Positions 1 through 43,123 of a stretch of DNA of 43,123 nt are shown piece after piece. The position numbers were made by a program, and so were the translations under genes. The notes under the pieces were generated by a model. The model searched no databases and had not been told where the DNA came from. It worked only from the letters and a program-made list of their open reading frames with translations. Each line of letters starts with the position of its first letter. Position 1 is the first letter of the stretch. Source of the DNA: Lentilactobacillus sunkii DSM 19904 (GTDB lineage Bacteria > Bacillota > Bacilli > Lactobacillales > Lactobacillaceae); NCBI RefSeq assembly GCF_001435575.1, contig NZ_AZEA01000019.1, forward strand, positions 1 to 43,123. Reading direction: 5' to 3'.

Positions 1-44
1 ATTGAAATGACAATTAGTAAATTTGTTCAAAAATTAAGAGCAAC

Positions 45-1496
45 TTAGTTGAAACGCCACTCTATCGCCATTCTGTCGCCTTTTAATACAATTTTTTTAA
101 TTAGCTTTCTGACAACGTCTGTTCTTTCTTCATAGGATCCTGTCTTCATAATCGTTTTAGCAGACTCCAAAGTTTCTCTGATTGTGCTGATTGACTCCGT
201 ATTTGTTTCATCGGTAATTTTCTGAACTCGTTCCTGAAGATTGATACGCTCCTGAGTCAATTGGTTAGCTTTGGTGTTAATAACGTCCAGTGGAACTGAA
301 CCGGCAGTGTATAGCTCCATGATCCTACCTAATTCATTGCTGATATCTCGTATGCGACGTTTTAATGGGGTGGGGTCGTCAATTACATGCCCATTAGCAT
401 TAAGCAGTTTGTCGACTCGTTTGGGGTCATATGCGAGCTCCAAGATTTTTTTCATAACTTTATGCTCCAAATCACTTAATACATAAGTTTTAGAGCTACA
501 TCGTTCATCTGGATTCAAGCCCTCCTTAAGTAAAGCGCTTGGCTTACGATGATGGCAAGTATAGTATCGGTTCAGGACTGACCTGTCTTTATGAGCCTTG
601 CTAATAGACACATCAAACCATGAACCGCACAGACCGCATCGCAGCAATCCCGAGAGCATGTATTTTGCTCGGAATGGCCTAGGATTATTAGTCAGTTTTG
701 CATTCTTAATTTGTCTAACGGCGAGTTGTCGTTGAGTTTCATCAAACACAACCTCGTCGACAATTGGCTTCTGAATCCCTGGATACCATTTCTTTCCATA
801 GGCTACTTCACCGATATAAGTGCGATTGGTCAGCAGATACCTGAGTACATGATAGCTCCATGGTAATTTCCGGCCAACGTGACCGGCTGAATCATATTTC
901 ATTTTCAGCTTGTCAACACTATATCCATGATTGTAATCATCGAATATTTCACGCACAATCGGTGCAGTGATTGGATTGGGTACAAGCCGACTATCAACAT
1001 AGTCGTAGCCGTAGGGGACTTGTGAACCATTAAAAAGACCAGCTTTGGCACGTCCAACTCGTCCCATTTGCATCCTTTGAGTGATCTGTTCTCTTTCGAG
1101 TTGGGCAAATACTGAAAGGATACCAACCATCGCTTTGCCGAATGCCGTTGATGTGTCGAAATTTTCATTCAAGGAAATGAAAGAGCAATCATTTTTATTG
1201 AAAACATCTTCAATTAAAAAAAGGGTGTCTTTTTGTGATCGTGAGAGACGATCCAACTTGTAAACTAGAACCGTATTGATGCGATGCTCTTTTACATCAT
1301 CCATCATTAGTTGCATTCCTGGCCGTTTGATGTTACTTCCAGAAAAGCCGGCGTCTTTGTATACTTTAGCTACTTGCCAATCCTTAACGTCACAGAATTT
1401 GGTCAGTTTGTCAACTTGTTCGTCAATCGAATATCCTTCTTCTGCCTGACCCGGGGTTGAAACCCGTACATATATACCAACAATTTGTTTATCCAT
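45..1496 (-). CDS. int: Large serine recombinase (phage integrase)
   Basis: Site-specific recombinase of the large serine family, which inserts and excises phage DNA at att sites. The N-terminal resolvase domain carries the nucleophile region RVSTPGQ with the catalytic serine at residue 13 and the motif VYKLDRLSRS near residues 90-100. A recombinase domain follows, then a zinc ribbon with CGLC near residue 286 and further cysteines near 313 and 332, then a C-terminal coiled coil. The length of 483 residues is normal for phage integrases of this class. I chose the ATG at 1496 because it is preceded by a strong GGGAGG ribosome site; the longer frame from 1565 lacks one and would add 23 unconserved-looking residues. 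It lies downstream of a 101-residue gene and probably shares its promoter. The att site usually lies close to such a gene, but only 44 bases remain on that side and I cannot define it. Confidence 0.95.
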   Translation of the reverse strand: MDKQIVGIYVRVSTPGQAEEGYSIDEQVDKLTKFCDVKDWQVAKVYKDAGFSGSNIKRPGMQLMMDDVKEHRINTVLVYKLDRLSRSQKDTLFLIEDVFNKNDCSFISLNENFDTSTAFGKAMVGILSVFAQLEREQITQRMQMGRVGRAKAGLFNGSQVPYGYDYVDSRLVPNPITAPIVREIFDDYNHGYSVDKLKMKYDSAGHVGRKLPWSYHVLRYLLTNRTYIGEVAYGKKWYPGIQKPIVDEVVFDETQRQLAVRQIKNAKLTNNPRPFRAKYMLSGLLRCGLCGSWFDVSISKAHKDRSVLNRYYTCHHRKPSALLKEGLNPDERCSSKTYVLSDLEHKVMKKILELAYDPKRVDKLLNANGHVIDDPTPLKRRIRDISNELGRIMELYTAGSVPLDVINTKANQLTQERINLQERVQKITDETNTESISTIRETLESAKTIMKTGSYEERTDVVRKLIKKIVLKGDRMAIEWRFN

Positions 1497-1530
1497 TTCA
1501 TATCCTCCCTCGAAACCGAAATTTACCTGA

Positions 1531-1836
1531 TTATGATAAACCTTTGTACCCTTGTGACCGTTCATTTTCCCTTAGGACTTTTCTCAATTCATTTAATTCA
1601 GATTGTTGCGACTTTTGCTCGTCGGTTAGCTCGTTCTTATCTTTGTCTGAAATCGATATTACATACTTTACCAGTTTTACAGCTTCTTGATAGTCTTCTT
1701 CGTTTTCAGGAACTGGATAATCAAACATGAAGAAAGAGTCATCAACACCGGTATCTCGCTGCAAGGCTTTGTAGAAGCTCTCTAGGGTCATGTAACTGGT
1801 TGGTTCATACATATCTTCAGTAAATTCTCTTCTCAA
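1531..1836 (-). CDS. Small acidic protein upstream of integrase, unknown function
   Basis: A 101-residue protein of a family I do not recognise, rich in Asp and Glu, with a basic, probably helical C-terminus. It starts with TTG at 1836, supported by AGGAGG a few bases upstream. It ends 34 bases before the integrase start, so the two are probably one transcript. A LexA-type box sits right in front of it. By position, it could be a recombination directionality factor or another regulator of excision; this is inference only, since the sequence shows no DNA-binding motif I can name. Confidence 0.7.
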   Translation of the reverse strand: MRREFTEDMYEPTSYMTLESFYKALQRDTGVDDSFFMFDYPVPENEEDYQEAVKLVKYVISISDKDKNELTDEQKSQQSELNELRKVLRENERSQGYKGLS

Positions 1837-1852
1837 TTTTATTTCCTCCTAT

Positions 1853-1864
1853 GAACGTATGTTC
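1853..1864. promoter_or_regulatory. LexA (DinR) SOS-box-like operator
   Basis: The 12-mer GAACGTATGTTC fits the Gram-positive LexA core GAAC-N4-GTTC exactly and is a near palindrome. It lies between the terminator of the lysogeny operon and the ribosome site of the 101-residue gene, where a repressor would block transcription of that gene and the integrase. I see no clean -35/-10 pair around it. Confidence 0.6.
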
Positions 1865-1873
1865 TTTTCACTG

Positions 1874-1896
1874 TTAAATAAAAGCCCAAAAAGGGC
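1874..1896 (-). terminator. Intrinsic terminator of the leftward lysogeny operon
   Basis: On the minus strand GCCC and GGGC (1893-1896 and 1884-1887) form a short stem with a T-rich loop, followed by TTTTATTT. It begins directly after the stop codon of the 1899-2291 gene, so it closes the operon running from the CI-like repressor and separates it from the integrase operon. The stem is only 4 bp. Confidence 0.6.
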
Positions 1897-1898
1897 GA

Positions 1899-2291
1899 TT
1901 ATTGAATTGCCAATAAATTAGAAAAATCATGAATCGAAAACATTAAGACTCCGGTAATATGTGAGGTGTTGATGTCGGTATTTTTAATCAAAATTGGATC
2001 GATTTGGATGTTTCTTGAAAATGGATAAAGAACAATTTCAGTTTTGTATTGGCCTACTCTCAACAAAGCAATCTCAGTGTGGCCACTTATATTCAGTTCA
2101 TATTTTACGATTGAGCCATCATGGATATATTTAGTCTTATCCATCTTGTCGAACGTATTAAATTCCAGAACACAGGCATAATCGCCATTCTTTAAAAACG
2201 GATTATCCTTTACCGTGTCAATCAAAGTCATATGATAATGCTCTTTATCTTGCAGTGCATCCAAGATGTTAGCGATTGAAATTTGCTCCAT
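1899..2291 (-). CDS. Hypothetical protein, last gene of lysogeny operon
   Basis: A 130-residue soluble protein without signal peptide or membrane segment, and with no family I recognise. Alternating hydrophobic residues (for example YELNISGHTEIALLRVGQ) suggest mostly beta structure. The ATG at 2291 has only a weak ribosome site, but the gene lies 19 bases downstream of the secreted-protein gene and is followed at once by a terminator, so it is probably translated as the last gene of that transcript. Genes in this position in temperate phages are often expressed in the lysogen and may alter the host or exclude other phages. Nothing in the sequence proves such a role. Confidence 0.65.
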   Translation of the reverse strand: MEQISIANILDALQDKEHYHMTLIDTVKDNPFLKNGDYACVLEFNTFDKMDKTKYIHDGSIVKYELNISGHTEIALLRVGQYKTEIVLYPFSRNIQIDPILIKNTDINTSHITGVLMFSIHDFSNLLAIQ

Positions 2292-2310
2292 TGTCTACTA
2301 TCTCATTTCA

Positions 2311-2742
2311 TTAAACTTTATGGTACAAGTTAGGGAAAGGGGTACTTGAGGTTGACCTACTCCCATCTATATAAACCCTAATTAACCCATGTCCGACAAA
2401 TTTTACAGTCATCCGACGATCAATGCCATAATCGCCAGGACAAGCACCATGAATTGAGTATGCGTGCCTGCCAACCTTCCGCCAATATGTACTTTTTAGG
2501 TACGTCGGGGCTGATTGAGTAAATCCGCAAATCACTGAGTGAGATTTGGCTTTAAAAAACGCATGAGCTGAGAAACCCAACGAAGAGGAATATACATTTC
2601 TTGTGTGCCAGGTTCCTCTGACTGCACTGGGTGTTCCGTCCCACCAGGTATGTGCTGAAACGTTGGATGTGGTGGCTAAGGTACCCACGGTTCCTAGTGA
2701 TAATGCTGTAATAGCAAGTGCTAACGAATTCTTAAACTTCAT
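2311..2742 (-). CDS. Secreted small protein (lysogeny-region cargo)
   Basis: A 143-residue protein with a clear Sec signal peptide: basic start MKFKNS, hydrophobic core LALAITALSLGTVGTLA, and likely cleavage after NVSA (about residue 30). The mature part is basic, rich in aromatics, Ser and His, and has two cysteines (VICGF and GACPG) that could form a disulfide. The start at 2742 is preceded by GGAGGG; the frame extends to 2799 but the extra 19 residues are unlikely. It sits in the lysogeny operon between a small membrane protein gene and a hypothetical gene, so it should be made by the lysogen and exported. I recognise no enzyme motif. It may be a host-surface or superinfection-related protein, which is inference. 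Confidence 0.75.
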   Translation of the reverse strand: MKFKNSLALAITALSLGTVGTLATTSNVSAHTWWDGTPSAVRGTWHTRNVYSSSLGFSAHAFFKAKSHSVICGFTQSAPTYLKSTYWRKVGRHAYSIHGACPGDYGIDRRMTVKFVGHGLIRVYIDGSRSTSSTPFPNLYHKV

Positions 2743-2764
2743 GATTCCCTCCATTACATATTTT

Positions 2765-2986
2765 CTAATGCTTGTGTGGTTGCGCTCCGAGGTTCCCATA
2801 GTACCAGTACAATCCTACTCCAATAAGTATTGCAAAGATGATCATATACGGGTACGAGAAACTTGTCAGGATAATGCCGACGAGTAGAATACCCCAAAAG
2901 TATTTAAAGAAAACCGCAGTAGCCACTCCCATATACATAATAAATAAAATTAAAGCAACAATCCCCAAAATAATGATATTGATCAC
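2765..2986 (-). CDS. Small membrane protein
   Basis: A 73-residue, very hydrophobic protein with two or three membrane segments (residues 2-28, about 32-48 and 48-62) and a short polar tail ending HKH. The first possible start is GTG at 2986, but it almost touches the GGAGGG ribosome site, so translation may begin a few codons later at a non-ATG codon; the exact start is unsure. It lies between the ImmA-like gene and the secreted-protein gene in the same orientation. Small membrane proteins here are sometimes superinfection exclusion factors; there is no direct evidence. Confidence 0.6.
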   Translation of the reverse strand: MINIIILGIVALILFIMYMGVATAVFFKYFWGILLVGIILTSFSYPYMIIFAILIGVGLYWYYGNLGAQPHKH

Positions 2987-2998
2987 CCCTCCAATAAT

Positions 2999-3403
2999 TT
3001 AATTTATAGATTTGAAATGGTACCCATACATGAGTCCCACGTGATGCAAATACTCTATTTGAATGCCGAGATCATCGGCAATCTCATAATCTTCATCAAC
3101 GTGTTGGCGTTCAATCTCTTTAAGTTTTGCTTTGGATATGCAATGTTTCATTCCCCAATTTCGTGCTCTGTTCTCTTGTTGATAATTGTTTCCAGCCCAA
3201 TAATCCGTGATATCCCCCGAGGATGTCAAAGCGTGTCCAATCTCTTCATATAACCATTGTAATTTCTCTTTATCGGACAATTCTTTGTTGATCATAATTT
3301 TCCCGTTTATCGTTAGGCCATCTAATCCATCGGGCATTTCCATGAATCGATAATCAAACTGAGGATACTGAGCCATTAATTGGTCGATACTATCCATAGG
3401 CAT
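2999..3403 (-). CDS. ImmA/IrrE-like metallopeptidase-family protein
   Basis: A 134-residue protein of the ImmA/IrrE (COG2856) family, whose members cleave or inactivate CI-type repressors and release lysogeny. The active-site region reads LYEEIGHALTSSGDITDY: the usual HExxH has Glu in place of the first His (EEIGH), with the downstream family pattern still present. Its ATG overlaps the stop of the upstream repressor gene by one base, a sign of translational coupling and of a repressor/antagonist pair. The altered motif may mean a non-proteolytic role or a family variant; such changes appear to be common in phage copies. Confidence 0.85.
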   Translation of the reverse strand: MPMDSIDQLMAQYPQFDYRFMEMPDGLDGLTINGKIMINKELSDKEKLQWLYEEIGHALTSSGDITDYWAGNNYQQENRARNWGMKHCISKAKLKEIERQHVDEDYEIADDLGIQIEYLHHVGLMYGYHFKSIN

Positions 3404-3747
3404 CAGTCCTTTTTATCTTGATGTTCTTTCAGGTAACGTGCTTTTTGAAATTCAATGAACTCCTGAATGCTTTTTTTCTGTTTATCTGTAAGGTTGTCAT
3501 CCATATGAGCGGCAACCGTCAGATCATCATTTGTTTTGCGGCCAAGGAGATAATCAGTTGTTACATCAAAGATGTCAGCAAACTTATTTAGTTCTTCAGC
3601 AGAAACTCTGCGAGTTCCACTTTTGATTTTGCTAAATGCAGTCCTGTCCATTCCCATGCGACGAGCAATTTCCGCTTGAGAGAGATCCGACATATCCTGT
3701 AGATAGGATATTCTTTTTGCTAATTCTTGATCTATTGACGATGTCAC
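3403..3747 (-). CDS. CI-like repressor, XRE-family HTH
   Basis: A lysogeny repressor of 114 residues with an N-terminal XRE helix-turn-helix (LSQAEIARRMGMDRTAFSKI, about residues 22-41) and the family end motif DYLLG. The C-terminal part is short and has no LexA-like Ser/Lys self-cleaving domain, which fits removal by the ImmA-like partner encoded downstream. The start is taken as GTG at 3747, seven bases after AGGAGG; a GTG at 3753 is too close to that site. It is transcribed away from the Cro-like gene, across a region filled with 13-bp operator-like repeats. Confidence 0.9.
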   Translation of the reverse strand: MTSSIDQELAKRISYLQDMSDLSQAEIARRMGMDRTAFSKIKSGTRRVSAEELNKFADIFDVTTDYLLGRKTNDDLTVAAHMDDNLTDKQKKSIQEFIEFQKARYLKEHQDKKD

Positions 3748-3762
3748 ATTCACACCTCCTTG

Positions 3763-3829
3763 TGCGCTAAACGCACTTTAAGAATAGCATATGTGCGATA
3801 AAAGAAAAATAAAATGTGCGAAATTGGCA
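3763..3829. promoter_or_regulatory. Left operator cluster and putative leftward promoter
   Basis: Three related sites lie upstream of the CI-like gene: TGCGCTAAACGCA (3763-3775), a half site TGCGATA (3794-3800) and TGCGAAATTGGCA (3817-3829). A possible leftward extended -10 (minus strand TGCTATTCT, hexamer 3781-3786) falls between them; its -35 is poor. Repressor or Cro binding here would control CI transcription. Confidence 0.6.
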
Positions 3830-3837
3830 AATTACCA

Positions 3838-3866
3838 TTGACTTTGCGAATATCGCACGCTATACT
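3838..3866 (+). promoter_or_regulatory. Rightward early promoter (PR-like)
   Basis: TTGACT (3838-3843) and TATACT (3861-3866) are separated by exactly 17 bases. It drives the Cro-like gene and the early region. One operator lies between the two boxes and a second just after the expected start of transcription, as in classical switch promoters. Confidence 0.85.
3845..3857. promoter_or_regulatory. Operator inside the rightward promoter
   Basis: TGCGAATATCGCA has perfect 5-base arms (TGCGA/TCGCA) around ATA. It occupies the spacer between -35 and -10, so a bound repressor would exclude RNA polymerase. Confidence 0.75.
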
Positions 3867-3879
3867 TAGTTCATAAAGT

Positions 3880-3892
3880 TGCTAATATCGCA
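3880..3892. promoter_or_regulatory. Operator downstream of the rightward promoter
   Basis: TGCTAATATCGCA differs from the spacer operator by one base in the left arm. It lies about 14 bases after the -10 box and just before the ribosome site of the Cro-like gene. Confidence 0.7.
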
Positions 3893-3908
3893 CAGAGGAA
3901 GTGATACA

Positions 3909-4130
3909 TTGGAAACCAAGGCAATTGAAAAACGGAGTATTAATTTGACATATGTACGAGAACTTCGACAAACAAACCATTATTCTCAAGCGAAGGTTGC
4001 AAAAGTATTGGGTTTGAATAGTCCTGACAAATATACTCGTAGGGAAAGTGGAGAGTACAACTTTCAGGCGGATGAAATCTTAGTTCTTTCAGAGTTATAT
4101 AAAATTCCCATGGAGCGTTTTTTTAAATAA
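3909..4130 (+). CDS. Cro-like XRE-family regulator
   Basis: A 73-residue protein made almost entirely of one XRE helix-turn-helix fold (NHYSQAKVAKVLGL, then YTRRESGEYNFQADEILVLS and IPMERFF). It is the first gene after the rightward promoter and faces the CI-like gene, so it is expected to act as the Cro-type early repressor. The start is TTG at 3909, after GAGG; earlier in-frame codons lie inside the operator at 3880-3892. The repeat of a related site just after its stop codon suggests that it, or CI, also acts further downstream. Confidence 0.85.
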   Translation: METKAIEKRSINLTYVRELRQTNHYSQAKVAKVLGLNSPDKYTRRESGEYNFQADEILVLSELYKIPMERFFK

Positions 4131-4135
4131 AATGT

Positions 4136-4148
4136 TGCTATAATCGCA
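4136..4148. promoter_or_regulatory. Distal operator-like site after the Cro-like gene
   Basis: TGCTATAATCGCA has the same arms as the site at 3880-3892 (TGCTA/TCGCA) with TAA in place of ATA. It lies between the Cro-like gene and the next small gene, outside the classical switch. Confidence 0.55.
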
Positions 4149-4171
4149 CAAGTTGAAAGGATGGTGTCTTA

Positions 4172-4303
4172 ATGGAGCAAGAACTAATTGAGATCTTGAT
4201 TGCTTTAAATGGCATTGACGTTTCGAAGAAAAAAGAAGCCAGTGAAGCTATGCTCGCTGGCGCGACCAGGCTAACTGAACTGGCACACAAGATAAGCAAA
4301 TAG
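4172..4303 (+). CDS. Small hypothetical protein (43 aa)
   Basis: A short frame beginning MEQELIEILIALNGIDVS and ending LAHKISK, predicted mainly helical. The ATG at 4172 follows an AAAGGATGG-type ribosome site and is the first gene after the Cro-like gene. No homology is recognised. Its size and place fit the small genes common in phage early regions; coding status is likely but not certain. Confidence 0.55.
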   Translation: MEQELIEILIALNGIDVSKKKEASEAMLAGATRLTELAHKISK

Positions 4304-4338
4304 TTTCTGAATGATTCACATCGAAAGGAGGTGAGCAA

Positions 4339-4524
4339 ATGAACTACGAGCAGAAGAAGCGATTAATTATTGATACATTGAATTTAACGCCGGAACAATT
4401 TGAAGCCATGACAATGCAGGATACCCGTAACGAGCGGTTAAACAAACTAACCAGTATGGCAATTAATCAATGTGACAAGGAATTAGAGCAGGAAACAATC
4501 GAACTTCAATATGAATTGCTCTAA
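4339..4524 (+). CDS. Small hypothetical early protein (61 aa)
   Basis: A 61-residue, acidic, helical protein (starts MNYEQKKRLIIDTLNLTPEQ) without cysteine clusters or membrane segments. It has a strong ribosome site, AAAGGAGGTGAGCAA, before the ATG. It sits in the rightward early operon between a 43-residue frame and an HTH-type gene. I do not recognise the family and propose no function. Confidence 0.7.
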   Translation: MNYEQKKRLIIDTLNLTPEQFEAMTMQDTRNERLNKLTSMAINQCDKELEQETIELQYELL

Positions 4525-4585
4525 CTTTACTTTATCAATTTAGATGGAAAACGTTTGAACAAGAGTTTTCGAGGGGGTGATCAGA

Positions 4586-5107
4586 GTGAAAGATGAAAAA
4601 TTTGCCAGGCAGCTGAGCGATAAGCTCCAAGGCATTAAAAAAATGAAGAGCTTTGCCCAGGCTGCCGATAATGTTCATCTTGCGAAGAGTTCCTTAAGTA
4701 ATATCAAATCTGGTCGAAAGGGAACTAGCAAGGAAGTTCGGGAATCAATTGTAAAACGGCTCTGGTCGTTGAAGATGGCACTTTCCTCTGGCCGTGCTGA
4801 TTACGGCATTCCGTCATTCTTAAATGATAAGAATATGCGTCTTAATCCATACGTGACGGCATACACACAACGTAAGGAGGAACAGGAAAGACGGAACGCT
4901 GAGATTAGTTATTTGCAGGCGATTTCAAAGATTCCTGAAAAACGAACAAGTGAGGATCTTCAAGCAATTGATACGTACTTCAAGGAGTATCTAGAGGAAA
5001 TTGGTTCAGAAGAAACTGACTTTGATGTGAAGGCCAAAGATGCAGGGCTGACCGACCAGGAAGTCCAAGATATTGTTTCAGAGTATAACGACCAACTCGG
5101 TGGTTAA
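4586..5107 (+). CDS. Putative HTH DNA-binding early regulator
   Basis: A 173-residue basic-acidic protein. Residues about 20-55 (MKSFAQAADNVHLAKSSL, SNIKSGRKGTS) resemble an XRE-type helix-turn-helix. The middle holds a Glu/Arg-rich helix (QRKEEQERRNAEISYLQ) and the end an acidic helical domain. The GTG at 4586 is chosen because GAGGGGG lies 8 bases upstream; the GTG at 4577 overlaps that site. It stands alone between short early genes and probably regulates or modulates early functions. The family is not recognised with certainty. Confidence 0.65.
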   Translation: MKDEKFARQLSDKLQGIKKMKSFAQAADNVHLAKSSLSNIKSGRKGTSKEVRESIVKRLWSLKMALSSGRADYGIPSFLNDKNMRLNPYVTAYTQRKEEQERRNAEISYLQAISKIPEKRTSEDLQAIDTYFKEYLEEIGSEETDFDVKAKDAGLTDQEVQDIVSEYNDQLGG

Positions 5108-5127
5108 GAAAGATAGGAGTGATAGTA

Positions 5128-5307
5128 ATGATTCAAGAAATCCACAGTTTTCGTCATAAAGTTCAGGGTAATGACCATTGGATGACCGATGAAGAGTTTC
5201 GTGAGTATAACCAGAAACATCCGATCGCAGATGAATCGATTCTGAAATTCATCATTGATCTTACAGCGAAACACAAGGAGAACCATGGGAAGAGGGATGC
5301 AGGATGA
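5128..5307 (+). CDS. Small hypothetical early protein (59 aa)
   Basis: A 59-residue charged protein, starting MIQEIHSFRHKVQGNDHW. The ATG at 5128 follows TAGGAG with 8-base spacing; an upstream in-frame GTG is too close to that site. The stop overlaps the ATG of the next gene (ATGA), indicating coupled translation. No family recognised. Confidence 0.65.
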   Translation: MIQEIHSFRHKVQGNDHWMTDEEFREYNQKHPIADESILKFIIDLTAKHKENHGKRDAG

Positions 5308-5486
5308 TTACTTTTACAATCAGTGGCATTGTTTTTTATTCATTTTTCTTAGTGATTGCCTCAATTGTTTTCAGCAATCCAAAGAAGTATTTTGACGGCG
5401 GTTTATCGAAAGGAGATCTCAAAAATGGGATTAAGAAGTATTTTGAGCAGGTTAAAGCAGACATTCGAGAAATTCAAGGCAAATAA
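5304..5486 (+). CDS. Small single-pass membrane protein (60 aa)
   Basis: A 60-residue protein with one N-terminal membrane segment (residues 3-23, MITFTISGIVFYSFFLVIAS) and a charged C-terminal part rich in Lys. The ATG overlaps the previous stop codon. The stop codon is part of an A-rich element that leads into a strong hairpin at 5489-5520. Role unknown; small membrane proteins of the early region may act on the host envelope or on other phages. Confidence 0.65.
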   Translation: MITFTISGIVFYSFFLVIASIVFSNPKKYFDGGLSKGDLKNGIKKYFEQVKADIREIQGK

Positions 5487-5610
5487 AAAGACAGTCATGA
5501 GCGGCCACTCACAACTGTCTAGGTTGAGCATTGAACAAAATATCTTTCAAGACAATTCTAGCGCGAGTTTGCGTCAGGTACAAGCACGAAATGGAGGTCA
5601 TCAATTATGA
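5425..5610 (+). CDS. Possible overlapping small gene (61 aa)
   Basis: A second frame (starts MGLRSILSRLKQTFEKF) opens within the 60-residue membrane-protein gene. For it: the ATG at 5425 has AAAGGAG nine bases upstream, and its stop overlaps the ATG of the ATPase gene (ATGA), the arrangement used throughout this operon. Against it: it runs through a perfect hairpin that looks like a non-coding element, and its composition is ordinary for chance. I give it about even odds. Confidence 0.4.
   Translation: MGLRSILSRLKQTFEKFKANKKTVMSGHSQLSRLSIEQNIFQDNSSASLRQVQARNGGHQL
5489..5520. other. Long hairpin preceded by A-tract
   Basis: AGACAGT (5489-5495) pairs with ACTGTCT (5514-5520); inside, a symmetric CA/CA internal loop and TGAG/CTCA close on CGGCCA. 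The A-tract AATAAAAA precedes it and no T-tract follows. On the minus strand it would therefore look like an intrinsic terminator; on the plus strand it may be a processing or stability element. Similar arrangements occur at 15.5 and 17.87 kb. Confidence 0.6.
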
Positions 5611-7550
5611 AACAAATTAAACTGATCAGCATCTCTTATCACAATTTCAAGGGTATCCAAGATTTTCAAATCGAACCGGATGGTAAAAATGTCAACATCT
5701 CTGGTAAGAATGCCGTTGGGAAAACAACCTTGTTTGATGGCTTCTTATGGTTACTATTTGGAAAGAATAGCGCCGAATTATCCAAGTTCAATCCAAAGCC
5801 CTTAGATGACAGTGGCAGAGAAATCCTGGGATTAGAGCCAGAAGTGGAAGCAACCTTGGATATTGACGGTAAGACCACTACTTTACGCCGGAAACTAAGT
5901 GAGGTTTGGAGCAAGCCGCGTGGTCAAGCCGAAAAGATTCGTAAATCGGATAAGACCGAGCTGTATGTTGATGAAGTCCCTTACAAGCTGAAGGATTACA
6001 CGACATTTGTAAATTCGATGATTGATGAGGATTCTTTCAAGCTTCTGACTAATCCCATGGCCTTCAACAATCTTAAATGGCAGGAACGTCGTGAGATTCT
6101 GCTGTCACTGATCAAAGACGTGAATGATGATGCGGTAATCAAAGAGACCAGCCATCCAGATGAATTGAAACAGATGCTTGGTGATCACACCGCTGAAGAA
6201 CAACGCAAGATTATTGTCGCACAACGCCATAAGTTAAGAGCTGAAATTGATGGCATTCCTGCCCGGATCGATGAGGCTAACCGTGCCATTCCGGAGACCT
6301 CCAGCACTTCCAAAGAGATTCTCGAAGAGATGCTGAAGACTTATCACGAGCAGCTTAATGAAGAGCAGGCCAACTTACAAGCGCTCAGCACTTCAACCGG
6401 TTCACTGGATGCACGGAACAAAAAAGCCGAACTGGAAACTGAGTTAAATTCCAAACAGGCTTCTTATCAATCTGGATTCCGGTTAACTATTAATAGCTTG
6501 CATGATGATTTGTCAAAGCTGAAGATGCAACGGCATAATTTACAGTCCGAACTCAATATGAATCAGCAGGTTCTTGATCAGCTTGGCCAGACACAAGCAC
6601 GTGACATGGACACCAAACAGAAGTTACTTGACGAATACCACGAAGTTAATGGTCAAACATTTGATGAAGAATCATTGACTTGCCCAACTTGTGGCCAAGC
6701 TTATCCAAAAGAGAAACAGGATGAGTTGCGCGAGAAGTTCAATACCAATCGTTCCGAGCAATTGGCGACCATTATTCAAAATGGTAAAGAGATTGCTAAT
6801 CGGATTAAAGATGAATCGGCCAAAGCGACTGCCTTATCCAACCAAGTGGCAGACCAGGAGACTCAGCTAAAAACACTGACTGCCAAAGTTGACCAGGTCC
6901 AAGCCGAATACAACAAGCGCGAAAGTGCCATTGTCCCGTTTGAGCAAAGCAATATGTACAAGGAACTGCAGAAACAAATTGCTGAATGTGATCAACAGAT
7001 TCAATCCGGATCAGGCTCCAATACTGAAGCTAAGCAAGTCGTCCAAGACAAGATTGATAAAGTCAACCAAGGAATTACCGACGTGACTAGTGAGATTGCT
7101 AAGTATGATACCGCTGACGCCCAACAGAAACGCATGACTGAACTCAAGGACGAAGAGAAGCTGCTCAAACAAACTTATTCAGAGCTTGATAAGAAGTCAT
7201 TCATTCTTGACGAATACGTTCGTACAAAGGTTCAGGTACTTGAAAAACGCATCAATTCGATGTTTGGAATCGTGAACTTCAAGTTGTTTGAAACTCAAAA
7301 GAACGGCGAAATAAACGACGTCTGCGAGGCGATGGTCGATGGTGTGCCTTACAGTACCGACCTCAACAACGCGGCCCGTATCAACGCAGGATTGGATATT
7401 ATCAATACCTTATCCAAGCACTATCAAGTAACTGCGCCAATCTTTATTGATAATGCTGAATCAGTGAACCAGATCATTCAGACGGATGCACAACAAATCA
7501 AATTGATCGTTTCAAATGATGAAAAATTAACCGCAAAAGTGGGGGAGTAA
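5607..7550 (+). CDS. SbcC/Rad50-like AAA ATPase
   Basis: A 647-residue ATPase of the SMC/SbcC/Rad50 type, expected to act on DNA ends during phage recombination. It has Walker A GKNAVGKT (residues 33-40), a long coiled coil (about 210-560) with a single CPTCG near residue 359 that fits a zinc hook, and a Walker-B-like FIDNAE near 611-616. It is shorter than bacterial SbcC (about 1000 residues), and no SbcD-like nuclease gene is adjacent. It precedes the RecT-like gene by 3 bases, so the pair probably forms the recombination unit. The start ATG follows GGAGG. Confidence 0.88.
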   Translation: MKQIKLISISYHNFKGIQDFQIEPDGKNVNISGKNAVGKTTLFDGFLWLLFGKNSAELSKFNPKPLDDSGREILGLEPEVEATLDIDGKTTTLRRKLSEVWSKPRGQAEKIRKSDKTELYVDEVPYKLKDYTTFVNSMIDEDSFKLLTNPMAFNNLKWQERREILLSLIKDVNDDAVIKETSHPDELKQMLGDHTAEEQRKIIVAQRHKLRAEIDGIPARIDEANRAIPETSSTSKEILEEMLKTYHEQLNEEQANLQALSTSTGSLDARNKKAELETELNSKQASYQSGFRLTINSLHDDLSKLKMQRHNLQSELNMNQQVLDQLGQTQARDMDTKQKLLDEYHEVNGQTFDEESLTCPTCGQAYPKEKQDELREKFNTNRSEQLATIIQNGKEIANRIKDESAKATALSNQVADQETQLKTLTAKVDQVQAEYNKRESAIVPFEQSNMYKELQKQIAECDQQIQSGSGSNTEAKQVVQDKIDKVNQGITDVTSEIAKYDTADAQQKRMTELKDEEKLLKQTYSELDKKSFILDEYVRTKVQVLEKRINSMFGIVNFKLFETQKNGEINDVCEAMVDGVPYSTDLNNAARINAGLDIINTLSKHYQVTAPIFIDNAESVNQIIQTDAQQIKLIVSNDEKLTAKVGE

Positions 7551-7553
7551 ATC

Positions 7554-8666
7554 ATGAAAAATGAAGTTAGTTTAAACGCCGTTAGTAATTATTTTGTACC
7601 ACAGATTGAGAATCAACTTCGCAAGAGCGCCCTGGACATGACACCTTATCAGAAAATGTGTGTCACTGGTGCTATGCAGCAAATTTACCAGGTGATGATC
7701 GATAACGAGATGGACCCTAACGAGACTCGCAATAACATCTCTGATATCTTGCTAACTGTCGCTGCTTTACAGCTTAATGCCAATGCTGAACCCCGAGAAG
7801 TTTACTTTCAGACTCGTAACTTCAAGGATCGTCAAGGCAACTGGCACAAACAGATTGAAATGGGCATAGAGGGCGATGGTAATGATGCTTTGCTGAGTCG
7901 TTTTGGTCGCAACGTGGCCTATGTCCATCCATTCTGGCTGGTCCGTCAGGGTGACAACTTTGAATATCCCAAACATATGGGTATTAAATTAACACCACCG
8001 ACGTGGGAACCAACCGGTGACACGGATAAGAAAGTCATTCGGGTCGTTTATCCCATTGATATGTATGTGGGTCCAGATTATGGCAATGACCAGGAACGTG
8101 AAACCACTACCGAATATTTCATTACTGAACGTGAGCAAGTCAAGAACAACCTATTAGCTCACATGAGTAACAACCTTATGCGTGAAAAAGACAAAGCTGA
8201 ACGGCTCAAGCAGATTAAGGAATTTGCCAAAGATCACACATTAGACGAAATTCTCGACAGTGCCGAAATGATTAGACTAGGTAAGATTTCACCGGCTTGG
8301 AGAGAGCCTCAATCACGTGAAACCATGATTATCCGGAAGATGCGTAACAATATTGTTAAGAAGATTCCCAAGGACTTCAACAACGGTCTTGTTCAACTCA
8401 AGTATGAAGAAGCCACTAATGATTCGCTGAAACAAATGCGTCGTGACGTGACTGAAGAAGCCAACACGGAAGACTTTGACGAAGCAGTCCAGGACAAGCA
8501 GCAAACTGCTGACCAAAATGGCGAGATTGTTGACCATCCTAAACCGGCTAAAGTACCTGAGCAACCAGTAGAAACGCCGAAAACCCCAGAAGCTCCGGTA
8601 GCCCCTAAAGCGCCAGAACAGCCAACTGTACCAGGTCAACCCATGGACGAAGGTGATCCGTTTTGA
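7554..8666 (+). CDS. Putative RecT-like single-strand annealing protein
   Basis: A 370-residue protein. The segment NNISDILLTVAALQLNANAEPREVYF (residues about 60-85, read in parts) resembles the RecT core where a helix is followed by residues like GLxPN and a Tyr-rich strand. The C-terminal 60 residues are Pro/Glu-rich (AKVPEQPVETPKTPEAP) and look disordered. Placed directly after the SbcC-like ATPase and before the metallo-beta-lactamase-fold gene, it fits a phage annealing protein that pairs single strands during replication-linked recombination. The match to RecT is by eye only; a distinct family of phage recombinase remains possible. Confidence 0.55.
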   Translation: MKNEVSLNAVSNYFVPQIENQLRKSALDMTPYQKMCVTGAMQQIYQVMIDNEMDPNETRNNISDILLTVAALQLNANAEPREVYFQTRNFKDRQGNWHKQIEMGIEGDGNDALLSRFGRNVAYVHPFWLVRQGDNFEYPKHMGIKLTPPTWEPTGDTDKKVIRVVYPIDMYVGPDYGNDQERETTTEYFITEREQVKNNLLAHMSNNLMREKDKAERLKQIKEFAKDHTLDEILDSAEMIRLGKISPAWREPQSRETMIIRKMRNNIVKKIPKDFNNGLVQLKYEEATNDSLKQMRRDVTEEANTEDFDEAVQDKQQTADQNGEIVDHPKPAKVPEQPVETPKTPEAPVAPKAPEQPTVPGQPMDEGDPF

Positions 8667-9382
8667 TCAAAGTTAAAGTCTTTGGATCAGGCAGCAGTGG
8701 CAATGGCTACCTGGTAGATGATGGACAGTCACAGTTGATGATTGAAGCCGGAATTCCATTTAAGAAAGTCGAACCAGAAATGAATTTTGATTTTTCTAAA
8801 GTGGAAGGCATGCTGATTTCTCATGAACACGGTGACCATACGAAGTATTTATCTCAGTTCGTTAAGCGGACATCGTTTCCAATCTATGCGACCAAAGGGA
8901 CTTTCGATTCTTTAGACATGGCAGGAGCTCGTTATGAGGCCATGGACAAGCTCGAACCTGTTCGGATAGGTACTTGGACCGTGATTGCGTTTCCGGTCAA
9001 GCATGATGCTGCAGAGCCGGTTGGCTTCCTGATTATCAGTAGCATGGGAGAACGGCTATTGTATGTGACTGATACTTACTTCGTTAAGTACAAGTTCAAC
9101 CACATTGATTACATGTTGGTTGAGATGAACTACAGCAATGAGATTGCGACCGAAAATGACCAAGAGGGATTGCTGAACCACGGGTTACATAACCGGATTC
9201 TTACCAGTCACTTTGAAATGAAGAACAGTTTGGACTTTATTAAGCACAATTTATCACCGTCACTCAAATGGGTGGAGCTAATCCATTTGAGTGACAACAA
9301 CAGTAACGCTGAACTATTTAAGCACAAGACACAAGCATTAACTGGTGTGCCAGTGATGATTGCTCCCAAACGTTCCTGGTAA
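8663..9382 (+). CDS. Metallo-beta-lactamase-fold hydrolase
   Basis: A 239-residue protein of the metallo-beta-lactamase fold, related in look to YycJ/WalJ-type exonuclease-like hydrolases. It has the GSGSSGNGYLV opening (residues 8-18), the metal motif HEHGDH (residues 54-59), a later KHDA (about 113-116), TDTY (about 137-140) and TSHFEM near 180. The start overlaps the upstream stop (ATCA frame shift within TTTTGATCA), with TTG at 8663. In phage operons with RecT this fold probably supplies the nuclease missing from the ATPase-RecT pair; this is inference. Confidence 0.8.
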   Translation: MIKVKVFGSGSSGNGYLVDDGQSQLMIEAGIPFKKVEPEMNFDFSKVEGMLISHEHGDHTKYLSQFVKRTSFPIYATKGTFDSLDMAGARYEAMDKLEPVRIGTWTVIAFPVKHDAAEPVGFLIISSMGERLLYVTDTYFVKYKFNHIDYMLVEMNYSNEIATENDQEGLLNHGLHNRILTSHFEMKNSLDFIKHNLSPSLKWVELIHLSDNNSNAELFKHKTQALTGVPVMIAPKRSW

Positions 9383-9466
9383 GGGGTAGCTAAAGGAATC
9401 ATATGCCTGTGAGGGAAAGCAAATCGGATGTTGAAACAATTAAAACGATTGGAGCAAAAGGGGACT

Positions 9467-10189
9467 ATGGCAAGACTAATCAAAAAAACTCGTGAAAACT
9501 ATACGAATGTTAGCAACCAGTTGGTTCGTGATCAGCGTCTCAGCTGGAAAGCTCGTGGAATCTTTGTCTATTTGTGGAGCCAAGCAGATAATTGGCAATT
9601 CTATGTTGGCGAAGTTCAACAGCATGCCACTGATGGTAAAGATGCATTGCAATCTGGTTTGAAAGAATTGGAAAAGTTGGGTTACCTTCTGAGAAGAACG
9701 AAATTTACCGATAGCGGGAAAATCCGCGGAATCGACTGGATTTTGTCTGATTTACCCTCAAAGGGAAATTCCCTCCAAGGGGAAACACCTCCAAGGGAAA
9801 AGCCCGCACTAAGAACTAACAACAATAAGAATTATCAACAACAAGAAATAACAACTACAAGTAATAAAGAAGAACATAGTCCGGCTAAAGCCGAACGGAG
9901 TTTTCCTTGGGAATCGGTTATTGATTATTTGAATGAAAAAACAAACAAGAATTATCACCACACCGATGCCAACAAGCGTCTTTTACTTGCTCGACATAAA
10001 GAGGGCTTTACAACTGATGACATGCGTCGTGTGATTGACAACCAATGTTATGAGTGGTTGAACGATACGAGTATGAATCAATATTTAAGACCTTCCACAC
10101 TGTTTAGAGCATCGAAATTTGAAGGTTACTTGAATAACCGTGCAACGGCAACACATAAGCCACAAACAAGGAAGGACTGGTTTGGATGA
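9467..10189 (+). CDS. Replication initiator (replisome organizer)
   Basis: A 240-residue phage replication protein. The N-terminal winged-helix domain (MARLIKKTRENYTNVSNQLV, then WKARGIFVYLWSQADNW) and a C-terminal domain of the conserved phage type (VIDYLNEKTNKNY, then STLFRASKFEGYLN, PF09524-like) flank a Gln/Asn/Thr-rich linker. It binds the origin and recruits the helicase through the DnaC-like protein encoded next. I prefer the ATG at 9467 because the domain starts there; an upstream ATG at 9428 would add 13 residues. Its linker region carries three iteron-like repeats that probably form the origin. Confidence 0.88.
   Translation: MARLIKKTRENYTNVSNQLVRDQRLSWKARGIFVYLWSQADNWQFYVGEVQQHATDGKDALQSGLKELEKLGYLLRRTKFTDSGKIRGIDWILSDLPSKGNSLQGETPPREKPALRTNNNKNYQQQEITTTSNKEEHSPAKAERSFPWESVIDYLNEKTNKNYHHTDANKRLLLARHKEGFTTDDMRRVIDNQCYEWLNDTSMNQYLRPSTLFRASKFEGYLNNRATATHKPQTRKDWFG
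9755..9797. repeat. Iterons, probable replication origin
   Basis: Three repeats at 16-17-base spacing: CCCTCAAAGGG (9755-9765), CCCTCCAAGGGG (9771-9782) and CCTCCAAGGG (9788-9797). Each is an imperfect palindrome of CCCT and AGGG. They lie inside the initiator gene and are followed by about 65 bases very rich in A (9805-9875), suited to DNA opening. This is the usual place for the origin in phages with this initiator type. Confidence 0.65.
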
Positions 10190-10956
10190 TGAAACCCATT
10201 AATCTTAAATCTGATATTAACCGGATCATCACTGATAAGCATATAGACGTGAATCACTTACCAACCAAAGAACAACGTGACCAATGGTTCATTAAAATGG
10301 CTTTAAACAAATTGGCTTACCAAAAAGTTCACCAGTTCTATCGGGCTTCCGTTTGGTCAGGTAACAAGCCTTTAAGGTTTACCTTCAATGATTGGGATGT
10401 TACTAAGCAAGCCAATACCGCACAAGCTAAAGCCTTGGGGAATCACGCATATAAGCTCGCAAAACAGCTTCAAATTAACGACTTTAATGTTGTCTTAGCA
10501 GGTGACAGAGGCGTTGGTAAGACTTCACTAGCACTTGCAATGATGTCGCTTCTAATGGATGCGGGAAGAAGTGTGATGTTTGTATCAACTGCCGAATTGC
10601 TGCACCTTGTAAATGAAAAGTACAACGATGACGGCATCAAAATCCGCCTTCAGAGCATTACTGCCGCGATGAAAGAGGTTGAAATCCTGGTCCTTGATGA
10701 TTTTGGAACCGAAGGTGGGATGACTGGAAATATCAAGCCTGTCCACAAGGATTTACAGAATATGATGTACCAGGTGTCGAACGCACGAGTGAATTTTGAA
10801 AAAAATAAATCTCGAGGTGCAACGATTATCACTACAAATAACAACAAGCAGGAGCTTAAACAGATGTACGAAAACAAATTAATTGATCGAGTTTATCCAA
10901 AGAATCCGAATCATCAATTGCTATTTGACAAAATGGAAGGAGTACGGAACGTATGA
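10186..10956 (+). CDS. DnaC-like helicase loader ATPase
   Basis: A 256-residue AAA+ protein of the DnaC/IstB family with Walker A GDRGVGKT (residues about 106-113), Walker B VLDDFG (about 168-173) and sensor region TIITTNNN. It loads the host replicative helicase onto phage DNA opened by the initiator encoded just upstream. The ATG overlaps the initiator stop (ATGATG) and the stop overlaps the next start, so all three genes are one translation-coupled unit. Length is typical for phage loaders. Confidence 0.9.
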   Translation: MMKPINLKSDINRIITDKHIDVNHLPTKEQRDQWFIKMALNKLAYQKVHQFYRASVWSGNKPLRFTFNDWDVTKQANTAQAKALGNHAYKLAKQLQINDFNVVLAGDRGVGKTSLALAMMSLLMDAGRSVMFVSTAELLHLVNEKYNDDGIKIRLQSITAAMKEVEILVLDDFGTEGGMTGNIKPVHKDLQNMMYQVSNARVNFEKNKSRGATIITTNNNKQELKQMYENKLIDRVYPKNPNHQLLFDKMEGVRNV

Positions 10957-11177
10957 GTGAAAAATGTAAATTATGTGGTGGCACTGGTCGAGTATACGTG
11001 GACCTTGCCTTTGGATACACAGTTGAGGCATGCCCTAATTGTAACCAGAAATATCGACGAAGGATGGAGAAAAAATTCGGGGAAGCATTGTCTAATTGCA
11101 CGAATGCTCACCATTCAGAAGAGTCCGACGCAAAGAAACAGGTTACTCAAGTTCAGAATCAATATTTGGTCGAGTAA
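10953..11177 (+). CDS. Small zinc-ribbon-like protein
   Basis: A 74-residue protein with two cysteine pairs, CKLCGG (residues 5-10) and CPNC (about 27-30), resembling a DnaJ-type or rubredoxin-like zinc finger, followed by a basic helix (QKYRRRMEKKFG). Its ATG overlaps the stop of the DnaC-like gene. It could bind nucleic acid or replication proteins; I know of no firm function. Confidence 0.75.
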   Translation: MSEKCKLCGGTGRVYVDLAFGYTVEACPNCNQKYRRRMEKKFGEALSNCTNAHHSEESDAKKQVTQVQNQYLVE

Positions 11178-11224
11178 TCGGTCAGACTGAAAGAAAATAC
11201 GATAATCAAAGAAGGATAAGGGAA

Positions 11225-11470
11225 ATGTATAAAGCACTTGAATTAGGAACGGGCAAGCTGATTGCGATTGGGGAACATAAGAGCGACGTGTTCCGGCATC
11301 TTCAGGCCAATCACCCAAGCTTAAAGATTACGAAAAAGTACAGCCACAAGGGAAAAATCCAGAAGATTTATGACAACCCGATCAAGATCATTCAAGATCG
11401 GATGACTCCGGACGATGTGGCGTTGATAAGATACACGAATGCTAGGCATCCGGAACTTTTGGAGAAATAG
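11225..11470 (+). CDS. Hypothetical early protein (81 aa)
   Basis: An 81-residue basic protein starting MYKALELGTGKLIAIGEHKS and rich in Lys and His. The frame opens upstream at 11096, but that part overlaps the zinc-ribbon gene; the ATG at 11225 follows AAGGATAAGG and is preferred. It ends 12 bases before the antirepressor start. No family recognised. Confidence 0.65.
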   Translation: MYKALELGTGKLIAIGEHKSDVFRHLQANHPSLKITKKYSHKGKIQKIYDNPIKIIQDRMTPDDVALIRYTNARHPELLEK

Positions 11471-11482
11471 GAGATGACTGAT

Positions 11483-12211
11483 ATGGATCAACTAATCAAG
11501 ATTTTAAATCACAAAGGGAACATGGTCGTCAGTGGCCGGGACCTATACGACTTTCTGGGTATCAAGACACCGTATACGCAATGGATGGAACGAATGATCA
11601 GTTACGAATTTGAGGAAAACGTTGATTTTGCCGTGATTAACAAAAATGTGAAAGACGAGAGTGCCTTTGGTAATGTCCGTAAGATAACTGACCACGCCTT
11701 AACGTTGGACATGGCGAAAGAAATTGCCATGATCCAAAGAACTCATAAGGGTAAGCAAGCTCGTCAGTACTTTATTCAAGTTCAGAAAGCCTATCAACAA
11801 CAAGCACGCTTACCTAAAACGCCGGATGAGAAGATTCATTTGCTGCTCGAAAACAGTGATCAGGTTAATAGGCAGGTTAAACAAATTGATACACGGGTTA
11901 CCAAGCTTGAAGACGACCAACCAATTGCACCTGGTGAATACAGTTACATCGGTACACGCGTGAAGCATGCAGTTAACGAGTATGTAAGCGCCCATCACCT
12001 GGTTTTGAACAACAAACAGCGTAGCAAGTTGTATCAAGACATCAATCGAGGAGTCGCGGAAGTTACTGGTATCAAGACCAGGACACAACTCCGCAAGAAG
12101 GACTTTGATGTAGCTGACGAATTTATCACAAATTGGGTGCCTTCAACGGCCACGCTGCAAATCATTAAGCAGTTGAGCGGGGTTTCTGAAGGACAAACTG
12201 AACTGGTATGA
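11483..12211 (+). CDS. Phage antirepressor (AntA/AntB domain plus ORF6C-like domain)
   Basis: A 242-residue antirepressor. The N-terminal AntA/AntB-type domain (VVSGRDLYDFLGIKTPYTQW, residues about 16-35; later LTLDMAKEIAMI) is followed by a coiled linker and a C-terminal ORF6C-like domain (KLYQDINRGVAEVTG, then FITNWVPS). Such proteins interfere with the lysogeny repressor or act as DNA-binding regulators of the lytic choice. I start it at 11483, nine bases after AGGAG; the ATG at 11474 touches that site. It lies after the replication genes, a normal place for it. Confidence 0.88.
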   Translation: MDQLIKILNHKGNMVVSGRDLYDFLGIKTPYTQWMERMISYEFEENVDFAVINKNVKDESAFGNVRKITDHALTLDMAKEIAMIQRTHKGKQARQYFIQVQKAYQQQARLPKTPDEKIHLLLENSDQVNRQVKQIDTRVTKLEDDQPIAPGEYSYIGTRVKHAVNEYVSAHHLVLNNKQRSKLYQDINRGVAEVTGIKTRTQLRKKDFDVADEFITNWVPSTATLQIIKQLSGVSEGQTELV

Positions 12212-12221
12212 AGGTGATCGT

Positions 12222-12416
12222 ATGAGGCACAGAGATCGGGATCGAATTTTCAAAACATTTGTGCAATGGAAATTAGGCTATCCAACGCAGATTGATAAGA
12301 TAGCAGCTGGTCAGTACATCGTGCAGACAGATGCTAATGTGGCAACATTCTTGTATGACGTTCATGGCGGCTCGATTCAAGTTGTTAAACGGGATGCCGT
12401 ACGTCAATTGAGGTGA
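12222..12416 (+). CDS. Hypothetical early protein (64 aa)
   Basis: A 64-residue basic protein (starts MRHRDRDRIFKTFVQWKLGY), mixed helix and strand, with no motif I recognise. The ATG follows GAAGGTGATCGT and the stop lies 4 bases before the HNHc-nuclease start, so it belongs to the same transcript as the antirepressor and nuclease. Confidence 0.65.
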   Translation: MRHRDRDRIFKTFVQWKLGYPTQIDKIAAGQYIVQTDANVATFLYDVHGGSIQVVKRDAVRQLR

Positions 12417-12420
12417 TTAA

Positions 12421-13152
12421 ATGTTCGGCAAGCTAACCGCAATTCGTGGAAATCAAATAACTATTCAACTGGACAATGAACTTAATCACTACAAGCTTGC
12501 GAAATGGGCAAATGGGAAGCAGCCAACGGTAGAACTGCATGTGGATGACAGTCGAATGATTAGTCCTGATCAACGGAGGAAGATATTCGCTATGCTCAAC
12601 GATATGGCTCATTACTGTGGGTATGAGGCGCGAGACATGGAAGCCGAGATGAAGTTTCAATACTACATCAAGACTGGCTCAGAAGAGTTCTCAATGGCAA
12701 ATTGCACCATGTCTCAAGCAAATGAATTTCTCACGTTCTTGCTCGATTTCTGCTTTCAATTTGGAATCCCGTTTAAGACGCGCACCTGGGATATGATTCC
12801 AGATACTTACCCGAAAGCGATGCAGTGTTTGCGTCACCGACAATGCGTTATCTGTGGGAAACTTCACAGTGATATCGACCACTTCACTCCAGTGGGAATT
12901 GGGTCACGGAAACTGGTAGACCATCGTAAATTGTACTTTGAGTGCCTCTGTCGTGAACACCACCAGGAAAGACATCAACTTGGAGCCAAGAGCTTCATCG
13001 CAAAGTATCATATCAAGCCTATCAGGCTATCTGAACAAGATTTAATCAATTTGCACATTATGACAAGGAAAAGAATGAATGAAATAGACGAAAGGATAGA
13101 ACAAAATGAAGAACAGCAAACCAGAATTAGCATTAACAGGGATCCTATATAA
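12421..13152 (+). CDS. Putative HNHc-type nuclease
   Basis: A 243-residue protein resembling the phage 'putative HNHc nuclease' family (PF16784-like). It has CVICGK (about residue 141) leading to HSDIDHFTPVG (about 148-158) and a later ECLCREHHQERHQLG (about 178-192), the Cys and His pattern of a metal-bound HNH core. It is present in many Lactobacillus and Staphylococcus phages in place of a RusA resolvase, so a role in resolving or trimming recombination or replication intermediates is likely. The end overlaps the next gene by 47 bases. Confidence 0.8.
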   Translation: MFGKLTAIRGNQITIQLDNELNHYKLAKWANGKQPTVELHVDDSRMISPDQRRKIFAMLNDMAHYCGYEARDMEAEMKFQYYIKTGSEEFSMANCTMSQANEFLTFLLDFCFQFGIPFKTRTWDMIPDTYPKAMQCLRHRQCVICGKLHSDIDHFTPVGIGSRKLVDHRKLYFECLCREHHQERHQLGAKSFIAKYHIKPIRLSEQDLINLHIMTRKRMNEIDERIEQNEEQQTRISINRDPI

Positions 13153-13336
13153 TTTTGAGCAAAAGTTTGGCAAACAGTACGACGTTCGTGACAGCCTGTT
13201 TGGCTTCTATTTGGCACAGGATGCCGTTGCACAACATTTGAGTAAAGAGTCATTTTTGAAGTTTATGGAAACACAATATAACGACGCTCTTGTGGGTCGA
13301 AAGGAGGATTTTCATGAAAAAGTATATTCAGATTAG
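13106..13336 (+). CDS. Hypothetical protein (76 aa)
   Basis: A 76-residue helical protein (starts MKNSKPELALTGILYNFEQK) beginning inside the end of the nuclease gene, with GAAAGGAT upstream. Its stop lies beyond the start of the following gene, so both ends overlap neighbours. No family recognised. Confidence 0.65.
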   Translation: MKNSKPELALTGILYNFEQKFGKQYDVRDSLFGFYLAQDAVAQHLSKESFLKFMETQYNDALVGRKEDFHEKVYSD

Positions 13337-13538
13337 ATCAGATACCGATGAGGACCAGTTCATTGAGATTATTGGTGAAGACAAAGTGACTGGCAAACCT
13401 GTTTCGAGTGGCAATACCGTCTACATGCCAAGTGGAATGCACAAGCAAATCTTTGATATTCCATATCGTGCTATTACTGGCCGGTATTACAGCAAAGATG
13501 AACTTTGGGATAAGTACGAGGAGGAAGTCAGGCCATGA
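13314..13538 (+). CDS. Hypothetical protein (74 aa)
   Basis: A 74-residue protein (starts MKKYIQIRSDTDEDQFIEII) with an alternating pattern that suggests beta strands. The ATG at 13314 has a very strong AAAGGAGG site; the longer frame from 13290 does not. The stop overlaps the next start by ATGA. Function unknown. Confidence 0.7.
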   Translation: MKKYIQIRSDTDEDQFIEIIGEDKVTGKPVSSGNTVYMPSGMHKQIFDIPYRAITGRYYSKDELWDKYEEEVRP

Positions 13539-13747
13539 AATCAAAACAGGAAATTATAGATGGTTTGGTTGACGAGCAAGCACAACTGAATGTCAAATTC
13601 CTAAAACTAGCGATTGATATGAACACTATAGAGTTTGAAGATTTAGAGAGTCAGCAGAAGGTTTTACTTAACGCCCAAAAGAGCACTCTTGAAACTTACA
13701 GCATGATTCTAGTCGCTCGGCTTAATGATCTAACTAGGGAGGACTAA
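13535..13747 (+). CDS. Hypothetical coiled-coil protein (70 aa)
   Basis: A 70-residue helical protein (starts MKSKQEIIDGLVDEQAQLNV) with heptad-like leucines, probably a short coiled coil. ATGA overlap with the previous gene and one base before the YopX-like gene. No family recognised. Confidence 0.65.
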   Translation: MKSKQEIIDGLVDEQAQLNVKFLKLAIDMNTIEFEDLESQQKVLLNAQKSTLETYSMILVARLNDLTRED

Positions 13748-13748
13748 C

Positions 13749-14207
13749 ATGAGCAGAGAAATTAAGTTCCGTGCTTGGGAGAAAGAGACAACTGAGCCAT
13801 TCCCTTGGAAGGGCGCTGAACAGGATGAATGCATTTTAAGCATTGATAACGATGGAACTATTGATGCAAAGTCGCTAGATGATGTTTGGGGTGACCATGG
13901 CGAGCATTCTGAATGGGTTGATCATGATGTGGAAGTTGAGCAATTCATTGGGCTACAAGACAAGAACGGCAAAGGCATCTATGAAGGCGACATCATCAGA
14001 TTCACTGAAGAAGACACAGCTTCATTTGTCGGGCCAGTTGAGTACATGGCGGATGATGACTACCCGGCGTTTGATATTCCAGACAAATACATTCCTGAAG
14101 GATTCTATATTGAAAGCAACGTGATTTCGAACGGCGTTGCTCGAGGAATTCTTGAAGTCATTGGCAACGTTCACGAAAATCCGGATTTGTTGGAGGTAAA
14201 GAAATGA
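13749..14207 (+). CDS. YopX-family protein
   Basis: A 152-residue protein of the YopX family, widespread in Gram-positive phages. Signature parts are visible: MSREIKFRAWEKE at the start, FIGLQDKNGKGIYEGDII in the middle and VIGNVHENPDLL at the end. The family has no established function; members sit among accessory early genes, as here. A 30-residue acidic insert (residues 20-55) precedes the core. The stop overlaps the next ATG. Confidence 0.88.
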   Translation: MSREIKFRAWEKETTEPFPWKGAEQDECILSIDNDGTIDAKSLDDVWGDHGEHSEWVDHDVEVEQFIGLQDKNGKGIYEGDIIRFTEEDTASFVGPVEYMADDDYPAFDIPDKYIPEGFYIESNVISNGVARGILEVIGNVHENPDLLEVKK

Positions 14208-14530
14208 CAAAACGCTACGCATTAACTTATGAGTTTAATTGGAATCAAGGATTCACAATGGCAAATGTTAATGTTTACGATTCTGGATCAGAAGCGTTGA
14301 GACAACTCCATGTTCTTTGTAGAAGAATGTTTCCAGAAACAAAAAATATGAAAGAGGTTTCTCGCATTCCAAAGGACGGTGAGGTAACTTGTGGATTCCC
14401 ATTTAGAGGAATTGCCGCACGTTACTTAACTGATGCTGAGATTAAGATATACAAGCTTTATGGTAATCAGTCTCTAATTGATCAAAAACAAATGATGATT
14501 GTCTCGCCGGTTGAGGAGGCAGACAAATGA
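14204..14530 (+). CDS. Hypothetical protein (108 aa)
   Basis: A 108-residue protein (starts MTKRYALTYEFNWNQGFTMA), mixed strand and helix, two cysteines (LCRR and TCGF). It is coupled by ATGA overlaps to both neighbours. No family recognised. Confidence 0.65.
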   Translation: MTKRYALTYEFNWNQGFTMANVNVYDSGSEALRQLHVLCRRMFPETKNMKEVSRIPKDGEVTCGFPFRGIAARYLTDAEIKIYKLYGNQSLIDQKQMMIVSPVEEADK

Positions 14531-15039
14531 GTGAAAAGGTGAAGGTACCACAATGGTTCAGCGAATGGTATCTAGGAATTGATACTGAAGGGTTTGGTCT
14601 TAGTGCATCACGCCAGCAGATGGCTCTATACAAAATTGCTCGCCAAGATTTTGGTTACAATTTTTATGATTCAATATCAGACGAAGATGATGACATTGTC
14701 GTAACTTCGGTAGAAAAAGCAGTTGATTATGTTGAAAAACACCGAGTGGAACTTATTCGGGCAATCATTGATGGATATGAGGTTAAAGAGCCAAGGTATC
14801 TTATCAAGATTGTTCCAAATAGATTCTTGGCAATGTATTGGTCGCATGGCGAAGCAGTCTTATACACAACGGCACTTCCATATGCGGTTTCAAACCAACC
14901 GAGTCAAGATTATCGATTCAAATTCACGGAATCTGACTACCGGGAACTATGGAACCATAACATAACTTGGCAACCATTCCTGCCGCCGTTTGATGAAACT
15001 GATCCACATTTTGAGAAAGTGAGTGATGATAATGATTAA
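14527..15039 (+). CDS. DUF1642-like phage protein
   Basis: A 170-residue protein that resembles DUF1642 members of lactic acid bacteria phages: KVKVPQWFSEWY at the start, an inner acidic loop, then a strand-rich end with YLIKIVPNRFLAMYW. Function of the family is unknown; it is typical of the accessory cluster between replication and late genes. The match is by eye. Confidence 0.55.
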   Translation: MSEKVKVPQWFSEWYLGIDTEGFGLSASRQQMALYKIARQDFGYNFYDSISDEDDDIVVTSVEKAVDYVEKHRVELIRAIIDGYEVKEPRYLIKIVPNRFLAMYWSHGEAVLYTTALPYAVSNQPSQDYRFKFTESDYRELWNHNITWQPFLPPFDETDPHFEKVSDDND

Positions 15040-15292
15040 GGCTGAATTACCTATATATATCACTAATTGGATTGATGATTATTTTGACTTCTTCGTAAAA
15101 GGGCAAGGACAGTCAGAAAAGAAATTCTATTTAATGATGATCCGTAATGTTTGTCAGATTGCACTTGGTGAATCGGATAATCCTGAGCATGACAGAATTA
15201 ATCGGGTTGGAAAATTCATCATTGCGCATCCTGATCAGTGCATTGACGAATTACTGTTCAAACTGTCGAAAGCGAGTGATGAAGATGGATGA
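15032..15292 (+). CDS. Hypothetical protein (86 aa)
   Basis: An 86-residue protein (starts MIKAELPIYITNWIDDYFDF). Several ATG codons lie at its start (15023, 15026, 15032); the last is best spaced from GAGTGA. It overlaps the DUF1642-like stop and the next gene. It may be a helical relative of the previous protein's C-terminal neighbours, but I recognise no family. Confidence 0.6.
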   Translation: MIKAELPIYITNWIDDYFDFFVKGQGQSEKKFYLMMIRNVCQIALGESDNPEHDRINRVGKFIIAHPDQCIDELLFKLSKASDEDG

Positions 15293-15500
15293 TAAAGAAT
15301 ATTTCAAATTTTTGCATTCGGCTCAAAAGTGCAAGGACAATGGATTTACCACCGATTATCAAATGGGTGAGACCTATGATGAGTTTCAGATCAGAATTAA
15401 AAATCGACAGCAGTTCTCAAGAATGGTTATCAAATTATTCTTGAATGAGTTCAATCGACGGCATCATTCACATATGACCGTTAGTGAATATTTAAAGTAA
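15285..15500 (+). CDS. Hypothetical protein (71 aa)
   Basis: A 71-residue basic protein (starts MDDKEYFKFLHSAQKCKDNG). The frame is open from 15147, but the ATG at 15285 follows GAGTGATGAAG and gives the usual short overlap with the previous gene. It is the last gene before the structured spacer at 15501-15599 and the late regulator. No family recognised. Confidence 0.6.
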   Translation: MDDKEYFKFLHSAQKCKDNGFTTDYQMGETYDEFQIRIKNRQQFSRMVIKLFLNEFNRRHHSHMTVSEYLK

Positions 15501-15503
15501 GGC

Positions 15504-15545
15504 AAATAAAAAGCTCCCGTTTCCGGAAGCTGGTGTTACATATTT
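15504..15545. other. A-tract hairpin element after the early genes
   Basis: AAATAAAAAG is followed by a hairpin AGCT-C-CCG / CGG-A-AGCT (15512-15531, one mismatch, loop TTTC). AAATA (15504-15508) could also pair with TATTT (15541-15545) as an outer stem. No T-tract follows on the plus strand. It resembles the elements at 5489 and 17863. The rest of the spacer to 15599 is AT-rich; I see no convincing promoter in it. Confidence 0.45.
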
Positions 15546-15599
15546 AGCTCGACACTTAATTATATAACGCTATCAAACTGAAAATAAAGGGGCCTAGGG

Positions 15600-16037
15600 A
15601 TGAAAACGAGAACGAAAAGAATAATCGAAGAATACTTACGAGAATATCCAGAAACGAACCGTTACCTCAAAGAACGTACCTTACAAATCATTTATCCATA
15701 CAAAACGCCTGATGAAAACGTGGGCGGCGGAAAACCTCAGTACAAGTACGATGAGTCGGTGGTTTATACGGCAATTAGTTTGAAAGAAGACAAGATCCTC
15801 AATACCTTAAAGCATCACCGAGACATCATTGATGATTGTCTTGATGATTGTGGCGAGGATACTCAAATGATTATCTCCGAGCTGTACTTCAAGCGTCATC
15901 AACAATACACAATGGATGGCCTAATTGCGAATGAGCTGATTCACGTTAGTCGTACCCAAGCATTTCGATTGAGAGATAAGTTTATTCAAGAAGTTGCCGA
16001 AGGTTTGGATATCTATGATTTGTCTGATGTTGTGTAA
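15600..16037 (+). CDS. ArpU/RinA-type late transcription regulator
   Basis: A 145-residue regulator of the ArpU/RinA class, which switches on late (packaging, head, tail, lysis) genes. The N-terminal part is helical and basic; the C-terminal part (MDGLIANELIHVSRTQAFRLRDKFIQ) has a sigma-region-4-like helix-turn-helix. It is the last protein gene before the packaging region, the normal place for it, with AAAGGGG upstream. Repeated TTGGGACT-like sequences start at its stop codon and may be its targets. Confidence 0.85.
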   Translation: MKTRTKRIIEEYLREYPETNRYLKERTLQIIYPYKTPDENVGGGKPQYKYDESVVYTAISLKEDKILNTLKHHRDIIDDCLDDCGEDTQMIISELYFKRHQQYTMDGLIANELIHVSRTQAFRLRDKFIQEVAEGLDIYDLSDVV

Positions 16038-16096
16038 TTGGGATTAATTTGGGACTTTGAGGGGGTATAAGCGCTCTAAACTGGTAATGTGGGACT
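16038..16096. promoter_or_regulatory. TGGGACT-like repeats, possible late-regulator sites
   Basis: TTGGGATT (16038-16045), TTGGGACT (16049-16056) and GTGGGACT (16089-16096) are near-identical; the first two are 11 bases apart, one helical turn, and the third 40 bases on. They follow the late regulator gene and precede the non-coding stretch leading to late genes. Binding by the ArpU-type protein is inferred from position. Confidence 0.4.
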
Positions 16097-16131
16097 CATC
16101 GGATGATGGTTTCATTTTTTCTCCTTTAGGG

Positions 16132-16196
16132 GTGGTTGTAACGTACATACGAAGAGGGCGGCATCGCCGTGTTGGGTTCGATTCCCAACCAACCAC
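16132..16196 (+). ncRNA. Truncated tRNA-like element
   Basis: A 7-bp acceptor-like stem (GTGGTTG 16132-16138 with CAACCAC 16190-16196) stacks on a T-arm with a canonical loop: TTGGG, TTCGATT, CCCAA (16172-16188). Between them are only 32-33 bases, which fold into a 3-bp CGT/ACG hairpin and a 4-bp hairpin GGCG-GCAT-CGCC (16157-16168) instead of normal D and anticodon arms. The whole is about 65 bases. It may be a decayed tRNA or a functional tRNA mimic. Confidence 0.55.
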
Positions 16197-16240
16197 TTTG
16201 TGCTTTGATTAGCACACCTTCAATGTTTAACTTCAAGCGG

Positions 16241-16285
16241 GCTGCAGTCTGGCGACGAGATATGGGTTCAATTCCCATTTGCAGC
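16241..16285 (+). ncRNA. tRNA minihelix-like element
   Basis: GCTGCAG (16241-16247) pairs over 7 bp (one G-T) with TTGCAGC (16279-16285), directly joined to a T-arm ATGGG, TTCAATT, CCCAT (16262-16278) with a canonical loop. Only 14 bases replace the D, anticodon and variable regions. A 6-bp hairpin TGTGCT/AGCACA (16199-16216) lies just upstream. Acceptor plus T-arm is the part of tRNA recognised by RNase P, RNase Z and EF-Tu. Confidence 0.55.
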
Positions 16286-16288
16286 TTA

Positions 16289-16360
16289 ACTCAAATGGCG
16301 GAATAAGTAGACGCTACTAATTGTGATGGGCAACTTGGTTGTTGTGGCTTCATAATTTGG
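16289..16360 (+). pseudogene. Degenerate tRNA-Leu-like sequence
   Basis: TGGCGGAATAAGTAGACGC (16296-16314) matches the D-arm of class II tRNA-Leu, including the 3-bp GCG/CGC stem, and CAAC-TTG-GTTG further on could be a variable arm. No anticodon stem, T-arm or acceptor pairing can be formed around it, so it reads as a decayed tRNA-Leu. End points are approximate. Confidence 0.4.
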
Positions 16361-16365
16361 AGGCT

Positions 16366-16439
16366 GGACATATAGCTCAGTTGGTAAGAGCGCATGCCTG
16401 ATAAGCATGAGGTAACGGGTTCGAGTCCCGCTATGCCCA
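16366..16439 (+). tRNA. tRNA-Ile (anticodon GAT), slightly degenerate
   Basis: A full cloverleaf: acceptor GGACATA/TATGCCC, D-arm GCTC-AGTTGGTAA-GAGC, anticodon arm CATGC-CTGATAA-GCATG with anticodon GAT, and T-arm with loop TTCGAGT. Two A-C mismatches are visible, at acceptor pair 3-70 and at T-stem pair 49-65. CCA is not encoded. It could read ATC and ATT codons; the mismatches leave open whether it is active. Confidence 0.8.
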
Positions 16440-16449
16440 CTAAGGCCAT

Positions 16450-16468
16450 GTTGGGTGTAAATCCCAGC
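16450..16468 (+). other. T-arm-like hairpin after tRNA-Ile
   Basis: GTTGGG and CCCAGC form a 6-bp stem (one G-T pair) around a 7-base loop TGTAAAT, close to a tRNA T-arm but with G at the second loop position. It begins 11 bases after the tRNA-Ile and may be another tRNA remnant. The bases from 16469 to 16509 show nothing else that I can name. Confidence 0.35.
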
Positions 16469-16509
16469 TTTGAGTATTGAATATTTTGTAAATAATGGGG
16501 GCATGTAAC

Positions 16510-16596
16510 GTGGAAACTTTAATCAGCTTAATACTTATCCTGTTGCTGCCTTATTTATTTGCTGAGTACGGCCATAAGCAAGGGTGGTGGCACTAA
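16510..16596 (+). CDS. Very small membrane protein (28 aa)
   Basis: GTG-started frame encoding 28 residues: a hydrophobic helix (LISLILILLLPYLFA) followed by a polar tail ending KQGWWH. GGGGG lies upstream at workable spacing, and the stop overlaps the ATG of the next small gene (TAATG). Too short for any family call; the coupling is the main evidence for translation. Confidence 0.45.
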   Translation: METLISLILILLLPYLFAEYGHKQGWWH

Positions 16597-16754
16597 TGTC
16601 ACCAATGCGTCGAACCGCTTATGGTTATGTCTGCACAACAGAAGAACAAATTGAACGCAAATTAGATCTTGAACTTAAGAAGCGTCGTGCTAAACAGCAT
16701 GGCGCTTTTCGTTTACACAAAAAGGAGAAAAGACATGTTAAAAAACAACGATGA
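16596..16754 (+). CDS. Small basic protein (52 aa)
   Basis: A 52-residue protein, starting MSPMRRTAYGYVCTTEEQ and very rich in Lys and Arg towards the end (KKEKRHVKKQRR). The ATG overlaps the previous stop and follows GGGTGG. Its last 20 bases overlap the next gene. A nucleic-acid-binding role is conceivable from charge alone. Confidence 0.55.
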   Translation: MSPMRRTAYGYVCTTEEQIERKLDLELKKRRAKQHGAFRLHKKEKRHVKKQR

Positions 16755-17139
16755 GGAACATTTGCGAAAGGATCAGGACTTCATACCGGTTTATCGCGCA
16801 GCAGAATCACGGTTATTCATTGATGGTCAGGAAATCAGTCACTTCTCACCGGATAAACCGATGTTTGGGATTAAGAATGGCCGATTGTTGATTACTTTGC
16901 TGATATTAAGATATCAAAATTGGGGAAAGATCATGCATGGCCATACTTTTAAAATTGTTTCTCCAGTCGATGATTCGAATGAACTTGTGATTTCTGGCAA
17001 GTACGATTCAGCCAAGGCATCAACTGATGGAGATATCATTTTTGATGGGACTGTTCCAGCGGTTACTATCTTGTTTGCCCTTGTTGGAGGATTCCAGGTA
17101 GATTTTGAACCAATTCCTACTAGGGATGTTATCTCATGA
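16735..17139 (+). CDS. Hypothetical protein (134 aa)
   Basis: A 134-residue acidic protein. The ATG at 16735 follows AAAAAGGAG; the longer frame from 16669 is a shadow of the upstream gene. Strand-rich sequence (SRLFIDGQEISHF, FKIVSPVDDSNELVISGKYD) with one hydrophobic stretch near the end (VTILFALVGG). No family recognised. It lies in the small-gene cluster between the tRNA-like array and the terminase. Confidence 0.7.
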   Translation: MLKNNDEEHLRKDQDFIPVYRAAESRLFIDGQEISHFSPDKPMFGIKNGRLLITLLILRYQNWGKIMHGHTFKIVSPVDDSNELVISGKYDSAKASTDGDIIFDGTVPAVTILFALVGGFQVDFEPIPTRDVIS

Positions 17140-17212
17140 CCAGCATATCTGGATTTGAACGTTTAAAAGTGGGACAAGCAAAGCCACTTAACTAAGGAGT
17201 TTGAGAGAAACA

Positions 17213-17344
17213 TTGAGTAAACATAATAAACATACTAAAAGTCATAAGAAATCAAAAATCAAGGAGCGCAAGCGAAAAAGCTTAGCTGCTAGAAAATTGA
17301 ATGAATTTAAACTAAAGGAGAAAAAGTTTAATGACATACGTTAG
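17213..17344 (+). CDS. Very basic small protein (43 aa), candidate
   Basis: A TTG-started frame of 43 residues with an extreme excess of Lys, Arg and His (starts MSKHNKHTKSHKKSKIKERK). AAGGAG lies 13 bases upstream, a little far; GAGAG is nearer. It overlaps the start of the 176-residue gene by 14 bases. It might bind nucleic acid. Composition could also come from an A-rich stretch by chance. Confidence 0.4.
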   Translation: MSKHNKHTKSHKKSKIKERKRKSLAARKLNEFKLKEKKFNDIR

Positions 17345-17861
17345 TTCAGTCAAAAGAGAAAGCTTCAATGGCCTTTTGGAAACCATTAACCATGGGGATG
17401 CACGTATTCAATTGCCACGACACTTCCAAAAGATCAATCTTTATAAAGATGATGATAGGTGGAGGAACTCCAAGGTCTATCAATTTAATAACGGTTTGTA
17501 CCTTCAAGACGCCAATGCCGACGGAAAGATGTTATATGACCCATTGATTGATAGTTACAATAATTACCAACCTAACGCCCTACAGATTCATCTAAGTTCC
17601 CAACATCAACGTTATCTTGTAGAAGAACTGAATATTGCTAGTGGCCGAGATGGTTCTGAACTGGGGCGGATTATTGCTGATCAAAACATTAAGCGAAAGT
17701 ATGTCACAATCAAGAATCTCAATCGTGGTTTCATCAAATCAATTAAGAAACACGAGAAGAACATCACCGTGATCAAAATGTACGACGGCTCAGAAGTGCG
17801 GTTGTTTACGTTGCCCTCTATGAATGGCATGGCACACATTGATGATGAGTTTTGGAGTTAA
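17331..17861 (+). CDS. Hypothetical protein (176 aa)
   Basis: A 176-residue basic protein (starts MTYVSSVKRESFNGLLETIN) with a charged middle (SSQHQRYLVEELNIASGRDG) and a C-terminal strand-rich part (KKHEKNITVIKMYDGSEVRL). AAAGGAG precedes the ATG. No family recognised. It is followed by a structured spacer. Confidence 0.7.
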   Translation: MTYVSSVKRESFNGLLETINHGDARIQLPRHFQKINLYKDDDRWRNSKVYQFNNGLYLQDANADGKMLYDPLIDSYNNYQPNALQIHLSSQHQRYLVEELNIASGRDGSELGRIIADQNIKRKYVTIKNLNRGFIKSIKKHEKNITVIKMYDGSEVRLFTLPSMNGMAHIDDEFWS

Positions 17862-17862
17862 C

Positions 17863-17949
17863 GACAAATAAAAAGGCTCCAACTAAGGGAGCCCCAGGCC
17901 AAGTGCCTATCTATTTGTCAGAATGCACAACGAAGCACATTCGGTGCTT
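17863..17949 (+). ncRNA. Structured leader with three-way-junction fold
   Basis: An outer stem GACAAATA (17863-17870) with TATTTGTC (17912-17919) encloses two hairpins: GGCTCC/GGAGCC (17875-17893) and AGGC/GCCT (17896-17908). It is followed by AAGCAC/GTGCTT (17933-17949), which competes with GAATG/CATTC (17921-17942). It fills the spacer before the 100-residue gene. Regulatory function is inferred from the fold only. Confidence 0.5.
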
Positions 17950-17988
17950 AACACCTGTGATTTAATAATACTACAAAGGAGAAAAAAT

Positions 17989-18291
17989 ATGACAGAAAGA
18001 GAAAATTCGGATTATCAACGAATTGTTGATGAACTGGCTAAGCTTAAACCAGAAGTATCGAAGATGATTATGAGTGATAAGGTAACTACTTCGGCAATTA
18101 CACAAGAATTAAAAGACGGGGACATTGATAAAGCTATTAGCAATCATGCACAAATCATGGCAAAAGCTTATGACCAATTCTCCAACATTCCTTTGATTGG
18201 TAGCAATTACGACTACCTGTTATTTATTATGTTGAAAGAAGTTTGGGGCGATATACCAGTACCATATGGTTCGAATAACTTCGTCCAATAA
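17989..18291 (+). CDS. Hypothetical protein (100 aa)
   Basis: A 100-residue acidic, helical protein (starts MTERENSDYQRIVDELAKLK). The ATG at 17989 follows AAAGGAGAAAAAAT; the frame from 17923 runs back into the structured leader and is not used. No family recognised. It is the last small gene before the small terminase subunit. Confidence 0.7.
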   Translation: MTERENSDYQRIVDELAKLKPEVSKMIMSDKVTTSAITQELKDGDIDKAISNHAQIMAKAYDQFSNIPLIGSNYDYLLFIMLKEVWGDIPVPYGSNNFVQ

Positions 18292-18298
18292 GTTTAAC

Positions 18299-18319
18299 GG
18301 CTGTCTTTTACCGACAGTC
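18299..18319. other. Hairpin before the terminase genes
   Basis: GGCTGTC (18299-18305) pairs with GACAGTC (18313-18319), 7 bp with one G-T pair, around TTTTACC. No T-tract follows, so it is not an obvious terminator. It lies in the 62-base gap before the small terminase gene and could be a processing site or part of the packaging start. Confidence 0.45.
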
Positions 18320-18353
18320 ATACATATTGAATTCTTAAGAGGTGAAATCACAA

Positions 18354-18842
18354 ATGGCTAACACTGGAAAATCACATAAAAAATACTGGCTATCTGATGA
18401 TGGAATTTCGATTATTGCATCAATGGCCCGCGACGGCATGACTAGCGAAGGAATTGCAAAGAAGATAGGTATTGCGTCTTCAACGTTTTACAAATGGCTT
18501 CACGAAAGCCCTGAATTATCGGAGGCGGTCATGGCAAACAAAGAGATGGCTGATAGGACTGTAGAAGCTGCCCTCTATCAATTGGCAACTGGCTTTAATT
18601 ATTATGAAGACAAAGTCAGTGCCAGTGGCAAGCGTCTCAAACATGTTGAACAACACGAATCGCCAAACATCACTGCAATTAAAATGTGGCTGAACAATCG
18701 GCAACCAAAGAAGTGGCGTGATAAGCGAGAGATTGAGCTCTCAGGGCGGGTTGATTCATCATTCGATAACTTAGGCACGGATGAGTTAATCAAGCACCTG
18801 GAGAAGCTGGAAGGTGATAAGGATGGCTTGGAACCTGAATGA
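18354..18842 (+). CDS. terS: Terminase small subunit
   Basis: A 162-residue protein with an N-terminal helix-turn-helix (GMTSEGIAKKIGIASSTFYKWL, read in two parts near residues 28-49) that would bind the packaging site, a middle oligomerisation region and a C-terminal helix (LIKHLEKLEGD) for contact with the large subunit. The ATG at 18354 follows AGAGGTG; the GTG at 18342 overlaps that site. It overlaps the large subunit gene by 20 bases, as terminase pairs often do. Confidence 0.85.
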   Translation: MANTGKSHKKYWLSDDGISIIASMARDGMTSEGIAKKIGIASSTFYKWLHESPELSEAVMANKEMADRTVEAALYQLATGFNYYEDKVSASGKRLKHVEQHESPNITAIKMWLNNRQPKKWRDKREIELSGRVDSSFDNLGTDELIKHLEKLEGDKDGLEPE

Positions 18843-20274
18843 TCCAAAAGAACAAGCAGAGTACGGCATTGAACTGGCTCTAGCCCGTCGACAGTACGAA
18901 TATTATTTCACTTTATCGCACGAGAACCGTTATAAGCTTTATCCTCACGTTAAGTTGATTTGCTCTTATCTGCAGCGAATCATCAATGGGGAAAAGCTTT
19001 TTTTGTGCGTTGAGATGCCACCACGTCATGGTAAGTCAGCCAGTATCACTGAAACATTCCCAAGCTATTATTTGATGAAGAATCCGGATAAGGAAGTCAT
19101 GATGGCCGCCTATTCAGAGGACTTATATACAAAGTTTGGCCGTAAGAATCGTGACAAGTTCCAGGTGTATGCCCCACAAATGTTTGGCTTGCAACTATCC
19201 CAGCAAACCAGTTCTGTTTCTGATTGGGGTATTAAAGGTCATAATGGCGGTATGTATTCGACTTCAATTCTTTCTGGTGCTACTGGTCGTGGTGCTGACC
19301 TGTTGATTATTGATGATCCAATTAAGAACGCGCAGGAAGCTATGTCAAAGACGATTCGTGACAAGATATGGGAAGAATGGCAGTCAACTTTCTCAACCCG
19401 ATTACATGCTGATTCATCCTGCATTGTGATCATGACCAGATGGAGTGATGATGACCTAATTGGCCGTCTGCTTAAACAGAACGCTCGGCCATGGATTGAG
19501 CTTAAACTACCGGCTGTATGTACTGATGCTGATGATTTGTTAGGTCGAGAAATTGGCGACACACTGGCACCACAAGCACCACTTAGATACGACAAGGCAT
19601 GGGCAGAACAGACCAAGAAAAGTGTGGGAACTCGTACTTGGGCAGCTTTATATCAGCAAAACCCTATCCCTGAAGGCGGTGGCGTCTTCAAACCGGACTG
19701 GTTGCGTTATTATGTGCCGAATGAACAGATGAAACATCAACTAGGGTTAGATGATAGTGTGGCAATCTTGCCACGCTTTTTTGATACTCAGGTACAGTCT
19801 TGGGATGCCACGTTCAAATCACGAGAGAATGATGATTACGTTGCCGGTCAGGTTTGGGCCTCACGTGGTGCTGATCGTTATCTACTACATCGAGAGCATG
19901 CCCGAATGGACTTCACACAGACGCTCAATGCCATCCGGCGAGTTACCAAAATGTATCCTAAAGCAACACGTAAGTTCATTGAAGATAAAGCTAACGGTCC
20001 AGCTATCATTAATACCCTACAGCACGAGATCGGTGGCATTATTCCGGTTGAGCCTCAAGGTGGCAAGGAAATTCGAGCATACGCAGTTACAGCACAGTTT
20101 GAGGCTGGTAACATTTATATTCCACATCCGAGCTGGCGCCCTGAAATTGGTGACTATATTACTGAATTAACCAGCTTCCCAACAGCCGCCCACGATGATG
20201 AAGTTGATAGTACAACCCAGGCTTTAACGTATATGGAGAAGTCTAATAACCTATTTGCCCGATATGGAATGTGA
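18823..20274 (+). CDS. terL: Terminase large subunit
   Basis: The DNA packaging motor, 483 residues. The ATPase part has Walker A PPRHGKS (residues about 66-72), Walker B LLIIDD (about 160-165) and the coupling motif TRWSDDD. The nuclease part begins with QSWDATF (Asp about 329) and continues with EDKANGP and the C-terminal DDEVDS. Together with the small subunit it cuts concatemers and pumps DNA into the prohead through the portal encoded next. The start at 18823 uses the AAGGTGATAAGG site; length is normal. Confidence 0.95.
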   Translation: MAWNLNDPKEQAEYGIELALARRQYEYYFTLSHENRYKLYPHVKLICSYLQRIINGEKLFLCVEMPPRHGKSASITETFPSYYLMKNPDKEVMMAAYSEDLYTKFGRKNRDKFQVYAPQMFGLQLSQQTSSVSDWGIKGHNGGMYSTSILSGATGRGADLLIIDDPIKNAQEAMSKTIRDKIWEEWQSTFSTRLHADSSCIVIMTRWSDDDLIGRLLKQNARPWIELKLPAVCTDADDLLGREIGDTLAPQAPLRYDKAWAEQTKKSVGTRTWAALYQQNPIPEGGGVFKPDWLRYYVPNEQMKHQLGLDDSVAILPRFFDTQVQSWDATFKSRENDDYVAGQVWASRGADRYLLHREHARMDFTQTLNAIRRVTKMYPKATRKFIEDKANGPAIINTLQHEIGGIIPVEPQGGKEIRAYAVTAQFEAGNIYIPHPSWRPEIGDYITELTSFPTAAHDDEVDSTTQALTYMEKSNNLFARYGM

Positions 20275-20285
20275 GGTGAGATTAC

Positions 20286-21728
20286 TTGGCAAACAAACGA
20301 ATGAAGAAAAAACAGAGCCGTCAAGATTCATTGGAAGCCAAAGTGAAGATTGCCGATAGTATGGCTGATGATCATAGCGCTTCACCAAAGAGTTACAGTA
20401 ATTTGGTACCTAATGGGGTTACACGTCAATTAGACGACGCACAGATTCAAGCACTAGACCACGATAATCACATAGCTCATATGGTCATTACAATGCCAAC
20501 CACTGACATGACGCGCAATGGCTGGGAGTTTACCTCAGATAACGAAGACTTGGATAGTATCATTAATCAGAAGCTTAAAGACTTAAACAGTCAGAATGTC
20601 TTTGCTCAGTTCTTAGCTGACAGGCTTAAGTGGGGCGACTCATTTATCGCAATCGGTGGCATTGAGGGGCAGAAGATCGATTCAGATCAACCACTAAATG
20701 AAGATAATCTACTTGACGTCCAATACATCCAGGCTTTTGACAGACGGATTGTTGGCAACATCATCACTGATAAGTGGCCGTTTAGTCCAACATACGGCAG
20801 AGAGGCCAATATTCAAGTTTCTGTCGGCAACTCTGCCTACGACATGGCAGCTAATAAACAAACTGATAACGGACTGATGAAGACCATTGATGCCTCACGG
20901 TACATGCATGCTGAGTATGGCAGGGATGAAAGCGACGACCAGGGTCATTCACTATTTGAGACTATCTTCGATGCCGTGAAGCTGGTTGATACAGCCAATT
21001 GGTCAGTTGGACAAATCATGAACGATTTGTCGTTCAAGACCTATTCATCCAACAGTGTTGATACAGCCAGTGCGGATCCAAAGCAGCTAGCCAAGTTAGC
21101 CGGTGTCATGAGTTATCAGTTCACAACTGAATCCCTGGCATTAATTGGTGAGAATGACCAGGTTGCAAAAGTCGGTACTCAATTATCTGGTGTTGATTCA
21201 CTAATCAACTTTATGTGGGACAATCTATCAGCGGCAACTAATATTCCAAAGACCGTTCTACTAGGTCAGCAATCTGGTAAGGTATCTGGTACCCAAACCG
21301 ATGTTCAGAACTACTATTCCTACATCAAGTCTCAACAAGAAAACGTCTTACGCCCATACTTAGAGCGTTTAGTGCGGTTACTGATTAAAGCTAAAAAGAT
21401 TGGGAACACCGATCCTGACAGTCTTGATTGGCAATTAAATTTTAACCCGCTTTGGGAACAAGATTCATTGACGAATGCTCAAACTTCTCTGGCAAAAGCA
21501 CAATCTTTAGCTCAACTTGTTCAGTGTGGTGCATTAGCCCCAGATGAGGCTCATGACGCGTTCCTGGATACCGACAAGGATAATGCCACCAATGCATTTA
21601 CAGGTGACTCAGCAGACACTATAAAGCCATTCAAGGAGTTGACTGATGATGAAAAAAACGAGTTGGTCAACAAATACAATGGCGAGTCCAAAAAACATAA
21701 GAGTTGGTTCAAAAAGCTGTTCAAGTAG
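20286..21728 (+). CDS. Portal protein (DUF1073-like)
   Basis: A 480-residue portal, the ring through which DNA enters the head. It resembles the DUF1073/PF06381 portal group: NHIAHMVITMPTTDMTRNGW near residues 60-80, LADRLKWGDSFIAIGG near 110-125, VSGTQTDVQNYYSYI near 340, and LDWQLNFNPLWEQ near 380. It starts with TTG at 20286, supported by GAGGTGAG. Position right after the large terminase confirms the role. The C-terminal tail is Lys-rich. Confidence 0.9.
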   Translation: MANKRMKKKQSRQDSLEAKVKIADSMADDHSASPKSYSNLVPNGVTRQLDDAQIQALDHDNHIAHMVITMPTTDMTRNGWEFTSDNEDLDSIINQKLKDLNSQNVFAQFLADRLKWGDSFIAIGGIEGQKIDSDQPLNEDNLLDVQYIQAFDRRIVGNIITDKWPFSPTYGREANIQVSVGNSAYDMAANKQTDNGLMKTIDASRYMHAEYGRDESDDQGHSLFETIFDAVKLVDTANWSVGQIMNDLSFKTYSSNSVDTASADPKQLAKLAGVMSYQFTTESLALIGENDQVAKVGTQLSGVDSLINFMWDNLSAATNIPKTVLLGQQSGKVSGTQTDVQNYYSYIKSQQENVLRPYLERLVRLLIKAKKIGNTDPDSLDWQLNFNPLWEQDSLTNAQTSLAKAQSLAQLVQCGALAPDEAHDAFLDTDKDNATNAFTGDSADTIKPFKELTDDEKNELVNKYNGESKKHKSWFKKLFK

Positions 21729-21736
21729 GTGATGTT

Positions 21737-22585
21737 ATGGGTAAGTTAATCAAGATTCCTAAAGAGCTGTTGCCACGCATTGCACCTACTCGATTCTGTT
21801 ATGGTTTAGAAGCCCGTTATCAGAAATATCTGGATAACATGCTGAAACAATGGTTCAAAAAGGCCGACCAGATTTGGAAGTATTCAATTATTCCAATCTA
21901 CAAGCAAACTGCTATCTACCAAGATGATGATAGCAATGACAACGTGGCTGATCAGCTTAAGGCTTCAATGCAGTATCTTGAGGTTCAACTGGAATCTGGG
22001 ATGAATGACATCGTGGTTGAAGCCTGGGTTAAGCAGTTCATTAAAGACGTTGATCAGTGGAGTTACAACGGGCTCAAAATTCAGATTGCTCCAAGAGGTA
22101 TCGACCCAATCTCTACGGACCGCTTCTTACGCCAATACACCCAAAGCAAGATTGCTGAGAATGTCAGTCGAATTACCACTTTGCATGATCAATACGCCCA
22201 ACAAGTCGAATCCACCATCTTTAATGGTGTAACCAAAGGCCAGGGCACTCATGAGATAGCACAGCAGATTTATAAGATTGATAGTGCCACTAGGGAGCAT
22301 GCTGAATTAATTGCTCGTGATCAGACCGGCAGTATCCTTGGACAGATCAACGCTCATCGACAACAAGAAGCGGGTGCAGATTACTACATCTGGCAAACAA
22401 TGGAAGATGCACGGGTTCGGGAAGCTCATCAGGAACTTGACCAGACCTTACAAAGATATGGTGATCCTGATGGTGGTGATGGAGGAATGGTTCCTGGCGA
22501 ACCAATTCGTTGTCGTTGCGTCGCTTTACCTGTCTTTGAGGATGAGTTAGAAGAATACAGGAAACAAGGCTTATTAGCAGCATAA
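21737..22585 (+). CDS. Head morphogenesis / minor head protein (SPP1 gp7-like)
   Basis: A 282-residue minor head protein of the SPP1 gp7 / Mu gpF class. The C-terminal domain shows the family pattern: RDQTGSILGQINAHRQQEAG, WQTMEDARVREAH, and PGEPIRCRCVALPVF at the end. It joins the prohead near the portal. The ATG at 21737 follows AGGTGATGTT; the frame from 21704 overlaps the portal gene. It is followed by a compact structured spacer and a strong terminator. Confidence 0.9.
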   Translation: MGKLIKIPKELLPRIAPTRFCYGLEARYQKYLDNMLKQWFKKADQIWKYSIIPIYKQTAIYQDDDSNDNVADQLKASMQYLEVQLESGMNDIVVEAWVKQFIKDVDQWSYNGLKIQIAPRGIDPISTDRFLRQYTQSKIAENVSRITTLHDQYAQQVESTIFNGVTKGQGTHEIAQQIYKIDSATREHAELIARDQTGSILGQINAHRQQEAGADYYIWQTMEDARVREAHQELDQTLQRYGDPDGGDGGMVPGEPIRCRCVALPVFEDELEEYRKQGLLAA

Positions 22586-22586
22586 A

Positions 22587-22631
22587 GTGACTAATGCTCA
22601 GACACATGGTGGTGCAAGCCCACATAGTCAC
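22587..22631 (+). ncRNA. Compact stem-loop RNA element inside the late operon
   Basis: Directly after the head morphogenesis stop codon, GTGACTA (22587-22593) pairs perfectly with TAGTCAC (22625-22631). Inside is a second hairpin GTGG/CCAC (22609-22612 with 22620-22623) with loop TGCAAGC. An intrinsic terminator follows 17 bases later. The unit of roughly 90 bases could be the stable 3' end of the upstream mRNA or a small RNA. Confidence 0.5.
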
Positions 22632-22648
22632 GTTACTAGGAATGGTTA

Positions 22649-22674
22649 GGCGTTCAGCGATGAACGCCTTTTTT
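22649..22674 (+). terminator. Strong intrinsic terminator within the late region
   Basis: GGCGTTCA (22649-22656), loop GCGA and TGAACGCC (22661-22668) form a perfect 8-bp stem followed by six T. It separates terminase-portal-minor head genes from the protease-capsid genes. Partial read-through or a promoter downstream (none clear in 22675-22718) is needed for the capsid genes. Confidence 0.9.
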
Positions 22675-22718
22675 CATGTCTCAAATTCCTAGCAAATATA
22701 GAAAAAGGGGATCTTAGT

Positions 22719-23063
22719 ATGGCACAAGATAACAGTTCAACACCCAGTGTGGCTCCTGTTGATGAAGTCTATTCGAGTGATCTATCTCAACGTGCAAAGC
22801 AAGTGTCTCAACACTTTGGCAACTTGCAATTGACCAATCAACAGAAGAACTTCTGGATTGATCATCCGAATGACTGCACTTACTACGAAGACAAGGCATA
22901 TCAAGTAAAGCCAGGAGAAATGCTTGCTGATGTAGCTAATCACTTCGTACGTGGCTCTGAGCAACTCCGTTGGTACAACGGCATTGCCCGATACCGGAAT
23001 CTGAAGCCGGGTCAAACTATTTATGTTCCAGATCGCTACTTCATGGTTCCATTGGGCGAATAG
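22719..23063 (+). CDS. LysM-domain protein in the head gene cluster
   Basis: A 114-residue protein. Residues about 60-106 form a LysM-like domain (YQVKPGEMLADVANHF, then LRWYNGI and LKPGQTIYVPD). The first 58 residues are polar and Gln/Ser-rich. There is no signal peptide, so it is not exported by Sec. LysM usually binds peptidoglycan or links virion parts; in the head region it may be a virion component or use the fold for protein contact. AAAAAGGGGATCTTAGT precedes the ATG. Confidence 0.7.
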   Translation: MAQDNSSTPSVAPVDEVYSSDLSQRAKQVSQHFGNLQLTNQQKNFWIDHPNDCTYYEDKAYQVKPGEMLADVANHFVRGSEQLRWYNGIARYRNLKPGQTIYVPDRYFMVPLGE

Positions 23064-23074
23064 GGGTGACAGCA

Positions 23075-24223
23075 TTGAAAACTGTTACCAGATATGACCG
23101 AATGGCCATCATGGATTCGGCAATTGATGACGATGGTTTTCTCAATATTACTGCCTGTCCAATTGCCAAACCAGGTGTTTTTCCGTATCGCTTTTCTGAC
23201 GGATCGGAGCTTATGGAAGCCAAACTACCGGATGATATTTTTTCACCCGGGACTGTCGAGTCGGCCAATTCAAAACCCATCACTAACGATCACCCTAATG
23301 AAACCGTAAAACCTTCTAACTACAAGAAATACGCCGTAGGGATGACTCATAATGACGCAACTAGCGATGGTCGACATTTAAAGGTATCAATGACAGTTGC
23401 TGATCAACATACACTTGATCAAATTAGGGATGGCAAACATGAGCTGTCCATTGGCTTTCTGGCTAATGTTGACGAAAATCCTGGTGAATTTCAAGGAACT
23501 CGTTATGACGCTTCTCAAAAGAATATCAAAATCAATCATATTGCCATTGTTGACTGTGGGCGTGCTGGACATGATGTCAATCTATTTGGTGATTCCGCTG
23601 AGATGGTGCAAGACGATAAGAAACAGAATGGAGGGAATCAAATGACTAAGTTAATGCTGGATTCAGGCGACGAAATCGAACTTGAATCTGAAGCTGCGAA
23701 AAAAGTTCAAGCCCAATTTAAGACATATAAGCAACAAATTACCGATGCCAAAGAACAAGCCAAGAAGAGCAAGCAAGAAGCCGAAGAATCTGACAAAAAA
23801 GCCAAAGCTGCTAAAGACGACAAGGACAAGGCCGAAAAAGAAGCCAACAAGTCTAAAGCTGAAGCTGACGCTGAAAAGGATAAGGCAAAGAAAGCCAAAC
23901 AAGATGCTGCTGACAGCATCCAGAAGGCCGTTAAAGCGCGTCTATCCCTTGAAAAACAAGCTAAAAAGGTTCTTGGTGACTCTTACGACTTTGAGAGCAA
24001 GGACGATAAGCAAATTAAAGTTGATGCAATCAAGCAATTGAATGACAGTTTTGATGATAAAGGTAAGGACGATGTTTATATCAACACGTACTTTGACGCG
24101 ATGCAAGATATTGCTGAGACTAAGGGCTTTGATAATGCTGGTGGCGAATTCCATAAGGATGGCGCCGACGTTAAAGAAAACAACTTGGATTTGTATGATA
24201 AGAAATTTGGAGGTGAAAAATAA
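23075..24223 (+). CDS. Prohead protease fused to scaffold (DUF2213-like)
   Basis: A 382-residue fusion. The N-terminal 185 residues resemble DUF2213 phage prohead proteases: SKPITNDHPNETVKPSNYKK carries the likely catalytic His, and GKHELSIGFLA the likely Ser; INHIAIVDCGRAG ends the domain. The rest (about 205-300) is a highly charged Lys/Ala/Glu/Asp coiled coil, typical of an internal scaffold that is later removed. The start is TTG at 23075, 8 bases after AGGGGTGA; the longer frame from 22970 overlaps the LysM gene. It shapes and matures the prohead. Confidence 0.85.
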   Translation: MKTVTRYDRMAIMDSAIDDDGFLNITACPIAKPGVFPYRFSDGSELMEAKLPDDIFSPGTVESANSKPITNDHPNETVKPSNYKKYAVGMTHNDATSDGRHLKVSMTVADQHTLDQIRDGKHELSIGFLANVDENPGEFQGTRYDASQKNIKINHIAIVDCGRAGHDVNLFGDSAEMVQDDKKQNGGNQMTKLMLDSGDEIELESEAAKKVQAQFKTYKQQITDAKEQAKKSKQEAEESDKKAKAAKDDKDKAEKEANKSKAEADAEKDKAKKAKQDAADSIQKAVKARLSLEKQAKKVLGDSYDFESKDDKQIKVDAIKQLNDSFDDKGKDDVYINTYFDAMQDIAETKGFDNAGGEFHKDGADVKENNLDLYDKKFGGEK

Positions 24224-24735
24224 TGCCTAATTTCATTCCACAAGGAACTGGTTATGTATCTGGCCCACTTGGTGCCGGAACCATTGCCACCAACCAACCA
24301 TATGTTGTGAACACGGACCACGCAGGTGATGTAACGCCATTTGGTGTGGCTGTTACGAAGTCTGGCAATGTCATTGCTCCAGCCGCTGATGGTAAGAACG
24401 TTTACGGTGTTACCTTAAACCGCTATTACATCCAAAGCTGGGACTCACGCGACACTGAACAATGGGATGCAAAGGACGAAATTCCAGTTATGCGTTCTGG
24501 TGCTGTCGCTGTTCAAATAAGCGCAGATGTTAAAGCTGGTGACCCAGCAACGGTTGGTGCAGGTGGTGTCTTTAAGACTGCTGCTGATGGTGATACGGTT
24601 GTTGGTCAATTCTTAGATGACGGCAAATTCAATGCTTCATCAGTTTCATCCACCGACTTTGGCCAGGTATCTACGGCCCCAGTTCAACTAAATTTGGGTG
24701 GTGCATATGCAATCACCACACCAGCGAGTAAGTGA
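24223..24735 (+). CDS. Head decoration-type structural protein
   Basis: A 170-residue Gly/Ala/Val-rich, strand-rich protein (starts MPNFIPQGTGYVSGPLGAGT) between the protease-scaffold and the fibre and capsid genes, a place and composition typical of capsid decoration or DUF2190-like proteins. The ATG overlaps the previous stop (TAATG). After the TGA at 24733 a +1-shifted frame runs 14 more codons to TAG at 24776 and reads DVVGTATVGNATAK, which looks like a natural end for this protein; either a frameshift mutation or a programmed shift is possible. Confidence 0.7.
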   Translation: MPNFIPQGTGYVSGPLGAGTIATNQPYVVNTDHAGDVTPFGVAVTKSGNVIAPAADGKNVYGVTLNRYYIQSWDSRDTEQWDAKDEIPVMRSGAVAVQISADVKAGDPATVGAGGVFKTAADGDTVVGQFLDDGKFNASSVSSTDFGQVSTAPVQLNLGGAYAITTPASK

Positions 24736-24796
24736 TGTCGTTGGTACCGCAACGGTCGGTAACGCGACTGCAAAATAGAAAGGAAGTTAACTAATC

Positions 24797-25207
24797 ATGG
24801 CAATTGTTTGGAAGAATGGCGATGTGATTTCCGCCGACAAGCTCAATAATATGCAATTAATTTATTCAACGACTGATGTTAAGACCAACGATGCTACGGA
24901 TTTGCCTGATGGTGCTGTAACTTTGGACCTTAATGGCGATCTGTATCAAGCAGCATCCGGTAAGCAAACTTTGTTAGGCTCATTTAAGGGCCCGCAAGGA
25001 GACAAGGGCGACAAGGGTGATACTGGCGACGCCGGAGCCGCAGGCCCTGCTGGTCCTAAAGGGGACACTGGTGCCGCTGGCCAAGATGGCCTAAGCGTCA
25101 AGTCTGGCACAATTAATGAAGATAAGAACGGTGCTGTTACTGGTGCTACTTTGAAAATGTCAGATGATTCAACCATCAACTTGACTCTTAACAAAGCGAC
25201 TGCCTAG
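24797..25207 (+). CDS. Head fibre protein with collagen-like repeat
   Basis: A 136-residue protein. The N-terminal 60 residues (MAIVWKNGDVISADKLNNMQ and on) resemble phage head fibre or tail fibre attachment domains. Residues about 66-98 are a Gly-X-Y collagen-like repeat (GPQGDKGDKGDTGDAG and on) that would form a trimeric stalk, and the last 35 residues a small strand-rich tip. Located just before the major capsid gene, it is probably displayed on the head surface. AAAGGAAGTTAACTAATC precedes the ATG. Confidence 0.8.
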   Translation: MAIVWKNGDVISADKLNNMQLIYSTTDVKTNDATDLPDGAVTLDLNGDLYQAASGKQTLLGSFKGPQGDKGDKGDTGDAGAAGPAGPKGDTGAAGQDGLSVKSGTINEDKNGAVTGATLKMSDDSTINLTLNKATA

Positions 25208-25241
25208 TTAGCAACCACAAATAGAAAGGAATGATAAAAGC

Positions 25242-26129
25242 ATGGCTAATTCTCATGTAATGCTAGAGGCCAGAGATTTGAAGGCAATTGATAAGACTAT
25301 TTATCAAGCACCTCAACAAACACTTTTAGCTCGTAGTTTAATTAAGCCTTATACGGATATTCCACAAGGCGCCACATCATACCGTTACTATGTTTCACGT
25401 AGTTTTGGTAAAGCAAAGTTGGCTGATGAACGCTCAAACGATATCCCAATGGTTGACACTGACTTAACACCGGTTGATCAATCACTGTTCCGGATCGAAG
25501 TTGGTGCAACTTGGACGGATGAAGAGCTCCAACAAGCTCATTTGGCTGGATTTACTCCTAACCTTACCAAGATTGCTACAGCGGCCCGTGCAATTGCGGA
25601 AAAAGAAAATCAGATTGTGTTCCTTGGCGATGACACTAAGGGCATTAAAGGGTTGTTTAATTCACCTGATGCCACAGTCACAACCAACGATGCTGGTCCA
25701 TTTTCTAAAATCACTGATTCGGGAGCCATTGTTGAAGTAATCCGAAAGGCACGTAAGGCGTTGACCTTAATCAATGGATTTGCCAACATTAAGCCTGTTT
25801 TAGGACTTGCTCCTAATGCTTATGAAGAACTTAACCGTCGTTATTCAGACTACGATTCACGTTCGATCATGGCAGTTTTGCAAGCGAACGGCTGGTTCTC
25901 AGACATTGTTTCGATTCCTGAGTTAAAGGGTGCTGGTGATGGTGGCAAGGATTCGTTGGTCATCTTTGATAATCAACCGGATACGATGCAAGTCGCTATC
26001 GGAACTGAAATGACTCGCTCACAAGAAGAAATTGTGAACTTCTGGACCCACCGAATTGCTCTTTATGAACGGTTAGGCGGAATCATTTTGCGTCGTCCAT
26101 ACTTGGTTAACCGAGTTGACAACGTTTAG
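25242..26129 (+). CDS. Major capsid protein (HK97 fold, encapsulin-like)
   Basis: A 295-residue protein with the look of encapsulin/linocin-type HK97-fold shell proteins: LLARSLIKPYTDIPQG near residues 28-43, the long helix region FTPNLTKIATAARAIAEKE, NQIVFLGDD, LGLAPNAYEELNRRY, and the C-terminal ERLGGIILRRPYLVNRV. Gene order (protease-scaffold, decoration, capsid) supports it as the main head protein. AAAGGAATGATAAAAGC precedes the ATG. No N-terminal delta domain is present, in line with a separate scaffold. Confidence 0.9.
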   Translation: MANSHVMLEARDLKAIDKTIYQAPQQTLLARSLIKPYTDIPQGATSYRYYVSRSFGKAKLADERSNDIPMVDTDLTPVDQSLFRIEVGATWTDEELQQAHLAGFTPNLTKIATAARAIAEKENQIVFLGDDTKGIKGLFNSPDATVTTNDAGPFSKITDSGAIVEVIRKARKALTLINGFANIKPVLGLAPNAYEELNRRYSDYDSRSIMAVLQANGWFSDIVSIPELKGAGDGGKDSLVIFDNQPDTMQVAIGTEMTRSQEEIVNFWTHRIALYERLGGIILRRPYLVNRVDNV

Positions 26130-26140
26130 GAGGCACTACT

Positions 26141-26521
26141 TTGGTTAAAGTTGAAAACAAAACTCAGTTTAACCGAGTCATCAATGGCGTAATGGTTAAG
26201 CGGGGGCTCAATAACCTACTTTCTGCCGATGCCGACAGACTGAACCAAGGAATCAATGATCCATTAGTTCAAAGCCTGGTCAAAGCTGGACAATTGGTCA
26301 TTGAATCAACCCAGCCACAACCAGCTCAAGCATCTGCTACATCTGCTAGTGTTACTGAGCCGGTTCAGGATCCTGACGTTGCCAATATGAACGTTGCTGA
26401 TGCCACCAATGCCATTAACACTATTTCTGACAAGACTCTTCTAAAACAGTTACTGAGAGCCGAATCTGCCGGTGCTAACCGCAAAGGTGTTGTCGATGTT
26501 ATCAACGCAAGATTGAAGTAA
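26141..26521 (+). CDS. Structural protein after capsid, unknown
   Basis: A 126-residue protein starting at TTG 26141 after GGAGGCACTACT. The N-terminal half has short strands (KVENKTQFNRVINGVMVKRG); the middle is Gln/Pro/Ala/Ser-rich and probably disordered (QPQPAQASATSASVTEPVQ), and the end is a helical SAP- or Rho-N-like bundle (LLKQLLRAESAGANRKGVVD). Its place suggests a head accessory protein. Family not recognised. Confidence 0.65.
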   Translation: MVKVENKTQFNRVINGVMVKRGLNNLLSADADRLNQGINDPLVQSLVKAGQLVIESTQPQPAQASATSASVTEPVQDPDVANMNVADATNAINTISDKTLLKQLLRAESAGANRKGVVDVINARLK

Positions 26522-26534
26522 GGGGATGATCTGA

Positions 26535-26918
26535 ATGGCAAGTAACTACACAACCGTTGAGGCTGTTAAGAATACAGTTCCGGATACATTTGAAGACGTT
26601 GCCGATGCTACCATTCAGCAATACATTTCTGATTCTCATCTCAAAGTGACTCATGATAGTTTCGCAACGAGCGATCCCGATATTCTGGAGCAAGCGGAAC
26701 GGTACTTGACGATTCACAGGTACATCATTGGTACGTCGTCGACATTGGTATCCACTGAGAAAGTTGGCCCGATCCAAGTTAGTTACTTTAAGGCCGGTTC
26801 ACAAGACTGGTTAAAGTGGCTGCAGTTAACTACTTGGGGTGCTGACTATTATCGCTTGTGGTCAATGTATGGTGATAACGGTATGCCACGGATTAGTTTG
26901 GCGGTGTTGCCTCAATGA
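26535..26918 (+). CDS. Head-tail connector (DUF4054-like)
   Basis: A 127-residue protein, all-helical at the N-terminus (VEAVKNTVPDTFEDVADATI), with AERYLTIHRYIIG in the middle, resembling DUF4054/gp6-type head-tail adaptors that dock under the portal. It overlaps the next gene by 4 bases (ATGA). Its order after the capsid gene fits this role. Confidence 0.75.
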   Translation: MASNYTTVEAVKNTVPDTFEDVADATIQQYISDSHLKVTHDSFATSDPDILEQAERYLTIHRYIIGTSSTLVSTEKVGPIQVSYFKAGSQDWLKWLQLTTWGADYYRLWSMYGDNGMPRISLAVLPQ

Positions 26919-27502
26919 GCTACAACAACCTGAAAAGAGGAATCCCAGAGTTACGTAAGCTCATGGGAAAGCAGTTGTTTGTCGGCGTACAGGGTAGCGA
27001 AGGAAAGATTGCTATGATTGCCCATGTTATGGAGTTTGGTGCTCATATCAAACCAATCAACGGCAAATATCTCACCATACCAAGTGAGAACGTACCGCAT
27101 GGTCGGAGTGCCAGGGACTATAAGGATCTGCACTTTGTGACACGGGGAAATGGTAAAGGAATCCTAATCAATAAGGACGGACAAGTAATGTTCTACCTTG
27201 TACCAAGGGTAGACATTCCTGGCCGTCATTATTTTACCGAAACATACGATACGCATATTGTTGAATGGACGCAAAAATATCGAAAGCAGGTTCATGAGAT
27301 TCTGATGGGAAGACAAACTGCTGATGGCTGTATGGAGTATATGGGGCAAGTTGTGGTTCGTGATATCCGAAAGGCCATTGTGGACTGGAAAGTGCCACAT
27401 AACGCTCCAGCAACTGTTGCTCGTAAGCATGGTGTCGACAATCCTTTGGTAGATACAGGTCGATTGGTAGCATCGATTACTCACGAAGTAAGAAGGTCTT
27501 AG
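26915..27502 (+). CDS. Neck / tail completion protein
   Basis: A 195-residue protein with the features of HK97 gp10- or Mu G-like neck proteins: LFVGVQGSEGKIAMIAHVME near residues 21-40, VDIPGRHYFTETYDT near 108-122, and LVDTGRLVASITHEV at the end, the usual terminal motif of this group. It likely closes the tail end or joins neck and tail. ATGA overlap with the DUF4054-like gene. Confidence 0.8.
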   Translation: MSYNNLKRGIPELRKLMGKQLFVGVQGSEGKIAMIAHVMEFGAHIKPINGKYLTIPSENVPHGRSARDYKDLHFVTRGNGKGILINKDGQVMFYLVPRVDIPGRHYFTETYDTHIVEWTQKYRKQVHEILMGRQTADGCMEYMGQVVVRDIRKAIVDWKVPHNAPATVARKHGVDNPLVDTGRLVASITHEVRRS

Positions 27503-27503
27503 T

Positions 27504-27884
27504 ATGCATTTGAAAATGGGTCGAATCATCAAGAAACAGGGAGTACCAGTTCAAATTTACAGCGCTGATAGTGATAAGGGAACGTCAGATGGCGGGTTCA
27601 GAACACCACAACTGATTGCTCAACGAACTCCTGATTTAGAAGCTAAATGGGTGCTGGTTCCCGCTGGAACGTATGGTGCAATGACCTTTCAGCGTAATGA
27701 TGGTACTGATATTGATTACGACATGGAACTGGTTGGAACCAAGGCGTTTCCTGAGAACTCTGTGGTAATTGATGTCCGAACCGGCATTAAGTATTGGATT
27801 AAGCACATTGAGGACCTTCAAGGCTATTCAGATGTCATGATCTATGAACTGAAAGCGAGTGATAAAGATGAGCCAATCATTTAG
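27504..27884 (+). CDS. Putative head closure / neck protein
   Basis: A 126-residue strand-rich protein (starts MHLKMGRIIKKQGVPVQIYS). The AGAAGG site gives the ATG at 27504 good spacing. In this gene order the slot is normally taken by a head closure or neck protein. The family is not recognised with certainty; the call rests on position and size. Confidence 0.6.
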   Translation: MHLKMGRIIKKQGVPVQIYSADSDKGTSDGGFRTPQLIAQRTPDLEAKWVLVPAGTYGAMTFQRNDGTDIDYDMELVGTKAFPENSVVIDVRTGIKYWIKHIEDLQGYSDVMIYELKASDKDEPII

Positions 27885-28350
27885 CCACCTGGATTTCATG
27901 AATCATATTATTGGGGTTATCAAGGAGGCTACTGGATTAGAGACCACCTATGGTAATAGCAATGATAAACGGCCACCATTTCCGTACTTTGCAATCGTTC
28001 CGTTTAATTCACATCAGGCGTTGACCGTTGATGTTGTTGAGAATGAGTTGTTCTTAACAGGTGTTCAAATTGAATCACATGCACAGTCGCCTTATGAGGC
28101 TCAAGACAATCTTGAAGCCGTTCGTAAGGCGCTTTTTCGTCCGGACATATTAATTGAGTTTAGCAAGGCTAAAATGCGTCCGTACACGATGGATTCAATA
28201 GTCGACAACACCGTTTTGGCTGACCAAACTCAAGACTTCAATTTCCTGTTCACAATCACCTATATCGTTCGTGATAGCTATGTAGTGGCGGACCAATATA
28301 AACCACAAATTACTGAAACAAATATTAAAGAAAATAAGGAGCGTGATTAA
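27868..28350 (+). CDS. Tail terminator-like protein (LIC_12616-like)
   Basis: A 160-residue protein (starts MSQSFSHLDFMNHIIGVIKE) with PPFPYFAIVPFNSHQ near 34-48 and VQIESHAQSPYEAQDNLEAV near 72-91, a pattern of phage neck or tail terminator proteins that cap the tail tube. It overlaps the previous gene by 17 bases and ends 2 bases before the sheath gene. The ATG at 27868 is preferred to the GTG at 27859. Confidence 0.7.
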   Translation: MSQSFSHLDFMNHIIGVIKEATGLETTYGNSNDKRPPFPYFAIVPFNSHQALTVDVVENELFLTGVQIESHAQSPYEAQDNLEAVRKALFRPDILIEFSKAKMRPYTMDSIVDNTVLADQTQDFNFLFTITYIVRDSYVVADQYKPQITETNIKENKERD

Positions 28351-28352
28351 TA

Positions 28353-29453
28353 ATGGCAACTTCTGTTGTGCCACAAATCGCCGATGTTGTTATCAACATT
28401 CAAGAAATCATTCCTGTACCAGCAATTGGCTACGGGAATTTATTAATTATGACTGAACAACCAACTGCATCTGCCACTGCTGGCAGTGCTGTCGCTGGTC
28501 AATCAACTGTTGCTACCAGTTCTGCACCAGATGATTCAATTGCATCTAGCACCGGCGGCAATTACAAGGAGTACACATCACTTGATGATGTTGCGGTTGA
28601 TTATGATGAATCTTCAGCAACGTATATCAAGGCTAAAGGATACTTTGATCAATCGAATCACGGTAATTACCTGATGATTGTTCAATATCCAAAGAACAAG
28701 GCCTCAGACACATTAGCTGACTTCTTCTGGAATGGATGGTATTTTGCTGTTTTGGATAATTATGATGCTGACGTTGCGACTGAACTCGCCAATATGTTTG
28801 AAGCTAATGCCGGTAAGTTCTTATTACTTCAAGTTGAAGACTATAAGACACTACAAACCCTTGGTTCACAGAATTACACCATCGGATTACAGCACCCTGC
28901 AAACGAACCGCTGGATGCTGGGTTGGTTGGTTCCGTGGCCTCTTTAACTGTCGGGTCCCAAACCTGGAAGTTCAAGAACGTTGCTGGTGTCACACCACAG
29001 AAGTATAACAACACCGACTTTACAGCTATGAAGAAAGCCCACGTGATTGTGTACTTCACCACGACTGGTAGTTCCGTAGGTGAGACTTCTGAAGGTTTCA
29101 CATTATCAGGCGAGTACATTGATAACCTGCATGGCGAGATCTGGATCAAGGTTGAAATGCGTAATCGAATTCAAGCGCGATTGCAGGATCCAACTACCGG
29201 CAAGATTTCATATGACAAAGTCGGTATTGACATTCTGGAACAAATTGTTCGAGATGTTTTAAGCGATGCTTGGAATAACAGCATTATCTTGACTGGAACT
29301 GACGGAAAAGGTGCTTACGATACTAGTTTTGGAACTCGTGAGCAGCAGTCAACCACTGATATCTTGGCCCGTGCCTATAACGGTGGAACATTCTGGTATA
29401 CCCGTTCTGGCGCTATTCATGATGTCACTATCAACGGCTCAGTGATGAACTAG
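28353..29453 (+). CDS. Tail sheath-like protein (DUF3383)
   Basis: A 366-residue protein of the DUF3383 type, the contractile sheath of a group of Gram-positive myophages. Visible are VVINIQEIIPVPAIGYGN at the start, YKEYTSLDDVAVDYDESSAT near 70-90 as in sheath proteins, and WIKVEMRNRIQARLQDP with DKVGIDILEQIV towards the end. A Ser/Thr/Ala-rich insert (residues 35-68) is probably an exposed loop. With the tube gene next, it marks the virion as contractile-tailed. Confidence 0.85.
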   Translation: MATSVVPQIADVVINIQEIIPVPAIGYGNLLIMTEQPTASATAGSAVAGQSTVATSSAPDDSIASSTGGNYKEYTSLDDVAVDYDESSATYIKAKGYFDQSNHGNYLMIVQYPKNKASDTLADFFWNGWYFAVLDNYDADVATELANMFEANAGKFLLLQVEDYKTLQTLGSQNYTIGLQHPANEPLDAGLVGSVASLTVGSQTWKFKNVAGVTPQKYNNTDFTAMKKAHVIVYFTTTGSSVGETSEGFTLSGEYIDNLHGEIWIKVEMRNRIQARLQDPTTGKISYDKVGIDILEQIVRDVLSDAWNNSIILTGTDGKGAYDTSFGTREQQSTTDILARAYNGGTFWYTRSGAIHDVTINGSVMN

Positions 29454-29465
29454 GAGGGAAACATA

Positions 29466-29888
29466 ATGCAAAATAATGATAATTCAGGCTTGATGAGTAT
29501 TTACAACGCCAAAAATGTCTCAATCATTGTTGACAGTACGTCCCTCTTTGGGTTCCAAGCTGGTGATATGGTTAGCTGGACTCAAGCGGAAGATAACGTC
29601 AACTTGGTAATTGATGCCCAAGGCACTGGTACCGGTTCAGAATCTAATGATAAGCACGGTACCGTAACCATTCATCTGTCTCAAGCATCACCAAAGATGA
29701 AGGACTTAAATGATTTGTTGGCAGCATCAAAGTACTTCTCATTCACTGCCAAATCTGACAACGAAATGATTGAATCAAAACATTCATGGGTAACTAAAGC
29801 GCCCGATGGTTCATTCTCAAACACTTTAACCGCTCGTGATTGGGGACTGACTTGTGTAAACCTCGGTTACACAGTACTGACAGCTTAA
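29466..29888 (+). CDS. Tail tube protein (DUF3277-like)
   Basis: A 140-residue strand-rich protein (starts MQNNDNSGLMSIYNAKNVSI) resembling DUF3277 tail tube proteins that build the inner tube under the sheath: FGFQAGDMVSWTQAEDNV near 28-45 and HSWVTKAPDGSFSNTLTARD near 105-125. It follows the sheath gene and is followed by a strong hairpin terminator, typical for a highly expressed tube gene. Confidence 0.82.
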   Translation: MQNNDNSGLMSIYNAKNVSIIVDSTSLFGFQAGDMVSWTQAEDNVNLVIDAQGTGTGSESNDKHGTVTIHLSQASPKMKDLNDLLAASKYFSFTAKSDNEMIESKHSWVTKAPDGSFSNTLTARDWGLTCVNLGYTVLTA

Positions 29889-29897
29889 TAATTTAGT

Positions 29898-29940
29898 TAC
29901 TCAAAAAGGACTGCTATTTCGATAGCGGTCCTTTTGAGTA
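29898..29940. terminator. Long bidirectional hairpin terminator after the tail tube
   Basis: TACTC, A-run and GGACTGCTAT pair with ATAGCGGTCC, T-run and GAGTA around a TTCG tetraloop: about 19 bp with one bulged A and one G-T pair. A and T runs lie within the stem, so it can act in both directions. It probably lowers expression of the chaperone and tape measure genes relative to sheath and tube. Confidence 0.85.
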
Positions 29941-29975
29941 CATACAAATATAAAAAATAAATGGAGGAATTCATC

Positions 29976-30326
29976 ATGACAGAAACAAAGAAGACTACCG
30001 CAACTAACGACGTAAAGGTTCGTTTACGTCAACATAAATTCACATTTGAAAGTGCACCACTGAAAGCTGACGGAACCGTCGACGAAGCCAACAAGAAGGA
30101 AATTTCAGTTACTGAACAATTCCCAGGGCGTCGTGACGCCGTGGCCATTCTCGATGATGCCCGCGGTGCGGCGGGGATCGTTCGTGAAAGCAACTTCCTG
30201 GATGCTATTTTTGACAAGAAAAGCAACATTTTGATTGAACCTCAAACTCTGGGTTGGGAATATTTCGATACTCATACCGGCTTGGGTGACTTCTACGTCG
30301 AAACACTTTCCTTTCTTCAAGGCTAG
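29976..30326 (+). CDS. Tail assembly chaperone (gpG-like)
   Basis: A 116-residue protein (starts MTETKKTTATNDVKVRLRQH) just before the tape measure gene, the usual place of the G-type chaperone that coats the tape measure during tail assembly. The ATG at 29976 is 8 bases after GGAGG. Near its end the second frame opens in overlap, and the run CTTTCCTTTCTT (30306-30317) lies just before the stop, so part of the ribosomes probably shift to make the longer form. Confidence 0.78.
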   Translation: MTETKKTTATNDVKVRLRQHKFTFESAPLKADGTVDEANKKEISVTEQFPGRRDAVAILDDARGAAGIVRESNFLDAIFDKKSNILIEPQTLGWEYFDTHTGLGDFYVETLSFLQG

Positions 30327-30540
30327 TTTTGGGGAAGCCAATACGTTTCTGGCTGAAAAAATGGCTCAAGACGATGAGACCTATTGGTACATTCATGAAG
30401 CTTTGGGTGTGGAGTTAGATCAATTAGAGAACGCAACTGCAACTGAGTTAGCCTACTACATCAAGTTAGCAGATCTGCACTATAAGCGATTGCAAAACGT
30501 AACGGCCAGTGGAGTTAACACCGGCCTTTTTGGTAAGTAA
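30316..30540 (+). CDS. Frameshift extension of the tail chaperone (gpT-like part)
   Basis: An open frame in +1 to the chaperone gene, encoding about 74 residues (FKASFGEANTFLAEKMAQDD and on, helical), and ending just before the tape measure gene. It has no ribosome site for its own start; the upstream TTG at 30235 is unsupported. A +1 shift at TTT-C (30312-30315), where Phe tRNA can re-pair from TTT to TTC, would give a fusion of about 187 residues. A -2 shift would lead to the same frame. Start given is the first codon after the proposed shift. Confidence 0.65.
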   Translation, partial: FKASFGEANTFLAEKMAQDDETYWYIHEALGVELDQLENATATELAYYIKLADLHYKRLQNVTASGVNTGLFGK

Positions 30541-30551
30541 GGGGTGAGAAG

Positions 30552-33500
30552 ATGGCTGGCAATTTAATGCGGGATGAAGGAATCGGCATTCGTTTTGAGA
30601 GTGACCTCGCCCCTTTAATCAAAGCAAACGATTTAACTGACAAATTGGTTGATAAATGGGCAATTATCAACCGTGAACTCTCTAAATCAGGGGACACAAC
30701 TAGTTTCAGTCGAGGGATGGCCCGTTCCAATGATCAAATCAAACGTAATATCGACTCCACTGGTCGGTTACGCTCTCAAATTAATGAAACTACCAGTGAT
30801 ATGCGGCGAATGGGCAACCAAGGCAGTAATGCAATGAACCAGGTTGCTCATGACGGATCAGCACTTGGCCGTACGTACTCTTCAGTAAAAGACAAAGCGT
30901 CTGGTATGTGGCGTAAGGTCAACGACAGTGAAGCGGCACGAAAGACCAATGCTGATCTTAACAAAGTTCAAGATAATTTATCACAAGTTGGAAATTCTGC
31001 GAAGAAGTCTAGCAATCGGGTGTCTGAATCGCAACGCAAGACTCGTAGTGAGACTGAACGGACTACAACAAGTTTCGGCCGATTAAGAAATGCCGGCAGT
31101 CGCCTGGCTAACATGGGTAATACAATTGCTTTAGCAATGCTGCCGGTTGCGGCTGCCTTCAAGAAATCAGCTGACGAAGCAACTGAGCTTGAAAACCGTT
31201 ACAAGACAATTCAGAACTTACTCCACACCGGTGGTGAGTCAGCTGCGGCTTCTAAAGCACAGTCAAAGGCAATGGCCAAGGAGAATAATGGCTTTGCTTT
31301 GCAGTACGGTGTTTCGCCAACTGAAATGGCCAAAGGTGGCGAAGAACTTGTTCGTCGTGGTTATTCTGGCGCACAGGAACTGGCATCACATAAGTACTTC
31401 TTACAAGCTGCACGTGCATCTGGTGACTCATACAACTCTGTTGTGGGTTATGGTGCACCAGCACTTGAGCAGTTTGGATACAAGACAAAGGCTGGTAATT
31501 CTCGCAAGAAAATGGCAGCTTATACCAAGATGGTGTTGAACCAAATGGCATATGGTGCCGACCTTTCTGCCACCAACTTTAGCGGCATGGGTGAATCGTT
31601 AAAGTATGCGGGAGCTACTGCGAAGAGTGGTAATCAATCACTTGCCAGCACCATCTCTGATATTGGTGTGCTTTCCAACAATGGGCAAGACGGTTCAATT
31701 GCCGGAACCGGCTTAAAGAAAGTGATTAACTCTTTACTCGCTCCTTCAAGCGGTCCCAAAGGACAAGGTGCTCAAGCATTGAAATCCCTCGGGCTCACCC
31801 CGGATGATTTACGGGATTCCAAAGGCAACTTGATGTCGTTGGACAAAGAATTCCAGTTACTTAATAGTCATATGACCGGTATGAACGGGACTCAAAAAGC
31901 CACTATCTTCCACAAGTTATTTGGAGCAACTGGACAAGAGTCTGCTTTGATTTTGTCGGCAAATGTTAAACAAATGAAGGACTTGGATTCTCAAGTTGCC
32001 CGTGCTCCAAAGTATGGTAAAAATGGTTATATCCAGAATCTTGCACAAAAGAACATGTCATCATGGCAAAACCAAATTGATGTGTTTAAGCAACATCTGA
32101 ATGTTATGGGCTTGGACTTTACCAAGACTGTTCTCCCGGGATTTACCAAGTTGCTTTCTGTTGGTAATAAGTTTTTAGGTGCCTTAATTAAAATGCCTGA
32201 ACCAGTTAAGAAGTTGGTGGGGTATACGACTGCTGTTGCTAGTGGGCTAGCAGTTGCTTATACAACATCAAAATTGTTTAAGAAGGGATTCAACTGGTTA
32301 AACGGAACTTCCTCTGGGACCACTGTTGCCAACCGAGCAACCGACGTTGTGGAAGATGGTTTGGGAGAGGCTACTCGTACTGGAACAACTCATTATTCGG
32401 GTGGCAGTTTAGCCAACTTACCAAGCAAGTTGAATAATGCCACTTCTATACACACTGGTATTGGTAAGATGGCGGCGGTTGGAACTGGTTTAAGTATTGG
32501 TGTTAGTGCGGTATCGGCAATTCACGATGGACTTGATTCTAAAAAGGGTGGTCGAGAAATGTGGTCAGCCGGTGGTCAAGCTGCCGGAGCCGGAGTCGGC
32601 TTAGCACTTAGTGCTGGTAATCCGGTAGCTGCGGCAATTGGTGCATCGATTGGTGGGAGTATTGGTACTGCTTTTGCAGATTCCCCTGCAGTAAAGCAGC
32701 TGGGTACTTATCTAAAAAGCATTGATACGATTGAGTCGAGTAATCAATCTACGAGTGATCATGGTAATAATCACACTTATGGAAATCATACTCAGCAAGC
32801 TCAATATGGACAGAATGTTCAACATACTAAGTCGCGACGAGGATTGACTGATGTTTACAGTACTGGATTGACAACTGGCGGCAATACTCATAAATCTAAA
32901 TCAGCCCCGCGCAAATTGACCTTGGCAGATAACATTGCTTCAATGCAGGCGGCAAGTAATGCCAACTTTAAGAAAATGGCTGGAGATTCCTGGGGCTTTA
33001 TCAGCAAGTCACTTTCTCTTGAGAAAAAAGCGAATAGTGAATGGGCATCAAGTACCAGCAAGAGTTACAGCGCCGTCAGCAACACGTATCGACGGCTTGA
33101 CACACTTGCTCAAAAGTATGCTGGTAAGCAGGAAGCCACGAACAAGAAGAACCTATCCTATCTTGAAAAGAATGGGTTACTAACTAAAGCACAAGCTCAA
33201 AATGATTACAAGACCACTAAAGGCTATTACAGCAAACGATTGTCAGCTTTGCATTCAAACATCAATAGTTTAATTAACGATGACAAGAGTGGTGGCAAGA
33301 AGCGAATAGCTGACATTCAAAGGGTCAACGCTGAAATTCTTTCGTTAACCGATAAAGGCGGACAGAAACAGAAAACGTTACTTTCACAGCTGAATAATCG
33401 TTCACGAAGACTAACTGTGGCCGGATATGGAAAGATTATCAGTGAGAGCGACCACGCCTATAAGAAGACGACTTCAAACGCCAAGAAACAATACAACACT

Positions 33501-36380
33501 GAAGTGAAGAGTGCCAACGATCGATACAAGAAGGCTGTTTCGATTGCAAGGAATACCAAAGGACTTTCGGCATCTCAACGGGCAACCATTATTTCCAATG
33601 CAAAAAAGCAGAAAAATTCATCGGTTGCTAATGCCAAGACTCAATACAGTGGCACATTGAAGTGGGCAAGGCAACAACGCAGAGATGTTGTTAAACAGGC
33701 TCAGATTGAAGCAGGATCAGCCAAGGATGCCTTCAGTAAAGCTGCCAAGGACGTTGGTAATAGTATTCCTGCCCTGATTACGCAGAATTTGAAGATTGGT
33801 TTGTCTACTGCAAACCCGAAATTTCATTCTGGTGACCTGACTAATAATATTGCTAAAAATAATGGTCGATCCAATGCTGGTTCAACTGGATCACCAAAAC
33901 GTCCAAAGTCATATAAAGGCCCATACAACGGAGCTGACCTGACTAAGTTCGCTACTCACGCAAATGGTGGCAAGATTAGTCGTACACAGACGGCCCTTGT
34001 TGGTGAAGGTGGCCCTGAGTTGGCATATACAGTCCGCGGTAAGAATGCACGCCTATTGGGTGTCAATGGTCCTCAAATGGCTCGATTAAAGCCTGGGGAA
34101 CATATCCTTAACGCCATGTCTACTAGACGGGTATTGGCTGGTAATTATGGTCAATCACTGCCTGGATATGCTCAAGGAACAAATGGCTTGAAAGCTTCGT
34201 CAGTGGGTAGAACCATGAGCAGGGCTTCGAATGACACGACCAAGTCAACTCACAAAATGAAGCGGAATACCCTTAAAGACTTTGATTCTATGCAAAAAGG
34301 AAGCACTGCTTCACTCTCAAAGCTTTCTAAGCATAACCGATCATCGTGGGGCGGTATTTCGTCCAAAACGGGTCACTACACCAATAACATCCGTAAGAGT
34401 TCTGTAAAAGATTTTGACTCGATGCAAAAAGGCGTACAAGGTCAAATGAATCAACTGCGTAAAGGTGTAACTAATGCTGCAGATGATACGGCGGTTGGCT
34501 TTGGCCACGCCCTGGGGCGGATGGACAATTACGCACATAAAGCGATGTCCAACACCATCAGCCAACTCAACAAAGGGATCAAAGGAATTGATAAGTCTCT
34601 TGGTCAATTTGGTGGTAATAACTCCGTCATTAATCCAATCCATTACGCGGCTGGATCAAACGGACAATTAACCGAAGACCAAATTGCAATGGTCAACGAT
34701 GCCCCTTCTGGTCCACGACAAGAAGGAATTGTTCGCGGTGGGCAATTATATGCACCCAAGGGCAACAACCGTGTCCTTGGTCTTCAGCGCGGTGATGCTG
34801 TACTGAATGGTAGTCAGATGCAACGGCTGATGCGTTCAAATGGTATTACTCACTATGCCAAAGGTTCTGGCGTTTCTGATAGTGCACTACGTAGTATTGC
34901 TAAAACAAATGCCAAGAATCCAGCATCATTCTGGAATAAGAACTTCAATGTAAATGTTAAAGTTCAAGGCCCCGACTTGCAGAAAGGTATTACAAAGACC
35001 GCCAAGTCAGGGATGACCAAATATGGTGTTCCATGGGCAAATGCTGGGTGGAATGTCATAGAAGGACTCATTCAGAATACCGTGTCATCAAACGCTGGTA
35101 TGGTTAAGGCCATGAAGAAGTATGGCGCTGGTCATCCATATGTTTGGGGTGGAAGTGGTCCTGACAATTTCGATTGTTCCGGACTGGTTATGTATGCTCT
35201 TAAACATGCTTATGGTATTTCTGTTCCTCACAATTCAGGCGCCCAATACAGTGACACTAGCGTTTTCAAGCACATTAGTCCAAGTAGTGCTGAACCTGGT
35301 GATGCTCTGTTCTGGGGTCCAGGAGAACACGTTGGAATTTATGAAGGCCATGGGAAATATTATTCAGCATTTAGTGACACACCGCCTCACGGTCATCCAC
35401 AAATTGGGTCATACCCAGTTCATGGATACGGCGGAACTGGTCAGCTACTTGCAGCCAGAATCAAAGGTGTCCCAAGTGGTGCTTCAAATAAGAAGGCTTC
35501 CAAGGGAAATCCATTGGCTCGCCTTTTCAAGAAAGAAATTGGAAACAAGGCTTTAAAGTGGGTTGAAAACAACCTGGAAGTATCCGGTGGAAGCTTCGGT
35601 GGACAAATGGGCGGTAGTTCGATCACGAAAGCCATGATTGAAAAGGCTGAGCAAGTCATGAAGATTCCTCAAAGTATTCGTGGAAAGATTATGTCGAATA
35701 TTCTGAAAGTTGCCATGTCTGAAACTGGGAATACCAATGAGATGCAAAAAATTCATGATATAAACTCTGCCAGTGGTAATCCTGCAGGTGGGCCATTGCA
35801 GTTTACTAAGTCAACTTTTAATACCTTTGCTGTACCTGGTCACAAGAACTGGGCTAGCCCTTATGATCAAGTACTCGCATATTTGAACAATAGTCAGTAT
35901 CGCACTGCAGCGGGCATGACAACCATTAGAGGAACAACTAAATTCGATTGGTTAAATTCTGGGCCACATGGGCATCCACGTTTTGCAAAAGGTGGCATTC
36001 CAAAGACGAACCGGGCTTCATTAGTAGGCGAAAGAGGTGCTGAGCTATTTATGCCAAGCGTGTCAGGTCGTGTGTTTACGGCTAAAGATACCGCAAATAT
36101 GGCATATAACATGGCGAAGGCTTCTTTAAATGTCATGAAGATGCTTCGAGAGCTTGATGCCGTAATCCGTAGGCCATCGACAGTTCCTACAAGAAATCGA
36201 CGATCCATTCCGGCTGGTTCCGCTATCCATATTGAAACCCATGACAAATTCGAGTTCCACATTGGAAGCGGTACTGATTTGAATGAACGATCAGTAGCCA
36301 AGATGATTAAGGAAGCTGTCAAACGTGAGCGTCAAAGTATGGCTCGTCAGATCATTGAACAATTTGGAGGTGCCAAGTAA
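30552..36380 (+). CDS. Tape measure protein with NlpC/P60 and transglycosylase-like domains
   Basis: A 1942-residue tail tape measure that sets tail length and is ejected into the cell. The first 200 residues are helical and charged; a phage tail minor protein region follows (about 230-520), then hydrophobic segments (about 555-575, 635-655, 675-710). Residues about 1515-1640 are an NlpC/P60 peptidase (HPYVWGGSGPDNFDCSGLV, catalytic Cys about 1541, GEHVGIY with His). Residues about 1690-1800 look like a lytic transglycosylase (VAMSETGNTNEM, GGPLQFTKSTF). Repeated GGxxxx-ALVGExGxEL modules occur near 1140 and 1820. GGGGTGAGAAG precedes the ATG. Confidence 0.93.
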   Translation: MAGNLMRDEGIGIRFESDLAPLIKANDLTDKLVDKWAIINRELSKSGDTTSFSRGMARSNDQIKRNIDSTGRLRSQINETTSDMRRMGNQGSNAMNQVAHDGSALGRTYSSVKDKASGMWRKVNDSEAARKTNADLNKVQDNLSQVGNSAKKSSNRVSESQRKTRSETERTTTSFGRLRNAGSRLANMGNTIALAMLPVAAAFKKSADEATELENRYKTIQNLLHTGGESAAASKAQSKAMAKENNGFALQYGVSPTEMAKGGEELVRRGYSGAQELASHKYFLQAARASGDSYNSVVGYGAPALEQFGYKTKAGNSRKKMAAYTKMVLNQMAYGADLSATNFSGMGESLKYAGATAKSGNQSLASTISDIGVLSNNGQDGSIAGTGLKKVINSLLAPSSGPKGQGAQALKSLGLTPDDLRDSKGNLMSLDKEFQLLNSHMTGMNGTQKATIFHKLFGATGQESALILSANVKQMKDLDSQVARAPKYGKNGYIQNLAQKNMSSWQNQIDVFKQHLNVMGLDFTKTVLPGFTKLLSVGNKFLGALIKMPEPVKKLVGYTTAVASGLAVAYTTSKLFKKGFNWLNGTSSGTTVANRATDVVEDGLGEATRTGTTHYSGGSLANLPSKLNNATSIHTGIGKMAAVGTGLSIGVSAVSAIHDGLDSKKGGREMWSAGGQAAGAGVGLALSAGNPVAAAIGASIGGSIGTAFADSPAVKQLGTYLKSIDTIESSNQSTSDHGNNHTYGNHTQQAQYGQNVQHTKSRRGLTDVYSTGLTTGGNTHKSKSAPRKLTLADNIASMQAASNANFKKMAGDSWGFISKSLSLEKKANSEWASSTSKSYSAVSNTYRRLDTLAQKYAGKQEATNKKNLSYLEKNGLLTKAQAQNDYKTTKGYYSKRLSALHSNINSLINDDKSGGKKRIADIQRVNAEILSLTDKGGQKQKTLLSQLNNRSRRLTVAGYGKIISESDHAYKKTTSNAKKQYNTEVKSANDRYKKAVSIARNTKGLSASQRATIISNAKKQKNSSVANAKTQYSGTLKWARQQRRDVVKQAQIEAGSAKDAFSKAAKDVGNSIPALITQNLKIGLSTANPKFHSGDLTNNIAKNNGRSNAGSTGSPKRPKSYKGPYNGADLTKFATHANGGKISRTQTALVGEGGPELAYTVRGKNARLLGVNGPQMARLKPGEHILNAMSTRRVLAGNYGQSLPGYAQGTNGLKASSVGRTMSRASNDTTKSTHKMKRNTLKDFDSMQKGSTASLSKLSKHNRSSWGGISSKTGHYTNNIRKSSVKDFDSMQKGVQGQMNQLRKGVTNAADDTAVGFGHALGRMDNYAHKAMSNTISQLNKGIKGIDKSLGQFGGNNSVINPIHYAAGSNGQLTEDQIAMVNDAPSGPRQEGIVRGGQLYAPKGNNRVLGLQRGDAVLNGSQMQRLMRSNGITHYAKGSGVSDSALRSIAKTNAKNPASFWNKNFNVNVKVQGPDLQKGITKTAKSGMTKYGVPWANAGWNVIEGLIQNTVSSNAGMVKAMKKYGAGHPYVWGGSGPDNFDCSGLVMYALKHAYGISVPHNSGAQYSDTSVFKHISPSSAEPGDALFWGPGEHVGIYEGHGKYYSAFSDTPPHGHPQIGSYPVHGYGGTGQLLAARIKGVPSGASNKKASKGNPLARLFKKEIGNKALKWVENNLEVSGGSFGGQMGGSSITKAMIEKAEQVMKIPQSIRGKIMSNILKVAMSETGNTNEMQKIHDINSASGNPAGGPLQFTKSTFNTFAVPGHKNWASPYDQVLAYLNNSQYRTAAGMTTIRGTTKFDWLNSGPHGHPRFAKGGIPKTNRASLVGERGAELFMPSVSGRVFTAKDTANMAYNMAKASLNVMKMLRELDAVIRRPSTVPTRNRRSIPAGSAIHIETHDKFEFHIGSGTDLNERSVAKMIKEAVKRERQSMARQIIEQFGGAK

Positions 36381-37318
36381 TGGCGAAGAAAAAGAAATCC
36401 AAATATTTGACTGATAAACAGCTTAAAAGTGCAATCAAAAAAGACAGCACCCGTGTGCAGCATGAGAGTAATCAGATTGCGAGGTTGGATAAACACATTA
36501 AGGCCGATCAAAAGAAGTATGACAAGGCATCTGGTAGTGAAAAGACATCTTTAGGTAAGCGAATCAAGAAGTATGAGGGTTCAAAGAAAGCCCATACCGC
36601 CACAAAGAAGAAATATGCTACCAAACTCAAAACCGAAAAGGCAACTTTAGCCAAGAGAAATCTGAACGCCAAAGTTGAAGCTAACAAAAACAAGCTAGCC
36701 GGCAAGATTGCTGCCAACAAACCAAAGTTCAATGTTGGTCACATGATGCTTTATCGCACGGATAATCATAGCAGTGCCCTTGTCTTTATGTCTTCAGTTC
36801 CTGAGTCAGAAGACAATACGATCCAGGTGACACCCAACGCCTTACCAAAAGGTGAACCGACAGCCACTCATTCCCAACAGCAAGAGAAAGATATTTCAAT
36901 TACTGCCCGAATTATGGGCACTGATGCCCAACAACGAACTGCCTACAACCAAATGCTTAAGTGGAAGGCAGAAGGGTGTGAGATGACGTATAAGGGGCGT
37001 ATTTACTACAAACATTGCCTCTTTACAGCCCTTCACCGAGAGTATAACAAAGACGAAACTGCCTTGACGATTACTTTTGGTTTGCAGTTTATCGATTGGT
37101 CTGAGCTTAAGACAAGCGGTAAGAGTGCCAGCAGTGGTTCGAAGAATAAAACTGAGAATAAGTCGACCGGCGTTAAGTATGTGACAACTAAAGTTGGAAC
37201 TACTTATGCCAGCCTTGCAAGTGACTACAACACAACTATCGCCAAGTTGGTTTCAATGAACCAATATAAGTCGTATGTGAATAACCTGCCAGCAGGTGTC
37301 AAAATTCGAGTTGCATAG
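36380..37318 (+). CDS. LysM tail protein (XkdP-like)
   Basis: A 312-residue protein. Residues 10-115 are a Lys-rich coiled coil; the middle (MLYRTDNHSSALVFMSSVPE and on) resembles the phage tail protein fold of the XkdP type; the end (TTKVGTTYASLASDYNTTIA, then NQYKSYVNNLPAG) is a LysM domain. In contractile tails it links the tube end and baseplate hub. Its ATG overlaps the tape measure stop (TAATG). Confidence 0.82.
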   Translation: MAKKKKSKYLTDKQLKSAIKKDSTRVQHESNQIARLDKHIKADQKKYDKASGSEKTSLGKRIKKYEGSKKAHTATKKKYATKLKTEKATLAKRNLNAKVEANKNKLAGKIAANKPKFNVGHMMLYRTDNHSSALVFMSSVPESEDNTIQVTPNALPKGEPTATHSQQQEKDISITARIMGTDAQQRTAYNQMLKWKAEGCEMTYKGRIYYKHCLFTALHREYNKDETALTITFGLQFIDWSELKTSGKSASSGSKNKTENKSTGVKYVTTKVGTTYASLASDYNTTIAKLVSMNQYKSYVNNLPAGVKIRVA

Positions 37319-37329
37319 GAGGTAATTAT

Positions 37330-37758
37330 ATGGCACTTCTAGATACTCTCGATGTAAGCCAAGAGGATTATGGTAAACCGTTTGATGTTATTCTAGGTGG
37401 CCGATTCTATGAGATGGAGATTGATCTAAACAAATTTGCAAACTTTCTGACGGCCTCTCTTTGGGATGCTGATGGCAACGCACTGGTAAACGGTGAGAAG
37501 TTGGTTATCAATCAACGTTTGTTTGCCTCGCTTAACTCAAACGATTTTCCGATTGAAGATATTGTTCCAATGGATGAATCTGATCAGGAGATAGAATGCA
37601 ATGGTGACAATTTTAACGATACAGTCAAGCTAACCTTTGACGACCGGCCGGCTGATGGTAACGGATTTGATACACCGATTGCTGATAGTAATGAGACCAG
37701 TAATGCCGATTCGGATGATGAGACTGATATTGATCTGGCAGGTGATAGCGATGAGTAA
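37330..37758 (+). CDS. Baseplate plug-like protein
   Basis: A 142-residue acidic protein. The core (residues 15-105, FDVILGGRFYEMEIDLNKFA, then NGEKLVINQRLFAS) resembles phage baseplate plug proteins that seal the tube end. The last 35 residues are a highly acidic Asp/Ser/Glu tail. The ribosome site GGAGG is good, and the stop overlaps the hub gene by 8 bases. Confidence 0.7.
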   Translation: MALLDTLDVSQEDYGKPFDVILGGRFYEMEIDLNKFANFLTASLWDADGNALVNGEKLVINQRLFASLNSNDFPIEDIVPMDESDQEIECNGDNFNDTVKLTFDDRPADGNGFDTPIADSNETSNADSDDETDIDLAGDSDE

Positions 37759-38797
37759 CAAGTTGCGATATCCAGTTCTTTATTGCACCATTGCCACTAA
37801 GACTGGTAAGAAGTTAGAGCTGGAGAACAACTTACGACCAGGTTCAGACTTACTGTTCACGTTTGATATCAACTTTAATATGGACGCAACCCCACCGGAA
37901 TCAAGTGCTTCGTTCATTAATTCGAGTCAGCATATTCGTAACTACTTGAAAGCCAAGAATAAAGTTGCTTTCTACATCAAATACGAAGCGTTTGGTAAAA
38001 CATTAATTGATGAGGGTGAGATCAAGTCTGTTGATCCCATTCAGTATGATGGTGTGACAACGACCGTTCCAATTACTTTCTCGTCTGGAAATGACTATAG
38101 CAGTATCCCTGCTAAGTCGATCCAGAAAGAAAAAAATAAGACGGAAGGCCATTACAAACGCGCCAAGGTGAAAGTGAAGGGCAAAACCGTTAAGCGACGT
38201 GTCCATTACTACACGGTTGAGGATGGCAAAAAAGTTGGCCACTACAAAGAAGGCCATGTCCACGTCGATGGTAAGACTGAAATTAAGCGGACGCGATACA
38301 CAGTTAAGAAAAAGGTGTATACGAACTTATCTTTTAAAAAAGGCGTTAAGCCATCCGTTGCGATTAAGAAGATTGCCCACGAAGCTGGCATTAAGATTGC
38401 ATCAATGAAACTTGCCCAAGATAAGCCTTTTAAAAAGGGGTACACCGTTTCAGGTAAGCCTTTAAGTGCCATCAACAAGCTGGTTAAACGATGCAAAAGC
38501 AAGATGTTCTATGAACGTGGGCAGCTAAAGATTGATGATCTTAAAAAGAGCAAAAAGACTCATATAATTCTCGACTATACGTCAGGATTGCTGAATGAAC
38601 CATCTTATTCTGATGATTCGGAGTCTGGTGATGAGTTGTATGAGTCGACGTCATATCTATTGCCACAAATCACTGTACGAAGTACGTATGAGGTTCGTGG
38701 TGATTTCATTAAGAAGACGTTGATCGCTCAAAGCGGAACCTATAGTTTTGATGGCACGCAACCAACGATGACCGTTGACGGGTCACCGGCTAAATAG
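37751..38797 (+). CDS. Baseplate hub protein (XkdQ-like)
   Basis: A 348-residue baseplate hub (XkdQ/gp27-like). It starts MSNKLRYPVLYCTIATKTGK, then LLFTFDINFNMDATPPESSA and later a gp27/gpD-like part (ISAINK-type KPLSAINKLVKRCKSKMFYE). Between them a Lys/His/Tyr-rich repeat region (KVKVKGKTVKRRVHYYTVED) is inserted, reading as two similar strand repeats of about 25 residues. The ATG at 37751 follows AGGTGATAGCG; the frame from 37637 is a shadow. Confidence 0.8.
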   Translation: MSNKLRYPVLYCTIATKTGKKLELENNLRPGSDLLFTFDINFNMDATPPESSASFINSSQHIRNYLKAKNKVAFYIKYEAFGKTLIDEGEIKSVDPIQYDGVTTTVPITFSSGNDYSSIPAKSIQKEKNKTEGHYKRAKVKVKGKTVKRRVHYYTVEDGKKVGHYKEGHVHVDGKTEIKRTRYTVKKKVYTNLSFKKGVKPSVAIKKIAHEAGIKIASMKLAQDKPFKKGYTVSGKPLSAINKLVKRCKSKMFYERGQLKIDDLKKSKKTHIILDYTSGLLNEPSYSDDSESGDELYESTSYLLPQITVRSTYEVRGDFIKKTLIAQSGTYSFDGTQPTMTVDGSPAK

Positions 38798-38808
38798 AGG
38801 TGTTCAAT

Positions 38809-39252
38809 TTGGCAAAGATAACGAATCCATACAAAAAAGCTGCCCAAGCAATTGCTGAGGCAGCCTCACGGGACAATCATAATTGTCTCGTTGGTAAAAT
38901 TGTGAAGTATGATAAAACTCATCATCTGGCCGATGTTCAACCATTAGTGGAGGACTTATCTGGTGACAAGATGGGAATTATCAATAACGTCACTGTCCCT
39001 TTTAGTATCTATTGGCTTGATGAAGTGTGGGAGCACATGGCTGATTATTTAACACCAGTTTGCCCTAAGGATGGGCAAGGCACAATGAAGATTACTCCAC
39101 CGCCAAAAAAACTGGTGAAAGGTACCGAAGTCACTTTGATCATCCATGACTATTGCCTAGATGACTATGAGGTTGGCAAAGGTTATTTTGGTCGAGATGA
39201 AGACCCTCGTGAACATGATGTAAGTGACGCGATTATTGCAGCAATCAATTAA
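38809..39252 (+). CDS. Baseplate spike-like protein (Gp138 N-terminal type)
   Basis: A 147-residue protein starting at TTG 38809, 8 bases after AGAGG (the GTG at 38800 overlaps that site). The fold looks like an OB-type spike base: LVGKIVKYDKTHHLADVQPL near 28-47, VTVPFSIYWLDEVWEHM near 63-79, and KLVKGTEVTLIIHDY near 103-117. Such Gp138/gpV-like spikes sit at the tip of the hub and pierce the envelope. No long beta-helix or metal-binding tip is visible. Confidence 0.72.
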   Translation: MAKITNPYKKAAQAIAEAASRDNHNCLVGKIVKYDKTHHLADVQPLVEDLSGDKMGIINNVTVPFSIYWLDEVWEHMADYLTPVCPKDGQGTMKITPPPKKLVKGTEVTLIIHDYCLDDYEVGKGYFGRDEDPREHDVSDAIIAAIN

Positions 39253-39267
39253 AGGGAGGTGTTCAAA

Positions 39268-39675
39268 ATGCGTGATTTGATGATTACACCCTCTGGAGAT
39301 ACTGTTCAGGATGAATTAACTCATGATCTCACTGAAGTCTCTGGAACTGATGAACTAATGCAGTCAAGTGCTGAACTCCTCGGAATTGAGCAAGGTGAGA
39401 TGGATGAACTCGCACCAGATTGTGGACTCCCACTGGATAATATTCTCGGGAAAGCCTATGACGACAACTATGCTGCCCAAGACATCTCCAACACGTTGAT
39501 GAACCAAGAGCCTAGAATTGATGCAGTTGATGGCATTCAGATCACTCATGATTTGTCACAACGTAGGAGTACAATTGCTGTCAACATCCATTCATCTCAG
39601 ATTCAGGATTCTGGCAATCAGTATGACGATCAGGGAAATTTAAAGATGACAGTAGGTGAGAATAGTGGCATTTGA
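39268..39675 (+). CDS. Baseplate wedge protein (DUF2634 / XkdS-like)
   Basis: A 135-residue acidic protein between the spike and the baseplate J-like gene, the place held by gp25/XkdS-type (DUF2634) wedge proteins. It has LTEVSGTDELMQSSAELLGI near 17-36 and the central EPRIDAVDGIQITHDLSQRR, typical of gp25-like folds. The ATG at 39268 follows GGGAGG with 8-base spacing. Its stop overlaps the next gene. Confidence 0.78.
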   Translation: MRDLMITPSGDTVQDELTHDLTEVSGTDELMQSSAELLGIEQGEMDELAPDCGLPLDNILGKAYDDNYAAQDISNTLMNQEPRIDAVDGIQITHDLSQRRSTIAVNIHSSQIQDSGNQYDDQGNLKMTVGENSGI

Positions 39676-40840
39676 CGACACAGGTTATTACGTTGAAAGC
39701 TTTAATGAAGAAGTCAGTAAACAAACCGACGTTTTCAAAAAGTTTTTAGGGGATGATATTAATATTGACCCCCAATCGAACTATGGACGGATCATAAGAG
39801 CCGTAGCATACAACAACTGGAAAGAGAATCAAAAACAACAACAGGTTTGGTTGAATGGTTATGGCCAGTTTGCTGCTGGTGTGTCCCTCGATTACTTGGC
39901 ATATAACCGAGGGATTTTCCGTAACCAGTCACAGCAAGCAACGGCAACTGTAAATATCACTGGGAGTAGTGCGGTTCTTCTTGAAGGTGGAACAACGGAG
40001 TTTATGACTGATGATGGTGTTTATTTTGTGCTTGTCGAAGATACCGTGCTTTCAGATGTTGATGGTGACGGAACTTTTACGGCAACTGCATCAGTTGTGA
40101 GTGAGGACTACTCCAGTGACACAAATGTTCAAGCCCATACAATTATTGAATTTGCAACTCCAGTTGATGGTGTTGATACCGTTGATAATCCGGATCCAGC
40201 AACAGGCGGAGCTGATGAAGAAACTGATGATTCATTAAGGCAACGGTATCTAGAAACGAATGTTGCCAACATTGGTTCAACAATTGATGGCATCTACACA
40301 GCATTGGATAGTGTCAACGGTATCCGAGATAAATATCTTGATAACAACACCAGCGCCACAACGGATGCCAATGGTACCCCTGCACATGCTCTTCAAATTG
40401 TGGCTTATGGTGGTCTTGACCAAGATATTGCTGATGCAATTCGTAAGGCAAAAGGTGCGGGGACTCAAACGTTTGGTAGTATTTCAAAGATTTCCTATGA
40501 CATTGCAGGCAATCCCGAGACTATCAACTTTAATCGAGCAACTGAGGTTCCAATCTTCTTCTCCATTAATGTTAAAGCTAATAGTAACTGGAATGCTGAC
40601 AGTGGAACTGATGACATTCTTAACGCCCTACAAAGTTATGTTAATAATCTCCATATGGGGCAACCAGTGTACATTAGTTCTGTATATGGATGCTTAGCTA
40701 AGGTGCCAGGAATTGACAGCTTTACAGTCCAAATGGGAACTGACAAGAAAAAGCTGGCTGCTACCGATGTGGTTTTGGGGATTACACAGGCACCTGTCGT
40801 TGACTCAGATGAAATAGAGGTGACGACCACCAATGGCTGA
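39665..40840 (+). CDS. Baseplate J-like protein
   Basis: A 391-residue baseplate wedge protein of the J family. GTG at 39665 is chosen over 39656 because of the AGGTGAGAATA site. Motifs include DPQSNYGRIIRAVAYNNWKE near 33-52, the variable strand-rich middle, GGADEETDDSLRQRYLETNV near 176-195 (a hallmark of the family) and ALQIVAYGG. It connects the hub and the outer fibres and takes part in triggering contraction. Confidence 0.9.
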   Translation: MAFDDTGYYVESFNEEVSKQTDVFKKFLGDDINIDPQSNYGRIIRAVAYNNWKENQKQQQVWLNGYGQFAAGVSLDYLAYNRGIFRNQSQQATATVNITGSSAVLLEGGTTEFMTDDGVYFVLVEDTVLSDVDGDGTFTATASVVSEDYSSDTNVQAHTIIEFATPVDGVDTVDNPDPATGGADEETDDSLRQRYLETNVANIGSTIDGIYTALDSVNGIRDKYLDNNTSATTDANGTPAHALQIVAYGGLDQDIADAIRKAKGAGTQTFGSISKISYDIAGNPETINFNRATEVPIFFSINVKANSNWNADSGTDDILNALQSYVNNLHMGQPVYISSVYGCLAKVPGIDSFTVQMGTDKKKLAATDVVLGITQAPVVDSDEIEVTTTNG

Positions 40841-41450
40841 TATTAAGCATGATGATAATTTAATTGAGATGGACGACACCCCAGCAATGCTGGGTAAGAT
40901 GAGTCGCCTGACAAATCAGGAACCAGGCAGCGGATTCTATAAATTGATGGATGCGATCCTAGCACGTTCCCGAGATTATGACGCTGCTTTGGAAAAAATG
41001 AATGTCTTTCATTCACTCGAATATCTGAGTGGGAAGGCGTTAGATTACTTTGGTGAGCAGTTCAATGTGTATAGAGCTGGAGCAACAGATGATTATTTCA
41101 AATTCAAAATTCGTGCTGCAATTGTGGCTGCCACTGCAGATGGCACAACGGACTCAATTATTAAAGCTGTTTCGTACATCTTGGGTTGTGAATATTCTGA
41201 TGTACGAATTGAACAGCCTTGGCAAACAGGTGGGGAAGCTCGGACAATTAATATTGCCGGTCTTCCCTTTAATTACGCCAATGATCCCAACGCGGTGAAG
41301 TTTCTAGCACAACAATTAACTCGCTCAGTTGAAGCGACAACCCGAATTGTCGGTATCGAGTTTAGCCATACTGATGAGCAAAGTCTTTATATTGGTTCAA
41401 CTTCAATCGTTCAAGAACGTTACGTAATACAGAATCGGGGTGTGAATTAA
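40833..41450 (+). CDS. Baseplate wedge protein (DUF2313/YmfQ-like)
   Basis: A 205-residue protein following baseplate J, as gpI/YmfQ (DUF2313)-type proteins do. An N-terminal acidic helical part (SRLTNQEPGSGFYKLMDAIL) is followed by a region with DDYFKFKIRAAIVAATADGT, where the chain enters the conserved core of this family. It overlaps the J gene by 8 bases and the fibre gene by 1 base. It links the wedge to the tail fibre. Confidence 0.75.
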   Translation: MADIKHDDNLIEMDDTPAMLGKMSRLTNQEPGSGFYKLMDAILARSRDYDAALEKMNVFHSLEYLSGKALDYFGEQFNVYRAGATDDYFKFKIRAAIVAATADGTTDSIIKAVSYILGCEYSDVRIEQPWQTGGEARTINIAGLPFNYANDPNAVKFLAQQLTRSVEATTRIVGIEFSHTDEQSLYIGSTSIVQERYVIQNRGVN

Positions 41451-42523
41451 TGCCAGCTACATGGAGTAAAAATACGGTCACAAATCAGGCGATGACCATG
41501 ATGAATCATGCATTAGGTGTGAGTGCGATTACGTTCACTAAAGCCGTTATGATCACTGATGATATTACCAAAGATACTGTCTCCCAATTACAGGCCTTAA
41601 CGACCGTTAATTATAAGCAGACTAGAGTCCCCCGCGTCATCTCGACGGAAGATGATAGATCCCGTGTCGGTGTGACTATTGATAATAGTGATGTAAATGA
41701 AGATTACACCTACTATGGGGTTGCCTTATATGGCAAACAGAACAGTACGAATGAAGAGATTCTGTTCAGTGTTATCCCACTAACTACTGCGGCCACGATG
41801 GTTGCTAATGAGAATAATGTGGCGACATCCTCAATTTACCTGGATATCTATACCGATATTGTCCGTGGAACCCAAATCACGATCATGGTTTCAAACAGTG
41901 GCACACTCTCGCGTGAAGACGTGGAGCAAATGATCAAGACGGAAGGATACATCACTAAAGATGATTTGCCTGCCTTGATTGCCGATAATTTGCCAAAGGG
42001 GATTGTCACAGATGATGCTTCTAAAAATTGGCAGAAGCACAAAGTCACTGCTGATGATGGCACCCCGAAAGTTGTCATTGGATACGGTGACGATGCAAAC
42101 GCAAAGATTAACGGTCTGGTTGGAACGGCCGATGCCGGAACAATTTCAATCGACATTGGTGCAACCAACAATGGTGCTGCGCATTCAGTTTTGGGCTATT
42201 ACAGCAGCGCCAAAGACTGGGCCGTTATTTTGGCACAAACCAGTGACGGGACTGAATGGAGTATCAGCACTACTGGAACAACGGTTGTTTGGACACAAAT
42301 CCCAAATAACGATTTGGTTAAACAAAAAGCAGATGACACTAAAGTTATCCATCGGGATCCAACGTCTGGCAAAGCAACGGACAAGACAGACTTTGCTGAA
42401 GGTGATTTGACTATCAACCAAAAGTCCGTCGGTGGCATGGAGCTTGAGACTGATGAAGCAACTGCCAAGAGTAAGTCACAAGCCGATCTTGGCAGTCTGT
42501 ATATGTCTCCAGAAGAAAGCTAG
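41450..42523 (+). CDS. Tail fibre / receptor-binding protein
   Basis: A 357-residue tail fibre. The N-terminal 150 residues resemble a baseplate attachment domain of phage tail fibres (MPATWSKNTVTNQAMTMMNH, then YTYYGVALYGKQNSTNEEIL). A helical linker (about 155-180) leads to Asp/Gly/Thr-rich strand repeats (about 200-290) that would form the receptor-binding part, and the end is Lys/Ser-rich. Its position after the wedge genes supports the role. Host receptor is not deducible. Confidence 0.75.
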   Translation: MPATWSKNTVTNQAMTMMNHALGVSAITFTKAVMITDDITKDTVSQLQALTTVNYKQTRVPRVISTEDDRSRVGVTIDNSDVNEDYTYYGVALYGKQNSTNEEILFSVIPLTTAATMVANENNVATSSIYLDIYTDIVRGTQITIMVSNSGTLSREDVEQMIKTEGYITKDDLPALIADNLPKGIVTDDASKNWQKHKVTADDGTPKVVIGYGDDANAKINGLVGTADAGTISIDIGATNNGAAHSVLGYYSSAKDWAVILAQTSDGTEWSISTTGTTVVWTQIPNNDLVKQKADDTKVIHRDPTSGKATDKTDFAEGDLTINQKSVGGMELETDEATAKSKSQADLGSLYMSPEES

Positions 42524-42533
42524 GTGACTACTT

Positions 42534-43073
42534 ATGGCAATGTATTTCAAAGGCCAAAAGGTAGCACCTTTTTTTAATGGCCAAAAAATTGATTCTGTTT
42601 ACTACAAAGGTACCAAAGTGTTTGCCGGTTCAATTCCGGTCGGTACTGTTTTATGGAAGTCTTCAGATTCAAGAGGACAGGCATTTGGTGGTCAGATTAC
42701 CAACACTTATGTTGATGTAGCAATTAAAAAGATGGTATCCAAGGAAACAACCATCACTGTTAAATATCCTGTTGAAAGATTGCCACACGGAATTCGTGTT
42801 CAAGGAATCAATTACATCAACGGAACAGGATGGATTGATCATATGAACACTGGTAGCAATCCTGATGTTTATGGGACTGACTTCAAGATTCCCAAAGAAA
42901 AGTTAAATGACTTCTCAACGGTTTCTTCAAAAAGTCCTGGCAATGAATTTCAAATCAAATATACAAATAATGTAATCGACTTTGGAAGTATGGGAACTCT
43001 AGTTGCTGCAACAAAGAATAATGATAACGACGACAAACAATGGTCACTTATTCAGTCGATCACAGCATATTAG
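42534..43073 (+). CDS. Tail-associated fibre-like protein (179 aa)
   Basis: A 179-residue protein. It starts with three short strand repeats of similar pattern (YFKGQKV, FFNGQKI, YYKGTKV), a motif common at the start of Lactobacillus phage tail or adhesion proteins. The rest is strand-rich (AIKKMVSKETTITVKYPVER) and probably carbohydrate- or surface-facing. AGGTGACTACTT precedes the ATG. No enzyme motif is visible. Confidence 0.7.
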   Translation: MAMYFKGQKVAPFFNGQKIDSVYYKGTKVFAGSIPVGTVLWKSSDSRGQAFGGQITNTYVDVAIKKMVSKETTITVKYPVERLPHGIRVQGINYINGTGWIDHMNTGSNPDVYGTDFKIPKEKLNDFSTVSSKSPGNEFQIKYTNNVIDFGSMGTLVAATKNNDNDDKQWSLIQSITAY

Positions 43074-43083
43074 GAGGAACACT

Positions 43084-43123
43084 ATGACACAATCATTTAA
43101 CCTCATGTTCAGCCTGGGGGGGG
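43084..43123 (+). CDS. Partial gene at the right end of the window
   Basis: An ATG at 43084 with a strong TAGGAGGAACACT site opens a frame that is cut off after 13 codons (MTQSFNLMFSLGG). The window ends in a run of eight G, which may be the true sequence or an end-of-assembly artefact. By position it would be another fibre, a holin or an adhesion protein; the fragment is too short to say. Confidence 0.55.
   Translation, partial: MTQSFNLMFSLGG

What the first reader, a model, noticed from the sequence alone, without database searches (positions are those of the whole stretch)
16132..16468. Array of truncated tRNA-like elements around one tRNA-Ile
Within 340 bases there are three canonical T-loops (TTCGATT, TTCAATT, TTCGAGT), one near-canonical (TGTAAAT) and a tRNA-Leu-like D-arm, yet only one full cloverleaf. 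Two of the incomplete elements keep a well-paired acceptor stem joined to a T-arm, which is more order than random decay would leave. The array lies exactly between the late regulator and the late genes. It could be a decayed tRNA cluster, or a set of tRNA mimics that recruit RNase P/RNase Z to cut the transcript, or decoys for EF-Tu, tRNA-targeting defence nucleases or other host proteins.
Basis: partly seen in the sequence, partly recalled or inferred. Interest (0 to 1): 0.75.

Follow-up and report, generated by a model that had tools for sequence, protein, structure and literature searches.

The report
Phage array of stripped-down tRNAs
Just after the late switch gene of a Lactobacillus-type prophage lies a chain of tRNAs reduced to the part that host tRNA-cutting enzymes recognise, and many related prophages keep such chains at the same place, so they look like built-in cutting marks for phage RNA rather than decaying tRNA genes.

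Summary
Window 16132-16476 carries two reduced tRNA-like elements (A, B), one full tRNA-Ile, and a tRNA-Leu-like RNA whose 5' half lies before tRNA-Ile and whose T-arm and 3' acceptor half lie after it: the "D-arm" and the TGTAAAT loop are one interrupted element. Random decay alone does not explain this. In 118 late-regulator (ArpU/RinA) loci of Lactobacillaceae, 92 acceptor+T-arm elements lie downstream on the same strand (54 loci), against 6 on the opposite strand. Their middles range from 6 to 74 nt, but two marks persist that the search did not require: U right after the discriminator in 88 of 93 distinct elements (RNase Z signal) and GG in 28 of 29 short linkers (possible elbow contact). 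A terminator-like hairpin usually follows the array (54 of 68 loci). In three prophages of another genus the slot holds ROOL RNA between a tRNA-like element and tRNA-Lys. Best explanation: RNase P/RNase Z cutting marks in a late noncoding transcript. Cutting is inferred; no RNA was measured. Interest 0.8; new variant of a known kind (tRNA punctuation).

The parts
15600..16037 (+). Late transcriptional regulator, RinA family (TIGR01636, PHROG 36)
16082..16092 (+). Extended -10-like promoter TGGTAATGTGG; relatives carry TATATTGGTATTGTGG or similar before the first element
   Evidence: read by eye, function inferred
16132..16196 (+). Element A: acceptor GTGGTTG/CAACCAC (7 bp) + T-arm GTTGGG(TTCGATT)CCCAAC (6 bp), 32-nt middle without a normal D-arm or anticodon arm; followed by TTTG
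   Evidence: homologues in relatives, changes on both sides at 4 stem pairs
16199..16240 (+). Spacer beginning with the hairpin TGTGCT-TTGATT-AGCACA, within 3 nt of the end of element A
16241..16285 (+). Element B: minihelix GCTGCAG/TTGCAGC + T-arm ATGGG(TTCAATT)CCCAT with a 14-nt linker TCTGGCGACGAGAT (GG = possible D-loop stand-in)
   Evidence: similar elements by eye in L008 and L038, L063
16289..16365 (+). 5' half of a tRNA-Leu-like RNA: acceptor ACTCAAA, D-arm GGCGGAATAAGTAGACGC, long stem with inner hairpin
16366..16440 (+). tRNA-Ile(GAT), lying inside the tRNA-Leu-like RNA; one A x C mismatch each in the acceptor and T stems
16450..16476 (+). 3' half of the tRNA-Leu-like RNA: T-arm GTTGGG(TGTAAAT)CCCAGC, acceptor TTTGAGT pairing 7/7 with 16289-16295, then A; TTG follows
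   Evidence: same layout in G020 (L004)
16681..16709 (+). Terminator-like hairpin + TTTT, inside the small ORF 16584-16754; no such hairpin was found between the array and that ORF

Best explanation
The array is the noncoding start of the phage late transcript. It is made of tRNA top halves (acceptor stem, T-arm, GG in the linker) that host RNase P cuts on the 5' side and host RNase Z on the 3' side. The elements act as cutting marks: they release the RNA pieces between them, a number of which start with a hairpin, and in some prophages the piece released is the large ROOL RNA. Shown by sequence: position, recurrence, substrate-like anatomy, the RNase Z signal, terminator-like hairpins after the array, and the ROOL bracketing. 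Inferred: that both enzymes cut in vivo, that the promoter-like motif is used, that the pieces are stable, and that the pieces rather than the tRNA-like parts are the useful product.
For: Same-strand, downstream-only enrichment: 59 elements in 31 of 58 loci, against 3 on the opposite strand and 0 upstream on either strand, Markov mean 0.45; 92 in 54 of 118 loci against 6 opposite. U right after the discriminator in 88 of 93; by linker class 28/29, 19/19, 15/16, 17/20 of 84; the scan never reads that position. PMC10100781 (passages): a U within 2 nt of the discriminator stimulates B. subtilis RNase Z about 200-fold. [quoted passage not shown] GG in 28 of 29 linkers of 20 nt or less, shuffled mean 18.65, 0 of 500 shuffles reach it. 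In 71 elements with a 5-bp T-stem, U just before and G at the first acceptor base are the commonest letters (35, 40). The 32 nt after the RNase Z site fold better than a stretch 45 nt further on (mean -5.59 vs -3.73, p 9e-4, 106 trailers). Terminator-like hairpin after the array in 54 of 68 loci, opposite strand 14. ROOL lies between a tRNA-like element and tRNA-Lys in three prophages.
Against: No transcript or cleavage was measured. 64 of 118 regulator loci have no hit (some stretches are cut by contig ends). Only 3 of 30 ArpU loci from other families of the order have one. End-to-end pairing of spacers is weak overall (p 0.05; 17 of 43 at -8 or lower against 15.6 expected, 9 of 43 at -12 or lower against 3.6 expected). 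ROOL is rare: 4 of 201 genomes, and the other three of those four loci show no element on the ROOL strand; two of the three bracketed loci are identical over the 101 bases compared, and in the third the upstream part is called tRNA-Met by ARAGORN. The ROOL-side regulators match ArpU below its curated cut-off. The window's own terminator-like hairpin lies inside an ORF. Host tRNAs of the genus also mostly lack encoded CCA (44 of 58 in a rough count), so the RNase Z signal marks pre-tRNA likeness and does not separate punctuation from decoy.
Confidence: 0.6

Rival explanations
1. Decoys: the stripped tRNAs are abundant late-phase sponges that occupy host tRNA-binding proteins (RNase P, RNase Z, CCA-adding enzyme, modification enzymes, EF-Tu, or defence factors acting on the acceptor end).
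For: Same anatomy; two or more elements in 27 of 54 positive loci; no decoding part in the short ones; a terminator-like hairpin would make the array a separate RNA in most relatives.
Against: The RNase Z signal and the hairpin after it point to cutting, and the close bracketing of ROOL points to release of what lies between. Elements without an anticodon loop should not serve as decoys for anticodon nucleases (inference).
Confidence: 0.2
2. Decayed tRNA islands: phage tRNA genes that lost their use; the acceptor/T-arm frame survives because an uncut leader would be harmful or because it simply decays last.
For: Full tRNAs occur in some of the same arrays (tRNA-Ile here; Met, Trp, Arg, Lys, Asn and others in relatives by ARAGORN); a number of elements keep a D-arm; tRNA-Ile in the window carries two stem mismatches.
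Against: In the shortest class the U after the discriminator is kept in 28 of 29 and GG in 28 of 29. Element A keeps its frame in relatives while its middle is replaced. The scan requires intact stems, so pairing in the relatives is not counted as evidence here.
Confidence: 0.12
3. Leader control of the late genes: the array plus terminator is a checkpoint like the lambda 6S RNA/tR' leader (recalled), and folding or cutting of the tRNA-like parts decides read-through into the late genes.
For: Promoter-like motif, array, terminator-like hairpin, late genes, in that order.
Against: No call bears on whether ArpU or RinA act on termination; a control leader would not obviously need several tRNA-like parts with an RNase Z signal (inference).
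Confidence: 0.08

Closest known systems
tRNA punctuation (organelle transcripts cut at tRNAs by RNase P and RNase Z; recalled)
   Same: tRNA-shaped parts between other RNAs, substrate features for both enzymes
   Different: Many of the parts are reduced to the top half and lie in a phage late leader; the pieces between them are noncoding; cuts not shown
ROOL and GOLLD RNAs of phages and prophages
   Same: [quoted passage not shown] here ROOL occupies the same slot in three prophages
   Different: The window has no ROOL or GOLLD match (own genome); minihelices as bracketing parts are not mentioned in the passages read
Phage tRNA genes and tRNA arrays
   Same: Full tRNAs occur in some arrays
   Different: 73 of 93 elements have a middle outside 38-44 nt (some of the 23 longer ones may be tRNAs with a long variable arm); ARAGORN reports a tRNA in only 12 of the 60 stored regulator loci and Rfam in 5 of 20 loci chosen for their arrays
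tmRNA tRNA-like domain
   Same: D-loop without a D-stem; the linker CTGG[CT]GA of element B resembles the tmRNA D-loop (recalled)
   Different: ARAGORN reports no tmRNA in the window; element B has no G3-U70 pair (by eye)

Membership tests
Canonical tRNA gene | Full cloverleaf with a 7-nt anticodon loop | tested here: not met
   Elements A and B are not found by ARAGORN or Rfam. tRNA-Ile in the window meets it.
RNase P/RNase Z minimal substrate (tRNA top half) | About 12-13 stacked base pairs of acceptor + T-stem capped by a T-loop | tested here: met
   window; required by the scan, so met by construction in the relatives
RNase Z substrate (CCA-less pre-tRNA) | U within 2 nt of the discriminator, no encoded CCA | tested here: met
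   88 of 93 distinct elements have U at once, 0 of 93 have C there
tRNA punctuation system | Demonstrated cuts at both ends by RNase P and RNase Z | not testable with these tools
   needs RNA end mapping or purified enzymes
tmRNA | tRNA-like domain joined to a tag reading frame | tested here: not met
   ARAGORN
ROOL / GOLLD | Match to RF03087 / RF02032 | tested here: not met
   window; own genome, (the GOLLD search rang nowhere, so its sensitivity is unproved)
tRNA pseudogene | Free drift of stems and processing signals | tested here: not met
   processing signals kept; stems: element A only, since in the other relatives pairing is selected by the scan

The most novel reading that the evidence does not exclude
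Temperate phages of Lactobacillaceae start their late transcript with a self-contained noncoding RNA kit: tRNA top halves serve as standard cutting marks between interchangeable RNA modules, of which the ROOL nanocage RNA is one; the phage uses host tRNA enzymes as its RNA assembly line.
Probability: 0.45. Interest if true: 0.9.

Novelty: new variant of a known kind. Interest (0 to 1): 0.8.

Why it matters
A class of phage noncoding RNA may have been overlooked because tRNA finders reject most of it: in the stretches of 12 named phage records that I looked at, only one tRNA feature is annotated. If the reading is right, it gives a reason why ROOL sits near tRNAs, suggests how its ends are made, and offers a simple signal (T-arm, acceptor, U after the discriminator) for finding further late phage RNAs. 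It would also be a natural set of minimal RNase P/RNase Z substrates, down to linkers of about 9 nt.

Tried and rejected
Two separate truncated elements for the D-arm and the TGTAAAT loop: rejected, they pair across tRNA-Ile. tmRNA: none by ARAGORN. GOLLD or ROOL in the window: none. A T-arm filter left 11 viral contigs (one is the window itself) and four named-genome stretches, of which two, from Lentilactobacillus hilgardii and L. dabitei, carry the element. End-to-end pairing of all spacers: p 0.05, with an excess only among the strongest pairs (9 of 43 at -12 or lower, 3.6 expected). A covariance model of the short elements: the alignment did not register the 5' acceptor strand, so none was built. 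A first pair count on element A used a misregistered structure and was replaced; there the small middle helix is still misplaced, 4 of the 10 rows do not pair at one acceptor position, and most both-side changes come from the window row. Long-linker partners of orphan T-arms: 2 of 7 against a null mean of 0.6, maximum 3 of 200 runs, so not significant. The terminator control used a shorter stretch for loci without a called ORF; one search repeats it with one rule for both strands, same result (54 and 14 of 68; the window counts among the 54 although its hairpin lies inside an ORF that the script did not call). Literature searches listed nothing that by title or start of abstract describes such arrays; only listings were seen, of an open-licence library.

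Full report
What is there. The window is a prophage contig of a Lentilactobacillus-type genome: it is IMGVR_UViG_2660238337_000001 (same length and sequence), and two same-genus genomes have contigs of the same length as records titled L. hilgardii and L. dabitei. Downstream of a RinA-family late regulator (15600-16037) come element A (16132-16196), element B (16241-16285), and a tRNA-Leu-like RNA (16289-16476) that contains a whole tRNA-Ile (16366-16440). Only tRNA-Ile is found by ARAGORN and Rfam. The scan for acceptor + linker + strict T-arm finds A and B and one isolated further hit in the window; chance gives 0.15. Single folds are only modestly better than shuffles (z about -2 for A and B, -0.3 for tRNA-Ile).

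The correction. The D-arm half and the TGTAAAT half pair with each other through 7 of 7 acceptor bases, with A and TTG after the acceptor. G020 (L004) has the same arrangement with 6 of 7 pairs (by eye). In G019 and G011 an element with a near-identical acceptor (TGAGGTA/TACCTCA) has a different middle, 42 nt in G019 and 130 nt in G011, neither with a tRNA-Ile that ARAGORN finds. The free fold of the composite does not show a clean Leu cloverleaf.

Conservation of element A. A pattern search of viral contigs gave 103 stretches, of which 11, the window included, carry the element with its T-arm. On ten distinct sequences four stem pairs change on both sides, 0 of 500 shuffles reach this, but most of it rests on the window's own row, and 4 of 10 rows do not pair at one acceptor position. 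In L270 and L259 the slot holds an element with a similar acceptor and T-arm and another middle (L259 fails the strict scan).

The family-wide pattern. ArpU (TIGR01637) was sought in 201 Lactobacillaceae genomes (75 positive, 104 matches) and RinA (TIGR01636; 44 positive, 57 matches). Of these 161 matches I examined 118: the 60 stored loci less two cut at contig ends, and 60 more chosen down the lists, without the G020 array already seen (several are cut short by contig ends). In the first 58 loci there are 59 elements downstream on the regulator's strand in 31 loci, 3 on the opposite strand, none upstream on either strand, Markov mean 0.45. In all 118 there are 92 elements in 54 loci, 27 loci with two or more, 8 with three or more, 6 elements on the opposite strand. 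By my reading of the tables the positive loci come from 47 genomes in 17 genus codes. Relaxing the acceptor requirement, 99 T-arms lie on the regulator's strand and 10 opposite, and 92 of the 99 have an acceptor partner. In 30 ArpU loci from other families of the order, 3 have a hit, so the arrays are mainly a Lactobacillaceae feature in this sample.

Independent marks. After removal of repeats 93 distinct elements remain (the 118 loci plus seven named phages). The scan never uses the position after the discriminator, yet it is U in 88 of 93. On the 118 loci alone it is 79 of 84 (background T 0.287, p 8e-37 if elements were independent, which related ones are not), and 28/29, 19/19, 15/16 and 17/20 in the four linker classes. 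A U within two nt of the discriminator stimulates B. subtilis RNase Z about 200-fold (PMC10100781, passages, citing Pellegrini 2012). Host tRNAs of this genus mostly lack encoded CCA too (44 of 58 in a rough count), so the elements look like host pre-tRNA 3' ends. In 29 linkers of 20 nt or less, 28 hold GG (shuffled mean 18.65, 0 of 500) and 14 hold TGG (shuffled mean 7.6, 3 of 500), as if the D-loop GG were kept to form the tRNA elbow. [quoted passage not shown]

The transcription unit. Upstream of the first element many loci share an extended -10-like motif of the type TATATTGGTATTGTGG, often preceded by short direct repeats (read by eye, not counted). Between the last element and the first called ORF 54 of 68 distinct array loci (39 of the 53 that belong to the 118) have a terminator-like hairpin with a T-run, against 14 (9) on the opposite strand. 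In the window this hairpin lies inside the ORF 16584-16754. The 32 nt after the RNase Z site fold better than a stretch 45 nt further on (mean -5.59 against -3.73 kcal/mol, p 9e-4, 106 trailers), so released pieces would often begin with a hairpin. End-to-end pairing of whole spacers is not clearly above mismatched controls (p 0.05, 43 spacers); an excess appears only among the strongest (9 against 3.6 expected at -12 or lower).

The ROOL link. ROOL was found in 4 of 201 genomes and in 3 of 35 genomes of the genus of G130 (G130 is in both). In these three (L436, L437, L438) it lies after an ORF that matches ArpU with E about 1e-8, below the curated cut-off, and a similar promoter-like motif (by eye). 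Upstream of it is a tRNA-like element: a minihelix with a 17-nt linker in L436 and L438, ending 13 nt before the ROOL model starts, and in L437 an element with a 40-nt linker, called tRNA-Met by ARAGORN, whose end overlaps the model start. Downstream is tRNA-Lys, with 5 nt between in L436 and L438 and an overlap of 5 nt with the model end in L437. L436 and L438 are identical over the 101 bases compared, so there are two independent cases at most. In the other three loci no element lies on the ROOL strand. GOLLD rang nowhere. [quoted passage not shown]

Named phages. Of 12 phage records examined around the regulator, 7 have at least one element on the regulator's strand: Lb, A2, TMW 1.591 P1, TMW 1.1393 P1, Lj928, JNU_P2 and Lrm1; one further hit, in phig1e, is on the opposite strand. 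ARAGORN adds tRNA-like hits in LBR48 and phig1e. In the stretches shown the only annotated tRNA is tRNA-Glu of Lj928; in A2 a hypothetical ORF covers the first element.

Reading. The marks that the scan did not select (U, GG, hairpin after the cut), the fixed place and the ROOL bracket fit cutting marks in a late noncoding transcript best (0.6). Decoys (0.2), decay (0.12) and a read-through control leader (0.08) remain. Nothing here measures RNA.

Noticed in passing
window 16510-16596: A short frame (28 codons, GTG start, VETLISLILILLLPYLFAEYGHKQGWWH) directly after the array resembles frames at the same place in relatives (by eye); membrane-like.
   Followed up: partly
upstream of the promoter-like motif in many loci, e.g. 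L259 (CCGCAGTTTTA repeats): Direct repeats of about 10-11 bp at the end of or after the ArpU/RinA gene, possible regulator binding sites (by eye).
   Followed up: no
array regions of relatives, e.g. L033, L065, L276, L320: Recurrent hairpin with a G[CT]GGAAA loop, in the terminator or after an element: 22 on the same strand, 2 opposite downstream in 118 loci; in the 58 full loci 16 and 1 downstream against 5 and 1 upstream.
   Followed up: partly
L273, L305, L314, L366, L368: A near-complete tRNA-like element (acceptor ATCCTAG or GTCCTAG) recurs in different genomes with an odd anticodon loop; in four of the five ARAGORN reads a four-base anticodon.
   Followed up: no
window 42609-42647: An isolated minihelix-like hit (8-nt linker) far from the array, near the end of the window; possibly chance.
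   Followed up: no
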